Positions 1-64,000 of a DNA stretch of 64,000 bases are shown piece after piece. A model generated the notes under the pieces. The model saw only the letters and a list, made by a program, of their open reading frames with translations, had not been told where the DNA came from and made no database searches. This DNA comes from Lysinibacillus sphaericus (GTDB lineage: Bacteria > Bacillota > Bacilli > Bacillales_A > Planococcaceae): assembly GCF_006864135.1 (NCBI RefSeq), contig NZ_SADV01000003.1:186001-250000 (forward strand). The letters are read 5' to 3'. Position 1 is the stretch's first letter, and each line of letters starts with the position of its first letter. Made by a program: the position numbers and the translations under genes.

Positions 1-385
1 ACTTCCCTCCAAAAGCAGTATACTTATTTGGATGACCATCTAACAAATCAATATGACTCGCAAATTGATAAAACGTTTCAGAACGTAGAAAAAAGCCATT
101 TGAAACCTTCGGCCACCAAGATAAACGGATGAATTCTCCAAGTGCAGATTCCGCTTTATGTACTTCATATAAATTTTGACGGCCGCCCCCCGCTGTATTA
201 AAATCACAGCGATCAGCTATAGCCTCCAATAGGGTTGATTTCCCAGAGCCATTTTCCCCTACAAAGAAGGTAACGTTCGTAGGAAACTCTAGCTCCTGTA
301 AATCCTGCAAACTTGGTATATTAAAGGGATATTGATCTTTCACTGCTATTTCTCCCTGTAATACCTTACATGACTTTAAATACAT
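1..385 (-). CDS. AAA-family ATPase, 5' part only (runs off the window)
   Basis: The minus strand opens with an ATG at 385 behind a strong AGGGAGG, spaced about 8 nt. It reads at least 128 codons and leaves the window at base 1, so the 3' end is missing. A Walker A motif (VGENGSGKST) lies at about residues 42-51, followed by a Gly-rich linker typical of the RecF/SMC-like predicted ATPases of COG3910. No Walker B or signature motif can be seen because of truncation. It is probably a cytosolic stand-alone ATPase; its partner and substrate cannot be inferred. No other gene lies within 290 bp upstream. Confidence 0.75.
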   Translation of the reverse strand, partial: MYLKSCKVLQGEIAVKDQYPFNIPSLQDLQELEFPTNVTFFVGENGSGKSTLLEAIADRCDFNTAGGGRQNLYEVHKAESALGEFIRLSWWPKVSNGFFLRSETFYQFASHIDLLDGHPNKYTAFGGK

Positions 386-1040
386 TTCGTTTCCTCCCTT
401 ACTACTATTATAACTTGCCTACGCTTTTTTCCAAACATAAGCCACGCATCGCTTTAAAGGAAATCAATGATCATAAAAAAACAAAGGCCGAAAAATCAAA
501 ACATTAGTACAAATCATAAACTCATCATTGAACTTGACCTATAACAATACCTAATCCCTAGGTACAAAAACTATATTATGAGCATTAAAAACACCGTTGT
601 AACTACAAATATCTATGAAATATTTCCCGAGAAATAAATAAAAAATATGTCGAAAGTTGCAATAAAAAATAATAAAATTATGCCATAATATAGCGATTTA
701 CAAAAAATAATGAAATAGCATAATCAGACTCACTCCCATTTTGAACTGCTATTTTTCCCGCTACAGCTAATATTAATTTAGTACTTGCAATAAATGTGCC
801 TATAACATAATCTGTTAATTCCGAAAATAGCTTCCCTTAGATTCCGTATATTTTGTTTTTGAATCTTTATTACAACTCCCCATTTTTCTATCCCCTGATG
901 TAAAACGGGTGATAGAGGGGTTATTCCTTGAAAAAGCTGAGATAATGACCGTAGAAGATTGTCTACATCAATTTCCCAAATAAATATACCACCTTATGGT
1001 TTGGGATGCCCAATTCAGTCAACTCTTATTTTTTAGCGTC
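386..1040. other. Long AT-rich intergenic region with a possible decayed ORF (678-836, minus)
   Basis: No convincing gene is present. The minus strand has an open frame at 678-836 (about 52 codons, reading ...FIASTKLILAVAGK...NRYIMA) with no usable start codon or ribosome site, so it is at best a remnant. The plus strand around 911-985 also has a short open stretch without a start. I see no tRNA, riboswitch or clear promoter. Confidence 0.3.
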
Positions 1041-1077
1041 AAAAAAAATAGACAAACCGAAATTCTCAGTTTGTCTA
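1041..1077 (-). terminator. Intrinsic terminator of the secreted protease gene
   Basis: TAGACAAAC (1049-1057) pairs perfectly with GTTTGTCTA (1069-1077). On the minus strand the stem is followed by eight U. It lies 15 bp past the stop codon of the protease gene. Confidence 0.85.
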
Positions 1078-1091
1078 CATTATTAGTAGTT

Positions 1092-2114
1092 TTACTCTAA
1101 AGCTTTGGAAATAAAATTAAACATATAAGAGTTCATCTTAGGTCCTCCATTCATCGGGTTCCCATTAATAACAAATGAACCTCTATGAACGCCTATAATT
1201 TGATTATCAGTGTTTATTAATGCTGAACCCGATTGTCCTGGTGCGGTATCAATTGTATAAAAGGCTACAGATGCATCTTCTCTAGTAATATTTCCTCTCG
1301 TACCAAATTGAGAAATTTCACCACTCGCCTGCATTAAATCTCCCGGATAACCATAAATACCGATATTTTGATTAAGAAGATTATTCACCTGTTTGATCCC
1401 AAGAGTTCCTGCAACATCTCCCGCCTGTTTATTGTCTTTTGATACATCCAAAACAAGAATAGCGAAGTCTTCAGAGCTCGAACCAGTTGAAGCCCAATTA
1501 GCAGCGACATAATAATCATTAACTTTATAAGAACCAAATAATCCAACACTATTACTTACGCCAGGGTAAACCTTTGCACTAGTTATAGTTTCTTTTGTTT
1601 CTGGGTTTATAACACAATGTCCATTTGTTAAAACTTTATTTTTGCCAACTAAAGAACCTGTACAAGAACCACCTTTTCCATCAGGCCAATTTATTTCAAT
1701 ATACGTAATTGCACTATATGGCAATTCTTTAGTATTCTCTACTTTTTTTCTACTATCGTCACCGATGACAATCCGTGGTGATATTTGTAAAGGTCCTCTA
1801 GCAGTAGAATCATTAATAACAACTGGTGGTGGTGTAATATCGATAAACGAGTTACCTTCCATTATTGAATCAATCTGGATGGGCGAAGTTTCTCCTGAAC
1901 CTTGAACACTTGGTATTTCATTAATTAATGGCGAATTACTAACATTAAACTCCTCATATTTAATGATTTCACCTTTCGAGTTTACCATGTCATAAGGATG
2001 TGACATTTTACTTGGATCAAATGAAAATTCACCTAAAGACTCATCTGCAAAAACATTCATTGGCACTAATAAAAAGATAAGCATAAAGAACAACCTAATA
2101 GTAATTTTTTTCAT
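1092..2114 (-). CDS. Secreted trypsin-fold serine protease (glutamyl endopeptidase-like, S1B)
   Basis: The 340-residue product has a signal peptide (MKKITIRLFFMLIFLL..., cleavage near residue 24) and a pro-region of about 90 residues. A chymotrypsin-fold domain follows, starting near residue 113 (SPRIVIGDD). The catalytic triad is visible: His166 in TNGHC, Asp216 in SSEDFAIL and Ser295 in PGQSGS. Cys151 and Cys167 bracket the histidine, as in Bacillus and Staphylococcus glutamyl endopeptidases (Mpr/BlaSE/V8 type), which are made as zymogens and cut after Glu. The Glu specificity is inferred from family resemblance only. The gene is monocistronic, with a good ribosome site (GGGAGGAAT) and its own terminator. 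Confidence 0.85.
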   Translation of the reverse strand: MKKITIRLFFMLIFLLVPMNVFADESLGEFSFDPSKMSHPYDMVNSKGEIIKYEEFNVSNSPLINEIPSVQGSGETSPIQIDSIMEGNSFIDITPPPVVINDSTARGPLQISPRIVIGDDSRKKVENTKELPYSAITYIEINWPDGKGGSCTGSLVGKNKVLTNGHCVINPETKETITSAKVYPGVSNSVGLFGSYKVNDYYVAANWASTGSSSEDFAILVLDVSKDNKQAGDVAGTLGIKQVNNLLNQNIGIYGYPGDLMQASGEISQFGTRGNITREDASVAFYTIDTAPGQSGSALINTDNQIIGVHRGSFVINGNPMNGGPKMNSYMFNFISKALE

Positions 2115-2295
2115 TTTATTCCTCCCTTTGGTTTAAGTCTATTTATAGTTTAATAGAAATGAGAGGGAAAATAAAGATAAAATTTTAAAAATTGGTAAAA
2201 TATAAATAATTCTGAATATAACTAAAAATTTAGTGATCTTTTTATTCATTTCACTCTAAATGTTCTAGATTTTAAGCTCTTATCATACATTGAGT

Positions 2296-2378
2296 AAAAC
2301 CTTCCCCTTGCTAATTATCCTCATAAACCCCTGTCTCTTTTACATTACATACTAGCAATAATAAAGGAAGGTTTTTTT
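2296..2378 (+). promoter_or_regulatory. Nested hairpin with U tract in the leader of the 71-codon gene
   Basis: AACCTTCC (2298-2305) pairs with GGAAGGTT (2366-2373) and, just inside it, TTGCTA pairs with TAGCAA, enclosing about 45 nt. The outer stem runs straight into a T tract. On the plus strand this is a terminator shape, but no gene lies upstream on that strand. It therefore looks like an attenuator in the leader of the gene at 2414, or the 3' end of a short RNA. No known riboswitch consensus is recognised. Confidence 0.5.
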
Positions 2379-2413
2379 CTAGGCTCAATAAAACATTTAT
2401 AAGGAGAAGGATT

Positions 2414-2629
2414 ATGTTTGTAACTCATTTCTATGAAAACAAGACGTCCGTTTTAAGTCAGCTGCTCGTAAATTTACCTTCTGTCGAAGAGAACATTAAA
2501 ATTAAAGGACGTAAAGCTAAAGTTGTTCAGATTGTTCAAATAGACGACAACAACTATCAGGTAAGTATCATTTTTGAAAAAATAGCTAAAAAACAACCAT
2601 TAAAAGAAATTGGCAAGAAAAAGAGATAG
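2414..2629 (+). CDS. Small basic conserved-looking protein of unknown function
   Basis: A 71-residue protein that is Lys-rich at its C-terminus (KEIGKKKR) and has no signal peptide or membrane segment. The ribosome site AAGGAGAAGG sits directly before the ATG and a clean terminator follows, so expression as a single gene is likely. I do not recognise the family. The middle part, with alternating hydrophobic residues (AKVVQIVQIDDNNYQVSIIF), suggests a small beta-rich fold. The long structured leader hints at regulated expression. Confidence 0.6.
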   Translation: MFVTHFYENKTSVLSQLLVNLPSVEENIKIKGRKAKVVQIVQIDDNNYQVSIIFEKIAKKQPLKEIGKKKR

Positions 2630-2650
2630 CTCTTCCCTATTCACCTTCGA

Positions 2651-2675
2651 CGCTATCATTTAATGATAGCGTTTT
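2651..2675 (+). terminator. Intrinsic terminator after the 71-codon gene
   Basis: CGCTATCAT and ATGATAGCG form a perfect stem with a three-base loop (2651-2671), followed by TTTT. Confidence 0.85.
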
Positions 2676-2760
2676 AACTTTAAAAAAGCGGGAATCGAAC
2701 TATAAGAGAAAAATACACTGCGAATTATTCTCAACGATAAAATGCCTTCAAGAAAAGCAT

Positions 2761-2793
2761 TTGACTTTTTAATTGATAACAATTATCATTATC
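2761..2793 (+). promoter_or_regulatory. Sigma-A promoter overlapped by a Fur box
   Basis: TTGACT (2761-2766), a 17-bp spacer and TATCAT (2784-2789) form a strong vegetative promoter. GATAACAATTATCATTATC (2775-2793) matches the 19-bp Fur consensus at 17 positions and covers the spacer and the -10. Binding of Fur with iron would block this promoter, so the transcript should appear only under iron starvation. Confidence 0.8.
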
Positions 2794-2795
2794 GA

Positions 2796-2902
2796 TAGAT
2801 TATTTCTTACTCCGAAATGCTTAGTTCAGCATCCCCCTATTTTTTGAAATAAGCATGTATCAAACGGATATTCTTACATCAGACTAAGAATATCTTTTTT
2901 TT
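2796..2902 (+). ncRNA. Candidate Fur-repressed small RNA (FsrA-like)
   Basis: A start about seven bases after the -10 would give an RNA of about 107 nt, ending at a perfect terminator: GATATTCTTA (2867-2876) pairs with TAAGAATATC (2885-2894), then eight T. No ORF with a ribosome site lies inside. ATGCTTA (2817-2823) pairs with TAAGCAT (2850-2856), leaving a loop that contains the C-rich stretch ATCCCCCTAT (2831-2840). This layout (Fur box, about 100 nt, unpaired C-rich stretch, terminator) is that of FsrA in Bacillus subtilis, which base-pairs with ribosome sites of iron-using enzymes. Homology to FsrA is inferred from architecture and has not been aligned. Confidence 0.65.
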
Positions 2903-2992
2903 AACTTTTTTCAGCAGATGTTAAGAAGTTTAATTCTCCGACGGATGTTTAATTAATTGGAGAGATTTACATAAATAAAGGAGCTGTTTTAC

Positions 2993-4384
2993 ATGGATTA
3001 TCGTATTGAAAAAGACACTATGGGTGAAATTAAAGTACCTGCAGATAAAATTTGGGGTGCTCAAACGCAGCGCAGTAAAGAAAATTTCCAAATCGGAACA
3101 GAACAAATGCCTATTGAGCTAGTTCAAGCAATGACCATTTTAAAGAAAAGTGCTGCGATGGCCAATAATAAATTAGGTAAGCTTTCATATATAAAAGCAC
3201 ATGCGATTGTGCAAGCAGCAGACGAAATTTTAAAGGGTCAATGGGACGATCAATTCCCTCTTGTAGTTTGGCAAACTGGTAGTGGTACACAGTCAAATAT
3301 GAATGTCAATGAGGTAATTGCTCACCGTGCAAACCAACTTTTACAAAATGTTGGCGAGGCTGAACGCATCCATCCAAACGATGATGTCAATAAATCTCAA
3401 AGCTCAAACGATACCTTCCCAACGGCTTTGCATATTGCTGCAGTGTTAAAAGTTGAAGATTATTTACTGCCGCGACTACGCTTACTAAAAGAAACACTTG
3501 ATAACAAAGCAGAAAAATTTAAAGATATTATTAAAATTGGTCGTACACATTTACAAGACGCTACACCTTTAACTTTAGGTCAAGAAATCAGTGGCTGGGT
3601 AGCAATGCTTGCTAAATCTGAGCAAATGATTGTCCAAAATATTGAATATATGAAGGAATTAGCGATTGGTGGAACAGCAGTTGGTACGGGTATTAACGCA
3701 CATCCCGAATTCGGTGAGCGTGTAGCAGCGGAAATAAGCCAATTAACAGGAAAACATTTTACTTCAGCTGCAAATAAATTCCATGCACTGACGAGTCATG
3801 ATGAAGCTGTTGTCGCACATGGCGCATTAAAGGCTCTTGCAGCTGACTTAATGAAAATTGCCAATGATGTTCGCTGGTTAGCGAGTGGTCCTCGTTCTGG
3901 TATTGGTGAAATAACGATTCCAGAAAACGAGCCAGGCTCATCTATTATGCCTGGTAAAGTAAATCCAACTCAAAGCGAAGCGATGACCATGGTTGTTACA
4001 CAAGTTGTTGGTAATGATGCAACAATTGCCTTTGCCGCTTCCCAAGGTAATTTTGAGCTAAATGTCTTCAAACCAGTCATTATCTATAATTTTTTACAAT
4101 CAACTCGTCTACTAGCAGACACAATGAAATCATTTAATGATCATTGCGCTGTCGGTATCGAGCCAAATAAAGAAGTACTTAACCATAATTTACAAAATTC
4201 ACTAATGCTCGTAACTGCATTAAACCCTTATATCGGTTATGAAAATGCGGCAAAAATTGCGAAGAAGGCCCATAAAGATGGCACAACATTAAAAGAAGCA
4301 GCGATTGCATCTGGTTTACTAACAGAGGAACAGTTCGATGAATATGTGGACCCTGCAACGATGATTTATCCAAATGTAAAATAA
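2993..4384 (+). CDS. fumC: Class II fumarate hydratase
   Basis: A full-length 463-residue homotetrameric fumarase of the iron-independent class II type, which interconverts fumarate and malate in the TCA cycle in the cytosol. The superfamily signature [11 protein letters not shown] lies near residue 320. The fumarase-type [13 protein letters not shown] (near residue 100) and [10 protein letters not shown] (near 187) are intact. An AAAGGAG ribosome site precedes the ATG. The gene lies 90 bp after the terminator of the iron-responsive RNA; any read-through would make fumC partly iron-responsive. A terminator follows at 4553. Confidence 0.97.
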
Positions 4385-4552
4385 CAGGCGTGCAAGTTAA
4401 TCACATAGCACCTTCAAAACATTGATATATCAACGTTTTTAGATAAGGCGTTCAAATATGTACTTAGCAGGTTGGTGTATATTACTGCATGTTTTTGGGG
4501 CTAATTGGGGCTAATAAATACGGCGGGCGTGTGTACAGGAATGCGTGTGTGA

Positions 4553-4587
4553 GAAAGATTGGAGCTATTTGCTTCAATCTTTTTTTG
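4553..4587 (+). terminator. Intrinsic terminator downstream of fumC
   Basis: AAGATTGGAGC and GCTTCAATCTT pair with one G-U wobble across a five-base loop, then seven T. A near-identical hairpin recurs at 6973-7002, away from any plus-strand gene end. Confidence 0.7.
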
Positions 4588-4628
4588 TACGTGATGAAAT
4601 ATAAAAAAAGCACCCTTAATTGAGAGTG

Positions 4629-4860
4629 CTAATTTTTAGTAATTATTTTTCCGTATTGTCTATTTAAAAAATCAATAATGCTATGAAACGTTTCATATAA
4701 CGTTTTCCCTTGAAGATTTTTCACGTATACTTCACGAGCCATATTATATTTAGGGTCAAAAGGAATATCTTTTAGGTCCAACCACACATTCTGCACTAAC
4801 ACACAATCTATATCATCTGTTTTTATAAAAGGACTATACCTCCTTCCTAGAAGTATTATT
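4629..4860 (-). pseudogene. C-terminal gene fragment, family unknown
   Basis: An open minus-strand frame of about 77 codons ends at a TAG at 4629-4631 (reads ...GRRYSPFIKTDDIDCVLVQN... to ...NRQYGKIITKN). It has protein-like composition but begins right after an in-frame stop, with no start codon at its 5' end; the only internal ATG is late (NMAREV). I take it as the surviving C-terminus of a lost gene. An imperfect hairpin at 4605-4640 would terminate it. Confidence 0.35.
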
Positions 4861-4950
4861 CATCGTCATTATACTTTTACTATTCCACCACCGTCTCATA
4901 TTTAAATAAAAAGCCACAACTCATTTAGAGCGTGACTTCTTCAAAACCTT

Positions 4951-5508
4951 CTAATATTCACTTTTCAAAATTGATAATATGGCAAGATCAATATACTTCC
5001 CGTTTTCAAATTCATGTTGTCTCAAAACACCTTCTTGACAAAAATTTAATTTCTCCAACAATCTTATAGATGATGTATTTTCTGGTTCTACTTTTGCCTC
5101 GATCTTATTAATTCCCATTGACGTAAAGGCAAAATGGATTATGCTACTTAAAGCCTCTTGCATAATACCCTTTCCCCAATATTCAGGTTTTAAATCATAT
5201 CCAATTTCTATTCGGTTATGTTCATTTTCATAATTCAAATAACCACATGTTCCAATCACTTTTTGGGTTTTAGTTTCTTCGATTACCCATCTTAAACCTG
5301 TCTTTTCTTTGAAAATTTTATCATACCAATTTATTTCATATATTGCATCTTCTATTGAAGTAAATAATGTTAATGGAATATACTTAACTACATTTTCATC
5401 AGAATAAAGCATAAAAATATCTTGGGCATCATCAACTATTCCTTTTCGTAGGATAAAGCGTTCCGTTTCCAATTTAGGGAAATCTTCAAAATTGAACTCC
5501 ATATTCAT
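4951..5508 (-). CDS. GNAT N-acetyltransferase, RimJ/RimL type
   Basis: A 185-residue cytosolic acetyltransferase. The N-terminus (PKLETERFILRKGIVDDA) is the standard start of RimJ/RimL-like GNATs. The acetyl-CoA binding loop is seen as EYWGKGIMQEALSSII (residues ~112-127), followed by the conserved ENTSSIRLLEKLNF. The family acetylates protein N-termini or small amines; the substrate here is unknown. The ATG is preceded by AAAGGAGAG. It stands alone. Confidence 0.88.
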   Translation of the reverse strand: MNMEFNFEDFPKLETERFILRKGIVDDAQDIFMLYSDENVVKYIPLTLFTSIEDAIYEINWYDKIFKEKTGLRWVIEETKTQKVIGTCGYLNYENEHNRIEIGYDLKPEYWGKGIMQEALSSIIHFAFTSMGINKIEAKVEPENTSSIRLLEKLNFCQEGVLRQHEFENGKYIDLAILSILKSEY

Positions 5509-5670
5509 AATAACTCTCCTTTTATTTCAAATTGATACGCATATTATGAACCTTAACATTATGTGAGGGTCAAATTAATTTAAATAATAACAAAAGTAAG
5601 ACTAAAATGAAGTTTATACATTTACTAATAAAGTTACAAAGCCACATCTTGTTAGATGTGACTTGATTCA

Positions 5671-5871
5671 TTAAGTCAAGAAAATATAAACCTCAACAGT
5701 ATTAAGTTCTTCTAAATAAACAAAATCTCGCCTTTCCACTTTGTAAATTAAATTTTCCAATCCTACTTTATCCCCTACAATAGGCAATACAGGTATCGTG
5801 TTAGTAAACGTTTTAATATGACATTTACCGTTTGCCTCGCAAAAGGTTATAGATAACTTTTTCATGGGCAT
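5671..5871 (-). CDS. Small hypothetical protein
   Basis: A 66-residue protein without signal peptide or membrane segment. AGAAGGAG precedes the first ATG; the second ATG (MKKLSITF) is an alternative start six bases later. The pattern of short hydrophobic stretches (GDKVGLENLIYKVERRDFVYLEE) suggests a small beta domain of the kind seen in phage-derived proteins, but no family is recognised. Confidence 0.5.
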   Translation of the reverse strand: MPMKKLSITFCEANGKCHIKTFTNTIPVLPIVGDKVGLENLIYKVERRDFVYLEELNTVEVYIFLT

Positions 5872-6247
5872 TCACTCCTTCTACACTAATCATATTGTAG
5901 TTGGATACCAATAATACAAAGAGACTACCAATTCAGTAACCTCTCAAGCTTGTTTCTTCACAAGACGTACAAGCGAACGTCTATATGCTTGTTTGTGAAA
6001 TACACGTACAAACGTGCTTATATTTGTAAGGCAATTTGTTTAAGCATTTCCGTGCGCTTGTTGATACTCCTATAATATCTCGATTATTCAATAGGTTCTA
6101 TAATTTAATTACAACTTAACATTACATTAAGTTAGATTTGGAATAATATCCACATATTGTTCAGTAGTCTAATTCACCACATTTAATTTCTATTAATTTC
6201 CAATCAATTATATGGTATAATAATCCATAAAAAAGGAGAATTAGATA
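5872..6247. other. Intergenic region with an imperfect inverted repeat
   Basis: Around 5945-6040 two related blocks, each with TTCACAA or its complement next to a CGTACAA motif, lie in inverted arrangement, giving long imperfect hairpins. A TATAAT (6216-6221) with a poor -35 lies just before the small gene at 6248. Nothing else is recognised. Confidence 0.3.
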
Positions 6248-6426
6248 ATGAATTCGACGACAATGGATATCGGTATGGGTATTGGACTCACTATATTACC
6301 TATTCTTTCACTATTACATTTCCTTATTCCATTTGTATTGTAATTTGGTATATATTTATATCCATTAATTTACAGAAGGAACGGAACAAGATTCTAAGAG
6401 ATATATCTGATAAGTTAAATAAGTGA
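6248..6426 (+). pseudogene. Small membrane protein with a one-base frameshift
   Basis: An ATG behind AAAAGGAG opens a hydrophobic reading frame (MNSTTMDIGMGIGLTILPIL...) that stops after 31 codons at 6341. The next frame continues as IWYIFISI then NLQKERNKILRDISDKLNK up to a TGA at 6424. This is the standard architecture of small Bacillus membrane proteins with one or two membrane segments and a charged KERNKILxxISxKL tail. One missing base in the TATTGTAA region (about 6336-6341) explains the break. The gene has a -10, a ribosome site and a terminator, so the loss is either very recent or an assembly error. Confidence 0.65.
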
Positions 6427-6433
6427 TGTAATT

Positions 6434-6457
6434 AGATGGGAACTCTCCATCTTTTTT
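6434..6457 (+). terminator. Terminator of the frameshifted small membrane protein gene
   Basis: AGATGG (6434-6439) and CCATCT (6447-6452) pair around a seven-base loop, followed by a T tract. Confidence 0.75.
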
Positions 6458-6477
6458 CACTGCACATTTTCTTTCAA

Positions 6478-6887
6478 TCACCCATTTACACTCTCCGCAT
6501 ATTTATACTTAACCATTTTCATAATCTGCGCGTGCTTGTTATAAATGTAATTCGGACTTTTATCTAATTCATCTGTAATGGATATAAGTGTTTTGCCTTC
6601 CACATGATGTTTATATAGTATATGGTTATCCAATCCTCTAAATGTATTAATTAGTTTTTCATATCTTCCAAATCATTCATTTTATTCGCTAATTCTTGTT
6701 CAGCAGTTTCGATAATTTCTTCCAATTGAGCCCCATGACTTTCGGAAGTTAATTTAACTTTTGTTAAATCACCATGTACCCAGCGTTTCAATTCCTTCTT
6801 GCTACGTTCGAGTTTAAATTCAATGTCTGCAATTTCATCTTCTAATTTTTGATAGTTTTTTAACCACTCATAATGCATGTGCAGCAC
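6478..6887 (-). pseudogene. Phage-type sigma/ArpU-like HTH regulator, frameshifted
   Basis: The first 78 codons from the ATG at 6887 form a coiled-coil-rich N-terminus (LEDEIADIEFKLERSKKELKRWVHGD...) and stop at 6651. The next frame continues without a gap as KLINTFRGLDNHILYKHHV, EGKTLISITDELDKSPNYIY, NKHAQIMKMVKYKYAESVNG, ending at 6478. That second part is a helix-turn-helix of the kind found in small phage transcription regulators. One extra A in the run of five (6655-6659, T on the plus strand) would restore a 136-residue protein. Neighbouring small genes are also phage-like. Confidence 0.6.
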
Positions 6888-6972
6888 CTACCTTGTTTCA
6901 TTGTTACTCTAAATAGCCACTGACATATCATGTAGCATATTTTTTTCAATTAAACCCACTGACTAAACACCT

Positions 6973-7002
6973 AGATTGGGGCTAATGCTTCAATCTTTTT
7001 TT
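6973..7002 (+). terminator. Orphan terminator-like hairpin
   Basis: AGATTG (6973-6978) pairs with CAATCT (6991-6996) and is followed by seven T on the plus strand. It closely resembles the fumC terminator, but no plus-strand gene ends here. Confidence 0.45.
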
Positions 7003-7086
7003 GTTGGTCAATTATAAGAAAAGTTAACTTACATAAAAAATAGCACTGTTTGGCACAGTGCATTTCTAGCTACATTAGATAACCCT

Positions 7087-7425
7087 TCAAAGATAATTAT
7101 GGAAGGTAGCTTTATTTTCAAAATAACTACAGTTAGCACAATGATAATCTTTATTTATAAATATAGCATTGTTCATATTTGACCAAGGAATATGTTCAGA
7201 ACATCTCTCGCAATTATCCACATACTTATCACGTAAAATACCATCCTCTAAAAAGACATACCATTGTTTATCCGATAAAATTTCAGGCCCATTTTTTATG
7301 ACAAGCAACGATATTTCTAACACTTCACCATCGTCAAATCTATTCTCGCTAATTAGTTCTTTCAAATATGAAATAAATTCAGATAATTCTCTCAATATTC
7401 TCTGTTTAAGCTGATCCCTTTGCAT
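7087..7425 (-). CDS. Hypothetical protein with a C-terminal zinc-ribbon-like motif
   Basis: A 112-residue protein. The N-terminal 70 residues are helical and acidic (RILRELSEFISYLKELISEN...). The C-terminus has two Cys pairs, NCERCSEH (residues ~74-81) and HCANCSYF (~97-104), a CxxC...CxxC arrangement that could hold one zinc ion. An AAAGGAGAGG ribosome site precedes the ATG. No family is recognised. It sits among small phage-like genes on the same strand. Confidence 0.55.
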   Translation of the reverse strand: MQRDQLKQRILRELSEFISYLKELISENRFDDGEVLEISLLVIKNGPEILSDKQWYVFLEDGILRDKYVDNCERCSEHIPWSNMNNAIFINKDYHCANCSYFENKATFHNYL

Positions 7426-7566
7426 AAAACCTCTCCTTTTTCCATCTACTTCAATTCGACAAAAGGAAAGGATTCCCTTCTTTTTTACAATAAAATTAAC
7501 ACTGGTTTATGTTCACCGTATTTAGCCATCCAAAATAAAAAACACCTGCCGTAGTAAGTGCTTATT

Positions 7567-7716
7567 TTATAACTTTTCTTTATTCGCATTTTGTTGAGAC
7601 ACCATTTCTTTACGTTTTTGTTCTTCTAATTCTCTTTTATAGATACGGGGTGCTGATGTTTTCATAAAGAAAGCATGCATACGCTGTTGAGTTTCAATAG
7701 ATGGTATGGTTTTCAA
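7567..7716 (-). CDS. 49-residue protein with a TTG start
   Basis: TTG at 7716 follows an excellent AGGAGGGAATG ribosome site. The product begins MKTIPSIETQQRMHAFFMKT and ends in a charged helix (RELEEQKRKEMVSQQNANKEK). It has no Cys, membrane segment or signal peptide. The very strong ribosome site and clean protein-like codon use make it a real gene despite its size; the function is unknown. It shares strand and style with the neighbouring phage-like genes. Confidence 0.55.
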   Translation of the reverse strand: MKTIPSIETQQRMHAFFMKTSAPRIYKRELEEQKRKEMVSQQNANKEKL

Positions 7717-7959
7717 TTACATTCCCTCCTTCCCCTCAATTCTTTTTCTTTCTACCTATGAAGTGTGGATAGTATCACCCACATATTGAATGACCTCATC
7801 CCCAAACTTTTTTATGGCTTTTGTACCAGCACCTCAGGCCTATTTTGATGCATATTTTTCTATTTACTTCACTCCATAAAAATAGTCACATTAGATAAAC
7901 AAATTTTAATCTGTCTACCTAATTGGGAGCATTTCATTTCGAGTAACCGGGCTTTAAAT

Positions 7960-8409
7960 TTATTTATGTAAAGCAAAATTAAGCAAGATAATATTCACAC
8001 ATATCTCAATTTCTATATTCCTCTCTAGTAATTGATCTTCTTTAAAATCTATAAGTTCTTTTTCTGCTACATTTATAATTTTGGACAAACTTTCTGTTGT
8101 TATCTCGTATTCCACTAACAAACTATTCAATATTGACTTTACCCTATCTTTAGCATTAAAATCATCAAAACCAAAATTCAACATTGTTAATTTATACTCA
8201 ATCTCTTCAAATTTTTCATTTGTGATGCTAATTGAATCTTTCATTATATTTTCTATGTCATTTATGGGTATATCAAACATTTTAGAGAGTTGTTGAAGTT
8301 GTAAATTAAATTTTTTAATTAACTCTTGAAATTGATCTCTAAAATAATCAGATTGGGTCGGACCATTAGTGAGAAAAGATATTTCTTCTTTTTTCTGATT
8401 TTCATCCAT
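7960..8409 (-). CDS. Hypothetical protein with two helix-turn-helix-like repeats
   Basis: A 149-residue, acidic, all-helical protein. Two segments resemble HTH units: NLQLQQLSKMFDIPINDIEN (residues ~35-54) and EYEITTESLSKIINVAEKEL (~100-119). Both have the 'LSKxxxxxxxxIxxI' spacing of XRE-like helices. The family is unknown to me. A weak GAGGTGA ribosome site precedes the ATG. It may be a small regulator or a phage-derived adaptor. Confidence 0.5.
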   Translation of the reverse strand: MDENQKKEEISFLTNGPTQSDYFRDQFQELIKKFNLQLQQLSKMFDIPINDIENIMKDSISITNEKFEEIEYKLTMLNFGFDDFNAKDRVKSILNSLLVEYEITTESLSKIINVAEKELIDFKEDQLLERNIEIEICVNIILLNFALHK

Positions 8410-8712
8410 TCTATTTCACCTCTACTTTATTTTAGTGAAAATATTTATATGTTGTTATGAACAAAGTGTATAAATTTTTTAGCGGTGTAATATCTACAAT
8501 GGATAATATGGTTTGTCGCAAAAACAAATTTCTGAAAAAGCGGATCTATTTTCATTGTACAATATGTCGGTCATGCTTTGCGTCAACAATAACTGGTGCT
8601 GTTACTTCAGCAGATAATCAAGTACCCTCTAAGATAGATACTAAAAAAGTCTCTCTTAAAGGGTACCTTTATTTACAATACATAAAAACAAGATGGCTTT
8701 GTAAATTCGTAA

Positions 8713-9462
8713 TTACTTATCTACAACTTGTTTTAATACATTCACTGGAATCCAATGTGTGAACTCGTTATTGTCATCTTTTTTCCAAGTTACATTTAGA
8801 TAACCATTAATTTCAAGACCTTGTGAATACAAAATACTACCCTTTTTCAATGTACTTATCGTTGCAGATCCTTTAATTGGATCGAGATTAAAATCTGTAT
8901 CTTTTGTTAGCTCAAAACGCACGCCTATTTCGCTTCTTTTCGACCCAGAGATTTTAAGATCTGTACCAGGATAATGTATACACTCTTTAGAACTAACATC
9001 ATTGGGACCGCAATACGAAATTATTTGTCCATTATTTGTAAAAGAAAAACCCGGGTTGGTTCTTTCATTGAACCACATTCCGTAAGTTGCGGTATTACTA
9101 TCACGATTAATAAAGATATAAGTTGGATTGTTATAGAAAGATGAACGAATTTTTATTGGTACTTCTTTGAAAACTACCAAATCCGTTGCTTGTATTCGAT
9201 ATTGCCCCATCTGGTAAAATGTTTTGCCATCATATTTTTCAATATCATACGTTCTAAAGAAATTATTTCGCTTGACCACTAACGAATCAAACGTACCATT
9301 TGGATTTTTCTTGTACACCTTGATGTCTTTTTTAAAGGTCATTTTTCCGGTTTGGTCTTTTACAACCTCTGCTCCATCATACATCACTTTCGCTTCGGAT
9401 TTTGTTGGATGTACTACTGCAAATACAAATGCTGTTAGTAACACCATAAAAAATTTTTTCAT
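8713..9462 (-). CDS. Secreted protein of unknown function
   Basis: The start is placed at 9462, where AGGAGGAGAATC precedes ATG and the product begins with a signal peptide (MKKFFMVLLTAFVFAVVHPT, cut near SEA-KV); a longer upstream frame lacks a ribosome site. The 249-residue product is rich in beta-type sequence. It contains two Cys (ISYCGPND, SSKECIHY) that may form a disulfide outside the cell. The pattern 'KMTFKKDIKVYKKNPNGTF' near residue 40 and 'TISTLKKGSILYSQG' near 215 resemble SH3-like cell-wall modules. No enzyme motif is visible. Confidence 0.65.
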   Translation of the reverse strand: MKKFFMVLLTAFVFAVVHPTKSEAKVMYDGAEVVKDQTGKMTFKKDIKVYKKNPNGTFDSLVVKRNNFFRTYDIEKYDGKTFYQMGQYRIQATDLVVFKEVPIKIRSSFYNNPTYIFINRDSNTATYGMWFNERTNPGFSFTNNGQIISYCGPNDVSSKECIHYPGTDLKISGSKRSEIGVRFELTKDTDFNLDPIKGSATISTLKKGSILYSQGLEINGYLNVTWKKDDNNEFTHWIPVNVLKQVVDK

Positions 9463-9558
9463 GATTCTCCTCCTACTTAGCTTTATTTTAAATAACACTT
9501 TCCAATAAGCATTATATACCAATATATTCTAATATTTTGGATCATCACCAAAACGTGT

Positions 9559-9736
9559 GGTTGATTTCCGTTCCGACTGGGCGCTTTGTTGCTGCCGCTA
9601 CGTTAGCACTACGCTTTCGCACAGAGCAAAGCTTCCTGTGGGCGTCCGATGAGCCGCTTCGCTTCGCTGCAGGGTCTCATCTGTGACGCTGTGATCTGAT
9701 CCCCGAGGAGTCGCCCAGTCGGAACGAAGGTCAACT
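9559..9736. repeat. GC-rich interspersed element with ~25-bp inverted ends
   Basis: The left end (GTTGATTTCCGTTCCGACTG then GGCG) and the right end (CGCCCAGTCGGAACG then AAGGTCAAC) are imperfect inverted repeats. The interior is much richer in G+C than its surroundings and contains several short self-complementary blocks. A second, truncated left end lies at 23093-23130. It encodes no transposase. It behaves like a MITE or a structured intergenic repeat family. Confidence 0.65.
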
Positions 9737-10007
9737 ATTTATATAGTAGACGTTTCAACAAAAGTCGTTCTCAAATTTTGGCGTCCAATTAATATTTTAC
9801 CAAAAATATAATGTCCTACCAATAGAAATATACAAAAAAAGATTGAGACTAACATGTATCAAAGGCTTTTTCAATTCATCACTATTCTTTTGTAAATGAG
9901 CGATATTAGTCCCCTATTTTTAACTAGACATGACACTAGTTAATGTTTTATTATAAATCGATTAGAGAATATCAGCTGATTAAAAAATTGTAGAGGGGTG
10001 TTCCTTG

Positions 10008-10601
10008 ATGACAAATAGCAAAATGAATTTAAAGGTTGATGAATTTTTAAGTAAAGCTAAAAAGTGGCAGGAAGAATATTCGGCGTTGAGAAATATCGTT
10101 CTTGATTGTGAATTGACTGAAGAATTTAAATGGATGCATCCTTGTTACACGCTTGGGAAAAAAAACATCGTGTTAATACATGGTTTTAAAGATTATTGTG
10201 CGCTTCTGTTTCATAAAGGAGCCTTGTTAAAGGATGCCCACGGGATTCTAATTCAACAGACTGAAAATGTACAGGCGGCGCGCCAAATTCGTTTCACCAA
10301 CGTTCAAGAAATAGTTGGCATGGAAACTATTATAAAAGATTATATTCTTGAAGCCATCGAAGTTGAAAAAGCAGGTTTAGAAGTGCCCATGAAAGAGCAT
10401 AAGGAATACATAATTCCTGAAGAACTTCACAATAAATTCAATGAAATGCCTACCTTAAAAACTGCTTTTGAAGATTTGACGCCAGGACGACAAAGAGCAT
10501 ACATTCTACATTTCTCTCAACCTAAACAATCCAAAACTCGCGTGTCAAGAATTGAAAAATACACGCAACACATTCTTGATGGTAAAGGATTAAATGATTA
10601 G
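10008..10601 (+). CDS. YdeI-family protein (DUF1801 / YdeI-OmpD-associated)
   Basis: A 197-residue cytosolic protein from the ATG at 10008 (a TTG three bases earlier is possible; AGGGGTG is the ribosome site). The N-terminal DUF1801 domain (residues ~1-115) shows EEFKWMHPCYTLGKKNIVLIHGF, the core of this iron-chaperone-like fold. The C-terminus (residues ~135-197) carries the YdeI tail TPGRQRAYILHFSQPKQSKT then R-x-RIEK. Family members are annotated as bacteriocin-protection or antimicrobial-tolerance proteins; the biochemical role is not established. It is monocistronic. Confidence 0.85.
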   Translation: MTNSKMNLKVDEFLSKAKKWQEEYSALRNIVLDCELTEEFKWMHPCYTLGKKNIVLIHGFKDYCALLFHKGALLKDAHGILIQQTENVQAARQIRFTNVQEIVGMETIIKDYILEAIEVEKAGLEVPMKEHKEYIIPEELHNKFNEMPTLKTAFEDLTPGRQRAYILHFSQPKQSKTRVSRIEKYTQHILDGKGLND

Positions 10602-10641
10602 TTTATTCATGGGAAAATAAATAACACTGTTATAAAAATGG

Positions 10642-10668
10642 TCGAAGCAAATTGCTTCGATCTTTTTT
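10642..10668 (+). terminator. Intrinsic terminator of the YdeI-family gene
   Basis: TCGAAGCAA and TTGCTTCGA pair perfectly (10642-10660), then TCTTTTTT. Confidence 0.88.
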
Positions 10669-10690
10669 ATTTCGGCTGTTCTAGAAATCC

Positions 10691-10725
10691 AAAGAACAAA
10701 AGAGACTACCTTCGTTGATAGTCTC
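10691..10725 (-). terminator. Terminator of the DUF6773-XRE operon
   Basis: GAGACTA (10702-10708) pairs with TAGTCTC (10719-10725). On the minus strand the stem is followed by UUUUGUUCUUU. Confidence 0.75.
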
Positions 10726-10769
10726 CATTTTAAATAATAACATTATTTAACATCTTAAACCAAACAGTC

Positions 10770-10964
10770 TTACTCCTCCCAGAACAATTCATCTAGGGTT
10801 TTATTTAACGTTTTGCATATCGCAATACATAAATTCAAAGTCGGGTTGTATTTACCTAATTCAATTAAACCGATTGTTTGCCTAGTGACCCCCACTTTTT
10901 CAGCCAATTCACCTTGTGATAAATCATGTTCAATTCGAGCCATTTTTAAGCGTATGTTTTTCAC
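10770..10964 (-). CDS. XRE-family transcriptional regulator
   Basis: A 64-residue single-domain Cro/CI repressor (MKNIRLKMARIEHDLSQGEL...). The DNA-recognition HTH is seen at SQGELAEKVGVTRQTIGLIE, with the conserved YNPTLNLCIAICKTLNKTLDELFW tail of this group. I place the start at the GTG at 10964, in keeping with the usual length; an upstream ATG at 10985 would add seven residues. The 3' end of the DUF6773 gene overlaps its 5' end, so the two are translationally linked. A perfect palindrome upstream of the operon is the likely operator. Confidence 0.88.
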   Translation of the reverse strand: MKNIRLKMARIEHDLSQGELAEKVGVTRQTIGLIELGKYNPTLNLCIAICKTLNKTLDELFWEE

Positions 10965-11481
10965 ATTGATCACCACTATCTTCATCTTCTAACATTCTTT
11001 GAATAACTCGATCACTTTTCTTTTTAGCAAGCCCATAAAATAAGAGTAAAATTCCGGCAATAAATGTTGAATACAATAACAGTGATACAAAAAATACCAA
11101 AAAGAAAAAATATATTGCTTGTGGAGTACTTTCTGCATAGTTGAATGCACTGTTAATACCCATAATAATTGCAATAATCATGCCAATAGCAACACCGAAA
11201 ATAATAAATTTAGTACTTAATTTAAATTTACTTGTACTATCGTGAATCTCTACTTCATCAGTAAATATGCCGAGATAGGCTGCTCTGCCACAATAATAAA
11301 CAGCTGAGAATAATATAATCAACCGTTCTGTAAATACATTTTCTGAGGACACTCCCTCTGTTATGAATTTTATTAGGATCGATATTAAACATATTACAAT
11401 GACAAAGAAAAAAATCTCCTTGTAAATTTTATTTTGCTGATTTTTAATTCGTTCATCGACGTGTTTACTTTTCCAAAACAT
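10930..11481 (-). CDS. DUF6773-family membrane protein
   Basis: A 183-residue integral membrane protein with four predicted helices (about residues 24-42, 53-70, 92-110, 122-150) and short charged ends. Pairs of a small membrane protein with an XRE repressor of this subfamily recur in Firmicutes; the role of the membrane protein is unknown. A GGGAGGG ribosome site precedes the ATG. The last 35 bp overlap the XRE gene in another frame. Confidence 0.75.
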   Translation of the reverse strand: MFWKSKHVDERIKNQQNKIYKEIFFFVIVICLISILIKFITEGVSSENVFTERLIILFSAVYYCGRAAYLGIFTDEVEIHDSTSKFKLSTKFIIFGVAIGMIIAIIMGINSAFNYAESTPQAIYFFFLVFFVSLLLYSTFIAGILLLFYGLAKKKSDRVIQRMLEDEDSGDQCEKHTLKNGSN

Positions 11482-11513
11482 CCATATTTCCCTCCCTTTA
11501 TTTTATGATTTTA

Positions 11514-11559
11514 ATTATACAGAATATTCGTCTTTTTGCAATATATATATTGCAAAAAG
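11514..11559 (-). promoter_or_regulatory. Promoter with a perfect 28-bp palindromic operator
   Basis: On the minus strand, TTGCAA (11541-11536), a 16-bp spacer and TATAAT (11519-11514) drive the DUF6773-XRE operon. The palindrome spans 11532-11559: CTTTTTGCAAT, a central TATATA, then ATTGCAAAAAG. It is exactly self-complementary and covers the -35. This is what autorepression by the operon's XRE dimer would need. Confidence 0.7.
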
Positions 11560-11632
11560 TTAATTATACCTTTCATCAATAAAATGATACCCTTTTTGCG
11601 TGCGTCTCCCAGACGTTGGTTTTACAAAAGAC

Positions 11633-11663
11633 AAAACAAAAAACCACTCATTTATGGAGTGGT
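11633..11663 (-). terminator. Intrinsic terminator of signal peptidase gene
   Basis: ACCACTC and GAGTGGT (11643-11663) pair; the minus-strand transcript continues into a U-rich tract. Confidence 0.8.
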
Positions 11664-11703
11664 CATTTTTATTATCTTTATCAAGTTTTAAGCTTTCGAT
11701 CTA

Positions 11704-12294
11704 TCAGTTAAACCTAAAGTCAATATGCTCGATCGGCCAACAGACGATACTTGTTGTACCCATTATTTTTCCTTTAGGGATGAAACCTAACTCAGGATTT
11801 CTACTATCATTACTTACACGACGATTATCACCTAATACAAAGTAGTGCCCTTCAGGTACGGTAGTTTCACCTAAGTCTTGTTCTAACGTAAAATCATATG
11901 TAAGTAACCCAGGATCTTTTAAATCCTTCTTGTACTGATCTAAATAATGTTCACTGTACTTTTCTCCGTTTATGTATAATTGATCATCCTTATACTCGAT
12001 TTTATCTCCTGGTAGACCAATGATACGTTTAATAATATTTTTTTCTTCATTGTCTATCATAATGTTATTAATAACGACAATGTCAAATCGATCAATTGAC
12101 TTAAATTTCGGACCGATTTTATTAACAATAACACGATCGCTTTCTTCCAGTGTCGGTTCCATAGAAGCACCTTTTACGAGTACTGGCGTAAATAAAAACT
12201 GCTTGATTAAAAATGCCACCAATAAAGCGAATGCAATTGCTTTTACCCATTCAACAAACTCATTTGTCTGTTTTCCCTGTATTTCTTCTCCCAA
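11704..12294 (-). CDS. lepB: Signal peptidase I (SipS type)
   Basis: A 196-residue membrane-anchored protease that removes signal peptides from secreted proteins at the outer face of the membrane. One N-terminal membrane segment (residues ~17-36) is followed by box B with the catalytic Ser44 (KGASMEPTL), box D with the general base Lys89 (IIKRIIGLPGD), and box E (LGDNRRVSNDSR). The start is TTG at 12294, seven bases after AGGAGG. Its own terminator follows, so it is monocistronic. Confidence 0.95.
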   Translation of the reverse strand: MGEEIQGKQTNEFVEWVKAIAFALLVAFLIKQFLFTPVLVKGASMEPTLEESDRVIVNKIGPKFKSIDRFDIVVINNIMIDNEEKNIIKRIIGLPGDKIEYKDDQLYINGEKYSEHYLDQYKKDLKDPGLLTYDFTLEQDLGETTVPEGHYFVLGDNRRVSNDSRNPELGFIPKGKIMGTTSIVCWPIEHIDFRFN

Positions 12295-12570
12295 AATTCC
12301 ACCTCCTAGTATTTCTCTTAATTAATACGTAAAAAAAGGAAAATAGTTTCAATTTTCTGTTCAAAATGATTATATTTATTTGAAACTCAATTACAAACAA
12401 AGGTCAAAAAAGCCATTTTATACGTTTAACGACGATATCCATTCCTTTAATCACTGTCGCTATCAGAAACGATTAAACGGCCAGAGCCTTTTAAAATTCA
12501 AAGCTCAAGCCGCATAATTCATATTTATTATTAAATTCCCCATAGTATCTCCCAAAATTTTAATCTTTGT

Positions 12571-12790
12571 TTATACTAGTCGACACCATGGCTCTATATA
12601 AGTATTTTTGTTTTCTAAAGAAGATGCAATACTAAAAGTTTGATTGAATGAACTATCAAGTAGAAAATTGAAGATTCCATATGCTTTTTCTTTTGGAATT
12701 CTCATTTTTAAATTGAACGCTCTAAAACTTCATCAAAAAACTACCTATCATTTTCTTTTATATTCCCGATTTTTTCCACAGGCAACTTTT
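12571..12790 (-). pseudogene. Decayed ORFs left of the NUDIX cassette
   Basis: Two protein-like minus-strand stretches remain: LPVEKIGNIKENDR followed by a stop and FFDEVLERSI (about 12715-12785), and a 44-codon frame from an ATG at 12705 (MRIPKEKAYGIFNFLLDSS...) ending at 12571. Neither has a ribosome site or a recognised family. With the fragment at 13536-13706 on the far side of the cassette they may be pieces of one or two genes that the cassette interrupted; this is inference. Confidence 0.3.
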
Positions 12791-12794
12791 ATAA

Positions 12795-13535
12795 GGCTCT
12801 GTTAAATTGTAAATGACGATATTTGATACCTGTCCGAAATCTTAGTATAATCGGTACAAGAACAAGCATTCGGAAGATTGTAAGTATGAGCAAAGCGTTT
12901 AATTACTTATTGTAGCTTGTATGGGAGTTGTTATGAAATATTAAAGAGTTCTTGCTTTCTTCATTTAAGATACTTTTGACAGCTTGCATTTACAGAAATT
13001 CAATATTCTGTAAATTAAATTGGAATGGTTGGTGAAATCATTTGAACCTTACTAAGAATAACGGTTATGAATTTCTTGATTTTATCAGTATAAAAGAAGA
13101 AGAAATGAATTCCTACAAACCCATTGCAGGCTCTTTTGCAGTGTTAAATTGTTCAGGAAAATATCTTATGTGCTATAACACTTGAAGAGAACAATGGGAG
13201 TTACCCGCAGGACAAAGGGAAGAAAATGAAACGCCAAAGGAATGTGCTATTAGAGAACTTTATGAGGAAACAGGACAAATCGTAAAAGATTTAGATTTTA
13301 CGGGCTTACTAAAAGTGAAAAACCTATCCCACGGTAACGTAAAGTATAATCCTGTTTATTTTTCTTTCATTGAAAAACTACAACCATTTCTGAAGAACTT
13401 TGAAACGTCTGAAATAAAGTTATGGGATTTAAAAGAGAAGATTGGATGCATTGACGAAGTTGATGTTAAAGTATTCGTTAAGTAGCACTGTTTTATATTT
13501 TTTTTTTAAAATCAACATCGTACTTTAACAGAGCC
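12795..13535. mobile_element. Transposase-less cassette with inverted ends, carrying a NUDIX gene
   Basis: GGCTCTGTTAAA (12795-12806) and its exact complement TTTAACAGAGCC (13524-13535) bound 741 bp, and the similarity extends weakly inward (ACGATATTTGAT against ACGATGTTGAT). Inside is a hairpin (TTTACAGAA...TTCTGTAAA, 12989-13014) and one gene, a NUDIX hydrolase with a nonsense codon, but no transposase. This is the layout of a mobile insertion cassette moved in trans by an IS with matching ends. No clear target duplication is visible. Confidence 0.55.
13042..13485 (+). pseudogene. NUDIX hydrolase interrupted by an in-frame TGA
   Basis: TTG at 13042, behind GGTGAAATC, opens a 147-codon frame with a complete NUDIX box (GQREENETPKECAIRELYEE then TGQI), the magnesium-binding site for cleaving nucleoside diphosphate linkages. 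Codon 48 is TGA (13183-13185) in the context YNT-stop-REQWELPAG, where the family usually has Trp, so a single TGG-to-TGA change killed it. The remaining frame is intact to the TAG at 13483. It is the only cargo of the cassette. Confidence 0.8.
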
Positions 13536-13706
13536 TAAAAAAAACAAATAATCATCTGGATGATTGAACTTATATAATGTAGGATGCTTTACATACTCTT
13601 CAAAAAGCCATCTCATAGCTTTTGTAAACCATTCAATACCTAGTCAGTCTGTATCATAGCGTAGCAATGTGCTTTCAATTTTATAAAACTGAAGATGAAC
13701 CAAATA
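13536..13706 (-). pseudogene. Gene fragment abutting the cassette
   Basis: An open minus-strand frame reads FYKIESTLLRYDTD, a stop, then LGIEWFTKAMRWLFEEYVKH and PTLYKFNHPDDYLFF, running straight into the cassette's right end at 13535. The sequence is clearly protein-like, with an internal stop and no start. The family is unknown. It looks like the gene into which the cassette inserted, or one already decaying. Confidence 0.4.
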
Positions 13707-13792
13707 AGGACATAAAAAAGCCCTCTACAGAAGATGTGGAAGGCAATAGAAAAATTTATTTACAATAAGCACTTCTCTCGGCGTATTTTCCT

Positions 13793-13924
13793 CTTAATAC
13801 AGAGTTCCAACACTTCTACCGCCGTCATTCTCCCAACGATCAATGTCCCAAACAACATCAACATCTTCCCAGCCGTCATGTATTTCTCCGTTAGGAAGGG
13901 TACCATTTCTTATTATAGAAATAA
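13793..13924 (-). pseudogene. Gene remnant, family unknown
   Basis: An open frame of 43 codons without a start ends at TAA 13793-13795. It reads NGTLPNGEIHDGWEDVDVVW then DIDRWENDGGRSVGTLY, an acidic, Trp-rich C-terminus. No family is recognised. It probably belongs to the same decayed stretch as its neighbours. Confidence 0.3.
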
Positions 13925-14231
13925 CACATCATCCTTTTTAATAATATTTCATGTTTCTATATTATGTAATGTTATTTGTTTTGTTCATCGCCAAATATGG
14001 GGGTGTGAAAAGGATTCGTCTCTTTTTTGTTTTTTGTACTTAACCTACATTCAAAAGGATTACTTTTAAGTCTTAGAGTATCTGTTGCAACTGGATCAAT
14101 GATATGAATTTTTATAGCTAATAGAATTTTCCCATAAAGTTAAGGTAGCAAATCGTTAAGGTAGTTAAACTAACTGATATGTTTTTCCTGGAAGAAAGGA
14201 TACTGTTCATGAATAAATAAAGAGGCTTATA

Positions 14232-14474
14232 AACGTTGAAAATGTACAAAAGTGTTTGTTTAACCAAGTACATTTGTGATTCCCTTTGTTTTTACAACTA
14301 TACAGGGAGTGGCGAGCATGATAGCCTCGACCGGTTAGCCGCCATTGATATAGCTGGTTTCTAGGCTAGCGAATCATGCGAGTAGAGGCTCCGTGTCAAG
14401 TTGTAATTATTCACGCACTTGTATAGAATCGCACATGATTATACGAGCAAAAATGTACATTGTTATTTTGACAT
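14232..14474. repeat. Long direct repeat, copy A, with a 115-nt structured core
   Basis: The copy matches 14737-15012 over almost its full length. Its core (14292-14406) is bounded by TTACAACT and AGTTGTAA and contains nested pairings: GGGAG with CTCC, GCATGAT with ATCATGC, and GGTTAGCC with GGCTAGC. Together they make a branched, nearly fully paired structure. It has no ORF. This looks like a structured RNA or a DNA palindromic unit; no known ncRNA class is recognised. Confidence 0.65.
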
Positions 14475-14479
14475 TTACA

Positions 14480-14736
14480 TTTTGACTCTTCTATCCACGA
14501 TTTTGGCTCTTCTATCCATGATTTTGGCTTTACTATCCATGACTTTGCTCTTCTATCCACGATTTTTACTCTTCTATCCATGATTTTGACTCTTCTATCC
14601 ACGATTCTGATTGTTCTATCCACGATTTTGGCTCTTCTATCCATGACTCTGCTCTTCTATCCACGATTTTTACTCTTTTATCCATGACTTTGACTCTTCT
14701 ATCCACGATTTTGACTCTTCTATCCATGATTTTGAT
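14480..14736. repeat. Tandem array of twelve 20-21-bp units
   Basis: Units share the core CTATCCACGATTTTG, alternating with CTATCCATGATTTTG, with 21-bp period. Two units are 20 bp, which breaks any reading frame through the array and argues against coding. Because 21 is a multiple of three, a spurious minus-strand frame with a DRRxKIV heptad appears across part of it. The array lies exactly between the two long direct repeats. Confidence 0.8.
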
Positions 14737-15012
14737 ATAAACGCTGAAATAAATATGTACAAGAATGCTTGTTTAACCAAGTATATTTTTGATTCCCTTT
14801 GTATATTACAACTTTACAGAGAGTGGCGAGCATGATAGCCCCGACCGGTTAGCCACCATTGATTTAGCTGGTTTCTAGGCTAGCGAATCATGCGAGTAGA
14901 GGCTCCGTGTCAAGTTGTAATTATTCACGCACATGTATAGAAACATAGTTAATCAGCGAAAGTGTACATGATTAGACTAGCAAAAATGTACATTGTTATT
15001 TTGACATTTACA
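14737..15012. repeat. Long direct repeat, copy B, with a 115-nt structured core
   Basis: This is the second copy of the element at 14232-14474. The core 14806-14920 has the same length and the same nested pairings. Several differences fall in loops (for example GCCGCC against ACCACC-type changes), while the outer stem TTACAACT/AGTTGTAA and GCATGAT/ATCATGC are kept. It ends in the shared tail AATGTACATTGTTATTTTGA. Confidence 0.65.
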
Positions 15013-15172
15013 GAGGCTGGAACAAAAGGTTTTAAGCAACTAGAAAAGCCGAACTATAAAAAAATGCTAAAATAGCATTCTACATTAGTTCGGCTTTTTG
15101 TATTCAAATAAATAAAAAGTGAATTTTACCACTCGGCTTGGACACAGTTAAATTAGGTATGTCTCAGCCTCT
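15012..15172. repeat. AGAGGCTGGAACA-type intergenic repeat with internal terminator
   Basis: AGAGGCTG (15012-15019) and CAGCCTCT (15165-15172) are inverted ends, extended by GGAACA against TGTCT. Inside, AAAAGCCGAACTA pairs with TAGTTCGGCTTTT and AATGCT with AGCATT, giving a long hairpin followed by T. Elements with this AGAGGCTGGRACA end are scattered in many Firmicute genomes. Confidence 0.6.
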
Positions 15173-15201
15173 TTATAAGAAAGAGTGCAAGCTTTGAGGG
15201 G

Positions 15202-15352
15202 CTAATAAGATAGAAACTTTCGTTTTATATTTTTCCAACCTAAAAATTCTTTTATATATTCAGCAGGTGTTATGACAAGTAAACTTTTAAATTCTTTGTA
15301 ATAATGTGAAGGATCATAGTAACCATATCGAACTATAATACTGTCAATTCTT
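15202..15352 (-). pseudogene. C-terminal fragment of an AraC-family regulator
   Basis: About 50 codons ending in TAG (15202-15204) read IIVRYGYYDPSHYYKEFKSL, LVITPAEYIKEFLGWKNI. This is the second helix-turn-helix of an AraC/XylS regulator, with the characteristic GYYDPSHYYKEFK and TPAEY signature. An in-frame stop lies immediately upstream and no start exists, so only the tail of the gene survives. Confidence 0.6.
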
Positions 15353-15414
15353 TAAGGGAAACTTAGTAAGGCATAAAAAAGAGGATAGCGGAAATGCTAC
15401 CCATCTTGTTTTAA

Positions 15415-15675
15415 TTAGCTTTCGGCAATACCGTAAGCAAGTAATAAAATATACCCGATGATACAGATTGCAATAATGTTAAATATTATTAGTAGCCATT
15501 TTAATAAACCTTTTTTTGCTTTGAATCCTAAAAAAGCTCCTAATAATGGGAACAAAAACATTAAAAGAATATAAGGTTTACCTAATGCTCCTAACGACAC
15601 TCCATTCCACATTGTAAAAAACATAACAACGAAGATTACTAAAGTAGTAAGTGAAAGAACACTATATTTATTAAT
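15415..15675 (-). CDS. Small membrane protein, probably starting at an ATT codon
   Basis: The product is an integral membrane protein with three hydrophobic segments. The first ATG (15624) has no ribosome site and cuts the first segment in half. The frame stays open upstream to an ATT at 15673-15675 that lies seven bases after AGGGTGGTG, giving 86 residues starting (M)NKYSVLSLTTLVIFVVMF. ATT starts are rare but known (infC). The family is not recognised. If the ATT reading is wrong, the protein is 69 residues from 15624. Confidence 0.5.
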   Translation of the reverse strand: MNKYSVLSLTTLVIFVVMFFTMWNGVSLGALGKPYILLMFLFPLLGAFLGFKAKKGLLKWLLIIFNIIAICIIGYILLLAYGIAES

Positions 15676-15825
15676 TCGGGTTCACCACCCTAAAAGTTGG
15701 TTTATATTCCTAATTTATCATATTCAAACCTTTATACAATGACCATTTAATTCCTTTTACGTCATTATAGTATCACAATATTACTTTTTGACTTAAAAGC
15801 TCCAAAGTTTACGAAAACAGCCTCA

Positions 15826-15852
15826 ATAAAAAGACCATCAAAAATGATGGTC
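15826..15852 (-). terminator. Intrinsic terminator of the MFS gene
   Basis: GACCATCA (15833-15840) pairs with TGATGGTC (15845-15852), with a U tract on the minus strand. Confidence 0.8.
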
Positions 15853-15906
15853 CTACTTCACAAACTAACACACAATCATTAATAAACAAAGGACATGATA
15901 GCTTCT

Positions 15907-17121
15907 TTAATTTTTTTGTTCCATAATATTTCTAACAAACAATTGCTTATTTTTATGAGCAATTGTACTTACAATCGCAAGTAATAGCCCTGAAATAACG
16001 AATACAATTCTAATTCCTAACAAATCTGCTAATAGTCCCATAATAAGAGAGCCAACGCCAAATATCCCAGTTCCGATAGCACCTAACGAGGTATAAACAG
16101 TTGATAACTGTTCTTTTGGCACACTAGTTTGTATAACCGTTTGTTGAGGAATTTTTTTTATTTGTCCAAAAAGCCCTACACAGAGAGATAAAAGTAAGGA
16201 AATGATTGGAATGCTGTTTAGGCTAAATAATATTGTGAATAAAAAACTTGTGAATGAACCGAAAAAAATAAAGGTTCCTATTTTCTTTTCAATAAATGAA
16301 GAAAATTTAATACAATAAGCACTTCCTAAAATAAGTCCTAAAAAGTTAGCTCCATTGATAAATCCCCACCATTTTTCATCAACGTTCAAAGCATCGTTGA
16401 CAAACACATATAAAATAGCAGCTATCCAAACTGTTGCAGCAATTGTTTCCAAAAATTCTATCCAAGCAATCCTTCTTAATACCGGAGTGTTAGATAAAGT
16501 TTTCCACCCCTCTTTAATCTTTTCTAGTTTCCCTTTTAACTTTGTAGTTTCATAGATTACACTTTCTAAAAGGCAAAGTAATATGCTTGCAATTACAAAT
16601 AAACATCCAACGAACCAAATAAGTTGTTGAGAACTTATAATAATTAGCAATGAACTTCCTACGAACCACATACATGCTTGTATGACCTGCGTAATAGTTT
16701 CTGAAATTCCATTAGCTTGAATTAGATGTTCCGGTTTAACATAGAATGGAGTCAATGTCTGTCGTATTGGATCTGCACATCCGTCAAAAAAAGCAATCAA
16801 TCCTATTATTAAAAAGATAGAATAATAATTAGCTACTGTTAAATCAATTAACATAAACCCTAGAATAAAGAGTAAAATTGTCTTTACAATTTGTGACCCA
16901 GCAAGTACCCATTTAAGATTTAATTTCTCAACAAAAAGAGGTGTCAGCAGACTGGATATAAACATAGAAGAAGCAATTGTAAATGGCACAAACGATGCTG
17001 CAATGGCAGAACCTGTTAATACAAAAATTGTACTTATAACACTGACTATATATAATACATCGCCTATATTAGCGAGTGACTGACCCAATAGTAATAAAGA
17101 AAAGTTTCTATTCAAATTCAT
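15907..17121 (-). CDS. MFS transporter (MFS_3 / macrolide-efflux-like group)
   Basis: A proton-driven membrane exporter of about 404 residues with 12 hydrophobic segments. The N-terminus (MNLNRNFSLLLLGQSLANIG) and the repeated Gly-rich helices (ADLLGIRIVFVISGLLLAIV) are typical of the MefA/MFS_3 group of Firmicute drug exporters; the substrate is unknown. The start is set at 17121, nine bases after GGGGG; an in-frame ATG eight codons earlier has no ribosome site. It is monocistronic. Confidence 0.88.
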   Translation of the reverse strand: MNLNRNFSLLLLGQSLANIGDVLYIVSVISTIFVLTGSAIAASFVPFTIASSMFISSLLTPLFVEKLNLKWVLAGSQIVKTILLFILGFMLIDLTVANYYSIFLIIGLIAFFDGCADPIRQTLTPFYVKPEHLIQANGISETITQVIQACMWFVGSSLLIIISSQQLIWFVGCLFVIASILLCLLESVIYETTKLKGKLEKIKEGWKTLSNTPVLRRIAWIEFLETIAATVWIAAILYVFVNDALNVDEKWWGFINGANFLGLILGSAYCIKFSSFIEKKIGTFIFFGSFTSFLFTILFSLNSIPIISLLLSLCVGLFGQIKKIPQQTVIQTSVPKEQLSTVYTSLGAIGTGIFGVGSLIMGLLADLLGIRIVFVISGLLLAIVSTIAHKNKQLFVRNIMEQKN

Positions 17122-17145
17122 ATTATATATCCCCCAATTTTTCAT

Positions 17146-17670
17146 TCTAATTTTGGCTTAATAGGGGAATATTAGATTGGACTATTCATTAAAATTTGAC
17201 TCCTATCATATATCGGACAAATCTGGGGGACGTAGATTTATCACAAGTTTTGTATCATCAATAAATACTTATTTGAATCATAGCATTGTTTCAAATTTAT
17301 TACATAAATACCCATCTATTATTTTTTTACGATTTCTTTATTTTTATTCAGTATTTCTAAAAATAAAAGAATCAACAATCTTTTAGAAAACAACCTATAT
17401 CTTTTATTACTTAGAAGTTTAAGAAATAGGCTTTATTGTACAATTAATAACTGATATAAGCTTCTTTTAATTTACTGCGACATTAGATTGATTTAATTGT
17501 TGTAGAAAATAGGGTCATCTGTGGTAAAAAAGAGGATAGGTAGAGCTAATTCATTTAAGTACTTCTTTCTTTTTAATTTCTATTCATATAATGTGTGACA
17601 TTAATAGTTTCAGCCTATAACTTTACTTTTAATAAAACCTATTTACTTAGCTGCTGGTTTATTTTATTAA
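17146..17670. other. Intergenic region without a convincing gene
   Basis: A plus-strand frame at 17177-17386 (69 codons, TTG start after AGGGGAAT) has poor protein character and overlaps the expected promoter of the divergent MFS gene, so it is not called. The rest is AT-rich with no hairpin of note. Confidence 0.4.
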
Positions 17671-18216
17671 TTATGCCTTTATTCTTCCCATAACAATTGT
17701 ATTATAATAGTTGCCATCTGAAAGGAGTTTATCATTTTTTAAGACGCCTTCAACTTCAAAGCCAAGCTTTTTATAGAGCAAAATAGCTTTGTCATTTGTC
17801 TCTACAACATTCAAGGCCATTTTTTTTATGTCATTCGTGTCAGCCCACTCAATTGATGCTTTTAGGAAGTTTTTTCCTATCCCATAACGCCAAAATTCTT
17901 TTAAAACACCTACACCAAACTCTACTTTATGAGCAAATCTTTTTAATGGAAACCCCTCACATCTAGAAAATCCGACAATGCGATTATCAACTACTGCTAC
18001 TAAACACAAATTCCTTGGACTTATCGTGTCTTCCTTTATGATTTTTTCAAATCCTGTCGTATCGATAAAGCCTTCCCCTTGTTCTCTATCGAAGTTTTCC
18101 GTCTCTCCATCAAGTTGTAGCCTCAGATCTGATAATGCTTGAGCATCTTCTATATTGGCAGATCTAATTGTATAATGAAGTTCATTTATAGTAAATTCTT
18201 GGCTGTTTATGCGCAT
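17671..18216 (-). CDS. GNAT N-acetyltransferase
   Basis: A 181-residue cytosolic acetyltransferase. The acetyl-CoA site is seen as VEFGVGVLKEFWRYGIGKNF (motif A with RYGIGK, residues ~98-118), followed by ALNVVETNDKAILLYKKLGF, the classic motif B. This arrangement is close to the YhhY/PaiA-like and RimI-like groups; the substrate is unknown. The stop lies 15 bp from the isochorismatase-like gene upstream, so the two probably form an operon. Confidence 0.88.
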   Translation of the reverse strand: MRINSQEFTINELHYTIRSANIEDAQALSDLRLQLDGETENFDREQGEGFIDTTGFEKIIKEDTISPRNLCLVAVVDNRIVGFSRCEGFPLKRFAHKVEFGVGVLKEFWRYGIGKNFLKASIEWADTNDIKKMALNVVETNDKAILLYKKLGFEVEGVLKNDKLLSDGNYYNTIVMGRIKA

Positions 18217-18230
18217 TATTGAAACCTCTT

Positions 18231-18764
18231 TTACTTAGTTTTAAAGATAGTACTTGGCTCAATGTTTACGAATCGATTGTGCCAAACGGACTCGTGGTGC
18301 TTGATAATTTGCTGTGCGTTTAATACATGACTATCTAGGGTGGTATGTGCACCTTCCACTAAAATATTATGATGGTATCCATGACTATAGGCATTTCGGA
18401 TAGTCGTATCAAGACAAAATTCTGTTTGAGCACCAGCGAAAATAAGCTGCTCAATTTGTTGTTCCTGTAAGTATTGCGCTAATTCTGTTTGATAGAATGC
18501 ATCCCACGTTGTTTTTTGAATTACTTTATCATCTGGTTGTCGTAGAAGTCCGTGATATAGATCCCAGCCTGGTTTGCCAAACGCAAAATCGTCATCTTTA
18601 TTTGAATCCGTATGCTGGATAAAAATAATTGGAACTTCGCTGTGCCGTGCCCAAGTTATTAACATATTAATGTTTTCTATTACTTTTTCGTAATCAAATA
18701 AGTAGTTTTCACTATCCAAAAAAAATGCTTCCTGCATATCCACTATCATTAATGCCTGCTTCAT
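18231..18764 (-). CDS. Isochorismatase-like cysteine hydrolase
   Basis: A 177-residue cytosolic hydrolase. The start is the ATG at 18764, seven bases after AAAGGAGAA; a longer upstream frame has none. The catalytic triad of the family is complete: Asp9 (LMIVDMQEAF), Lys84 (VIQKTTWDAF) and Cys117 (GAQTEFCLDTT), with the cis-peptide Gly-Ala before it. Members act on amides such as nicotinamide or ureidoacrylate; the substrate cannot be deduced. It is probably cotranscribed with the GNAT gene 15 bp downstream. Confidence 0.9.
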   Translation of the reverse strand: MKQALMIVDMQEAFFLDSENYLFDYEKVIENINMLITWARHSEVPIIFIQHTDSNKDDDFAFGKPGWDLYHGLLRQPDDKVIQKTTWDAFYQTELAQYLQEQQIEQLIFAGAQTEFCLDTTIRNAYSHGYHHNILVEGAHTTLDSHVLNAQQIIKHHESVWHNRFVNIEPSTIFKTK

Positions 18765-18953
18765 ATAGTTCTCCTTTTGGAATCTGACTTTAATTCTTTT
18801 ATTGTACAAATAACTTTTTTCCATTTAAAGAGAATTATGAAAAGAGAGGGAGATTTCCATTTTAGATGAACTTGTTCAGGTGGGTGACTGATGAGCCACT
18901 TGAGGAGACACGATGTTGGTATGGAGGGGTTATACAGGACGTGATGTTTTCCT

Positions 18954-19385
18954 CTACCCTTGGGTTGCAAGTACTAATGTGTCAGCAAGTTTTATATTCT
19001 CCTTTAAATAATTTGGTATAGAAGAATTATCGAGTATTTGTTCAGTTGTCATCCACACGATACTGTCAACTTCATCAGGACTCTTTGCAAAAGCTTCTCC
19101 GAGCAGATGATGACAAAGAAATACGATGTCTACTACACTAATACCAGCATCTGTCAAAAAGGAGGAACTATTAACATACCTTAGATTTGAAACCTCCACC
19201 CCAACTTCTTCGGCAATTTCCCTTATAAGTGTTCTTTCTAAAATATTTGTTGAGAACCCCTCCTTTTCGACCTTCCCACCAACAAGAGACAATACTCCCC
19301 CTGCATGTTCCTCTTTTTCACTACGTTTTATTAACAGCCATTTTTCATTTTTGTATATTGCAGCTTCCACATTAACGATAAACAT
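18954..19385 (-). CDS. NUDIX hydrolase
   Basis: A 143-residue protein that starts MFIVNVEAAIYKNEKWLLIK. The NUDIX box is present but has a few extra residues between its first Glu and the REIAEEVGV core (GGKVEKEGFSTNILERTLIR), so the loop is longer than the consensus. Catalytic RExxEE is intact. It probably hydrolyses a nucleoside diphosphate derivative or acts in nucleotide-pool cleaning. About 190 bp separate it from the next minus-strand gene, so linkage is uncertain. Confidence 0.85.
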   Translation of the reverse strand: MFIVNVEAAIYKNEKWLLIKRSEKEEHAGGVLSLVGGKVEKEGFSTNILERTLIREIAEEVGVEVSNLRYVNSSSFLTDAGISVVDIVFLCHHLLGEAFAKSPDEVDSIVWMTTEQILDNSSIPNYLKENIKLADTLVLATQG

Positions 19386-19479
19386 ATTATCGCCTCCTAA
19401 AAAAGTATATTATATGTATTTTCTGCATCAGAAGAGTCTTCTCCTTTACCGTAAGTATTTTTCTGCATGGTAGGAGACA

Positions 19480-19531
19480 TTGTAAAAACGATTAAACGGC
19501 TTAAGCCCATTAGTTTAAAGGGATTAAGCCG
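19480..19531 (-). terminator. Terminator of the stalk-domain protein gene
   Basis: CGGCTTAA (19497-19504) pairs with TTAAGCCG (19524-19531) and the minus transcript ends UUUAAUCGUUUUUAC. The block AACGATTAAACGGC recurs at about 12467, where the hairpin is degraded. Confidence 0.65.
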
Positions 19532-19587
19532 CTCAAAATATTTTTTACTATTTCCTCCGTCACTTGACAAGAAGAAAGTCAATTTTT

Positions 19588-20520
19588 TTATTTCATTAAT
19601 TCTTCAACAAAATCAACTGGTACATATGTTTTTGTTGGTTCTAATAAAGCTGGTGCTACTTTAAAATAACGAAGTGCTTTATTATAGCCATATTCTTTTT
19701 GATCGCGTGTAATTGTATAAGATAATGCGCCTTTAGAAATAATTGCACCATTTCCTGTTGATTCTACTTTAAAGCCCAACTCTTCGGCAATTAAACGTAG
19801 TGGTACCATTTTAGTACCTTCGACCTCATAAAAATCTTTATTAATAATTTCTTGTACTGCAGCTTTAGATGGATCCACTTCACCTGGCTCTTGTGCAATC
19901 GTATCTAAAACGACAACTTTTGAAGGTGGTGTTTGTGCTGGGATACTCATTGTTGCAATTGTATAGAACACTAGTAAATGTTGTTCTGCTAAATCCCCTG
20001 CCTTTACTTTTTTACCAGACAGGCTAAGTAATTCCGTTTCTTTACCAACATTTAGTTTTAACGTATTATCAGTATTCACTAATTCTTTATTGAAAAAGTC
20101 TACTTCTACAGTTCCCATTTCTTTTGTTTCAACAATAATTACCTCTGGGTTATATTGTGGTGGATAAATCATCAGCATTGGCTTATTTGCATACGTGTAT
20201 GCCGTTACTTTATCACCTTTTTGTAGTTTAACTTCTTTACCAGTATTATCGAAAACTAGTGTATCGTCATTTACGACAAAAACATTCGTATTCTCTTCCT
20301 CTTTTACAGTGTAATATGTTGAATCGTCACGTTTTTCAACATTCTCAATTGTTCCAGCTATTTTAATAAAAATAGGTTGAACTTGTGGATTTTGCTCATT
20401 ATTATCAGTAGCGTTCGTCACAACCGCTTCTCCTTCGTTTGCTGATGCAGTTGGAGCTACTACAGCGCCCCCGATTAATAATGCTGACATGGCAAATGGT
20501 ACAACTTTCGTCATTTTCAT
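19588..20520 (-). CDS. Secreted protein with C-terminal stalk (copper amine oxidase N-like) domain
   Basis: A 310-residue exported protein with a signal peptide (cleavage after TASA, residue ~27). An N-terminal beta-rich region (IAGTIENVEKRDDSTYYTVKEEE) of two related OB/SH3-like modules is followed by a 'stalk' domain (VEGTKMVPLRLIAEELGFKV ... KTYVPVDFVEEL, residues ~235-310, PF07833-like). Such domains occur in surface proteins of Firmicutes; they do not bind copper themselves. Possible role: cell-surface binding. A good ribosome site (GGAGATG) and its own terminator make it monocistronic. Confidence 0.85.
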   Translation of the reverse strand: MKMTKVVPFAMSALLIGGAVVAPTASANEGEAVVTNATDNNEQNPQVQPIFIKIAGTIENVEKRDDSTYYTVKEEENTNVFVVNDDTLVFDNTGKEVKLQKGDKVTAYTYANKPMLMIYPPQYNPEVIIVETKEMGTVEVDFFNKELVNTDNTLKLNVGKETELLSLSGKKVKAGDLAEQHLLVFYTIATMSIPAQTPPSKVVVLDTIAQEPGEVDPSKAAVQEIINKDFYEVEGTKMVPLRLIAEELGFKVESTGNGAIISKGALSYTITRDQKEYGYNKALRYFKVAPALLEPTKTYVPVDFVEELMK

Positions 20521-20612
20521 AAAAAAGCATCTCCTTCATTTCACGAATTCATAGTAGTAGTCGGCTATGAAAGAAAAAGGTTACAACATTGCCAACATTT
20601 ATTCCATTCCGC

Positions 20613-20654
20613 TAAAAAAGCCGTGATTCTTTTCCGGTAAAGAATCACAGCTTT
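20613..20654 (-). terminator. Intrinsic terminator of the glycerophosphodiesterase gene
   Basis: AAAGCCGTGATTCTTT and AAAGAATCACAGCTTT pair almost perfectly around CCGGTA, with a U tract on the minus strand. Confidence 0.88.
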
Positions 20655-20739
20655 CTCTTAAACTGGTTGGATGGGTATTTTGTTCGGTTCGCGAGTATTT
20701 CCTTGCTTCGCGCACGTTATTGCGTTTAATCGTATTAAT

Positions 20740-22509
20740 TTAAAACATAAATTGAAGTAGATTTAATATACGCTGTAAAAAATAGTCACGCTCATTTTGT
20801 TTTTTCCTTATTTTCAAAGCCATATCTGGGAGATCGGTAATGACGCCATTGACATTTTTCCGAATAAAATCGTGTAATGACTGATCTTTATTTAATGTCC
20901 AGACAAACAGTTTAATTTTTTGTTGCTTCATCTCTGAAATCAGCTGATCTGTTACCCATGCTTCCTCAAGTGATATAAAATCAACTGTTTCATCCATCGG
21001 CCCGATGTTTAATGCATAGACAATCCCTACACGTAAATTCGGCGCCAATTTTTTTAACTGTGACATCATTTGTGGGTCTGATGATTGCACATAATACGTA
21101 TCGAGCACCTTATAAGCTTTTAGTTTTTCAACTAACTTGGGCAAGACATCTTCTGTTTCTTTACCATGAACTTTCAATTCAATCAGTAAGGAAACATTTA
21201 AAGCTTTTGCTATTTCAATAAAATCATCTAAAGATGAAATTTTGTCATTAAAACCATTAGCATGAATCGTTAACGTCTTTAATTCACCGAGTGTCATATT
21301 AGATATAACACCATTTTTACCTGTAAGTCTTCTTAATGTTCGATCATGAAAAACAACGAATTGTCCATCTACCGTTTGCTGAATATCGATCTCGATTAAG
21401 TCTGCACCTGCACTTGCTGCGCTGACAAGGCCACTGATTGTATTTTCCACATTACCCTCTGTGTAGCCACGATGAGCAATAATTTTTGTATCTGGTGCAT
21501 AAACACTTTTCTCTAACGAAATAATATTCATCACACTTAATGCGATAAAAACAAACAAAACGATAAATAACAATGGCTTATAGCGCCTTCTTCGAAATTT
21601 CGGTGTAAATCTTGTCTTGCTTAAAGGGGTGTAATAAGTAAAAGCCACCATTACTTGTGAAATCATTGCTTGCAGTATACTAAATAACACGACGAAAACC
21701 ATTTCTAAAAAAGCAATAGTAATCCCCGCTGTGACAAGTGCTGTACTCGGTATCAAACGCTCCAACATATATAATGGCAATGTACTTATAAGTGTAATTC
21801 CAAGCATCACAAGTAAAAGAACTGTTACTAGTATAGCTAATAATCCAAGAAGTTTTAACAAGTCCTGCTTTGAAAAACGCCAGCTGTGTATGAATGAACG
21901 AAATAGTGATATTTTGGGCTGGATTGTAAAGATCGGCAAAGCCAATATACTACGTATGCCCACTATTACTAAAACAATTACCATAGCAGCATAAAGTAAA
22001 CGACCTGAACGACTACTCATTATTTCATCTGTCAAAAAGTGCGGAATGGTCATTGCTTGTGTTAACGTCAGTGGAAATATAAATGAAGCTAATGGCAATA
22101 AAAGTGCAATATAAATAAATAAAAAAATGACTTGAATACTAAAAAAAGAAAGTACCTTACGGTTGAGCTGTTGCCATATGTGTAGATATCGATATCGAAT
22201 TCCTCGTTGTTGATAAAAAGCCATTAAAAAAAGAAAGCCCATTTCATAATAAATAAATAGAAAAATAAGCACAATCAAAAAAATAAACATCGAAATGACA
22301 AAGGGATGCACCATAAAACTTTGAATATTTTGCTCCGTAATATGTGTGTAGCCCGTTACTCGCAGCATTAGCTTAAATACGATAGCCGTCATAGGAACAA
22401 TTAATAAAAACTGAAATAACTTAATCAGCGCGAAAACCTGTATATAATCGATGCGATACATATAAATATTGTAGACAGCTTGTCGCATTACTTGTCCCTC
22501 TTTATGCAT
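20740..22509 (-). CDS. Membrane-anchored glycerophosphodiester phosphodiesterase
   Basis: A 589-residue fusion. The N-terminal ~320 residues hold about seven membrane helices of the GPDPase membrane domain (PF10110-like). The C-terminal ~240 residues form a GDPD TIM barrel that starts at KIIAHRGYTEGNVENT, with the catalytic His-Arg, the metal-binding Glu-Asp (LIEIDIQQTVDG) and the FVVFHDRTLRR loop. It hydrolyses glycerophosphodiesters, perhaps from teichoic acid or phospholipid turnover, at the membrane. The start at 22509 has GAGGTGA; an ATG seven codons in is also possible. Confidence 0.9.
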   Translation of the reverse strand: MHKEGQVMRQAVYNIYMYRIDYIQVFALIKLFQFLLIVPMTAIVFKLMLRVTGYTHITEQNIQSFMVHPFVISMFIFLIVLIFLFIYYEMGFLFLMAFYQQRGIRYRYLHIWQQLNRKVLSFFSIQVIFLFIYIALLLPLASFIFPLTLTQAMTIPHFLTDEIMSSRSGRLLYAAMVIVLVIVGIRSILALPIFTIQPKISLFRSFIHSWRFSKQDLLKLLGLLAILVTVLLLVMLGITLISTLPLYMLERLIPSTALVTAGITIAFLEMVFVVLFSILQAMISQVMVAFTYYTPLSKTRFTPKFRRRRYKPLLFIVLFVFIALSVMNIISLEKSVYAPDTKIIAHRGYTEGNVENTISGLVSAASAGADLIEIDIQQTVDGQFVVFHDRTLRRLTGKNGVISNMTLGELKTLTIHANGFNDKISSLDDFIEIAKALNVSLLIELKVHGKETEDVLPKLVEKLKAYKVLDTYYVQSSDPQMMSQLKKLAPNLRVGIVYALNIGPMDETVDFISLEEAWVTDQLISEMKQQKIKLFVWTLNKDQSLHDFIRKNVNGVITDLPDMALKIRKKQNERDYFLQRILNLLQFMF

Positions 22510-22765
22510 TTACTCACCTCAGTCATACCTATCGTATCCCCTATCTTAAGCATCTTTTCGATTTTTATAAGCTCTTCCTATATGATATGTAAAACCATTT
22601 ATTTCTAATTATTTTCTGCTCTTGAAATACAATTTTTCCATATAATATGCAAGGAAAAATGATAAGATTTCTGTATTTTTAGTGTCTATAAATATTTTCT
22701 TGAAACTTTTTTGTATGTAACTCGGTAAATAATAGAATCGATACAAAATAAGGGGGCTAATAATT

Positions 22766-22984
22766 ATGAGACAAACAATGTTTCATCTTGGTGATATTAT
22801 TAGTACAACCGTACTTTTTGTCATTTTCCTAGCGATATTTTTCGTGATGATTCATACGATTAAAAGAATGAAAGCGACTGCTCCTTCGCCTCCACAAGAA
22901 ACACTTCAGCAACAAGTAGATAATTTAACAATACGAGTGACAATACTTGAGCAACAAGTGGAAAATTTATCAGAAAGACGCTAG
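22766..22984 (+). CDS. Small membrane protein with a coiled-coil tail
   Basis: A 72-residue protein: one membrane helix (residues ~12-30), a basic stop-transfer (KRMKAT), a Pro-rich linker (APSPPQE) and a heptad coiled coil (LQQQVDNLTIRVTILEQQVE). It is likely an oligomeric single-pass protein of unknown function, a type common in Bacillales. The ribosome site AAGGGGGC lies nine bases before the ATG, and a terminator follows. Confidence 0.7.
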   Translation: MRQTMFHLGDIISTTVLFVIFLAIFFVMIHTIKRMKATAPSPPQETLQQQVDNLTIRVTILEQQVENLSERR

Positions 22985-22997
22985 CTCCTAAAGAATG

Positions 22998-23034
22998 AAA
23001 AAACGCTGTAAAGTTTATTCTTCACAGCGTTTTT
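22998..23034 (+). terminator. Terminator after the small coiled-coil membrane protein gene
   Basis: AACGCTGT and ACAGCGTT pair, flanked by A and T runs, so it can work in both directions. Confidence 0.75.
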
Positions 23035-23092
23035 CATGTTCTTATAAAATTATTATGTCAATGAATTAAGATGTTATAAAAGACTCTATGGC

Positions 23093-23130
23093 AAAACACG
23101 GGTTGATTTCCGTTACGACTGGGCGCTTTT
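23093..23130. repeat. Truncated end of the GC-rich interspersed element
   Basis: The block GGTTGATTTCCGTTACGACT then GGGCGCTTTT matches the left end of the element at 9559 with one substitution (C to A). It supplies the last codons and the stop codon of the adjacent amidohydrolase gene. Confidence 0.7.
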
Positions 23131-24687
23131 ATCATAAACGATACGGCCATCAACAACCGTATAGGCGACTTTTACTTGTGGAATATTTTCGATAGCTATT
23201 GCAAAAAGATCTTCTTCTAAAACAGTGAAGTCTGCTGTATAGCCCTTTTCAATCTTACCTCGAGCATGGTCTTGTGCTATTATTTGTGCAGCTCCTATCG
23301 TATAGAGTCTTACTGCCTCAAAGCGTGAAATTTTCTCTTCTGGACCGTAGCCATTATGCGATTCCCCAAAATTCCGCCTTGTTACTGCAGCATATATACC
23401 ATATAAGGGATTTGGCACTTCAATCGGGGCATCACTGCCGCCTGCAACAACTAATCCACGATCTAGTAGCGATTTTAATGGGTGTAAGCCTTTTGCTCGT
23501 TCCTCCCCTAGCCTAGCTAGTTCTGCCTCATACTCTCCCTGCACAAATTGAGGCTGCATATCCACTGCGATAGGCAACGCAGCGAGTTTTTCTAAAATCC
23601 CTTCATCGACTAAGCTACAATGAATCACACGATCTAATTGACCTTCACGAGGCGGATGGGCAGCAAATACTTTTAAAATTGTTTCAATGGCTAAATCGCC
23701 AATGGCATGCACTGCCACTGTTTGTCCATGTTGACGTGCAAGTTGAACATATTCCACTAGTTGTTCTGTTGTATGTACAAGCAGACCGCAATTGCCTGGT
23801 TCATCACAGTACGGTTCACGAAGAGCAGCAGTACGTCCTCCAAAGGCACCATCGATAAAGATCTTCATGGCACCAAACTCTAAATACGGTGAAGATACTT
23901 CTTCCATCTTAGCAACTTCCTCAAATACCGTGTGGTGTTGTAATAAATGAACTTTAAACGATCGCTTTGCCTCGATAATCTTTCGAAAAGCATGTATTGG
24001 TTGAAGCGGTGGCCCGTAATAGCTTAAATCCTCAGAATGACCACCCACTAAACCATATGATTGCAGCGATATTACCGCCTTTTCGACAGCATCCTCAATA
24101 TACTCAGACGTAATATGAGGCATATGGTTGACAATCATATACAATGCTGTATCTTTTAAAACCCCTGTTAGCTGTCCATCCACCTTATCAATGACCCCAC
24201 CCTCTGGAGATCTTGTGTCATTAGTTATTCCCGCAAATGCCAGCGCCTTGGAATTAGCCAAAATTAAATGATGACAGCTGCGCTTAATGATTAAATGTGC
24301 TTCCCCTAAGGCATCAAGCTCCGCTAATGTAGGGGAAATAGGATTTTTAAATTGCGTCTCATTAAGCCCAATCGCGATTACCCATTCATTTGCGGGAACT
24401 TCTATCATCCGCTCATGAATAATTGCCAGTAGCTCTTCCTTACTTCTGACGTTCGATACATCAATATGCTTTAATTTCTCCCCGTAGCCAATAATATGTA
24501 AATGACTATCGACAAAGCCTGGATACATCACATTGCCTTGCAAATGTTGAATAGAAGTAGCATGTGGCGACAAGCTATCTACCGAGCCTGTCGCCACAAT
24601 TTTTCCTTCTTTTACAAGGACTGCTTCAACTGTTTCGCCAACTTGCGCCATCGTGTAAATTTTTCCACCAGTCCATAACGTTGCCAA
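23113..24687 (-). CDS. YtcJ-type metal-dependent amidohydrolase
   Basis: About 524 residues. The start is TTG at 24687, six bases after AGGAGG. The family signature is complete: VMYPGFVDSHLHIIGYG (metal-binding HxH near residue 60), a His near the barrel centre (VAVHAIGDLAIE), another in VIHCSLVD, and the catalytic Asp in VAGGSDAPIEVPN. PF07969 members hydrolyse amides or N-acyl compounds; the substrate is unknown. The C-terminal codons (AQS-stop) lie inside a fragment of the GC-rich interspersed element, so the original C-terminus was probably altered. bioY lies 30 bp upstream, so transcription may be shared. Confidence 0.88.
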   Translation of the reverse strand: MATLWTGGKIYTMAQVGETVEAVLVKEGKIVATGSVDSLSPHATSIQHLQGNVMYPGFVDSHLHIIGYGEKLKHIDVSNVRSKEELLAIIHERMIEVPANEWVIAIGLNETQFKNPISPTLAELDALGEAHLIIKRSCHHLILANSKALAFAGITNDTRSPEGGVIDKVDGQLTGVLKDTALYMIVNHMPHITSEYIEDAVEKAVISLQSYGLVGGHSEDLSYYGPPLQPIHAFRKIIEAKRSFKVHLLQHHTVFEEVAKMEEVSSPYLEFGAMKIFIDGAFGGRTAALREPYCDEPGNCGLLVHTTEQLVEYVQLARQHGQTVAVHAIGDLAIETILKVFAAHPPREGQLDRVIHCSLVDEGILEKLAALPIAVDMQPQFVQGEYEAELARLGEERAKGLHPLKSLLDRGLVVAGGSDAPIEVPNPLYGIYAAVTRRNFGESHNGYGPEEKISRFEAVRLYTIGAAQIIAQDHARGKIEKGYTADFTVLEEDLFAIAIENIPQVKVAYTVVDGRIVYDKSAQS

Positions 24688-24718
24688 ACAATCCCTCCTA
24701 ACCAATACGGAATCGGCT

Positions 24719-25294
24719 TTAATTTCTTTCAGCGAGTGTTTGGGCCCCGCTGAAAGAAATTAAATGTGCTCGCTCTAAACGACGACGTACTATTACACCA
24801 AACCATGCTGCTAGAACAGCTTTCACAATACCTACGACGATAAATGGTGCCGCTCCACCTATAAAAGCAGCTGTCCAAGTTAAATCTCCGACAATTTTTA
24901 ACCAAGTCGTTCCAAACGCCAATGTCACAACCATTCCAATGATGTTCGCGACAATTGCATGGAAAATTGTAAGCCCAAATGTATCTAAGTATAAGCCCAT
25001 TAAAATTGCCGTAACAAGGAATCCAACAATATAGCCACCTGTAGGACCAACTAAAATAACTAATCCCCCTGACATACCACTAAATACCGGAAGACTAGCT
25101 GCACCAAGTAAAATATAAAGCAGTACTGATAGCGTACCAACTCTTGTCCCTAAAATCGTTACGACTAAGCCTACTGCTAATGTTTGTCCTGTAATTGGAA
25201 TAAGTGGTAGCGGAATCGTTACTTGTGCAAGAACAGCAATAATCGCTGCACCAAATGCCGCTAACACAAAATTATATGTACTACTCTTTTTCAA
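24719..25294 (-). CDS. bioY: Biotin transporter substrate-binding subunit BioY
   Basis: A 191-residue S component of the ECF-type biotin transporter. It has six membrane helices, with the family core VTIPLPLIPITGQTLAVGLV near residue 25, GAASLPVFSGMSGGLVILVG near 70 and GPTGGYIVGF. The start is set at TTG 25294, nine bases after GGGAGG; an upstream open frame runs through the promoter. Two GTTAAC half-sites over the promoter suggest BirA control. No ecfA/ecfT genes are adjacent, so it uses the shared ECF module elsewhere. Confidence 0.93.
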   Translation of the reverse strand: MKKSSTYNFVLAAFGAAIIAVLAQVTIPLPLIPITGQTLAVGLVVTILGTRVGTLSVLLYILLGAASLPVFSGMSGGLVILVGPTGGYIVGFLVTAILMGLYLDTFGLTIFHAIVANIIGMVVTLAFGTTWLKIVGDLTWTAAFIGGAAPFIVVGIVKAVLAAWFGVIVRRRLERAHLISFSGAQTLAERN

Positions 25295-25316
25295 ACTACA
25301 TTGCCTCCCTCTGTAC

Positions 25317-25375
25317 GTTAACTCATGTTGTAAATAAGTTAACACAAAGATATAGCAAATAAAAACTGTTGTCAA
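25317..25375 (-). promoter_or_regulatory. bioY promoter with a BirA-like operator
   Basis: Minus strand: TTGACA (25375-25370), 17-bp spacer, TATCTT (25352-25347). The predicted start (about 25340) lies inside the inverted pair GTTAAC (25343-25338) and GTTAAC (25322-25317), which are 15 bp apart with TG and CG flanks. This resembles the BirA operator of Firmicute biotin genes (TTGTTAAC-N-GTTAACAA). Biotin-loaded BirA would block initiation. Confidence 0.6.
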
Positions 25376-25440
25376 TCTATTTTGAAAAATAGCTAAAAAA
25401 AAGAAATTGCTATAGTGAACTAGCAATTTCTCTTCACAAA

Positions 25441-26103
25441 TTACCAAAGCGGATCGTTGGTAGGATCATTTTCTTGCAAATCAAAGACATATGGTGCTAA
25501 TTGACGATAATAAATAAGAACGCCAACTATAAAGAAAATAATCCCAATCGTAATATTATTAAAAACAAAATGCATAAAAGAAATAAAAGGAACCGGAAAT
25601 GCTAAAATGCCACCTATTTGCATAGATTTTTTTGTACGATATTGTTTTTTCCCACAATAAGGACATTCGAGTTGTCCATTTTTCCGGTACATTTTTCGTG
25701 ATTGCTTCTCTGACCAAGTTTCCCCACACTCAATGCACACCGGTAGGCCATATCCTTTCTTGATTAGCACAAGTTTAACGATAGAGGAAACACCTACCAA
25801 AAAGCTAAAAAGCAAAATACCTTTTACGAAATCGTTTTGTAAAAATGTCAATATACTCCATGTATCCGCTTCTTGCTGTAAGCTAGCTGCCTGATGACTT
25901 CCTGAATTTTTATTGTGTGATAATAAATAACTAAAACCAATGACAAAAATCGTAAACGTTGCTAGTACCACACGATATTGCCATGGACTACTTCTTCTTT
26001 GTTTCGTTTTATTATAAGCTTTTTGGGCTATTGCTTGTTTTTTTTCATCTGTAAGCTTTACATCCCGAAGTTCATTTAGCACATCTTCTTTAAATTGATT
26101 CAT
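25441..26103 (-). CDS. Membrane partner of the ECF sigma factor, with zinc ribbon
   Basis: About 220 residues from the ATG at 26103, overlapping the sigma gene by 14 bp. The N-terminal ~45 residues are cytosolic and charged (NQFKEDVLNELRDVKLTDEK), then a membrane helix (~50-67), a second one near 95-115, a CxxC-20-CxxC zinc finger (CIECGETWSEKQSRKMYRKN ... CPYCGKKQYRTKK; TIGR04104 type), and two more helices. Position and overlap indicate an anti-sigma factor that holds the sigma at the membrane; the zinc finger may sense redox or metal. The anti-sigma role is inference. Confidence 0.72.
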   Translation of the reverse strand: MNQFKEDVLNELRDVKLTDEKKQAIAQKAYNKTKQRRSSPWQYRVVLATFTIFVIGFSYLLSHNKNSGSHQAASLQQEADTWSILTFLQNDFVKGILLFSFLVGVSSIVKLVLIKKGYGLPVCIECGETWSEKQSRKMYRKNGQLECPYCGKKQYRTKKSMQIGGILAFPVPFISFMHFVFNNITIGIIFFIVGVLIYYRQLAPYVFDLQENDPTNDPLW

Positions 26104-26605
26104 GGCGTAACACCTCCCAATCATAATCACCGATTGCTGTTGCAAGTTGCTTTCTTGCACGTTGTAATCTTGTACGTATTGTTGCTTCTGGACAACATAC
26201 GAGCTGTGCAATTTCCACTGTCGTCATATCCTCAAAATAATAGAGAATTAGTACTTCCCTATATGCAACAGATAATGTAAACAAAGCTTCTACGAGCTCT
26301 CGTTTTGTAGACTTAGCAAGAAATTCCTTTTCAGGCGTGACTGCTGTCGTACGCCCTGTTATTTTTTCAAAGAGTGTCAGTCGTTTACTTTTCCAGCTAC
26401 GCAAATAATCATGGCTTCGATTGACCGTCATTTTTACTAAATATGTACGTAATGATGATTCTTGACGAAATTGCTCCTGCTTTTGATAAAAGGCGATAAA
26501 CACATCCTGCACAATGTCCTCAGCTGTTGCCTCATTTTTCACATATAAATAAGCAACCTTTAGTAAGTAATCACCGTGCTCTGCAATAATTTTTTCGATA
26601 TCCAT
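26090..26605 (-). CDS. ECF (sigma-70 family) RNA polymerase sigma factor
   Basis: About 171 residues (start at ATG 26605 behind GAAGGTGG; a GTG four codons earlier is an alternative). Region 2 shows YVKNEATAEDIVQDVFIAFY and LRTYLVKMTVNRSHDYLRSW. Region 4 shows YREVLILYYFEDMTTVEIAQ then LVCCPEATIRTRLQRARKQL. A Cys pair (VCC) lies in the region 4 helix. It forms an operon with the overlapping membrane zinc-ribbon protein. Likely an extracytoplasmic stress sigma; its regulon is unknown. Confidence 0.92.
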   Translation of the reverse strand: MDIEKIIAEHGDYLLKVAYLYVKNEATAEDIVQDVFIAFYQKQEQFRQESSLRTYLVKMTVNRSHDYLRSWKSKRLTLFEKITGRTTAVTPEKEFLAKSTKRELVEALFTLSVAYREVLILYYFEDMTTVEIAQLVCCPEATIRTRLQRARKQLATAIGDYDWEVLRHESI

Positions 26606-26679
26606 TTGTTGTCCCACCTTCTTTCTAAACTACTGACGGATGCCACTTCATTTCCGATTCATTTTTTTAAAAAATTTTT

Positions 26680-26734
26680 TAAAAGAAAAGAATCTGCCAA
26701 ACTCCAACGACTGTTTGTTGAAATGAAGCAGATC
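26680..26734 (-). terminator. Terminator-like hairpin before the sigma operon
   Basis: GGATCTGC and GCAGATTC bracket an inner imperfect stem (TCAAC with GTTGG), followed on the minus strand by a U-rich tract. It would stop transcription from the GGDEF gene. Confidence 0.55.
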
Positions 26735-26848
26735 CTTTATGATTAAATCCTTAGCGGATGTTTAGATACCCGCTAAAAGAAGTTAACTATATTTCGCTGA
26801 ATAGAACGCTTACATTTTAAAATTCGCCAGTACTATGATCGGGCCTGT

Positions 26849-28297
26849 TTATATACTATTTCCCACATCACTATAATGATTAAAGAACGTAATTTGGTTA
26901 CGGCCATTGCGCTTGGACGTATACAGTGCTGTGTCCGCATTATGGATCAGCTCTTCGACCGCGGTAATTTGGCCTTGTTTATTTGTACTTACACCAATAC
27001 TAAATTCTAAATGGACAGTCTCATCATTAATTAGTAAAGACAGAGAATTTAATGTTTGATAAAGATTTTCCGTCATCGTTTGAACAGATTCACCTTCCTG
27101 TAATTTGCATAGTACAATAAACTCATCTCCACCAAAACGAGCTACTATCGATTCAAATGCTTGAAAATAGTCCTTTAATGTAGTTGCAATAATCGTTAAA
27201 GCATCATCACCAAACAAATGACCATTTGTATCATTGATTTCTTTAAAATGATCTAAGTCAATCATCATTAATGCTAATTGCTGATTATCTACTGAAGCTT
27301 TCTCCACCATTTTCTCTGCATTCTGATCAAAATAGCGTCGATTATAAATATTCGTTAATGGATCAATGTAAGAAGTTTTTTCAAAATGTTTTTTCTGGTC
27401 ATCGTACTCCATCTCAAATAATAAATGAGTATAATTTTCCCTTTGAATTTCTAATAAAATGTCAATATATTCCTTTTGTATCGAGCACAATACAAGTTTA
27501 TTACCTTGCTTTTCTATTAGCTTCACCAAAGAATTGTAGATCGTTTGAAGCATAGATAAATCATTATTTTTTAAGGCATAGTGCTTCGACTTTTGGTACA
27601 AATCAATGGCCTCGCAAATGCGTCCCTGTTTTTCACAAAGTAAAGCATAGGCATTCATAACCTCCAATTGTAGCTTAGAATAAGGTGGTTTCTGTATCGT
27701 CACTAACAACTCTTGCAATAATTCAGCTGCTTCATCAAATTCCTCCAAACTAATTTGCGCAACAGCTAAGTTTATTTTTGAATACATAATCCCTGAATAT
27801 GGATTTTCATGCTTGGTCTCAAAATAATTGGCATAGTATAAGCTCTTTAATGCAAAATCCTTTGCTTCTTGATAGTTCCCTGAAGAGTTTTCTAAGTCGC
27901 TCAAATTATTATAAATTTTTCCTATACTATCTATATGTTGAATACGCTCAGCAATCTTTAGTCCCTTAATCATAAACTCTTTAGACTTCTTTATATGGCC
28001 AAACGTTCCCCAATAAATAGCTACAATAATATAATGATGAATTAAATCAATATCATCGCCATAGTGAAAGGTTAATTCGCGATACTTCTCAAGTACACTA
28101 ATGGAAACTTGCAAATCACCTGTTTGGAAATAGCTTGCACAGCTATAGCGTAATAACAGGATTGCTTTTTTATACATACCAAGCTCAATAGCACTTTCAA
28201 TTGCGGCACTACTTAATTCTATATATTCTATAAAGCGATTTGCATCATACAATTCATTTAGTGTAATCCATAGTTCTTCAAACTCCTGTGTATTCAT
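26849..28297 (-). CDS. Diguanylate cyclase with N-terminal TPR domain
   Basis: A 482-residue cytosolic protein. Residues ~1-300 are helical TPR-like repeats (for example YNNLSDLENSSGNYQEAKDF, INLAVAQISLEEFDEAAELL, YALLCEKQGRICEAIDLYQK). A GGDEF domain follows, with YIDPLTNIYNRRYF, the metal-binding MMIDLDHFKEINDTNGH and the active-site FGGDEF. The RxxD inhibition site five residues before GGDEF is absent (AFESIVARFGG), so product inhibition is probably lacking. It makes cyclic di-GMP, controlled by protein-protein contacts through the TPRs. Monocistronic. Confidence 0.93.
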   Translation of the reverse strand: MNTQEFEELWITLNELYDANRFIEYIELSSAAIESAIELGMYKKAILLLRYSCASYFQTGDLQVSISVLEKYRELTFHYGDDIDLIHHYIIVAIYWGTFGHIKKSKEFMIKGLKIAERIQHIDSIGKIYNNLSDLENSSGNYQEAKDFALKSLYYANYFETKHENPYSGIMYSKINLAVAQISLEEFDEAAELLQELLVTIQKPPYSKLQLEVMNAYALLCEKQGRICEAIDLYQKSKHYALKNNDLSMLQTIYNSLVKLIEKQGNKLVLCSIQKEYIDILLEIQRENYTHLLFEMEYDDQKKHFEKTSYIDPLTNIYNRRYFDQNAEKMVEKASVDNQQLALMMIDLDHFKEINDTNGHLFGDDALTIIATTLKDYFQAFESIVARFGGDEFIVLCKLQEGESVQTMTENLYQTLNSLSLLINDETVHLEFSIGVSTNKQGQITAVEELIHNADTALYTSKRNGRNQITFFNHYSDVGNSI

Positions 28298-28504
28298 ACC
28301 GCCCCTCCTTATATTAACCCCTGCTTCTTTAATACTATCTTTATGTGCATAATATTACAATTCCTCAGACTCATTTATTTGTAAATTAATGAGTAAATTT
28401 AACCTTAAAATACCATACAGCAATTCATTTATCCCAAAAAGATAATATATACCCCTATAAAAACGATTCTTTTTATACTTTGAATATTTATGATAGTACA
28501 AAAA
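28298..28504. other. AT-rich upstream region of the cyclase gene, no gene
   Basis: No ORF, hairpin or repeat of note. It likely contains the promoter of the diguanylate cyclase gene. Confidence 0.4.
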
Positions 28505-28780
28505 CTATAATTTCCCAACACAGAAAAAACAAGCCCCCTTCTTTAAAGAGACTTGGCAGGTTGCTGCTGTAAGACGCGCTTTTTGACACACTCTTTGCTC
28601 TCTTCCATATCCCCAACTACATGCTACTTTCACCAAATCCTTTTGCCATTCATTCATGTCCAAAGCACCCCCCATTCCACTTGCTGTAAATGAAACTTTA
28701 AGGCTTCTCGCCCTTTTTAGCCTTGTTTTCACTATGTTTTCTACAATACTTAGAATTTGTGCTATGTCGGCAATCTTCAT
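28505..28780 (-). pseudogene. Remnant of an ECF sigma factor (region 4)
   Basis: The frame opens with MKIADIAQILSIVENIVKTR then LKRARS, the second half of a sigma region 4 helix-turn-helix, but region 2 and most of region 4 are missing. The following sequence includes MNEWQKDLVKVA, which looks like the start of an anti-sigma factor read in the same frame, and a Cys-rich tail with no protein character. It is the scar of a deleted sigma/anti-sigma pair. Confidence 0.5.
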
Positions 28781-29029
28781 TTCTTCATTATAAAAGAATG
28801 TTAGGCTCTCTATATGTTAATGGAAGCTTTAATATAGCATTGTGCAAAAGGTTTTTATCAAATTTTCGCAGCATGATTATGAAGAACGTGGACAGACAGC
28901 TACGTGCTTATTTATCAAGGTTAACGGTAATAAAAGCAAGGCAAGGATTATTTATTTCATAAAAATTCGAATATTCATAGTGACCTTGGGGCATACTCCA
29001 ATGTTAGGATAAAATTAGGAGGTGCTCAC

Positions 29030-29469
29030 ATGCTTATCAAACAATTTGCAACTAAGTATTATTTATCTACTGATACCGTACGTTACTATGAAAAAGAAGG
29101 ATACCTACATCCACATAAACAGGACAATGGCTATCGAGTGTATGATGTCACTTGTGAACATACTATAAAATTTATTTTAGTATTAAGACAGCTCGGCTTT
29201 ACATTACAAGAAATTAAACAGCTGCTGACACTAGAGCAAAAGCCACTTCAAATGCCTGCAATCAACAAACAGTACAACTATTCTCAACAAAGATCACCAA
29301 CATTGAACAGCAGTTATTTTTTTATCACCAGGCACTTCAATCCTTTCAGCTCACTCAAACATTAATGGCTGAAGGAAAATACGCAGAAAATAAGTTGGTC
29401 ATCGGCTCACTTATCGAGGATATGTATAATAAATTACAAGAAGGGAATGTTCATTATGAAAATACGTAA
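29030..29469 (+). pseudogene. MerR-family regulator, frameshifted
   Basis: ATG at 29030 follows AGGAGGTG. The N-terminal winged HTH is intact (YYLSTDTVRYYEKEGYLHPH ... GYRVYD). After KPL the frame is lost; the next frame continues exactly as SNACNQQTVQLFSTKITNIE, QQLFFYHQALQSF, MAEGKYAENKLVIGS to a TAA at 29467-29469. One extra T in the CTT at 29247-29248 restores a 147-residue regulator with the usual dimerisation helix. The stop overlaps the start of the DUF4260 gene, so the two form an operon. Confidence 0.75.
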
Positions 29470-29808
29470 AATTATCGCATTAGAATATTTAATAGCATTT
29501 GTAGTAAGTGTATTTTTTACTGGTATTTTGAATTTTCGTTCCTATATTTTTTCCTGCTTTTATTCCTACCAGATATAACGATGTTAGGCTACATCGTAAA
29601 CACTAAAATTGGTGCGTTATTTTACAATATTGGCCATAGTTTAGTCATGCCTGCCATTCTCTTGACTATAGGCTTTATCACAGTATCGACCCCGCTGCTA
29701 ATGGCCACTATCATTTGGCTTGCTCATATATTTTTAGATCGTATGCTAGGCTATGGTTTAAAATATGATGATGCCTTTACTAAAACTCATTTACAACAAA
29801 TAGCTTAA
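29456..29808 (+). pseudogene. DUF4260 membrane protein, frameshifted
   Basis: ATG at 29456 starts MKIRKIIALEYLIAFVVSVF and derails at the T6 run 29513-29518. With one more T the frame reads FFYWYFEFSFLYFFLLLFLP then DITMLGYIVNTKIGALFYNI and so on to TAA 29806. The conserved DUF4260 features are present: PDITMLGY, YNIGHS and the C-terminal WLAHIFLDRMLGYGLKY. Four membrane helices are expected. The function of the family is unknown. It is coupled to the MerR regulator by a 14-bp overlap. Confidence 0.72.
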
Positions 29809-29841
29809 GTTAGAAGCCGCGATTATATCGATAGGTTGGAT

Positions 29842-30020
29842 AGTTTTATTAGCGATGTTTTGAGTTTTATCAGCGATTCTTGCACTTTTATCAGCGATGT
29901 TCGCGGTTCTATCAGCGATTCTTGCGCTTTTATCAGCGATGTTCGCGGTTCTATCAGCGATTCTTGCGCTTTTATCAGCGATGAACGTTTTTATCACCAA
30001 GTCTGTTCACTTTATCAGCG
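29842..30020. repeat. Tandem array of 21-bp units (TTTATCAGCGATNTT)
   Basis: Six clean and three degraded 21-bp units alternate between TTTATCAGCGATTCTTG and TCTATCAGCGATGTTCG. The array begins shortly after the DUF4260 stop and ends at the truncated DUF2568 gene. Long frames through it on both strands are by-products of the 21-bp period. Confidence 0.8.
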
Positions 30021-30329
30021 TTGATGTTTCCCCTTACAAAAACCAATTTTTCGGAGGGATATTGGGGAATACAAACTGGGAAAGGCATGTTCTTCAAGCT
30101 TTTACTTGGCATTGGAGCACCTGCTTTTTTCGTAGTTAGTTGGAGTATGTTTGGTTCACCCAAAGCAACATTTCCATTGAATGGGATTTGGCATTTTATG
30201 TTTGAATTTGCGATATTCTCATTAGCCGTTATAGCTCTGTATGCAACTGGACGAACACAATTAGCTATTGTATTTGCCATACTAATAATCATTAATCAGA
30301 TTTTATTGTCCGTATTTCATCAACGCTAA
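30021..30329 (+). pseudogene. DUF2568 (YrdB-like) membrane protein, 5' end missing
   Basis: From GYWGIQTGKGMFFKLLLGIG onward the sequence is a good DUF2568 protein (APAFFVVSWSMFGSPKA, ALYATGRTQLAIVFAILIII). YrdB-like proteins start about 25 residues further upstream, with a first membrane helix that is absent here; in its place are the last degraded units of the 21-bp array. The available TTG/ATG (30021/30024) has no ribosome site. It is probably a truncated gene. Confidence 0.6.
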
Positions 30330-30359
30330 AAAATCCACGTTTTTTAAAGTGGATTTTTT
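30328..30359. terminator. Bidirectional terminator
   Basis: AAAAAATCCAC and GTGGATTTTTT pair perfectly between the convergent DUF2568 and metallo-hydrolase genes; the stop codon of the latter (30344-30346) lies within the loop. Confidence 0.88.
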
Positions 30360-31297
30360 AGAAGGTATGTGTATATCGTTGTAAGGTTAGCTTTAATACC
30401 GTTTACTCCCTTCCACTCCTTATAATCTTTAGGTAGATCAAATTCAGCAATAAAATCTTCTCGTGACAATTTTCGTTGAAGAGCTTCTTTTGCACGTTGA
30501 GTCATGAAAGATAAATACTCAATTAATGTATCGCATAAAGTCAAATCAGTAATATTACCATGACCAGGTACAAGTATATTTATATCGATTTGTTTAACTC
30601 GCTTTAATATCGTCAAAAATTCTTCAGGATTATAAATCGGTACATGTAAATTTTCAGTCGCTAAATCACCCATAAAAGCTATTTTTTCTTTAGGTAGGTA
30701 CATAAATGTATCACTCGGTGAATGTCCACCACCTAAACAGTATAATTCCACAGTTCTATCGGATCCGGTGATAGTTAATTTTTCTTCAAACAACAAGGAT
30801 GGTAGCACAATTTGTAATTGAGATAGGTCATCTAACACTTTCGACATTTCTTGATATTGATTGATTAAGCTCGCTTTTATAATGTTGTCTTCTGTTGAAT
30901 CGATTTGATTTTTTAACTGAAACAGGTAATGATTCATGTCCAGCTTTTCCTTCTCATAATCTGCAATCTTATTTTTTTCTTTGCACAATTTCTCCGTTAC
31001 ATATGTAGAAACAATCGTTGTATCAGAAAATACTTGATTTCCAAAAACGTGATCCCCGTGATAATGACTGTTAATCAAATACTTTACTTTCTTACCCGTT
31101 AAACTTTCAGCTTTGCGCCTTAACTCATCCCCAGCTGAAGGAGTACTTAGCGAATCAAAAACTAGAAGCTCGTCACCTAAATCAATTATTCCTGCATTAC
31201 TCCAAGCACCCTGACCTGGTTTAGCAACAGCAGCAAACACACCGTCACATAAAGTACGCAAAGTAAAATATTTTGTTTCTACAATCCCCTTTTCCAT
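30344..31297 (-). CDS. Metallo-beta-lactamase-fold hydrolase
   Basis: A 317-residue protein with the di-metal site HYHGDH (His78, His80, Asp82, His83), a later His in GGGHSPSDTFMY, the bridging Asp in AFMGDLATE and a final His in VPGHGNIT. The spacing is that of class B beta-lactamase-like and quorum-quenching lactonase groups, and a helical insert lies at residues ~110-170. There is no signal peptide, so it is cytosolic; the substrate is unknown. The ribosome site AAGGGGAG precedes the ATG. Monocistronic. Confidence 0.88.
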   Translation of the reverse strand: MEKGIVETKYFTLRTLCDGVFAAVAKPGQGAWSNAGIIDLGDELLVFDSLSTPSAGDELRRKAESLTGKKVKYLINSHYHGDHVFGNQVFSDTTIVSTYVTEKLCKEKNKIADYEKEKLDMNHYLFQLKNQIDSTEDNIIKASLINQYQEMSKVLDDLSQLQIVLPSLLFEEKLTITGSDRTVELYCLGGGHSPSDTFMYLPKEKIAFMGDLATENLHVPIYNPEEFLTILKRVKQIDINILVPGHGNITDLTLCDTLIEYLSFMTQRAKEALQRKLSREDFIAEFDLPKDYKEWKGVNGIKANLTTIYTYLLKNPL

Positions 31298-31353
31298 TTA
31301 TAACTCCCCTTAGAAGTTTTTACATATTATAACATTCACATTTGAAGATAAAT

Positions 31354-31390
31354 CAAGAAAATCCACTCTTTTTTCAAAGTGGATTTTCTC
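31354..31390 (-). terminator. Terminator of the sensor/lipoprotein operon
   Basis: AGAAAATCCACT (31356-31367) pairs with AGTGGATTTTCT (31378-31389), with a U-rich tail on the minus strand. Confidence 0.8.
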
Positions 31391-31396
31391 ATTATA

Positions 31397-31624
31397 TTAA
31401 ATAAGTCGCTTAATCTTCGTTTCATATAACGCAACAATTAGTAAGCCACCGAGTATAGGGGTTAAAGAACTAAAACTAAAATAAAAACCTTCATCATTGT
31501 ATTGTCCTAAGAAATGAAATTGTAGCCATGGAACGCCATATGTTTCACCTACACCGTATAAAAAAACTGTGCTAAATAAAAACAATGCGAGACATTTTAT
31601 AAATTCATTTCTTTTCATACCCAT
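31397..31624 (-). CDS. Small membrane protein at the end of the kinase operon
   Basis: 75 residues with two membrane helices (about 8-25 and 52-68) and an aromatic extracytoplasmic loop (PWLQFHFLGQYNDEGFYFSF). The ATG at 31618 fits the GAGGTGA ribosome site better than the one at 31624. The gene starts five bases after the lipoprotein gene ends, so it is the last gene of the response regulator/kinase/lipoprotein operon. The family is unknown. Confidence 0.65.
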   Translation of the reverse strand: MGMKRNEFIKCLALFLFSTVFLYGVGETYGVPWLQFHFLGQYNDEGFYFSFSSLTPILGGLLIVALYETKIKRLI

Positions 31625-31629
31625 TCACC

Positions 31630-32697
31630 TCACTTAACGATGGTCATTTGTTTTGTATAGGCTACAAGATCTTCAATTGTTCGCTTAGAGTCTACAGTAA
31701 ACATGCTATATTGATAGCCGTTTTCCTGCCAGCTAATCGAATGGAATTTATTCTCGTCCATTACAGTACCTTTTTGACCTCGAATGTCCATTTCTTTTTC
31801 ACCTTTAATAGGCTCTACCTTCTTAGCATTACTATTTGCTTTAAAAACTGTTACTGAAATATCTTGCTGACCATTCTTCGCATAACTAAAGGTATACTCT
31901 GAACGATCTTCTATCCCTTTATCTAATGAAATTTCTTCCAAAGTTAGTCCGTTTCCTTCTGGTACCATTAAAAATTCGCCAAGCTGTTCTTTCACTGTAT
32001 CCAGTGTCACTGACTCAGATTCAGGTATACTTATTTCTTCCACTTTTGCATCCTTTGGAATATCAAGTGTAAATTGTGCATCATCAATTTTTGCCTTTTC
32101 ATCCATTTTCGTATACTCTGTTGTCATTTTATTTCCAGCACTATTTGTTATTGTTTTTAACGTTACCCATGTTTTTTTATCGACCCATACTTCTATATCG
32201 CCTATTAAAGTATCATCTTTTTTAGCTTTCGCTACAACTTTATACGTATCTCTTCCAGCAATCTTCTCCTCTTCTGCCATTTTCACATCATGTGTATCCT
32301 TTACTGCGTTAAATAGTAATTCTAACTGGTCTCTTTGTGATGGGATTTCATTTACCCCACCTTTATTAATATCTATTTTATGAACAGTGTTTTTCACAAC
32401 ATCATACATAATTACCTGTGAGCCATTGTTGACTGTGATGCTATGCTCACCATTTTCAGCTGTTGTCTCAATACGTCGTTTACCATCTTTAGTCCACTCT
32501 TTGACTTGAATTTTTCCACCAGCCTCGCCCATATCCATTGTGTATTCACCGTAATAAGTAAGTGGTTCCTTCGTTTCCTGTAATGCATGATCAATAATTT
32601 CCTGTGGTGAGTATGCCCCCTCTGTATTACAACCTACTAAGCTAAATGTTAATGCGGCAACTAAACCTGCTGCACGTAATGATTTTTTCCAATTCAT
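31630..32697 (-). CDS. LolA-like lipoprotein with DUF4367-type C-terminus
   Basis: 355 residues. The signal peptide ends in a lipobox (LTFSLVGC, Cys23), so it is anchored on the outer face of the membrane. Residues ~30-215 match the LolA/LppX-like carrier fold (EWTKDGKRRIETTAENGEHS, DIEVWVDKKTWVTLKT). The C-terminus (YTFSYAKNGQQDISVTVFKA ... HSISWQENGYQYSMFT) resembles DUF4367 of sporulation and germination lipoproteins. It overlaps the histidine kinase gene by one base, and is probably a sensor partner or an output of that kinase. Confidence 0.85.
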   Translation of the reverse strand: MNWKKSLRAAGLVAALTFSLVGCNTEGAYSPQEIIDHALQETKEPLTYYGEYTMDMGEAGGKIQVKEWTKDGKRRIETTAENGEHSITVNNGSQVIMYDVVKNTVHKIDINKGGVNEIPSQRDQLELLFNAVKDTHDVKMAEEEKIAGRDTYKVVAKAKKDDTLIGDIEVWVDKKTWVTLKTITNSAGNKMTTEYTKMDEKAKIDDAQFTLDIPKDAKVEEISIPESESVTLDTVKEQLGEFLMVPEGNGLTLEEISLDKGIEDRSEYTFSYAKNGQQDISVTVFKANSNAKKVEPIKGEKEMDIRGQKGTVMDENKFHSISWQENGYQYSMFTVDSKRTIEDLVAYTKQMTIVK

Positions 32698-34145
32698 TAT
32701 GAATTCTCTCCTTTAAATGGTGGCAGCCAGCAAAGTACAGCTGTTCCAAAGCCTTCTTTCGATACAAGCTCTACTGTCCCACCGTGTTTTTCTATTATTT
32801 GTTTTGCTATATTTAATCCTAGTCCAGTGCCGCGCTCCCTAGCCTTTGTCCGTGCTGTATCTGCTTGGTACATGGGCTCGAATAGTTTCTCAATATCCTC
32901 TTTTTTGACACCTTGCCCGCTATTTTGCACAATGATATACATACCATGCTGCTTATTCAGTGCTGGCGAAACAAAATCAAAGCACCCTATAGGACATTGT
33001 CCAGCATTCACGGCTGCTAAACCTATCGTTGTCCCTACTGCTCCATAGCGCCAAGCATTACTCATTAAATTGTCGATCACCCGTTGAAGCTGCTTCGGAT
33101 GCACTGCATACATACCCGCTATGTCACGAGTAACTTCAAGCTTAAATCCTTGATCTTTGCATAGCTGCTCATAATCAGACAGTGCCATTTCAAAAAACTC
33201 GGCACCATCAACTGCAACAAGTTCTAAATGATAGCTTGTCGATTGCAGTAAAGTGTACATTAGTAAATCCTCTAACATATGCTTCATCGTTTCAGACTTT
33301 GTTAAAATAATCTGTCGGTACTCGTCTTGCTGTTCTTCTGTTAACGCCTTGCTTTGTAAAGACTCAGCATATGCTTGAATAGCTGTAAGAGGTGTTTTTA
33401 AATCATGGGAAATACTTGCAATCATTAACTCCTTCTGGTGTTGTTCAGTTTTCAAGTGAGCACGCGCTGTTTCAATTTCGTCCTGCATGGCAAGAAAGGT
33501 TTGAGCAAGTTCCCCAATTTCATCTTTCCTTGCCACTAAATTTGACTCCACATGCTCTCCCTTTGCAAAAGTACGCATTTGCCGCATCAGTTCATGTAAC
33601 GGGCGATTTAATTTACGGTTAAGTAGCATCATAACTGCAAAATAAATAAGGAGAAATAATACAATAGAGCTAGCTATTACAAGCCAAGAACGTCTTTCTA
33701 CGCCTTTTACCCAGTCCTTCCTAACTAATTGAATCTCATAAACCCCAAGCAATTCTCCATCTTGATAAACAGGTTCTTTATAAGTAAAGGCATTGTAATT
33801 TTGCTTTAGCTCATATAAACCTTTAAAAACTCTATCTTTAGAATCAAACACCAGTTTCAATGGATCTGAGGAATACAAACGTAAGCCTGATTTCGAGTAA
33901 AGTGTAATTGAGAGCTGATCATTCGTTAGTGCTTCAATATCTTTTATATCTGCATTTTTTGTATAATACAGGGGATTTTCCAGAACAGATTTCACCTGAT
34001 TGAGCTCTGTTAATTTTTCGAAATACTCACCAACGTTTTTATCTTGATAATAGGCATTAATCCATACATAAAGGCTATAAGCACCTGTTATTGGTAAAAC
34101 CATCACGATGAAGAAAGTGATGAGTAACCATGTTTTAATTTTCAT
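32697..34145 (-). CDS. Sensor histidine kinase
   Basis: 482 residues: membrane helix 1 (~8-28), an extracellular sensor of ~125 residues, helix 2 (~155-175), HAMP (~176-230), H box with phospho-His247 (SISHDLKTPLTAI), then the ATPase with N box (DNLMSNAWRYG), F/G1 (GQGVKKEDIEKLF) and G2 (ERGTGLGLNIAKQI). A short Cys-containing insert (NAGQCPIGCFDF) lies in the ATPase domain, which is unusual. Its ATG overlaps the stop of the response regulator gene (ATGA) and its own stop overlaps the lipoprotein gene. Confidence 0.94.
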   Translation of the reverse strand: MKIKTWLLITFFIVMVLPITGAYSLYVWINAYYQDKNVGEYFEKLTELNQVKSVLENPLYYTKNADIKDIEALTNDQLSITLYSKSGLRLYSSDPLKLVFDSKDRVFKGLYELKQNYNAFTYKEPVYQDGELLGVYEIQLVRKDWVKGVERRSWLVIASSIVLFLLIYFAVMMLLNRKLNRPLHELMRQMRTFAKGEHVESNLVARKDEIGELAQTFLAMQDEIETARAHLKTEQHQKELMIASISHDLKTPLTAIQAYAESLQSKALTEEQQDEYRQIILTKSETMKHMLEDLLMYTLLQSTSYHLELVAVDGAEFFEMALSDYEQLCKDQGFKLEVTRDIAGMYAVHPKQLQRVIDNLMSNAWRYGAVGTTIGLAAVNAGQCPIGCFDFVSPALNKQHGMYIIVQNSGQGVKKEDIEKLFEPMYQADTARTKARERGTGLGLNIAKQIIEKHGGTVELVSKEGFGTAVLCWLPPFKGENS

Positions 34146-34840
34146 AGTAGCTCACCGATAAAGCGATAACCCTTGCCCCATACTGTTTGTATATAATACG
34201 GTGATTTTACTGGATCTTTTAGCTTTTCCCGTAGTACCTTTATATGTACTGTTACTGTATGTGTTTCATCTACGCTCGCCTGTTGCCAAATATGTTGATA
34301 GAGCTCTTCTTTTGAAAAGGTTTGGCTTGGATTTTTCGCAAGTAGTTTTAACAGAGCAAATTCCTTCTGTGTTAAGGCAAGCTCTTGATCATTAAGGCGC
34401 GCTGATTCCTTTTGCCAATCAATTTTTAAACCGTGTGCAAAGGATGTAACATCTTCAGCTATTTCTTTTTTCGTATAACGTTTCCAGCGACGTAAGTGTG
34501 AGGCTACACGTGCCTTTAACTCCTCTAAACTAAATGGTTTCGCTATATAGTCGTCGGCGCCCTGCAAACCCTCAACCTTATCTGCCTCTTCCTTACGCGC
34601 ACTCATCATTAAAATAGGAACATCACTTTCCCAACGAATATTTTGGCAAACCGTAAGACCATCCATCTCAGGTAACATCCAATCGACTAACACTAAATCG
34701 AACGTATCCGCTTGAAAATCAGTTAATCCTTCAAGTCCTGTTGTTGCCCAAGTAATTTGGTAACCCTCTTGCTCAAGCGTATCCTTCACAATACGCCCTA
34801 TCGCCGTATCATCCTCAATCAGTAATAGCTTTTCTCTCAT
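34142..34840 (-). CDS. OmpR-family response regulator
   Basis: About 232 residues from the ATG at 34840, preceded by CAGGAGGAAAA; a longer upstream frame lacks a ribosome site. The receiver domain has Glu-Asp-Asp (LLIEDD, residues 8-11), phospho-Asp53 (VLVDWMLPEMDG) and Lys in YIAKPFS. The winged-helix output domain ends with HTVTVHIKVLREKLKDP and VWGKGYRF. It is the first gene of a four-gene operon with its kinase, a LolA-like lipoprotein and a small membrane protein, so it likely governs an envelope response. Confidence 0.94.
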   Translation of the reverse strand: MREKLLLIEDDTAIGRIVKDTLEQEGYQITWATTGLEGLTDFQADTFDLVLVDWMLPEMDGLTVCQNIRWESDVPILMMSARKEEADKVEGLQGADDYIAKPFSLEELKARVASHLRRWKRYTKKEIAEDVTSFAHGLKIDWQKESARLNDQELALTQKEFALLKLLAKNPSQTFSKEELYQHIWQQASVDETHTVTVHIKVLREKLKDPVKSPYYIQTVWGKGYRFIGELL

Positions 34841-34929
34841 CTGTTTTCCTCCTGAACTAACCTTACTATGTAAAAAGACATTTTTTTTGAACTTTATACT
34901 TTCTTTATAATTATCATAGATTTGGTTAT

Positions 34930-35127
34930 CCGTCACTTCTCAATTTTTTTCGTTGATCAGGATGAGCTATCTGACGGCTTCTTTTGAATCCGTCGAGCTG
35001 GACTGGCTATCCGCCGCTCTGCTCGGGCCTTTCCGTCGCTTTGACTTTTCTTTCTGTCGCTCTGCTCGGACCTTCCGTCGCTTCGCCTATTCTTTCCATC
35101 GTTCTGCTCGGCCTTTTCACCATCTTT
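34930..35127. repeat. 21-bp tandem array, diverged GC-richer type
   Basis: At least six units of about 21 bp with the core CTTTCCGTCGCTTTG / CTTTCTGTCGCTCTG lie just upstream of the response regulator gene. The core aligns column by column, as purine/pyrimidine pattern, with CTATCCACGATTTTG of the array at 14480. A similar pair of units lies at 49276-49318. Confidence 0.65.
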
Positions 35128-35384
35128 ATTAACCTTTATAAATCTATATGTATTTTTTATTCAAAATAACGGATTTTGTTCATTTCATTTTAGGACATTC
35201 TAAAAGTGGCTTGATGATGGTTGGTGGTACCAAGTAAATAAATGTGACAAAATGGTCAATATTTGTAATTTATTTAAATAAATACAATTTTCGACAACAT
35301 TTTCATTTTTGTTGTGTTATGGTTGTATTGTTCTATTAAATGCAACTTATTAATAGAGAAAACTAATACAAAGGGGAGTTAATT

Positions 35385-35654
35385 ATGTTAAAATCAAAAA
35401 TTTCAAAAATGGTAGGATCACTTGCTTTATCAGGAGCTATACTTATTCCTGCAGTATCAGCGAATGCATGGACTGAGTATGTTTATGTCAAGGACTTATA
35501 TCCGGATGCAGTTGATTATGTATTTGTAAATAATGGAGCAAATGACAAGTATGTACTAGTACAAGAAAGAGGATCTGATGGTAGAATATACGAAACAAAA
35601 GTAAAATGTGATAAAATGGTTGGTAGTAAGTGTCATGTAGCAGTTGAAAGATAG
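35385..35654 (+). CDS. Small secreted protein with two cysteines
   Basis: 89 residues; signal peptide MLKSKISKMVGSLALSGAIL with cleavage after SANA (residue ~28). The mature ~61-residue domain ends in two Cys (VKCDKMVGSKCHVAVER), likely a disulfide outside the cell. It has AAAGGGGAG before the ATG and a strong terminator, so it is a monocistronic, well-expressed-looking gene. The family is unknown; size and disulfide fit small surface or antimicrobial-like proteins, but nothing proves that. Confidence 0.65.
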   Translation: MLKSKISKMVGSLALSGAILIPAVSANAWTEYVYVKDLYPDAVDYVFVNNGANDKYVLVQERGSDGRIYETKVKCDKMVGSKCHVAVER

Positions 35655-35680
35655 GGCATTTAGTATTTATTGGAATAATA

Positions 35681-35722
35681 AAAAAGGCGCATTGACTCAT
35701 TAACGAGTTGTGCGCTTTTTTT
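35681..35722 (+). terminator. Terminator of the small secreted protein gene
   Basis: AAAAAGGCGCA and TGCGCTTTTTTT pair, with an inner GACTC/GAGT stem. Confidence 0.85.
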
Positions 35723-36200
35723 GTTTCTTAGGGAGTGAAACCTAGTTGTTTAGTTAGTATCAGGAATTATACAAACATCATTTTAAGTCAGAGATTTATT
35801 ATTTGATATATCCAGCCAATGTATTCTTTGTACAAACTCTTCCAGAAGATTTTACATTTACTGCAATTTTACCTGCATATAGTACTGCACTTTTTTAATT
35901 TTTCTTCCTCTTTTTGATACCGGATCGCTCAGCTCAATCAATGGAAAGAGCAGTACGTCGACTTCATACTAAATTACCAAAAGGCACTATAAAAACAGCC
36001 CCAACAGACCGAGGTAAAGAATTTAGCTGATATAAAATGACTATTATGCCGACAAACAAGTCCTATAGGCTAACCTGAATCTCTAGCCAGTAACACAGAT
36101 GGCACTCTATACATTATTTATATGGATAAGATGTATTACATTTAATTTGAACTTGGTTTATTAAATCTTAATTAAACACTATATCCCATTTCCGCAAAAT
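35723..36200 (+). pseudogene. Remnant of an IS30-family transposase within a gene-free region
   Basis: At 35902-36030 the plus strand reads FFLFLIPDRSAQSMERAVRR then LHTKLPKGTIKTAPTDRGKE and F-S-stop. This is the catalytic core around the second Asp (TDRGKEF) of an IS30-type DDE transposase. Both ends of the gene are gone and a TGA closes the frame. No terminal repeats were found. The remainder of the region holds nothing recognisable. Confidence 0.6.
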
Positions 36201-36228
36201 AAAAAGAGAATCTTTTAACAGATTCCCT
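36198..36228 (-). terminator. Terminator of the SH3b protein gene
   Basis: AGAATCT and AGATTC pair (about 36207-36225), with a U-rich tail on the minus strand. Confidence 0.6.
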
Positions 36229-36266
36229 TAGTTATTCTACTCAATCATCGCTGGTAGAGCGAAATT

Positions 36267-37352
36267 TTATTTACGATAATATATTAATCTTGCTGTTGTA
36301 TAAAGTTTGTCATCATTCACAGAGATCAAAGCAGTATAATCATTCTTTTCCCATCTTGAATATAAATGGCTATATTTTGTATAGGTAAATCGGTAATCAT
36401 TACCGAATTCCGCTACCCCTTGCCTATGTAGTCGGTCATGTAAAGAAGACATTTGATCCCATGTGTGATAACTATTTTGTTCGGGAAGGAAATCATAGCT
36501 AATCATCTCTAATTGCCCACCAGTAAAAAAGTATGTCAACTGTGCTGAAAAGCCATATTTTGTCGTTCCGTAGACTAAATAAGTATCTCTACCATCCTGA
36601 AGTTTTTGTATAAGCTTTGATTTTTCATTTTTCTCTACATCACGAATAGTCAATTTAAAGTTAATATTATTGAAAGGCACAACAGGCTTCTTTGTGGATA
36701 AAAATGCATCTACTACGTATCCTTTGATATTACCAGCAGTCACATAGGACCAACCTACTAATGTAGAATGTACAGTTACCTGTGTACCATTACTTAATGA
36801 ACCTACTGATGCTCCCGATTGACTGGCAATATTTCGAACGATAACCCCACTACCTGTATTAACGTACTTTGTCGTTGTTTTAGTCTGCCCAATAAAATCG
36901 GACTTAACATAACCTACTACATTGCCATATTGCACAAATGACCAACCATTTCCTACTGATCCATAGTCTTCAACAATCATATTATACTTTAATGTAGCTA
37001 ATGTTGGTGCTGAAGGAGATGGCTTGGATTTCACAACGAGACCACTTTTAGAATTTGCAATTTTAATCGTCGAAGGTGGAACACTTAAAAAAGATGAAGA
37101 AACATATCCCTTTACATCGCCTGTTTGAATGTGAGACCAACCATCTGAGGAAGAAAACTCTATCACAAATTCATCCTTAGCTAGATTACCAATGGAACCG
37201 GATGTATCATTCGGCGACTCTCTCACAACCAAGTTCGTACCACTTACAACTTTCACTGTTCGATAATCAGCCGCATCTGCTACTTGGTACTGAATGCTAA
37301 ATAACATCATGAGTACAAAAACTGCAACAAACCATTTCTTTAGTATACTCAA
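36267..37352 (-). CDS. Secreted protein with three SH3b domains
   Basis: 361 residues. A signal peptide (cleavage after VADA, ~residue 28) is followed by three bacterial SH3 repeats of ~65 residues (cores GTNLVVRESPNDTSGSIGNL, KSGLVVKSKPSPSAPTLATL and GSGVIVRNIASQSGASVGSL, each ending in GYV-x-S/D-x-F). A ~130-residue C-terminal domain (residues ~230-361) of unknown family follows. SH3b domains bind peptidoglycan, so the protein is held at the cell wall. Monocistronic with its own terminator. Confidence 0.85.
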   Translation of the reverse strand: MSILKKWFVAVFVLMMLFSIQYQVADAADYRTVKVVSGTNLVVRESPNDTSGSIGNLAKDEFVIEFSSSDGWSHIQTGDVKGYVSSSFLSVPPSTIKIANSKSGLVVKSKPSPSAPTLATLKYNMIVEDYGSVGNGWSFVQYGNVVGYVKSDFIGQTKTTTKYVNTGSGVIVRNIASQSGASVGSLSNGTQVTVHSTLVGWSYVTAGNIKGYVVDAFLSTKKPVVPFNNINFKLTIRDVEKNEKSKLIQKLQDGRDTYLVYGTTKYGFSAQLTYFFTGGQLEMISYDFLPEQNSYHTWDQMSSLHDRLHRQGVAEFGNDYRFTYTKYSHLYSRWEKNDYTALISVNDDKLYTTARLIYYRK

Positions 37353-37674
37353 ACAATTTACCTCCTTTTACAATTCTACCATTCTACCATTTTTCCTATT
37401 GATTGTATATATTTTCATATTTTTTATTACTAAACGCGTAAATATCCATAAAACATTTTTAACACATATATAAACCAAAGAAAATTTCGATAGAAAACAA
37501 ATTATAAATTAATTTATCAAAATTGTTCTCATCACATCTAAAAAAGCTCAGAAAACCTATTATTTATAGGCTTTCCAAGCTCAACTAAACTTTTTTTCTT
37601 CATACAGACCCTCTCATCTCGCAAATCGAGGATATATGTCTCAAAATAAGGGGATTTCATGAGAATAAGGACTA

Positions 37675-37827
37675 ACATATGCTTTAAATACAAATAATAA
37701 GCTAAAACAAAGTAACAACAAAATTCAAAAAAATTTAGAAAAACTCTCTTCTTGCTTTCAGATTAATCGTGCAAGTGATGATGCTGCTGGTATTGCTATT
37801 TCCCTTGATCGAAGTTGTGGCAAATAA
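37675..37827 (+). pseudogene. Flagellin N-terminal remnant
   Basis: In the plus strand the frame ALNTNNKLKQSNNKIQKNLE, KLSSCFQINRASDDAAGIAI, SLDRSCG-K-stop is the D0/D1 N-terminus of flagellin (canonical xRINRAxDDAAGLAIS). It breaks after ~50 codons and has no in-frame ATG or ribosome site. No other flagellar gene is nearby, so it is an isolated fragment left by duplication or rearrangement. Confidence 0.7.
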
Positions 37828-37936
37828 CTTTATACTACTGCCCCATTATTTTTAGAAAAGCTTACCTTTACCGAATTGTATAAAGAATTAGCTTTAAATT
37901 GTTTTGATAAATAATTAGAATTTACCCTTCAGAGTA

Positions 37937-37981
37937 CAAAAATAGTTTATTAGTGTCATTTACACTTATAAACTATTTTTG
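37937..37981 (-). terminator. Terminator of the lipase gene
   Basis: AAAAATAGTTTAT and ATAAACTATTTTT pair with an inner AGTGT/ACACT stem. Confidence 0.85.
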
Positions 37982-37999
37982 AAATTATATTGTATATGA

Positions 38000-39556
38000 C
38001 TATTTTATATACTTAGAACGAACAATGGTCCTATTATATGGCTCGCCCTGTAACGTTTCACCCGAAATATTTAAAGTTATATTATATACACCAGACTCTT
38101 TATTCTCTGGAAAATTTACCATAAAGTTTTGTTCATTAACCTTCTGCAATTGTAAGGAAGAAGCAATGTCTTTACCTGTTGGATCTAGTACTTTTACATC
38201 AAAAGCAAGTTTTTGTAATTGTTGATTCGCTTGCACTGTAATGATATTATTCGTTTCTAATGCCACTGTCGGAATGCTCACCTTAATCATAGATGGACCC
38301 CCGTGTTGAACTGCCAGTAAATACGCATTATCTCCTGCCTGCGTGCTTATATTTATCTTCCATTCTCCCTTCTCAGAAATAACGTCAGTAAATATATGAG
38401 GTACTACGCCATTAAAGAAGGAGGCTTCCTCCAATGATTCGATTGTCTGGTTGGTATATTTTTTCCCTGAAGGAGCTACCAACTCTATTTTATCACTAGT
38501 TAATCCTGTCCACAGTTTAACATTATCGAGTGCAGTATCCACATAGAAAGAATGTGTCACATCATTTGACGATTGCAACTTTCCTCCATAAAAATAATGT
38601 GACGCATCCAACTCTTGAAAGGTATCAGAATGAGAAAAGTATTCTTTGTTTGCACTGATACGATCAGTAGAAGCAGACTGTAGATACTGTTCCAATCTAG
38701 AAAATACCGCAGATCCCATGCGAATACGGTCATGGTCAAGTGAGGCATCGGTAAATAAATGTGTTCCGTAAGATAATCTAGTGCTCGCTTCTTTGACTAA
38801 TCCATCATTTGGATCGGAAAGATATAGCCCACCCATCCAGAGTGCAGATAGAAATGGTCCTGTATTAGTGCCAGCAATTGTATAATAGTTGTTCTTACTT
38901 ACGTTGGGGTGATTGTCTATTAGTGAGCGAAAGTGTTCCATTTCCCCAACTTGAAGTGAAAAAGTACCATCATCTTTTTGACCGAGTAATGTAGCTAGCC
39001 AACCTGCCCACCAGCTATATGCAAGATCAGCTAACTCTGATCCATAATGAGGGGAACCTAAAGTAAACACCCTACCCACGTACGAATGAGCATTATTAAG
39101 AACTAATGCTGCTTGGGTATCGGGCCCACCCTTGCTATGGGCGACTATATTTATTTTTTCTCCGTGAAAATGTTGACTGATTTCTTTTAACATAGAAGCT
39201 AATAATTTTCCATTATCGTATTGACTATAAGAACCGTTACCTGCCGCATCGTATAATTGAACAAATACAGTTTGATACCCTGCTTCATAAGCTTTTGTAT
39301 ACATGTCATTAAGACCGTAATATTCTGTATTACCATACCAACTTGTAGCGTTACCATTTTTCCCTTGAACGAAAACAATAGGTGGCTTATTCGGATCAAT
39401 ATTAGGTGGAGTTTCCCCTAGAAACCACTCTCCAGGAGTAAAGCTTTCGCCAGGTAGCTTCAATCCATAAGGTTCAACCTGGTTTGAGGCAAAAACATCT
39501 GGAGTAGAAAAAAGAATAATTGTGACCATTACTAATAACGAAACCATTTTTTTCAA
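38000..39556 (-). CDS. Secreted lipase / alpha-beta hydrolase
   Basis: 518 residues with signal peptide (cleavage after VFA, residue ~23). The alpha/beta-hydrolase core spans residues ~55-310: the oxyanion strand PPIVFVQGKNGN, the nucleophile elbow NIVAHSKGGPDT (Ser141), and TLGSPHYGSELADL, typical of Firmicute triacylglycerol lipases. Asp and His of the triad are plausible in DPNDGLV and LDHDRIRM. The C-terminal ~180 residues are beta-rich, with Ig-like character (VLDPTGKDIASSLQLQKVNE). It acts outside the cell. Monocistronic. Confidence 0.88.
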   Translation of the reverse strand: MKKMVSLLVMVTIILFSTPDVFASNQVEPYGLKLPGESFTPGEWFLGETPPNIDPNKPPIVFVQGKNGNATSWYGNTEYYGLNDMYTKAYEAGYQTVFVQLYDAAGNGSYSQYDNGKLLASMLKEISQHFHGEKINIVAHSKGGPDTQAALVLNNAHSYVGRVFTLGSPHYGSELADLAYSWWAGWLATLLGQKDDGTFSLQVGEMEHFRSLIDNHPNVSKNNYYTIAGTNTGPFLSALWMGGLYLSDPNDGLVKEASTRLSYGTHLFTDASLDHDRIRMGSAVFSRLEQYLQSASTDRISANKEYFSHSDTFQELDASHYFYGGKLQSSNDVTHSFYVDTALDNVKLWTGLTSDKIELVAPSGKKYTNQTIESLEEASFFNGVVPHIFTDVISEKGEWKINISTQAGDNAYLLAVQHGGPSMIKVSIPTVALETNNIITVQANQQLQKLAFDVKVLDPTGKDIASSLQLQKVNEQNFMVNFPENKESGVYNITLNISGETLQGEPYNRTIVRSKYIK

Positions 39557-40046
39557 ATTGTTTTCCTCCTAATCATTATAAATGAAGTTCATAAAGCCGT
39601 AGAAAAGCAATTCAGATTCCATAATTCAAAAAAACTCTCGATTACTACAAAATCGTAACGGTTTCCTTTGCGAGACATATCTTGTGAATACCAAGTACTT
39701 TAAAGGTGTCGGATTTCTCATTTGTTAGGGCCATCCTTGATCGCATAGAGAGATAATCAGCTATATAAAACTGATGTTGATTAACAGATATTGATAATAA
39801 TAAATATGTCTCGAAGATGTAATTTCAAACAGGGAGACAAACTAGCCCCACTTCTCATCTATCTCAATATTCTATAAAAGGGAATGATTTCCTTCTAATT
39901 TAGACAAAAAAATAGTATTATCTTATACTGCGCCGAAGCCTAACGTTGTGAAGTAGCGTAATAGATTGCGTTAGCAAGTAAAATAGCATAGAGCGAAACG
40001 ACCAAAATTCAGCACCATGTTGTTCATATAAACGAGTCCAAGTTCT
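39557..40046. other. Gene-free region before IS/prophage debris
   Basis: No ORF with a ribosome site. Around 39930-40010 the base composition shifts towards G+C, in keeping with mobile-element debris, but no family is recognised. Confidence 0.35.
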
Positions 40047-40154
40047 TTATTCTGGTTTATTAACCCCTTCTTCTTGAGCAATATGATGGATACTTTCTTG
40101 TCCATTTATAAAACGTAATACAATTCTTTTTTTATCTGAAATAATTTTGCTCAT
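40047..40154 (-). pseudogene. IS3-like OrfA fragment
   Basis: ATG at 40154 opens MSKIISDKKRIVLRFINGQE then SIHHIAQEEGVNKPE-stop, the first helices of an IS3-type OrfA helix-turn-helix (KRIxxVxxFxxGQxSxxxIA). Only 35 codons remain. The CGTAAAAG/CTTTTACGG inverted motifs just upstream (40165-40200) look like the left end of the element. Confidence 0.5.
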
Positions 40155-40290
40155 AAAAACACTCCGTAAAAGTTAGATTTTGTGTTTACCTTTTACGGGG
40201 CAGTTAGAAAAGGTGTCCTTTTTAAATCTATCTCCTCACAATATATCCTCTTATACGAGGCCGGTTCTGGTTATTCAGCTACTATATTAG

Positions 40291-41011
40291 TTACCTGGCT
40301 AACTTAGCTGTTTTAATTTTATTTGCTCCAGCTTGTACTACAGCCATCCCAGTATATGTTCCTGTTTTAATACGCCATTTAGCTCCATCTGGCTCGATGT
40401 ATACCACCCAACCGAAACGATGCTTTAATACATCAAGTACATTTCAGCCACTTGTCGTGTGCCGTATGTTCCAGTAAGTACACAGTATTTATTATTGTCG
40501 ATAGCTTACTTTTGTTGCTGTGCATTACCACTTGCGTTTTTAACCATAGTAATAAACTTTGACCATGAGATTTTACCTTCTCGCATATTTCGGGGGCAAT
40601 TTTTACCGCTAAAGTGATTATGCTGAACAACATTTTGAATTGGGATATTTTCATCTTTCATAATTTTAGCAACTAACTCTGCGGCATTTTGCATTGCCTT
40701 TTGATAATTACCGTCACTATTAAAACAAACCTCTATTTGAATCCCCTCATTATTACCTGTGTTATTTCCTGCAGCCCAACATCTCCAGGCATGTTTAAAT
40801 GATTGTACTGCCTCTTTATCATCAACTGTGTAATGCCAGGAAGCTGAACGGCTATTACCGTTGTATTGTAAACGTGCATGTGCGTCTGCATCGGCCCCTG
40901 AACGTGTATTATCTGTTTCATGAACAACGATAAATTTTCTTGTGTTAGCTTTACCATATGTAACCTTGCTTGCTTGAGCATCAGGTATAATTTTTTACGA
41001 ATTGTAATCAT
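40291..41011 (-). pseudogene. Phage-type N-acetylmuramoyl-L-alanine amidase (endolysin), broken
   Basis: The ATG at 41011 gives MITIRKKL; a missing base in the T6 run 40991-40996 shifts the frame. Restored, it reads IPDAQASKVTYGKANTRKFI, VVHETDNTRSGADADAHARL, SWHYTVDDKEAVQSFKHAWR and QHNHFSGKNCPRNM, a complete Amidase_2 domain with zinc ligands His (VVHETDN), His (VQHNHF) and Cys (KNCP). After a stop at 40506 the C-terminal cell-wall module survives in shifted frames (HRFGWVVYIEPDGAKWRIKT, GTYTGMAVVQAGANKIKTAK). It is a prophage relic. Confidence 0.8.
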
Positions 41012-41208
41012 TTCGTTTCACCGTCCTTTGGTTTCTCGTTGATTTAATGCTTGTGTACTATTTGAAACACCTATTGCGTATACGAAATTTCCAATTGATT
41101 TCCATCTTGCACACGATACTCAGCATTTTTTATCTACCCGCTACTTTTTTCCAATACAACAGCACCTCGTGATTATTAATGCGTCATGCAGATTCCTTTG
41201 AAGCCTCG

Positions 41209-41352
41209 TCAACTTTGTTTAAATGTTGGTTTATCTGTCGTTAAACTAAGTAGCCTTTTATTTAGATTGTTTGTAATGCGCCAAATGAATAAAAGATCTC
41301 CAATAAGCGCTGATACAATCCAACCAATTATTAATTGTTTCCACCAATGTTC
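41209..41352 (-). pseudogene. Small holin-like membrane protein fragment
   Basis: A minus-strand frame reads WWKQLIIGWIVSALIGDLLF, IWRITNNLNKRLLSLTTDKP then TFKQS-stop: one membrane helix and a basic tail. No start codon in frame fits the nearby AGGTGAGAAC ribosome-like site. Its place directly upstream of the amidase pseudogene suggests the holin or a related gene of the same lysis cassette. Confidence 0.4.
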
Positions 41353-41625
41353 TCACCTACTCTTTTCCAAAATAAAAAACCTTCCACTATGTGAAAGGTA
41401 ATTTTTCGAGTATAAAAACAACCCTAAGCCTCTGTTTTGCGTTTCCTCATTGGCTTTTAAGGTTCAAAAATATTTAGACAATCTTGCAGTCAAAGGTGAA
41501 AAGTTTAAGTATTGATCTATACCTTCCAACCATTTAAAAAATTTTTTCAAATTTTAACTAACTTTTTCAGTTGGAAAGTCGTCCAATAATTAGTAACTAA
41601 ACCATTTAAATAAAAGGAGAAATTA

Positions 41626-42744
41626 ATGATGAAAAAAACAACTAAAAAATCTTGGATGATTGTATCAGCACTAACAATAGGAATGGCGGTCTTCACACCA
41701 CATCAAGCTGAGGCAGCATCAGCAAAAACAACAAACGAAATAACTGTTAAAGCTGAGCAACAAATTAAAGGAACAATTAAAGGCGTTTACGGAGATAGCA
41801 TCACAATTAAAGGGAAAGACGGCAAAAACTATTATATTGGAATGCAGAAATTTTCAGATGAGCAATTAGAAAAAATGAACTTAGTAGAAGGTCAAGAAAT
41901 CTCTGTAGAAGGTAGCTTAGTACAAGATTATTCAGACTTCTATACGTTTGACGTATATAAAAAAAGTTTACCTAAAGAAATAACAAAAGAAGACCTAGCA
42001 AAATTAGAAAAGTTGTTTAATCAAACGAAGAAGTTAGAAAAAGAAGAGAAATATGATGAAATGGATAAAATTAATCTTGAAATGGATAAAATCACAAAGC
42101 CTTATATTTTAGCTAGCTGGGTACCTGCATCCTTTGAAGAGTTCATTGAAGCGTATGGATTTAGTGAAAAAAATATTGTTATTAAAGAAAATGATCAAAA
42201 ACAATTGAAAGATATTTATCAACAGTGGATAAAACTAGAGAAATCTGGTAAAGAGGAAAAAGCACAAGAAAAATTTGATGAATTCCAGAAGGTTCTTCTA
42301 CCTTACTTAGATGCTCTAAATCCACCATTAACATTTGAACAATACATCTCAGATTTGGAATTAGATATTCCGGCTGAAGCCATGCCAAAACTAAAAACTT
42401 TATACAATGATGCTAAAAAAGCTGATAAAGATAAAAATGATCAATTATCTGAAAAGCTATGGGGTGAATTTGATGAAATGATTACTCCTTATTTTAAACC
42501 ACTTAGCTTTGAAGATTACTTGTCTGACTTTGAGTTCGAAATCAAGGCAAATGATAAAAAACAATTAAAAAAGCTTTATGAAGAAGCAACAGCTCTTGCT
42601 AAAACTGGTGACGATGAAAAAGCTAATGAAAAATGGGTTGCTATCGATAAAATTTTAGATCCATATTATAAAGCAAATAAAGAAATTCTTATTTCAGCAT
42701 CTAAAGTAACGATAAACGGTAAAGTTTATCTTCCAAAGCAATAA
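41626..42744 (+). CDS. Secreted protein with four tandem ~57-residue repeats
   Basis: 372 residues. A signal peptide (cleavage after AEA, residue ~30) is followed by a small beta module (QQIKGTIKGVYGDSITIKGK, residues ~45-115), then four helical repeats from about residue 127 to the end. The repeat consensus is L-x2-LY-x(12)-E-K-x(2)-EK-W-x-EFDKI-x2-PY-x(5,9)-FEDY-x-SDFEFxI; the last repeat is short and ends in VTINGKVYLPKQ. The ribosome site is AAAGGAG. A terminator follows. The family is unknown; probably a surface or matrix protein. Confidence 0.75.
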   Translation: MMKKTTKKSWMIVSALTIGMAVFTPHQAEAASAKTTNEITVKAEQQIKGTIKGVYGDSITIKGKDGKNYYIGMQKFSDEQLEKMNLVEGQEISVEGSLVQDYSDFYTFDVYKKSLPKEITKEDLAKLEKLFNQTKKLEKEEKYDEMDKINLEMDKITKPYILASWVPASFEEFIEAYGFSEKNIVIKENDQKQLKDIYQQWIKLEKSGKEEKAQEKFDEFQKVLLPYLDALNPPLTFEQYISDLELDIPAEAMPKLKTLYNDAKKADKDKNDQLSEKLWGEFDEMITPYFKPLSFEDYLSDFEFEIKANDKKQLKKLYEEATALAKTGDDEKANEKWVAIDKILDPYYKANKEILISASKVTINGKVYLPKQ

Positions 42745-42756
42745 TAAATATATTTC

Positions 42757-42809
42757 GGGGTTATCCAAACAGTCATTAAACAATGATTTAGGGATTAACC
42801 CCTTTCTTA
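42757..42809 (+). terminator. Terminator of the repeat-protein gene
   Basis: GGGGTTA (42757-42763) pairs with TAACCCC (42796-42802), with an inner CATTAAACAATG hairpin, then TTTCTTATTT. Confidence 0.75.
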
Positions 42810-43132
42810 TTTCCTTATAGATCAGTACAGTGCGCTTAATATGCGCTTTGGCCACTACAGATGATGATTTAGTCACTTTCCTATTCAAACAGCCTTACTA
42901 TACGCGCTACAAATACGGTAATTTCCGGTCCCTTTTTTGGATTTTTTCCCAGTAAACTCGATTGCAATAAGCTGTAACTCTTCATCTTTCATAAAAATCC
43001 CATAATTCTCTCTTCTCTTATTTAAATCTTAAATGTGATATATTATTACAAAATCAAAATTACTCAATATATCCTATGTTATTACTATATCCCACTTTTT
43101 CCGAAGATATTTGAGCTAATGGAGGGAATATT
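42810..43132. other. Intergenic region upstream of the chemotaxis receptor
   Basis: A 34-codon minus-strand frame starting MKDEELQLIAIEFTGKKSKK ends early and lacks support. No clear sigma-D promoter was found for the receptor. Confidence 0.3.
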
Positions 43133-44839
43133 TTGAAAAACTTATCGATTAAAAAGAAAATTCTAACGCTTATTACGTCCGCTGTCATATTTTTGCTATT
43201 TATTTCTGGTGGCGGTTTTTATTACACGAACGATATGGCAAAAAAATCTAGTGAAATGTACGACGAATCACTTTTGCCAATTCAATATATAGGTCAAGCT
43301 CAAACTGATATTCGTGCGATGGATTCTTTCGTTTTAGAACTCATGATTACAACGGATGCAAATGATAATGCTGAGCTAAAGACAATGATCTCCGAGAGAG
43401 CTGAAAGTGTTAAAGACTCAATCATGAAATTTGAAACCATTTACAAAGGAAATGAAGATGAACAAAAAATGTTAAAATCTCTTAAATCCAATGTTGATAG
43501 TTATTTTAGCACTATGGCAGATGTTATTGATTTGGCTAGTCAGAACCGAAACGCAGAAGCCTATTCTATTTACACCACAATTTTAGATGATTTTGCTGAG
43601 AATATGGCAAGTGATGCACGCGATCTTATGACTCAAGGTTCTGAAGATGCCAATCAACTGAATGAAGAAAATAAACAAAGTCTATTCACTACTATACTTA
43701 TTGCTTCCATTCTCTCTGTTGTAGCCATTAGTTTCTTTATTACATTGGCAACATGGATTGCACGCTTAATTGTGAATCCAGTTAAAGAGTTACAGGCAAA
43801 TATGTTAAAGGCAGGCAACGGTGATTTGACTGTCCAAGGTACATATTCATCCAAAGATGAAATCGGTCAATTAACACAATCATTTAACACGATGATTAAT
43901 AATATTCGTAATACAGTAATAAAAGTGACTGAAACTGCTAATCATGTAGCCTCAGCATCTGAAGAGTTAAATGTTAATGCAGCAGAAACTACAAAAGCAA
44001 CAGAGATGGTTGCAAATACGATGGAAACTATCGCTCATGGATCAGTAGAGCAACTGAATAGTGTTTCCAACACAGTCAATACCGTTAATGAGCTTTCGAC
44101 TGGTGTTCAACAAGTGGCTGGAAATGCTCAAGCTGTAAGCGAACTTTCTGGGGATTCTTTATCCCTAGTGATAAATGGTATGAATGCTGCGAATCAAATG
44201 AATCAACAAATGATAGACATCACAGAACAAGTAAAAGGCTTATCCGACGTTGTCGACTTGTTAGGAAAACGTTCTAATGAAATCGGTCAAATTATTGATT
44301 CGATTACAGCAATTGCTGAACAAACAAATCTCCTTGCCCTGAACGCCGCGATCGAAGCCGCACGTGCTGGCGAGCATGGGAAGGGCTTTGCCGTCGTTGC
44401 AGATGAGGTTAGAAAATTAGCAGAACAGTCTGCTGTTTCTTCAAACCAAATTGAAGTGTTGATTTCAGAGACACAGAAAGATACTCAAATGGCTGTTGAA
44501 TCAATGAACTTAGTAACAGCGGGAGTTAATGAAGGAATTAAAACAACAGAAAATACACGTACTACTTTCGCTTCAATTCAAGGTGCCATTCAAAGTGTTA
44601 CGAAGCAGGTAGAAGAAGTATCTGCAGCAGTCGAACAAATGGCAGCAGGCACCGAAGAAATTGTCGGTAGTGTGAATACGATCCACTCCATAACTAAATC
44701 TAACGCAGCAGGCACAGAAAGTATTTCTGCTACGACTGAAGAACAAACGGCATCAATGGAGGAAATTTCATCATCTGCTTATGCACTTGCAAACTTGGCA
44801 GAAGAGTTAAGGGATTTGGCAGCTCAATTCCGTGTATAA
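43133..44839 (+). CDS. Methyl-accepting chemotaxis protein
   Basis: 568 residues, TTG start seven bases after GGAGGG. Membrane helix 1 (~10-30), a ~155-residue extracellular four-helix-bundle sensor (4HB_MCP type, [20 protein letters not shown]), helix 2 (~186-210), HAMP (~211-265), then the cytoplasmic signalling coiled coil. The hairpin tip is canonical ([20 protein letters not shown] then [19 protein letters not shown]). It signals to CheA/CheW. There is no C-terminal receptor-binding pentapeptide. The ligand is unknown. Monocistronic. Confidence 0.95.
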
Positions 44840-44921
44840 TCTCATAAACGGAGACAGCATCACTCTTAACATTTAAGTGTAACTTTGTACATTTTTTAAG
44901 GAATAACAACATCAGTCATAT

Positions 44922-44966
44922 AAAAAGAAGCGGCAAGATTATTTTTTGATCTAAACCGCTTCTTCT
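44922..44966 (-). terminator. Terminator of the 45-46 kb minus-strand locus
   Basis: AAGAAGCGG (44925-44933) pairs with CCGCTTCTT (44956-44964), with a U-rich minus-strand tail. Confidence 0.75.
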
Positions 44967-44972
44967 ATTATA

Positions 44973-45173
44973 TTAAGCCAGTCCTATATACCAATTAAAT
45001 AAATCGTTAAATTTTGAATCACTCTCTAATTCTGGATGCATATCTATGTAAAAGGTAAAAGCTTTTAAGTATGAAGGAATAGCTTTCTCAATTACTACAT
45101 TTATTGGTAAATCTAATAAAAAATAATAACCTTGCACTCTTAATAGCATACAGTCCTTCTCATCAATAAACAT
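44973..45173 (-). CDS. Hypothetical protein downstream of the broken 45-46 kb gene
   Basis: 66 residues from the ATG at 45173, which has AAGAGGAAA upstream. The same frame is open further upstream (IKFRLSQEEIENMFIDEKD) back to the stop codon of the preceding gene, in phase with it. It is therefore either a separate gene with a non-standard start or the tail of a longer protein cut by a TAA. Rich in aromatic and acidic residues, without membrane segment. The family is unknown. Confidence 0.45.
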   Translation of the reverse strand: MFIDEKDCMLLRVQGYYFLLDLPINVVIEKAIPSYLKAFTFYIDMHPELESDSKFNDLFNWYIGLA

Positions 45174-45215
45174 ATTCTCTATTTCCTCTTGTGATAATCT
45201 AAATTTAATTGAAGG

Positions 45216-46404
45216 TTAACTTTGAGAGGCATAAGCTTCAATTTTAATACCATTATAATTATTTGTATTACCGTTAATGTCTAACTCTATTTCAATAATT
45301 TTCTTTATACAGTTTATCAAGAAATCACCGCTCATATAATTAACATACGAATAAAGAGACTTTTTATCATATAAAAGTTTTAGCATATTTGAAATATTCC
45401 TAGCTTGACGCTCTTTTCTTTCTAAAATTGACTTATGATCTCTAAAATCACTTTTAATTTTTAGTATTTCATCTTCATCCACTGTTTTAGTTAACTTATC
45501 CTTTAGTTCTCCTATTTTTTCACTTAAAAACTGTATTATTTCAAATTCTATTAAATATACAGGCAATTTGCCTTCTCTTAAAATATCATTTGCTTTATCT
45601 ACTAATAAGAAAAGCTCTGTATCACTTGTTATTAATTCCTTTTCGTTTTTAATTCTGATAATTAACTCTTCCGCTTTCTCTTCAACATTTTGCACTAACA
45701 TTAATGAATTATTATCAGACCGAAATTCAACTTCTTCAAACATCATTTTTTGTTGATTCTTTATTTCATCTAAAATTTTGTTTTTTTTACACTATTTTTG
45801 ACTAATTGGTTTACTTTTTCATTAGTATCACTTAATAATTGAGCTGTAAACATTTTACAAATCTCTTCAGTAAGTTTGATTTCAAGAATAAATTCACTTT
45901 TTGTATATGTATATATGTTACTTTTAATTTTATTTATGTATATTTCTGAAGGAATATCATAAGATAAGGCTATTTCTATTAACTCCTTTTCAACATCTTC
46001 TTTATTAGAAATAGTTCCGTTAGGGTTAATCATTCTAGATAAGTCATGAAATACTAATTCTAAATCTAATGTCGAATCTAGTGATTTTTCAATACTATCT
46101 ATTTTTTATCAATCTCATTATTAAATTCTTTTAAACGATTTATAAGCCACACTTCTTGTGTTGCTTCTATTTCAGTTATTGTAATAACTTCTATGTTTAC
46201 TCTCTTTAAAGCCTTAAAAAAAGCCCTATTGATTCCTTTTTCTAAATCATTATTTAAATACCTTTTTTCTACTTCATTTTTATTTAGAAATTTATTTAAT
46301 GCATTATCACAAACTTTCCCAAGTGGTTCCTCTATAACCTTTTTCTCAATGAAAGAACCAATTGCTGCTTCTACCATTCCTGTCACTACTGTTAACCCTA
46401 TCAT
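45216..46404 (-). pseudogene. ~396-residue protein of unknown function, broken by two frameshifts
   Basis: Three frames join into one protein: MIGLTVVTGMVEAAIGSFIE ... NNEIDKK (46404-46099), DSIEKSLDSTLDLELVFHDL ... KNSVKK (to 45770), and KILDEIKNQQKMMFEEVEFR ... AYASQS-stop (45216). Each junction needs one extra A: in the A6 run (T6 at 46102-46107) and in the A8 run (T8 at 45781-45788). A hydrophobic Gly-rich N-terminus is followed by long acidic helices. No family is recognised. It is next to an HNH restriction-like gene, so a defence role is possible but unproven. Confidence 0.6.
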
Positions 46405-46558
46405 CTAATTCCTCCTACACTTTTAACTAAGATATACTATTTTGAGTTCATCAAATCACATTGGATATTTCAAATATCTTTTAAAAATTAGAAATTAAAA
46501 AGCACTAAACTAACACTAAATAACATTTCTTAAAATATATGCAAACTAAATTCAGGAC

Positions 46559-47480
46559 TTAGGCTAAATAAAAGAAAGTATGGATTGCCAAGGAAAGCCT
46601 TCCTCGATTTCTAAGTAACGATTTATTAAAAATTGCATAATCTAATTCATCAATTCGTTCAGAGATATGTATCTTGCCTGTACCATCAAATGCAATATAG
46701 CCTTTGTCATATAATGCATCGTGATTACAACATAGCAACAAAGCATTAAAAGCATCTAATCTTTCTTCATTTGTGCTATCCTTCCACGGCTTGAAATGAC
46801 TTACTCTAAGCATTGCAGGTAAATCAATTCCACAACCACAAAATGTACATTGATGATTCCATAATGGAGGCTAACGCCTCTTTATATTTTTGCTGAACTT
46901 TACGAATTTTCACTTTTGCTTCCGCGTCTGTCTCAACTAATATTGGTACAAGTTTATTGCTTTCTCTACTTACAACAGAGCCAATTGCAAACTCTAATTG
47001 CTCCTGATTTTCTTCATAGATATTCAAATCACTAATCAATTCTAATAACTTAATTGCGAGCGTTTCATTACATGGGTATAAATAACCTTGATTGCCATTT
47101 CCATCTTGCTGGAAAGGAGAATACTTTATGGGTAGAAGCGGTAAAATCGCATCAAAATTTGCTTTTATATTTAGCGGTATGTCTAACTCATGATATTCTA
47201 AATCTATTAAATAACCTACATTTTCCCATTGTAAATAACTTTGCATCTCACCAGGTTTTGAAGCTTCATAATAATTAGACTGTGCGATACTTACAGCAAC
47301 TAACTCTCCACGTACATAATGAAATACACAATCCCCTTTTAATATTTCTTTCATTCGATTCCATGAGGCGGTACTTTACCTGATTTATCCTAACAAGGCA
47401 CCTCTTTGGACAAAGCATATCTAAAGAGGGAAATTTCGCAACTTTTTTATAAACATCATGGCTTTGTTTCAAAGCCATGA
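46559..47480 (-). pseudogene. McrA-like HNH restriction endonuclease, multiply frameshifted
   Basis: Pieces in order: a decayed N-terminus (KSGKVPPHGIE), then from 47354 KEILKGDCVFHYVRGELVAV with QWENVGYLIDLEYHELDIPL, an EVE/PUA-like base-binding domain, a helical linker, and in a shifted frame NHQCTFCGCGIDLPAMLRVS then HFKPWKDSTNEERLDAFNAL, LLCCNHDALYDKGYIAFDGT: an HNH nuclease with zinc Cys pairs and a catalytic His. Breaks lie near 47370 (one missing G) and 46862. Intact relatives cut DNA with modified bases. This copy looks inactive unless the breaks are sequencing errors. Confidence 0.7.
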
Positions 47481-47701
47481 ATGACTAAGTACACATCTTT
47501 TCGTACAACGAACAGTGAAACAGAGAGTGCAGCTATTCTATTTTGGGGTAATAAGCTCGCTGGTCCCTCCTTATAGAAAAAATATTTTTGTGACTAATTT
47601 AACACTTACCTTTATGTAAGTACCTGTATTAAAAGTGCATACTTACATATTTGCAGTGTGCGCGTTATTATCAAGATATAAATCTTAAGGAGGACAAATC
47701 T

Positions 47702-48229
47702 TTGAAAACTCTTATTATTGTCACACATCCAAGCTTAGACACATCAGTTATTAATAAAAGCTGGGTAGAAGAACTGGAGAAATATCCAGAAAAATACACC
47801 ATCCATGAATTATATAAAGTATACCCTGATGGAAACATAGACGTGGAAAAAGAACAGAAGTTGGTTGAATCTCATGGGAGTCTTGTTTTTCAGTTCCCAG
47901 TATATTGGTTTAATTGTCCACCTCTATTAAAAAAATGGATGGACGATGTTTTAACTTATGGATGGGCCTATGGTTCAACAGGAGATAGCTTAAAAAATCG
48001 TAAAGTTGCTTTTGCTGTCTCTACTGGAATTAAAAACGAGGATTATGATGAAAACGGAAGGTATAAATATACGCTTGAAGAAATATTGGTTCCGTTTAAA
48101 GCTACAGCTCTATATTGCGAAGCAGATTATCGTTCGTTCTTTGCTTTTTATGGAGCAGAATATAACCCTTCTACAAGTGAAGTAGAAAAAAGTGTCCAAG
48201 ACTATTTCAATTTTGTCGAAAACATATAA
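47702..48229 (+). CDS. NAD(P)H-dependent quinone reductase, flavodoxin fold
   Basis: About 175 residues from TTG at 47702, seven bases after AGGAGG; an upstream frame lacks a ribosome site. The FMN-binding strand-loop (TLIIVTHPSLDTSVINKSW), QFPVYWFNCPPLLKKWMDDV and LTYGWAYG are the hallmarks of the KefF/MdaB/YwrO reductases, which reduce quinones with two electrons in the cytosol. It converges on an HxlR regulator gene with a shared terminator; such pairs usually belong to a quinone/electrophile stress response. Confidence 0.9.
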   Translation: MKTLIIVTHPSLDTSVINKSWVEELEKYPEKYTIHELYKVYPDGNIDVEKEQKLVESHGSLVFQFPVYWFNCPPLLKKWMDDVLTYGWAYGSTGDSLKNRKVAFAVSTGIKNEDYDENGRYKYTLEEILVPFKATALYCEADYRSFFAFYGAEYNPSTSEVEKSVQDYFNFVENI

Positions 48230-48250
48230 TAATAGCAATAGTAAAGTTAT

Positions 48251-48291
48251 AAAAAAGAAGTATTTCTTGAACAAAGAAATACTTCTTTTTT
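48251..48291. terminator. Bidirectional terminator between reductase and HxlR gene
   Basis: AAGAAGTATTTCTT and AAGAAATACTTCTT pair perfectly around a short loop, flanked by A and T runs. Confidence 0.9.
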
Positions 48292-48301
48292 ATGGATATA
48301 C

Positions 48302-48661
48302 CTACTTCTGTACTGCCTCAAAATCTGCCGAGTTATTTTTCTCTCCCCATTCACACATCATATCTAACAAGGGAATAAGGGAACAACCACGTTCAGATAA
48401 TGAATATTCAACTTTTGGAGGTATTTGTGGGAATTCCTTACGTATGATAAGACCATCTGCCTCAAGCTCTTTTAACATAACGCTTAACGTTTTAAAGGAA
48501 ATGGTACCAATACATCGCTTCAATTCATTATGTCGCAAGACCTTATTTTCGGCCAGCCAATACATAATGATCATTTTATATTTACCGCCTATTAAGGACA
48601 ACGTATATCCAAAACCAGTATTTTTTAGTTCTACGCCAGTCGGAACACAGGTCTCGCGCAC
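48302..48661 (-). CDS. HxlR-family regulator with an N-terminal cysteine
   Basis: 119 residues from GTG at 48661 (nine bases after AAAGGAGA; a GTG three codons earlier sits too close to that site). Winged-helix HxlR domain: LIGGKYKMIIMYWLAENKVL, HNELKRCIGTISFKTLSVML, KELEADGLIIRKEFPQIPPK, VEYSLSERG. Cys5 (RETCVPTG) lies where YodB-type HxlR repressors carry their redox-sensing Cys; Cys residues also lie in the HTH (KRCIG) and C-terminus (DMMCEW). Probably an electrophile or quinone-sensing repressor. Confidence 0.88.
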   Translation of the reverse strand: MRETCVPTGVELKNTGFGYTLSLIGGKYKMIIMYWLAENKVLRHNELKRCIGTISFKTLSVMLKELEADGLIIRKEFPQIPPKVEYSLSERGCSLIPLLDMMCEWGEKNNSADFEAVQK

Positions 48662-48978
48662 AAGTTTCACTCTCCTTTAGGTAAGTATATAAAAAGGCTT
48701 CTTTACAATAGATTATTATGTAATCCTATAGCAAGGATGTAAAGCAAAATCAATATAAAATTTTGCTTTATCTTTTTTTTGAATAAATAAATCCTATGAG
48801 TATGTGACATTATGTTTTCTAATATCCATTAAAATCAGTCCTTTCTATATCCTTATAAAAGTTTAGCTTAGAATTCTAATAGAAAATAATATTTTCAGGA
48901 ATCCCTAAATTAAATTTCGGAAAACGAATAGTTAAACATCTCTCCCAAAATCAATTAAAAATTTAAGAACTTTAAAAT

Positions 48979-49269
48979 CTATTTTTATGTAATTTCTCTC
49001 TTATTACCATCATCGAATTACGAATTTCATTTATTTCACTATCAGTTAGTCCATTAAACAATTGAATTATTGGACATCTGACTGAATATTAATTTGATCC
49101 AGCAGTTCCTCTCCTTTTTTTGTCAAAAAGAGAAGGCTTTTTCTACTGTCGATAAACTGTACCCTATAAGATAGACACTTAGACGAAAAGATTTCAAAAT
49201 GAGTAATACTACGCACACTCTTAATTTCTTTATTATCGACTTCTAATTCCGTAAAGTTTTGATTTCATT
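48979..49269 (-). pseudogene. Decayed winged-helix (MarR-like) regulator
   Basis: The minus strand reads HFEIFSSKCLSYRVQFIDSR, KSLLFLTKKGEELLDQINIQ, then in a shifted frame IIQLFNGLTDSEINEIRNSM, MVIREKLHKN-stop. The DSRKSLLFLTKKGEELL block is the MarR wing and LTDSEINEIRNSM its C-terminal dimer helix. No N-terminus is left. It is flanked by two 21-bp repeat units at 49276-49318. Confidence 0.45.
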
Positions 49270-49275
49270 AATAGC

Positions 49276-49318
49276 CACATCTGCCTTTCCGTCGCTCTAC
49301 CCTGTCTTTCTGTCGATC
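49276..49318. repeat. Two 21-bp repeat units
   Basis: CCTTTCCGTCGCTCTACC and TCTTTCTGTCGATCCATT are adjacent units matching the CTTTCYGTCGCTCTG type seen at 34930-35127. Confidence 0.5.
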
Positions 49319-49336
49319 CATTTCGAATTAATTAAA

Positions 49337-49373
49337 CAAAAAAAGGAATGCACGCAATTTGTGCATTCCCCCC
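49337..49373 (-). terminator. Terminator of the phosphate transport operon
   Basis: GGAATGCAC and GTGCATTCC pair (about 49344-49370), followed by seven U on the minus strand. Confidence 0.88.
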
Positions 49374-49379
49374 ACTATG

Positions 49380-50396
49380 TTAGAAAAATAAACTTAATAT
49401 GAAATAAATAGCTGCCGCCATGACTGCGGAAATTGGCATGGTGATTACCCATGTTGTCACGATTTTTCGTGCCATGCCCCATTTAACACCTCTTACACGG
49501 TGTGCTGTTCCTACTCCCATAATAGATGAAGAAATAACATGTGTTGTAGAAACTGGTAAATGAATTAATGTTGCACCGAAGATAATGGATGCAGAAGCAA
49601 GGTCTGCTGCAACCCCGTTTACTGGACGGATTTTCATAATCTTGCCACCGACTGTTTTGATGATTTTATAACCACCTACAGATGTACCAAGACCCATTGC
49701 ACATGCTGCTGCAAAACGTACCCAGAAAGGAATGTCATCTGTGTGATGCAAGCCTCCTGCGATTAAAGCGAGCGTAATAATCCCCATCGCCTTTTGCGCA
49801 TCGTTTGTACCGTGAGTAAATGATTGTAAAGCTGCTGTACCAATTTGCATTGTCCGGAAGCCTTTATTCGTTCGATATAAATTCATATCCTTAAATAGTA
49901 CTTTGAATAAAGACATCATTAAGAAACCAGCTGCAAACGCAAGTAATGGTGAGAAAATAAGCGCTTGAATGATTTTTATAAAGCCACTGTAGTTCAAGGC
50001 ATTAAAGCCGGCTGCCGCGATTGCAGCACCTGCCACAGAACCGATCAATGTATGCGATGAACTAGATGGAATTCCAAAGTACCACGTTACTAAATTCCAT
50101 GTGATCGCTGATAATAATGCCGCTAAAATAACGACAGAACCTGTAGTATCTCCAGTAAAAGTATTTAAGCTGAACGGGTCAACAATATCCTTTGTTAATG
50201 CTTTTGCTACCCCAACGAATGTTATAGCTCCGATGAAGTTCATAATCGCAGCCATATAGATTGCTGTACGTGGCTTTAAAGCCCTTGTTGATACAGAAGT
50301 TGCGATCGCGTTGGCTGTATCATGGAAGCCGTTAATAAAATCGAACACAAGCGCGAATATAACGACTAATATTGTTATCAGTAATATCGTATCCAT
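49380..50396 (-). CDS. pit: Low-affinity inorganic phosphate transporter (PiT)
   Basis: 338 residues and ~10 membrane helices. The duplicated PiT signature is clear: FDFINGFHDTANAIATSVST (residues ~14-33) and SFTHGTNDAQKAMGIITLAL (~195-214), plus GIPSSSSHTLIGSVAG and PVSTTHVISSSIMGVG. It imports phosphate, or metal-phosphate, with protons or sodium across the membrane. It lies 15 bp after the DUF47 gene; the two form the usual DUF47-pit operon. Confidence 0.96.
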   Translation of the reverse strand: MDTILLITILVVIFALVFDFINGFHDTANAIATSVSTRALKPRTAIYMAAIMNFIGAITFVGVAKALTKDIVDPFSLNTFTGDTTGSVVILAALLSAITWNLVTWYFGIPSSSSHTLIGSVAGAAIAAAGFNALNYSGFIKIIQALIFSPLLAFAAGFLMMSLFKVLFKDMNLYRTNKGFRTMQIGTAALQSFTHGTNDAQKAMGIITLALIAGGLHHTDDIPFWVRFAAACAMGLGTSVGGYKIIKTVGGKIMKIRPVNGVAADLASASIIFGATLIHLPVSTTHVISSSIMGVGTAHRVRGVKWGMARKIVTTWVITMPISAVMAAAIYFILSLFF

Positions 50397-50411
50397 TTCG
50401 TACTCTCCATC

Positions 50412-51032
50412 TTACGCGTTACGCATAATTATTGTTTCAATTGTATTAGCTACAGTTTGACAGTAGTCTGCAATATCTTCAAATTGTTCATAGATACTCT
50501 TGAATACCATGAGGCGCATCGGGTCTTTTTCTTGAATAAATAATTGCTTCATTGATGAGCGGAAAATTTCATCACATTCACGCTCATAGTCCTTAATTTG
50601 AATAGCATGTTTACGCATTTCAACAAGCTTTTTACTATTTAATAGCTCCATTGCTTGGACCATTTCATCTGTACTTTTCGCAATATATGTTAAGAATTGG
50701 CGCATCGGGTCTGTAACTTCTGTTAAATTGTACATGTCAAAATGAGCAATACAGCCTTCCATTCCATCAATAACATCATCTAACTTATTGGCAAGTGATA
50801 AAATATCTTCACGCTCGATTGGTGTCATAAATGATTTATTAAGCATGACGATAAGCTCGTGAATCAATTTATCTCCACTTGTTTCATATCGCTTCATTGT
50901 GTCTGCGATTTCTTTTAGTGAATCTATATTTTCAATACGTGCGTTATGAGCGTAATAAATACCTTCTTTAACGTTTTTAGAAATGTTTAATAATGCTTTG
51001 AAAAATGGATCTTGCTTGTTTGAGTTGAACAT
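50412..51032 (-). CDS. DUF47 / PhoU-like regulator of the Pit transporter
   Basis: 206 residues, all helical (start at the second ATG, 51032, six bases after AGGAGG). The PhoU-like pattern of acidic helices is present: KRYETSGDKLIHELIVMLNK, SFMTPIEREDILSLANKLDD, VIDGMEG. The FMTPIEREDI..LA..LDD..D motif is diagnostic of DUF47 proteins such as YkaA. Family members sit with Pit transporters and modulate phosphate uptake. First gene of the operon with pit. Confidence 0.93.
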   Translation of the reverse strand: MFNSNKQDPFFKALLNISKNVKEGIYYAHNARIENIDSLKEIADTMKRYETSGDKLIHELIVMLNKSFMTPIEREDILSLANKLDDVIDGMEGCIAHFDMYNLTEVTDPMRQFLTYIAKSTDEMVQAMELLNSKKLVEMRKHAIQIKDYERECDEIFRSSMKQLFIQEKDPMRLMVFKSIYEQFEDIADYCQTVANTIETIIMRNA

Positions 51033-51431
51033 CATGTTCCTCCTGTTGAATGAATATTGTCGATTTCTGCAATCATCATAACAAAACTTTCACATAGTTC
51101 TACAAATTTTTAAAGATAAAATAGTTGAATTTACAAAAATGTAATATAAAATTCGCCACAATTATTTTTAGGTATTTTTCCAAGTTGAAAACGTTGGAAA
51201 CTCGATAACAAAAAATATCAATTTTCCTTAAAAATCACCGTTTTTTCTTTTATTTTTATAAAAATACTTGAAAAAACAATTTTTTCTTCATTTTTTTCTT
51301 CGTTTTCAATGTTAAGGAATTGTAAACGATATTTACATGACGAAAGATAAACTCCATTGTCATTTATTACAATTCGCAGTACTGTTATAAGAAAAGTTTA
51401 TCTTACAAATAAGGATGTGAGTATCATACAA
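51033..51431. other. Divergent regulatory region between DUF47-pit and the TSUP gene
   Basis: Strongly AT-rich, without an ORF or a strong hairpin. It must hold the promoters of both divergent units; none matches consensus well enough to call. Confidence 0.4.
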
Positions 51432-52199
51432 ATGGACATCGATTTACTATCACTTGTTATCCTTTTAGTACTTGGCTTTATCGCATCCTTTTTAAATGCG
51501 ATTGTCGGTGGCGGAGGATTAATTTCGTTACCTGCGCTTTTGGCTGTTGGTTTACCCCCAAGTACAGCTATTGCGACAAACAAACTCGCCAATACAATTA
51601 GCAATGGGACTAGCATGTTAACTTTTTTACGAGCTGGTAAAGTTGATGTGAAAAAGAATAAAAAAATAATGCCTTTTATTTTTATTGGTTCATTCATTGG
51701 TGCATATACGGTGCATCTCGTATCTCCAACTATTTTAAAGCCTCTAATGCTTGTTATGCTCGTACTAGTAACAGCTTATACGGTTTTCAAAAAAGATTGG
51801 GGTCAAAAACCTGAAGAGCGATCATTAAGTACTCTTAAGAAAATAGCCTTCGTCGGCGTTTTTGCTGCTGTTGGCTTTTACGATGGTTTCTTCGGGCCTG
51901 GTACTGGTTCTTTTTTTATTTTCCTTTTATTAATGATGGGAAATGATTTCTTACAAGCAGCGGGAAATGCAAAAGCCTTTAATTTCACATCGAACTTAGC
52001 CGCGCTTGCTATGTTTTTACTATTAGGAAAGGTTAATTTTGTATACGGTCTACCTATGGGCTTCGTAATGATTTTCGGTGCGATAATGGGGTCAAAATTT
52101 GCGTTGAAACGTGGGACAAAAATGATGCGTATTATTTTTATCATCATGACTTGTACATTAATTGTCAAAAATGCATGGGATTATTTCATCACCCATTAA
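51432..52199 (+). CDS. TSUP-family sulfite/organosulfur exporter (TauE/SafE)
   Basis: About 255 residues (start at ATG 51432; GTG at 51417 is possible but too near its ribosome site). Eight membrane helices in two halves. The family motif LGFIASFLNAIVGGGGLISL (residues ~10-30) and its mirror YDGFFGPGTGSFFIFLLLM (~150-170) are intact, with PPSTAIATNKLANTISN. TSUP proteins export sulfite, sulfoacetate or related anions; the substrate here is unknown. An upstream in-frame extension is not supported. Confidence 0.9.
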   Translation: MDIDLLSLVILLVLGFIASFLNAIVGGGGLISLPALLAVGLPPSTAIATNKLANTISNGTSMLTFLRAGKVDVKKNKKIMPFIFIGSFIGAYTVHLVSPTILKPLMLVMLVLVTAYTVFKKDWGQKPEERSLSTLKKIAFVGVFAAVGFYDGFFGPGTGSFFIFLLLMMGNDFLQAAGNAKAFNFTSNLAALAMFLLLGKVNFVYGLPMGFVMIFGAIMGSKFALKRGTKMMRIIFIIMTCTLIVKNAWDYFITH

Positions 52200-52240
52200 G
52201 TAAAGTACTACCAATTTCATCAATGAAATTTATCAGCCGA

Positions 52241-52268
52241 TTGACAAAATTTATTAGCGTGCTATAAT
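52241..52268 (+). promoter_or_regulatory. Promoter of nhaC
   Basis: TTGACA (52241-52246), a 16-bp spacer and TATAAT (52263-52268): both hexamers are perfect sigma-A consensus. The flanks TTTATCAGCCGATT and TTTATTAGCG are 21 bp apart and resemble the TTTATCAGCGATT repeat units, so the promoter may have arisen from a two-unit array. Confidence 0.85.
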
Positions 52269-52321
52269 TCTTTTAAGCTTCACCGCGTTGAAGCGAAGAA
52301 GTAACAAGTAGGAGGATTAGC

Positions 52322-53704
52322 ATGTTTCGAATAGAAGCTAAGAGTAACCCTCGATTTATTGAGGCAAGCTTTATAATATTATTAATAATTGCCATGATGG
52401 CGCTCAGTATTGGGTTTTTAAAAGCAACACCCCATATACCTATTTTTCTTGTCATTTCACTTTTAATTGCCTATGGATTACTAAAAAAAGTTCCTTTTCG
52501 TGAGCTTGAAACTGGTATGATTGCTGGTGCAAGTGCTGGACTTGGGGCAGTTTTTATTTTCTTCTTTATTGGTATTTTAATTTCGAGTTGGATTATGGGT
52601 GGCACAATTCCAACACTTATCTACTACGGCTTTTTAACTGTTTCACCAAGTTTTTTCTTTGCAATCGTATTTTTGATTTGTAGTATTATTGGTGTTTCTG
52701 TTGGTAGTTCTTTAACTACTGTAGCAACTGTGGGCGTTGCCTTTATGGGAATTGCTGGTGCAATGGACATCTCTTTAGCGATAACGGCCGGTGCAATTGT
52801 ATCAGGAGCTTTTTTTGGTGATAAAATGTCTCCGTTATCGGATACAACAAATCTTGCATCTGGTACGGTTGGCGTCGATCTTTTCGAGCATATTAAAAAT
52901 ATGGGTTGGACAACGATTCCAGCATTCGTAATCTCATTCGTCCTTTATGCAATAATATCACCAACAGAAGCAAATACTTCATTTGAAACGGTTGAGCAAT
53001 TTAAAGATGGATTACTGTCTACTGGACTTATTCATTGGTATACATTATTGCCAATTGTTGTTCTTGTTATTATGACTTTTTATAAAGCGCCTGCACTTAT
53101 CACACTCGCAGTCGTCTCAATTCTTGGTGTCGGGCTTGCCTACATACAAGAACCGATTGCACTATCGAATGTCTTTAAAATCCTTTTTGAAGGCTATGTA
53201 TCTTCTACGGGGAATAAAGAAGTAGATGCATTACTGAGTCGAGGTGGTATGAACAGTATGCTATTTACAATTTCCTTAGTCTTATTAGCTTTAACAATGG
53301 GCGGTCTATTATTTACGCTCGGCATTATTCAAAGTATTTTAGCGAAGGTTGAGAGCTTATTTAAAAGCGCTGGCTCTGTCATTACAGGAGCTGCCATTAC
53401 AGGGATTGGCGTTAACACATTAATCGGTGAGCAATATTTATCTATCCTACTTACTGGTGAAGCTTTTAAAGCACAGTTTGCAAAGGTTGGACTTGCCCCT
53501 AAAAATCTTTCCCGTGTTATGGAGGACGCAGGTACTGTAGTCAACCCTCTTGTTCCATGGAGTGTTTGTGGTATTTTCATTGCTAGTGTACTAGATATAC
53601 CAACAACGACTTACTTGCCCTTTACCTTCTTCTGTCTACTCGGACCAATTTTGACGATTATCTTTGGTTGGAGCGGTAAAACATTAACAAAGCTTGAAAA
53701 ATAA
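52322..53704 (+). CDS. nhaC: Na+/H+ antiporter, NhaC family
   Basis: 460 residues with ~11 membrane helices and AGGAGGATT before the ATG. NhaC-family landmarks: GAGAGLGAVFIFFFIGILIS-like helix, SVGSSLTTVATVGVAFMGIA, GAFFGDKMSPLSDTTNLASG (the ion-binding core with Asp residues) and the C-terminal MEDAGTVVNPLVPWSVCGIF. It exports Na+ for protons, and some relatives swap malate or lactate. Preceded by a perfect promoter and followed by a terminator, so monocistronic. Confidence 0.94.
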   Translation: MFRIEAKSNPRFIEASFIILLIIAMMALSIGFLKATPHIPIFLVISLLIAYGLLKKVPFRELETGMIAGASAGLGAVFIFFFIGILISSWIMGGTIPTLIYYGFLTVSPSFFFAIVFLICSIIGVSVGSSLTTVATVGVAFMGIAGAMDISLAITAGAIVSGAFFGDKMSPLSDTTNLASGTVGVDLFEHIKNMGWTTIPAFVISFVLYAIISPTEANTSFETVEQFKDGLLSTGLIHWYTLLPIVVLVIMTFYKAPALITLAVVSILGVGLAYIQEPIALSNVFKILFEGYVSSTGNKEVDALLSRGGMNSMLFTISLVLLALTMGGLLFTLGIIQSILAKVESLFKSAGSVITGAAITGIGVNTLIGEQYLSILLTGEAFKAQFAKVGLAPKNLSRVMEDAGTVVNPLVPWSVCGIFIASVLDIPTTTYLPFTFFCLLGPILTIIFGWSGKTLTKLEK

Positions 53705-53707
53705 GAT

Positions 53708-53743
53708 TGGTAGCTGATGAATTCGTCAGCTACCTTTTTTAAG
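53708..53743 (+). terminator. Terminator of nhaC
   Basis: GGTAGCTGA and TCAGCTACC pair perfectly, then six T. Confidence 0.9.
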
Positions 53744-53893
53744 AGTCCGATCTAGGCGGTACTTTAATATTTAAAACTATGGAATTAATCTATTATTACG
53801 GAAAACCATTGGATAGAATGAAAGCTGTCACAAAAGTCACTTTTATGACAGCCCTTTTCATTTTTTACTTGCACAATAAAATGTCAGTGTTTG

Positions 53894-54122
53894 TTATTTA
53901 AAAACAACTTCTATGACTGTTGATTCAATTTTGTTTCCATCCTTGTCTTTAGCTTCAACAGTTAGGCTTGTGCCTGCCTTTTTGGCTTTAATCTTCACTG
54001 TGAATTTGCTTTTGCTTCCCCTAATATTGTTTCCCCGTTATAAACTTGTACAGTAGCATTCTTTTCAGTTGTACCTGTAACTGTTTTAGATTTTACTGTT
54101 ACTTTATCTATTTTTAGGAGCT
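53894..54122 (-). pseudogene. C-terminal bacterial Ig-like domain fragment, frameshifted
   Basis: The minus strand reads IDKVTVKSKTVTGTTEKNAT then VQVYNGETILGEAK; after one missing A (T4 at 54010-54013) the next frame gives SKFTVKIKAKKAGTSLTVEA, KDKDGNKIESTVIEVVFK-stop. This is one complete Big/Ig-like module from the end of a large secreted protein; the remainder of the gene is gone. A hairpin at 53826-53860 (AAAGCTGTCA...TGACAGC) would terminate it. Confidence 0.6.
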
Positions 54123-54189
54123 TTTAGGTGCAGTGAAATTTGGCATATTTGTTAAAGGAAGCAGACTAGAGATATAACCATAGCTGCCT

Positions 54190-54260
54190 AGTTGGAGATA
54201 GTTCAGTAGATTTGCTTGCACAAGGAATTTTGGATGTAGCAAAAGTGATTTAGCTCATCC
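54190..54260 (+). pseudogene. Degraded copy of the methyltransferase gene start
   Basis: GGAGATAGTTCAGTAGATTT then GCTTGCACAAGG and TTTTGGATGTAGC...AAGTGATTTAGC matches, base for base with gaps, the stretch at 57143-57220 of the methyltransferase gene (GGAGAGAGCTTAGTAGATCT, GATTTAGCCCATG). It keeps only ~25 codons of the first AdoMet-binding region, so it is a decayed paralogue or the scar of a recombination. Confidence 0.4.
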
Positions 54261-54332
54261 GTTAATATGAGCATTTTCACGAATCTGATGGTAATGTAAT
54301 TTGCTGATAAAGGAACCCATAAAATAACAAAA

Positions 54333-54375
54333 GAGTATGTTTTGAAATAATTGTTCAAAACATACTCAAATTTTT
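54333..54375. terminator. Terminator of the LCP gene
   Basis: AGTATGTTTTGAA pairs perfectly with TTCAAAACATACT; A/T runs flank both sides. Confidence 0.85.
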
Positions 54376-54425
54376 GCCCTGCTGATTACTTAATTTTATT
54401 GTTACCTTTTGTCCCATCAAGTATC

Positions 54426-55364
54426 TTAGTCATTTTTTTCATTGTCCTTTGATGATAAAAAGTCTTCTAATGCCTGTTTGTTCTTATCTAAGTCAATATC
54501 CAAGACGTCACCTACGTTGACACGTTTGTCTTCATAAGCATCTGCAACAGGAATTCGTAAAGTGTCAATACCTTTAGAGTTTCCTTTTACTATCCCTTTT
54601 GCAATTGTAAGGATTGTTTTATTATCAACATTTGTATCAATGTAGGAATCTGCAACGCCAAGTATTTTTGGCAAATTCATTAAGCTCGAAACACCGATTT
54701 GTTCTTTCACCTTACCCAAAACTTCTTGCTGGCGTTCCACTCGCCCAAAATCACTTAAGCGATCGTGACGGAAGCGTACATAACCTAATAACTCGTTACC
54801 ATGTAAAACTTGTTCCCCAGGATGTAATGTCATACCAATTCCATGAGACATTTCATAAGGAATATCAACCTCTATCCCATCAGGTGCTAAAAGATCTATA
54901 ATTTTAGGGAATCCTTTAAAATCTGCAAGAGCGTAGTAATTTACATCAATATCAAAATTTTGCTTAATTGTTTTCCTTACAAGTTCAGGACCTCCTAAAG
55001 CAAAAGCAGCATTTATTTTATTCATTCCGTGATCTGGGATGTCGACATACGTATCCCTCATAATCGAAACAAGTTTGACATCATTTGTCGTTTGATCGTA
55101 GTGTGCAATCATTAAACTATCCGATCTACCATCCTCGTCTCTAGCGTCACTTCCCATTAATAACACATTAATCTGACCAAATTGCACATCAGCTCCTTCA
55201 AATGGGTCAAACGCCTTTTCGTTATCTTTTAAATGACTATCGTCTGCCATAGCCAATCCGCTATTATATTGATAAACCCCATAAATAATCCCTGCTACGA
55301 TTACTAATGCGAATGCTAAGAACAAATTCCTTAGCCATTTACGGCCCTTTTTGCTTCTTTTCAT
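54426..55364 (-). CDS. LytR-CpsA-Psr (LCP) family cell-wall ligase
   Basis: 312 residues. The ATG at 55364 lies eight bases after AGGTGG; a GTG four codons earlier is less likely. A basic N-terminus (MKRSKKGRKW) and one membrane helix (~13-32) place the LCP domain outside. Catalytic features: QINVLLMGSDARDEDGRSDS, LVSIMRDTYVDIPDHGMNKI (Arg, Asp), and LLGYVRFRHDRLSDFGRVER. LCP enzymes attach teichoic acids or capsule to peptidoglycan via undecaprenyl carriers. The next gene upstream (XRE-DUF1232) is 30 bp away, so cotranscription is likely. Confidence 0.94.
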   Translation of the reverse strand: MKRSKKGRKWLRNLFLAFALVIVAGIIYGVYQYNSGLAMADDSHLKDNEKAFDPFEGADVQFGQINVLLMGSDARDEDGRSDSLMIAHYDQTTNDVKLVSIMRDTYVDIPDHGMNKINAAFALGGPELVRKTIKQNFDIDVNYYALADFKGFPKIIDLLAPDGIEVDIPYEMSHGIGMTLHPGEQVLHGNELLGYVRFRHDRLSDFGRVERQQEVLGKVKEQIGVSSLMNLPKILGVADSYIDTNVDNKTILTIAKGIVKGNSKGIDTLRIPVADAYEDKRVNVGDVLDIDLDKNKQALEDFLSSKDNEKND

Positions 55365-55394
55365 AAATAAATCCACCTATCACTTAAGTCTAAG

Positions 55395-56042
55395 TTATTT
55401 TTTTAGTAATGCCTTTGTAGTAAGTTGCACAGCTATTGCATCGTCTAGATAACCAATAGGAAATAAATAATCCGGTATAACATCTACTGGAATTATAAAA
55501 TATAATAATGTACTTCCAATTAAGGTTAGTTCAAAAATGGTTCCCTTCCCCAATGTAAACTTCTCATATAACTCTTTTAATTTGCTTATAAACGGCCCAA
55601 TGCTTCCTACACTCTTAATTTTTTCGTCAAAATCCTTAAGAATCGAATTTTTCCCTTCTTCTGTTTGCGCATAGAGTCCATAGCTTTCTAGTTTCTGTTC
55701 AACATGAGACACCGAAAATTCATCATCATAAACATTAGAAGATTTAAGAAGAGATTGTATTGCGTCAACAGAGGTATGAATATCTGAATCTGATTCTGAC
55801 TCTTCTTGTCTCTGTTCAATTGGGTATCCTGCTGCTTCAAAAAGATTGATTAAAGGAACATCCAGGCAGTCTGCAAATTTTTCTAAATGTTGTGGTGTCG
55901 CATTTCTCTTACCATTTATTATCCGTGAGATCGTAGCTGTGTCGATTCCAGTAAGTTCACTAAACTTCCGCATAGATAATGAACGTTCTTTCAATAACCC
56001 TCTCAGCAATAAACCAAGTGTACTGTTTCTCTGTTCAGCCAT
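55395..56042 (-). CDS. XRE helix-turn-helix fused to a DUF1232 membrane segment
   Basis: 215 residues from ATG 56042, behind GAAGGGAGAA. N-terminal XRE domain (residues ~10-65: RKFSELTGIDTATISRIING, KRNATPQHLEKFADCLDVPL), a variable acidic middle, and a C-terminal DUF1232 with one hydrophobic hairpin (LLYFIIPVDVIPDYLFPIGY then LDDAIAVQL). DUF1232 proteins of YkvA type are small membrane proteins; the fusion implies a membrane-tethered regulator. It lies 30 bp upstream of the LCP gene. Confidence 0.88.
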   Translation of the reverse strand: MAEQRNSTLGLLLRGLLKERSLSMRKFSELTGIDTATISRIINGKRNATPQHLEKFADCLDVPLINLFEAAGYPIEQRQEESESDSDIHTSVDAIQSLLKSSNVYDDEFSVSHVEQKLESYGLYAQTEEGKNSILKDFDEKIKSVGSIGPFISKLKELYEKFTLGKGTIFELTLIGSTLLYFIIPVDVIPDYLFPIGYLDDAIAVQLTTKALLKK

Positions 56043-56141
56043 TTTCGATTCTCCCTTCTTACAGACTAAAGTAGTTGTCAAACATGAAATGATCATTCTC
56101 AAGAAGTGTATAATTACGTTGACATTTTGTCAACAAATTAA

Positions 56142-56771
56142 TTAGAAGAAAGCAGCAAAAGCGATTATTATCAACATTACTCCACTAATTATTGTTCCAA
56201 ATTGCCCTACAGTAAATGAACCGATCCGAACATCTGCTACTTTACTCCCTAACTTGACACCTAACCAAACAGTAATAAAACTCCCGATTGCAGCAAGTAT
56301 CGAGATGACAAGTGGTGAAAGACCAAGTAGACCTGCACCTACACCATTCGTTAATGCATTCGCTGCTAAGGCAATGCCGAGAAGTACAGCCTCTCCCCAT
56401 CCAATTTCCCCAGACTTATTGAATTGAGCTTCCTCGGGATTTCTTAAAATATCTTGAACATTATTATTAGCATTGTTTCCATTCACTTTTGAAGTTTCTT
56501 GTTTCCGCGGTTTCGCCAAAAGAATAATCCGAATTCCGATTATACATAATAATATCGCTCCGATGACGACAGGAAGCATACCTGGAAGAATTTTTGACAG
56601 CCATACTCCAAATGTAATGCCTGCCATACTCATTAGAAAACAAATGACCGAAATTAAAATATTTTTATCAAATCTAACATTTATCTTTCGAATGCCGTAA
56701 GAAAGTCCGACACCCAAATTATCAATACTAGATGAAAAAGTAAAAGCCAAAATGATTAACCAAGTCATCAT
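56142..56771 (-). CDS. ytaF: Sporulation membrane protein YtaF
   Basis: 209 residues with six membrane helices in two halves (MMTWLIILAFTFSSSIDNLG ... FGVWLSKILPGMLPVVIGAI; GWGEAVLLGIALAANALTNG). The SSSIDNLGVGLSYGIR and ALAANALTNGVGAG blocks hold the Asp/Asn residues shared by the MntP/YtaF group of cation-efflux-like proteins. YtaF is annotated in Bacillus as a sporulation-related membrane protein; the transported ion is unproven. Its presence supports a spore-former. Confidence 0.9.
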   Translation of the reverse strand: MMTWLIILAFTFSSSIDNLGVGLSYGIRKINVRFDKNILISVICFLMSMAGITFGVWLSKILPGMLPVVIGAILLCIIGIRIILLAKPRKQETSKVNGNNANNNVQDILRNPEEAQFNKSGEIGWGEAVLLGIALAANALTNGVGAGLLGLSPLVISILAAIGSFITVWLGVKLGSKVADVRIGSFTVGQFGTIISGVMLIIIAFAAFF

Positions 56772-57079
56772 ACCACATCCCTTATTTTTTTATATCATAT
56801 TACTCGTATTGACAAATGGTACCTATTTATCCGAAAAACGTTGACAAAAAAACAACATTTTTTTGGTAACACAATAAAGTGTGCGAATGAAAAAAAAATA
56901 TTGGCTTTCAGCGGTTTCAATGAACCAATTAAGCCAACGGGTATTAGTCAGAAAGTGGTATTGCATTATTTACAGCGTTTATCCCTTCTATATTCCGATA
57001 TGGAATCAAAGCTGATCCTTTTTCGCATTTCTGTTCAATTAAACTTTTTGGTAAGCTCAAAGAAAGGAGATGAGGGGAA
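56772..57079. other. Intergenic region with a short gene remnant
   Basis: A plus-strand frame without a start reads GIALFTAFIPSIFRYGIKAD then PFSHFCSIKLFGKLKERR-stop (about 56957-57071). It is protein-like and probably the tail of a lost gene. Nothing else is recognised. Confidence 0.3.
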
Positions 57080-57837
57080 ATGACAACCATATGGAATGCC
57101 AATTTATATGATCAAAAGCATGGCTTTGTTTCAAAATTTGGAGAGAGCTTAGTAGATCTGCTTGCACCACAAAAAAATGAAGAATTTTAGACCTAGGTTG
57201 TGGCACAGGTGATTTAGCCCATGAAATTGCAGCTCTTGGTGCCAAAATTCAAGGGATAGATGCCTCTCATGACATGATTATCGCTGCACAGCAAAAATAC
57301 CCAGACATTACGTTTCATACAATGGATGCTACCGTACTTAACATGACAAATCAATTCGACGCAGTCTTTTCAAATGCTGCATTACATTGGATGAAACAGC
57401 CGGATGAAGTCATTCAAAATATTTACAATGCACTGAAACAAGGGGGGTCGTTTCGTTGCTGAAATGGGAGGTCACGGTAATATTGCTTCTATTGTTTGGG
57501 CACTGCAAAAAAGTATGGAGGAATTAAAACTTTCTTATATTGAGGATTACTTCCCGTGGTATTTTCCAACTTTAGAAGAATATCAGTCGAAATTAGAAGG
57601 CGCTGGATTTACAGTTGAAATGATTACGCTATATGAGCGCCCAACACCGCTTCTAGGCGAAGACGGGTTACGTAATTGGCTAAAATGTTCAGTAATACTA
57701 TGCTAAAGCATTTATCAGAAACTGATAAAGAACAGATTTATGCAAAATCCGAAAAATTATTACAGTCAAACTTTTATCAGAATCATCAATGGTTTGCTGA
57801 TTATTGCAGATTACGCTTTGTTGCCATAAAAAAATAA
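57080..57837 (+). pseudogene. Class I SAM-dependent methyltransferase, three frameshifts
   Basis: ATG at 57080 follows GAGGGGAA. Joined frames give a ~250-residue methyltransferase: MTTIWNANLYDQKHGFVSKF, ILDLGCGTGDLAHEIAALGA (motif I), GIDASHDMIIAAQQKYPDI, FDAVFSNAALHWMKQPDEVI, NIYNALKQGGRFVAEMGGHG, and FADYCRLRFVAIKK at the end. Breaks: a missing A at 57183-57184, an extra G in the G6 run 57442-57447, and a missing A in the A4 run 57682-57685. All are single-base homopolymer changes in an otherwise perfect protein. Relatives methylate small molecules (trans-aconitate methyltransferase group). Confidence 0.8.
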
Positions 57838-57892
57838 CAGCCCTTTCACACATGAAATCGAAAGAAAGCTTTGATGAATAACGTAGCACGTA

Positions 57893-57923
57893 AAAACGCT
57901 TGAAAATATCCAAGCGTTTTTCT
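57893..57923. terminator. Bidirectional terminator
   Basis: AAAAACGCTTG and CAAGCGTTTTT pair perfectly between the convergent methyltransferase and GNAT genes. Confidence 0.9.
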
Positions 57924-57929
57924 TTATTT

Positions 57930-58337
57930 TTATTTAATTCCAGACTGCATTTCGTAATTTCTAACGAGCATTCCGTTTGATTTTAACATTTCTAACTTCT
58001 CATAATAAGGAACTAAGTCATCATCACAACATAAATCAATCATATAGATATCTTCAAGTTCCTTTAACATTTGTTTGACTAATTCCTTGCCAATACCTTT
58101 ATTTTTATACTCCGGCAAAACTTCAAGGAACGGAATGTAGGCAGATAATACGCCATCGCTAATCGCAGTTATAAATCCTACTACTTGATTCGTATGATCA
58201 TCTAAAGCAATGACTATCTTACTACTGTTTGTTAACAGCTTTAAGTGAGTTTGTGGATTCGGCGGATTCGGCCAATCTACAAAAAAGCCATTCAACATTT
58301 CAGAAGAAATTCCCTCAAGAGAATTTTGGTATATCAA
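57930..58337 (-). CDS. GNAT N-acetyltransferase
   Basis: 135 residues. The core is well preserved: VVGFITAISDGVLSAYIPFL, EVLPEYKNKGIGKELVKQML (motif A with YKNKGIGKEL), KELEDIYMIDLCCDDDLVPY and YEKLEML. The short length and C-terminal CCDDDLVPYYEK fit the small YkkB/YjcF-like aminoacetylases. The substrate is unknown. The ribosome site is weak (AGGAGTTGATATAAGTTGAT). Monocistronic with the terminator at 57893. Confidence 0.85.
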   Translation of the reverse strand: MIYQNSLEGISSEMLNGFFVDWPNPPNPQTHLKLLTNSSKIVIALDDHTNQVVGFITAISDGVLSAYIPFLEVLPEYKNKGIGKELVKQMLKELEDIYMIDLCCDDDLVPYYEKLEMLKSNGMLVRNYEMQSGIK

Positions 58338-58457
58338 CTTATATCAACTCCTAAATTATTTTTTAACTTTTAGGTAGATGATATTAAAAATAAAGTAGCA
58401 AAATTGCAAACCTCCAAACATTTCTGGGATTACTATAAGATATTCGATTTCAAGTTC

Positions 58458-58924
58458 TTAAAATCCTTCTTTTTGTACTTTTTGATTAAGTTCAAGGAAT
58501 AAATCTTGGTTATATCCAGTAATTTTAAGTAAACAAAAAGAATATATATTTTCATTTAGTAATATACGTTCTCCCATATCATTTTGAGGATTTAATGGAT
58601 TTACATGTACTTTTAGCAAACTTCTAGTTTTCAAACTACATTAATTAATGTATTCCATTCTTCCTTATCATCCGTTAAATATACAGTTGCAGTACTCAGC
58701 GGAAAAAAGATTTGATTGACAGCTTCGACTTCTTGAACAACAAAAGAGCCTATAATTGTAATAATAAAAGTAATCAAAATGGAAATTACGACTTGAATAC
58801 GACGCTTTTTATTTATTTTTTTAAATGGTGCTTTTGCTATCATTACCTCTTCTGACAGAATATCATTTGTTGGAAATTTCTCTTGCTTTGGCTTCATTAC
58901 ATTTAACAGCTTCGTCAGATTCAT
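58458..58924 (-). pseudogene. Single-pass membrane protein of unknown family, frameshifted
   Basis: The first frame (from ATG 58924: MNLTKLLNVMKPKQEKFPTN, basic stretch KKINKKRR, membrane helix ~45-63) stops at 58631. The next frame continues as LKTRSLLKVHVNPLNPQNDM, GERILLNENIYSFCLLKITG, YNQDLFLELNQKVQKEGF-stop at 58458. One extra A in the A3 run 58633-58635 gives a ~154-residue protein: short cytosolic N-terminus, one helix, extracytoplasmic C-terminal domain. It lies 35 bp after a small lipoprotein gene, so the two are probably an operon. Confidence 0.6.
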
Positions 58925-58958
58925 CAGCCATTAGTTCTCCCATAATAGGACAATAGAT

Positions 58959-59123
58959 TTACTTATTTTCGTTTGTTGGATAACCATCTTTTGAAGCACT
59001 TTCCTTAGTAGGTATATCTAGATCCGAGGCGTTATCTTCTGCCTTTGTTAATGTTTCTTGTTGTGAACAACCAACTAATAAAAGAAATAAAATTACTGCA
59101 AAGATAAAATAATTATCCCTCAT
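58959..59123 (-). CDS. Small lipoprotein
   Basis: 54 residues: MRDNYFIFAVILFLLLVGCS is a lipoprotein signal with lipobox LVGC (Cys19), followed by a Ser/Asp/Lys-rich tail without structure (QQETLTKAEDNASDLDIPTK). The ribosome site GTGGGAGAAA precedes the ATG. Anchored on the outer face of the membrane; function unknown. It stands 34 bp upstream of the frameshifted membrane protein gene on the same strand. Confidence 0.6.
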   Translation of the reverse strand: MRDNYFIFAVILFLLLVGCSQQETLTKAEDNASDLDIPTKESASKDGYPTNENK

Positions 59124-59213
59124 TTTCTCCCACATATATTTAAGAAACCATTTTATAAATAACTCTGTTAGTTGAATAGCAACAATCTTTTCGAAAACCG
59201 CCTTAATTTAAAG

Positions 59214-59258
59214 TAAAAAAACCCTTCACAATCATGATTTTACTCAAATTGTGAAGGT
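59214..59258 (-). terminator. Terminator of ynfA
   Basis: ACCTTCACAAT and ATTGTGAAGGG pair across the loop; the minus transcript ends in a run of U. Confidence 0.85.
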
Positions 59259-59278
59259 TCATAAAAACATTCTATCTA

Positions 59279-59611
59279 TCATGAACGAGGGATTAAAATC
59301 ACCAAAACACCAATCAAACAAATGCCTGCCCCAACGAAATCCAAGATATCTGGTTTTTTCCCGTCGATTCCCCAGCCCCACAAAATGGAAAGGACAATAA
59401 AAACACCTCCATAGGCAGCGTAGACTCTTCCAAAGGTTGGGAAGGACTGAAAAGTAGCGACAACTCCATATAAAGCCAACACAATCCCGCCTATAACTCC
59501 CCAATAAAATGGTTTACCTTCTCTTAACCAAAGCCAAATTAAATAGCCACCCCCTATTTCGCCAATTCCTGCGAGGATAAATAATAATGTTGCACTAATC
59601 ATTTTTTTCAC
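59279..59611 (-). CDS. YnfA/UPF0060 family membrane protein
   Basis: 110 residues with four membrane helices, an SMR-like small exporter fold. The family signature is complete: [20 protein letters not shown] (residues ~10-29), [20 protein letters not shown] (~46-65) and [20 protein letters not shown] then [16 protein letters not shown]. YnfA homologues are annotated as small multidrug-resistance-like pumps with little experimental support. Monocistronic. Confidence 0.92.
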
Positions 59612-59767
59612 TCTTTCTGTATATGTTTAGTTTTTTAGTAAAGGTATTTCACCCAACAATTATTCAATCATATATTCCCTCCTTTAGATAAAATATGGAG
59701 ATGGATTTCTATTTCAATGTTTAAAGGCTCTATAAGCGTTTTAGGAAGAAAAAGCGCACCTTTCTCT

Positions 59768-60505
59768 TTAAATCAATCCCCAGTATGTAATCGTATCTGC
59801 TACGCCTATAATAATCAGCATAACACCCGCTACGATTTGAATCACTCTTCCCATTTTCATGCTTGTACGCATTATAAATCTTTTTGCATCAAATAAATGA
59901 ATAAGACCTAGCATCACTAGAAGTGGCACAGAGGTCGCTATACCAAAAATAGCTGGCAAAACTACACCATACGAAGAGGTTGCAACTGTTGGCATTAACC
60001 ATACGAAGAATAGCACAAACATAGTAGGGCAAAAGGCTATAGAAAAACTAGCCCCCATTAGAAAGGAGCCCAATTTCCTATCTTTTAAAACACCCGGAAT
60101 GTACATTGGAATTCGATTTAGAAATTTTAATTTTAAAATTCCAATTAGCACGAGTCCTGTTAAGAACATGATCGGACCAATTGCTTTGCGAAAAATAGGA
60201 AAATACTTCGTCATATCCGTTTCAAAGGACTGACCGAAAAGCCAGGCAAATAAACCTATTAAACTAAATACAATGACTTTCCCTAGAATGAAAAACACAA
60301 TTTCTTGCCAATCGTTTTTCGTTTGAAATGTTCGATTTCCGTAAAAAGTGATTGCACTCATATTCCCTGTTAATTGACAAGGTGCTACAGCGCCTATAAA
60401 TCCAAGAAGAATCGCAATTATGAATGGGGAATGTTCGTAAGAATTTAAAAAAACTGTAATCGGCCCACTAATGGCTTGGCTTATTTTCGACATTAAAGTA
60501 TACAT
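59768..60505 (-). CDS. CcdA/DsbD-like membrane thiol protein near the copper oxidase
   Basis: 245 residues and six membrane helices. A pair of Cys, one per half (Cys43 in VAPCQLTGNMSA and Cys159 in IAFCPTMFVLFF), is the hallmark of the CcdA/DsbD transmembrane electron carriers (COG2836-like sulfite-exporter/cytochrome c biogenesis group). It likely carries electrons across the membrane to outer thiols or helps copper handling. It follows the multicopper oxidase gene on the same strand after 225 bp and a terminator, so it is transcribed separately. Confidence 0.82.
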   Translation of the reverse strand: MYTLMSKISQAISGPITVFLNSYEHSPFIIAILLGFIGAVAPCQLTGNMSAITFYGNRTFQTKNDWQEIVFFILGKVIVFSLIGLFAWLFGQSFETDMTKYFPIFRKAIGPIMFLTGLVLIGILKLKFLNRIPMYIPGVLKDRKLGSFLMGASFSIAFCPTMFVLFFVWLMPTVATSSYGVVLPAIFGIATSVPLLVMLGLIHLFDAKRFIMRTSMKMGRVIQIVAGVMLIIIGVADTITYWGLI

Positions 60506-60660
60506 CTATAAACACCTTCTATTTATTATTAATGTAAGATTACAGATTTAGTACCTATAGTTATTTACTACTTCTTTGTAAATCAGATGACAAACTACTT
60601 AAAACACCTCAATATCCGCTCGTTAAAATAGCTTATCACTATAATCATTCACAATAACAT

Positions 60661-60698
60661 AAAAGAAAAATCCCGTATAAAAATTAACACAGGATTTT
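60661..60698 (-). terminator. Terminator of the copper-type operon
   Basis: AAAATCCTGT pairs with ACGGGATTTTT (60666-60698, one mismatch), then a U tract on the minus strand. Confidence 0.7.
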
Positions 60699-60729
60699 AA
60701 TCAAAAAATTTTTTAACTACAATTAAACA

Positions 60730-62187
60730 TTAATCCACCTTAATTTGACCCATCATTCCATTATCCTCATGCTCCAGAATATGACAATGGAACATGTAGA
60801 CGCCCTTATGCTTAAATTGTACAGCTATTTTTACTGTCTCATCTGGTTTTACGGAGATACTGTCCTTCCATCCTTGTTCATTTTCAGGTGACTTTTCTCC
60901 ATTGCGAGAGAGTACTTTAAATTGTGCTCCATGAATATGGAACGGATGAATCATGCCACCCATCATATCCAGCTTATTATAAATTTCCCATACCTCAGTA
61001 ACACCTTGTTTTTGGGTAAAATCAATTCTTTCCGGATCAAATTTCTTTCCATTTATCGTGACCATGTTCATCATCCCAAAGAGTTCCACTTTTTTTGTAA
61101 CAGGTAGATCCATTTCTTTATCTTCCAATGAAAGATCATTCAATTTTTTAGGGACCATACTCGTTTCTCCACTTTGAACAGTAACTACAAATGGTAAAAG
61201 GACAGATCCATCCTCATTTATTAAAGCTAGGTCATTAACGTCCTGCATTTTTGAAAAGTCAACTACGATTTCTGCCCTTTCGGATGGCGTTAGTGTAATC
61301 TCTTTTAAAGAAACGGGTTCATTCAAGAAACCACCATCCGTAGCGATTTGAAGAAAGGAATCCCCAGTACTCAATTTAAACGTATAATTTCTCGCATTTG
61401 ACCCATTTAATAAACGAAGACGCACTTTCTCTTTGTTTACAGTCAATTTAGGATTGTGCGTTCCATTAATTAACAATGTATCTCCAATCGTTCCGTCTGT
61501 GTTCATTGTACCGCTATAATTCAATTGTTTCTTATCATCAAATGTTCTATCTTGGAAAATCAAGGGGAAATCGTTCTTCCCATAATCATTTGGCAATCGT
61601 AGACTTTTTGAATGATCATCTTCAATGTAAACCAAGCCTGCAAGCCCGTTATATACCTGTTCAGCCGTTTTTCCATGTGGATGAGGATGGAACCATAGCG
61701 TCGCCGCTTCCTGATTCACTTTAAATTCGAGGGTTTTTTCTTCGCCTGGTTTAAGAATGCTTTGCGGACCACCATCTTTGTCCCCCGGCACCTCTAGTCC
61801 ATGCCAATGAAAAGTTGTATCCTCATCAAGTTCATTTATAGTTCTAATCTTTACGGTTTCACCTTTTACAAGACGAATCATCGGGCCGAGAAACGATCCG
61901 TTATACCCATACGTATTTGTTTGAACACCATCGAATATTTCTGTTTTTCCTTTTTGTGCCCTAACTGTGTATACAACTTCATCTTTTTTATTTCTTTTAA
62001 GTTCAGCAGGGACTTTTACTTCATTTACTCCTGTCGAATTATTTAAACTAACCACATTGCTATGACTCGCATGACCCTTCATCTTGTCATGATCCATGTC
62101 CTTCATTTCTTTACTATTTCCTTGGCTACAAGCCCCAAGTATGCTCAAACTTGCGATAATACTTGCTGCTAATGCTATTTTCCTCAT
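60730..62187 (-). CDS. Lipoprotein multicopper oxidase (CueO/SufI-like)
   Basis: 485 residues from ATG 62187 behind GAAAGGAATGG; an upstream frame has no ribosome site. The signal ends in a lipobox (LSILGAC), so the enzyme is anchored outside. A Met/His-rich stretch (MKDMDHDKMKGHASH) follows. All four copper sites are present: TFHWHGLEVPG, LWFHPHPHGKTAEQ, HPFHIHGAQF and MFHCHILEHEDNGMM (with the T1 Cys). It probably oxidises Cu(I) or other reductants. It lies 47 bp after a histidine kinase gene, the layout of a copper-responsive operon. Confidence 0.93.
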   Translation of the reverse strand: MRKIALAASIIASLSILGACSQGNSKEMKDMDHDKMKGHASHSNVVSLNNSTGVNEVKVPAELKRNKKDEVVYTVRAQKGKTEIFDGVQTNTYGYNGSFLGPMIRLVKGETVKIRTINELDEDTTFHWHGLEVPGDKDGGPQSILKPGEEKTLEFKVNQEAATLWFHPHPHGKTAEQVYNGLAGLVYIEDDHSKSLRLPNDYGKNDFPLIFQDRTFDDKKQLNYSGTMNTDGTIGDTLLINGTHNPKLTVNKEKVRLRLLNGSNARNYTFKLSTGDSFLQIATDGGFLNEPVSLKEITLTPSERAEIVVDFSKMQDVNDLALINEDGSVLLPFVVTVQSGETSMVPKKLNDLSLEDKEMDLPVTKKVELFGMMNMVTINGKKFDPERIDFTQKQGVTEVWEIYNKLDMMGGMIHPFHIHGAQFKVLSRNGEKSPENEQGWKDSISVKPDETVKIAVQFKHKGVYMFHCHILEHEDNGMMGQIKVD

Positions 62188-62234
62188 ATCAACCATTCCT
62201 TTCACCATAAGTATATAGAACAGTTGTGTAGGAA

Positions 62235-63278
62235 TTATGTAGAAAGAGGCATTTGTATACAAAATGTAGTTCCTCTATTTTTTTCACTTTTGACGGAAAT
62301 TGTACCGTTATGTGCTTCCACAAGTTTTTTGGTAATTGTCATACCAATACCATTGCCAGTATATCGATTTTCCACTCGATAATTTCGCTCAAAGATTTTT
62401 TTACTTGTTTCTTCATCCATACCAATTCCATTATCATGTACAAGAATTATATAATCATCACTTTCTTTAAATAATTTAATTAGTATAATGCCATCTTTTT
62501 GAACATGGTACATAGCATTTTTTATAATATTGTGTAGAATTTGATTCAATCTCAAAGCATCTACCTTTGCATTAATTGTTTTGTCTAAATCTAATTCTAG
62601 CTGTATTTCTTTTTCAAGTAATTCACTTGCCAACGTAATCACAGACTTTTCGATTACATTAGCAATCGGTTGCTCTTTCATCATGACCTTAAATGTGGGA
62701 TTATTAATATCATTTAAGGTATCTAATTCTCCAACAAGAAGAGTTAGTCTATCAATTTCCTCAACACATGCTTTCAAACGAGCTGGAGTAGCTGTCCAAA
62801 TCCCATCTTCAAATGCACTTAAATAGCTTTTTATTGAGGCTAATGGATTACGAATTTCATGCGCAAGATCCTGTGTCATTTCTTTACGACGGAGTTCATA
62901 AGTGTTTAACGTTTCATCTAGTTTCATCAGTGATTTACCTAATTGACCAATTTGATCATTAATCGTATAGCTTATCTTTAAGTGCCGGTCTCCACGCACT
63001 AGTCTTAACGCAAAGTGATTCAGTTCTTGGATAGGTTTCGTTAAGGTTTTTGCAATTAACAAACTAGAAATTAGTATAAAAATAAGCAAAAGGCCTAATG
63101 ACCACATTGCCGTTTCCCTTAACGCCATATCAAAATGGTGAATTAATTCCTTAGAATCTGTAATATGGAGCATCATCAAATGTTCATGACCTTTATAAAG
63201 TAATATCCCTGTGATGAATAAAAGTATGCTTGTAGAAAAGATAGCTATAATTAAGGCAATTTTTATATGAAATTTCAT
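62235..63278 (-). CDS. Sensor histidine kinase of the copper-type operon
   Basis: 347 residues: helix 1 (~7-28), a very short extracellular loop of ~27 residues containing His31, His33, His39, His47 and His48, plus two Met, then helix 2 (~57-76), HAMP (~77-125), H box (DLAHEIRNPLASIK, His140), N box (QILHNIIKNAMYHV), G1 (HDNGIGMDEETSKKIF) and G2 (TGNGIGMTITKKLV). The His/Met-rich small loop next to a multicopper oxidase suggests direct metal sensing. Its ATG overlaps the response regulator stop (ATGA). Confidence 0.93.
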   Translation of the reverse strand: MKFHIKIALIIAIFSTSILLFITGILLYKGHEHLMMLHITDSKELIHHFDMALRETAMWSLGLLLIFILISSLLIAKTLTKPIQELNHFALRLVRGDRHLKISYTINDQIGQLGKSLMKLDETLNTYELRRKEMTQDLAHEIRNPLASIKSYLSAFEDGIWTATPARLKACVEEIDRLTLLVGELDTLNDINNPTFKVMMKEQPIANVIEKSVITLASELLEKEIQLELDLDKTINAKVDALRLNQILHNIIKNAMYHVQKDGIILIKLFKESDDYIILVHDNGIGMDEETSKKIFERNYRVENRYTGNGIGMTITKKLVEAHNGTISVKSEKNRGTTFCIQMPLST

Positions 63279-63937
63279 TGATTTATAACCTTTTCATTTA
63301 TTTTGTATCCCAAACCAAAGACAGTTTGGATGTACTCTTCCTTAACTTTTTTACGGATATTTTTAATATGTTGATCCACAATACGTGAATTTATGTTCGA
63401 ATCAAAGCTATATATTTTTTGAATAATATCATCCCTGCTAAAAACCTTTTTAGGGTTTTCAGCTAGTAATAGTAAAATGCTAAATTCATGTGGCGTGAGC
63501 TGGATACTTTGATGATTTACTAATGCTTTTCTCTCCTCTTTATGGAGTTCCAACTGTCCTAAAATAATAATTTGGTTTTTATATGAACTGGGTAACAACC
63601 TCTCTGCTCTTATTAATATTTCTTTAGGATGAAATGGTTTAACGACATAGTCATCTGCACCCATTTCAAATCCAATTACTTTATCATCAATAGAGATTTT
63701 TGCTGTAAGCATAATCACAGGAATATCGTAATTTGATTTTACATAATGGCAAATGTCTTCTCCGGCTATATCAGGTAACATTAAATCTAAAATAATCATA
63801 TCAAGAGGTACTTGATCGATCACTTGGATTGCAGATTCTCCTGTATGTGCAACATATGTATAATCTCCGTTTTTTTCAAAATAAGATACCAATACCTCTG
63901 TAATCTTTTCTTCATCATCTACGATTAACACTTTCAT
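63275..63937 (-). CDS. OmpR-family response regulator of the copper-type operon
   Basis: 220 residues. Receiver: Asp7/Asp8 (LIVDDEE), phospho-Asp51 (MIILDLMLPDIAGED), Thr (MLTAKIS), Lys (YVVKPFHP). The winged-helix output domain ends in SRIVDQHIKNIRKKVKEEYI then QTVFGLGYKI. First gene of the operon regulator/kinase/multicopper oxidase; it probably activates the oxidase and itself in response to metal. The upstream 60 bp hold an AT-rich promoter region that reaches the window edge. Confidence 0.93.
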   Translation of the reverse strand: MKVLIVDDEEKITEVLVSYFEKNGDYTYVAHTGESAIQVIDQVPLDMIILDLMLPDIAGEDICHYVKSNYDIPVIMLTAKISIDDKVIGFEMGADDYVVKPFHPKEILIRAERLLPSSYKNQIIILGQLELHKEERKALVNHQSIQLTPHEFSILLLLAENPKKVFSRDDIIQKIYSFDSNINSRIVDQHIKNIRKKVKEEYIQTVFGLGYKINEKVINQ

Positions 63938-64000
63938 TTTCCAATTACACCAACTTTATATAAGAATTCAAGAATATTATAAATAATAAAAACCGTAAAA

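Follow-up and report, generated by a model that had tools for sequence, protein, structure and literature searches.

The locus upstream of fumC

The window (the whole 64-kb stretch of Lysinibacillus DNA analyzed here) carries, immediately ahead of a class II fumarase gene, fumC, a sigma-A-type promoter overlapped by a Fur box, a putative small RNA of about 107 nt that we call sRNA1, and a predicted intrinsic terminator (Table 1). The promoter, TTGACT-17-TATCAT at 2761-2789, scores 10/12, and the transcription start of about 2796 is an inference from the position of the -10 element. Fur sites were scored against the 19-mer and the 7-1-7 Fur consensus sequences. The box over the -10 element is the top 19-mer site within the window, in which sites of at least 15/19 number three, against a mean of 0.83 per 64 kb of first-order Markov sequence. 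The second, Fur-like box reaches at least 10/14 in 21 of 25 sRNA1 loci (raw count). Farther upstream lie a 71-aa ORF (2414-2629), which is near sRNA1 in 23/25 loci and belongs to no Pfam family, and, on the minus strand at 1092-2114, a trypsin-like serine protease (Pfam Trypsin and Trypsin_2) with an N-terminus that looks signal-like by eye.

Table 1. Features of the sRNA1-fumC locus (window coordinates) and the sRNA2 copies of the same genome, G000 (contig coordinates).
Feature	Position	Strand	Basis or remark
Second Fur-like box TGCGAATTATTCTCA, upstream of promoter	2719..2733	+	11/14 against 7-1-7 consensus
-35 element TTGACT	2761..2766	+	TTGAC[TA] in 25/25 loci
Fur box GATAACAATTATCATTATC, overlaps -10	2775..2793	+	16/19; kept in 25/25 loci
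-10 element TATCAT	2784..2789	+	Kept in 25/25 loci
sRNA1, ~107-nt small RNA	2796..2902	+	Unit kept in 25/25; fold z -3.0; no conserved ORF
5' pyrimidine stretch UUUCUUACUCC (other species' counterpart, UCUUUUCUCC)	2803..2813	+
Hairpin 1, presents C-rich loop	2817..2856	+	3 pairs changed on both sides
Proposed seed AUCCCCCUA	2831..2839	+	Perfect complement of UAGGGGGAU, citB ribosome site
Intrinsic terminator, stem + U8	2866..2902	+	Predicted fold, alignment
fumC Shine-Dalgarno AAAGGAG	2977..2983	+	Read from sequence
fumC, class II fumarase	2993..4384	+	Pfam Lyase_1 + FumaraseC_C
sRNA2, 168 nt	G000:C5:49900-50067 (L039:5901-6069)		Fur-box RNA, loop ACCCCCCUCAU
sRNA2, second own-genome copy	G000:C26:35544-35710 (L128)		Fur box; loop ACCCCCCUUAU

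Conservation and predicted fold of sRNA1

A 238-base query covering the locus (2755-2992) was searched in 41 genomes, 25 of which are of the same genus: the window's own genome (G000, 5.12 Mb) and 24 relatives. All 25, own included, gave a match. In 22/24 relatives the start of the best match falls at query position 4-7 (the -35 box is at position 7), and in 19/24 the match stops at 147-158, the terminator; several relatives have a separate short match to the fumC ribosome site. When the loci were set to the same orientation, the unit from the -35 element to the U-tract could be aligned in every one, with TTGAC[T/A]...TATCAT as the promoter form throughout. The named contigs matched by a pattern for the sRNA1 terminator were all from Lysinibacillus (16/16), and a plasmid search returned no match. 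In a 200-genome sample of the family, model R1 (sRNA1) matched 28 of the 29 same-genus genomes; its matches outside the genus, in G107 and G183, are marginal, both are without a Fur box, and they were rejected. G187, the one same-genus genome of the sample in which R1 had no match, keeps sdhC and the second RNA described below, and is without fumC (weak partial matches only) and without a full-length citB, a gene found at full length in 30/31 same-genus genomes. These losses are not independent evidence, because sRNA1 adjoins fumC.

The predicted folding energy of the 107-nt strand is -19.3 kcal/mol, and none of 200 shuffled sequences folded as low. In the predicted structure the C-run at 2833-2837 sits unpaired in a 14-nt loop, and the U8 tract (2895-2902) lies directly 3' of the terminator stem, which is shorter in the window strain than in most relatives (TATCTTT in place of TATCCGT). 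The loop reads AUCCCC in 25/25 RNAs and AUCCCCC in 24/25. A module in the 5' part of the RNA, UUUUCUCC, is intact in only 14/25 copies, and not in that of the window strain. The three both-side pair changes in hairpin 1 were reached by 2/500 shuffles; the terminator has none. Across the 25 loci we found no conserved ORF. The best frame, ten codons reading MYQTDIL[TK]SD, occurs in 18/25 with no ribosome site seen upstream, and a coding function was rejected.

A first-pass annotation had proposed a near-consensus sigma-A promoter, a transcript of about 107 nt with an unpaired C-rich hairpin loop, a terminator ending in U8, the absence of an ORF, and a position beside fumC, and all of these are borne out by the alignment and the predicted fold. 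Its Fur box does overlap the promoter, at a score of 16/19 and not the 17/19 it had given. Judged by these features, sRNA1 is a real, functional-looking small RNA gene conserved in Lysinibacillus.

A second Fur-box RNA family

The search with the sRNA1 locus query also brought up another Fur-box promoter, elsewhere in the window's own genome, which belongs to a longer RNA that we call sRNA2 and that the first-pass annotation had missed. It is of the same design as sRNA1 and in its own genome has no fumC beside it. sRNA2 could be aligned in 25/25 genomes, with four predicted hairpins; the loop ACCCCCCUCAU, which carries ACCCCCCU, and a hairpin with CUUUUCUCCA are both present in all 25, and CUUUUCUCC forms a second module. 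Both-side changes occur at 7/45 pairs, six of the seven in the terminator. At neither RNA locus does any Rfam family reach its gathering score; lax thresholds gave only matches far below gathering.

sRNA2 is the more widespread of the two. Model R2 (sRNA2) matched 76/200 family genomes at E <= 0.01, namely 29/29 of the same genus and 47 others, spread over 13/19 genera by tally, or 12 once G208 is dropped. Of the 47 matches outside the genus 25 were inspected by eye, together with G226 from an order-level search, which listed only genomes of the window's family and so is uninformative on other families. Twenty-four were credible and carry a box of the Fur type, which is weak in one G072 copy out of two; the matches in G208 and G226 have neither Fur box nor C-run and were rejected, as were three same-genus sRNA2-like copies (G014:C2, G003:C3:119695 and G006:C1:2233839) that are decayed or lack a Fur box. 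Several genomes carry extra or decayed copies of sRNA2, and some have two strong matches. Tandem pairs spaced 64-71 bases apart were seen in G055, G072 and G087, all of one genus (g32).

R1 and R2 each find the other's locus as their best non-self match, at E 2e-4 to 4e-4 by a rough calibration; for R2, sRNA1 outscores every other non-self match in 43.8 kb, at 21.3 bits and a likewise rough E of 2.6e-4. The region of sRNA2 with which sRNA1 can be aligned is its 3' part, and the sequences suggest that the two are probably distant paralogues.

Candidate targets

The first-pass annotation had suggested looking for G-rich ribosome sites complementary to the C-rich loop, and those of citB and sdhC do match, with moderate specificity. 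The citB site reads AGGGGGA in 30/30 Lysinibacillus loci (AGGGGGAU in 29/30, AGGGGGAA in L223), and the sdhC site AGGGGGG in 29/30 (GGGAGG in L199). The sRNA1 loop of the window strain is predicted to form nine perfect pairs with citB, at UAGGGGGAU, in a duplex of -15.0 kcal/mol, and the sRNA2 loop eight perfect pairs with sdhC, at AGGGGGGU, in a duplex of -15.7 kcal/mol. Opening the mRNA sites would cost 3.2 (citB) and 2.4 (sdhC) kcal/mol, and opening the RNA loops 0.3 (sRNA1, window strain) and 0.9 (sRNA2). When RNA and leader are folded jointly, citB is predicted to pair with the loop of the window strain's sRNA1, and with the CUUUUCUCC module of either the consensus sRNA1 or sRNA2. When the loops were compared together with their flanks, sRNA1 paired more strongly than sRNA2 with citB in 24/24 genomes (G013 left out); on sdhC sRNA2 was better in 13/24, so that neither RNA was consistently ahead.

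We ranked these pairings among 372 leaders of the own genome, taken from the window itself, from sampled stretches totalling 400 kb and from four further loci of that genome. For the sRNA1 loop citB came 13th and sdhC only 46th, and for the sRNA2 loop sdhC came 7th and citB only 53rd; for each CUUUUCUCC module citB ranked 2nd (for sRNA1, that of the genus consensus and not the window strain's variant). The other top-ranked leaders belong to unannotated genes whose N-termini did not resemble those of iron enzymes. The loop matches are weakly specific, because this genome has many ATG codons preceded by AGGGGG (311 sites, versus 118 for the reversed pattern). An enrichment of TTGGAGAAAAG was also considered and rejected: in 5/6 genomes it was not markedly above the reversed control, the exception being G013 (10 versus 2). 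Taken as a whole, the loop complementarity to citB and sdhC is suggestive.

The citB leader has a further conserved element. A block, GGAGAAAAG, is present in 30/30 Lysinibacillus loci at roughly 45-65 nt from the ATG on its 5' side, and a 12-base complement, TTGGAGAAAAGA, joins this leader to the sRNA1 5' module. As decisive evidence for sRNA1 this complement was rejected, given that the module is not intact in 11/25 copies and that GGAGAAAAG is exact in 5/7 genomes counted as without sRNA2, where it may serve a hairpin of the citB leader itself; we retain it solely as a lead for sRNA2. Most of the genera examined, whether they have sRNA2 or not, keep the arrangement GGAGAAAAG...CCUUUUC 5' of the citB ribosome site (for example at L235, in the own genome). 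The two segments possibly form a leader hairpin, the 3' strand of which would also be able to pair with AGGGGG; an RNA bearing CUUUUCUCC could then displace this hairpin, upon which the leader would close its own ribosome site.

Across genera, 34 citB rows were compared, with G208 counted as without sRNA2 and two labels set by hand. GGGGG occurs in 26/27 rows with a credible sRNA2 (the exception is G051) and GGAGG in 7/7 without. This offers no independent support, because the site changes only once on the tree. At sdhC, GGGGG occurs in other genera both with and without sRNA2; the G064 stretch in that comparison is not its sdhC leader.

The connection to fumC

The fumC product is, by what is known of its family, presumably an iron-independent fumarase. 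The gene lies directly 3' of sRNA1 in 25/25 loci. From the U-tract to the fumC ATG there are 29 nt in L019, L020, L021 and L023 and 26 nt in L025; elsewhere the gap extends up to 215 nt, and it is 90 nt in the window. In the five short-gap loci the spacer holds little beyond the fumC ribosome site. Since a separate promoter would not fit into 26-29 nt, fumC must in these loci be transcribed either through or from within the sRNA1 gene. The first-pass annotation had suggested read-through into fumC; the constant adjacency and the short gaps agree with this, and a promoter embedded in sRNA1 is the alternative.

Considered together, we think it likely that 2761-2902 is the gene of a Fur-repressed RNA of about 107 nt whose loop would block the translation of iron enzymes, with fumC fed by the same unit. 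When iron is short Fur would leave the promoter, as its box implies, and sRNA1 would be made. Its open C-rich loop, AUCCCCCU, could then pair with the G-rich ribosome sites of iron-using enzymes, best with that of citB and also with that of sdhC, and this pairing would be expected to block their translation. sRNA1 would act beside the longer and wider-spread sRNA2, with its ACCCCCCU and CUUUUCUCC modules. The same RNA would also be the 5' leader of fumC, to which incomplete termination or an internal promoter would supply mRNA, so that the iron-free fumarase may be kept or raised while the iron-using TCA enzymes fall.

The invariable position of fumC and the five terminators placed 26-29 nt before its ATG would also suit an RNA that is mainly a cis-acting fumC leader, one that combines a Fur-controlled promoter with an attenuator hairpin and yields the short RNA as a by-product. 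We regard this as unlikely: the C-run loop is kept along with the terminator and is unpaired in the predicted fold, sRNA2 shows the same design without an adjoining fumC in the own genome, and the spacer differs between loci in both length and sequence outside the region of the fumC ribosome site. It is more improbable still that the stretch lacks any regulatory RNA function and amounts to a Fur promoter and a terminator, with a sigma-A promoter inside that serves fumC. A promoter-like pair, TTGAAA-17-GATATT, does lie inside sRNA1 at 2844-2872; it scores 9/12, however, and sites of at least 9/12 arise 9.3 times per shuffled 2.5-kb region, while the hairpin and loop are kept beyond what a promoter needs. 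The regulatory RNA gene remains our preferred reading of the locus.

Relation to FsrA and other iron-sparing RNAs

The first-pass annotation had likened the RNA to FsrA of Bacillus. In design the likeness is well founded: a Fur box over the promoter, a C-rich loop, no conserved ORF, and complementarity to citB and sdhC are all present in the sequence or the predicted fold. What the annotation observed at the locus stands as well; a kinship with FsrA is not supported. The Rfam FsrA model RF02273 exceeded its cut-off in 0/25 same-genus genomes and matched nothing in the own genome even with an E limit of 10 (under stricter filters), whereas it did exceed the cut-off in G037 and in one of 14 control genomes (presumably B. 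subtilis). An Rfam scan of the window found nothing at gathering, with FsrA absent from the lax-scan matches over 2500-3100, and neither R1 nor R2 detected G037's FsrA with E values of up to 10 allowed.

The FsrA locus is situated near ykuI/ykuJ. In G037 FsrA follows an EAL-like gene and is followed by catalase-like and YkuJ-like genes, with no fumC (names assigned by eye), unlike sRNA1, which has fumC as its neighbor in 25/25 loci. FsrA is described in the cited sources as an 84-nt, Fur-regulated, C-rich RNA with reported targets that include sdhCAB, citB, gltAB, lutABC, dctP and leuCD (PMC8464778, PMC12871923). leuC was rejected as a target here, since the five leaders read show no G-rich site, and this, together with the presence of two RNA families in one genome, sets the present system further apart from FsrA. 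That sRNA1 is nonetheless an FsrA orthologue drifted past recognition, as a comparable length (at most about 100 nt in FsrA), the Fur box, the unpaired C-rich stretch and the candidate targets citB and sdhC might suggest, is the least probable reading, in view of the RF02273 results, the differing neighbors and the failure of R1 and R2 to find FsrA. By the tests run, sRNA1 is best read as a functional counterpart of FsrA and IsrR, not a relative.

IsrR of Staphylococcus offers a second comparison. The cited sources present it as a Fur-regulated RNA with two Fur boxes and three C-rich regions, non-orthologous to FsrA or RyhB, with a list of verified targets that includes acnA and sdhCAB (PMC9410917, PMC11257911, PMC13343841); between them, PMC13343841 and PMC8464778 name citB and sdhCAB among the targets of both RNAs, for IsrR as verified ones. 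As described by PMC9410917, IsrR resembles the RNAs found here in its Fur control with two boxes, its C-rich loops, its hairpins and terminator, and in having aconitase and sdh among its targets; it differs in its length of 174 nt, its three C-rich regions and its reported conservation within Staphylococcus, and its second Fur box is 3' of the start site, whereas that of sRNA1 lies upstream of the promoter. It is by such descriptions that sRNA1 and sRNA2 are provisionally set apart from IsrR. RyhB and PrrF of proteobacteria share the iron-sparing logic, and their genes are duplicated in some species; unlike sRNA1 and sRNA2, with which they show no sequence match here, they act with Hfq (PMC9410917 and general background). 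A lax PrrF match (E 6.3) in the 2500-3100 scan covers only the promoter and Fur box. RyhB, PrrF, FsrA and IsrR are repeated, apparently independent inventions of iron sparing. Within the open-access literature, judged by title, we found no description of RNAs like sRNA1 or sRNA2 in Lysinibacillus or the Planococcaceae.

Implications

From its sequence, then, sRNA1 is likely a member of the iron-sparing kind of RNA, FsrA-like in design and in its likely targets, with an unusual place before fumC. Only tentatively would we go further and propose one iron-starvation unit with two outputs, an RNA acting in trans against aconitase and succinate dehydrogenase and a fumC mRNA made through a leaky terminator, which with sRNA2 sharing or dividing the targets would form a two-family system unrelated to FsrA and IsrR. 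With their predicted function, sRNA1 and sRNA2 would add two sequence families of the iron-sparing kind in a family of the Bacillales. Many genomes are available in which joint changes of seed and target sites can be traced, and the fixed place of sRNA1 before fumC provides a simple test of whether an iron-sparing RNA may also raise an iron-free isoenzyme in cis.
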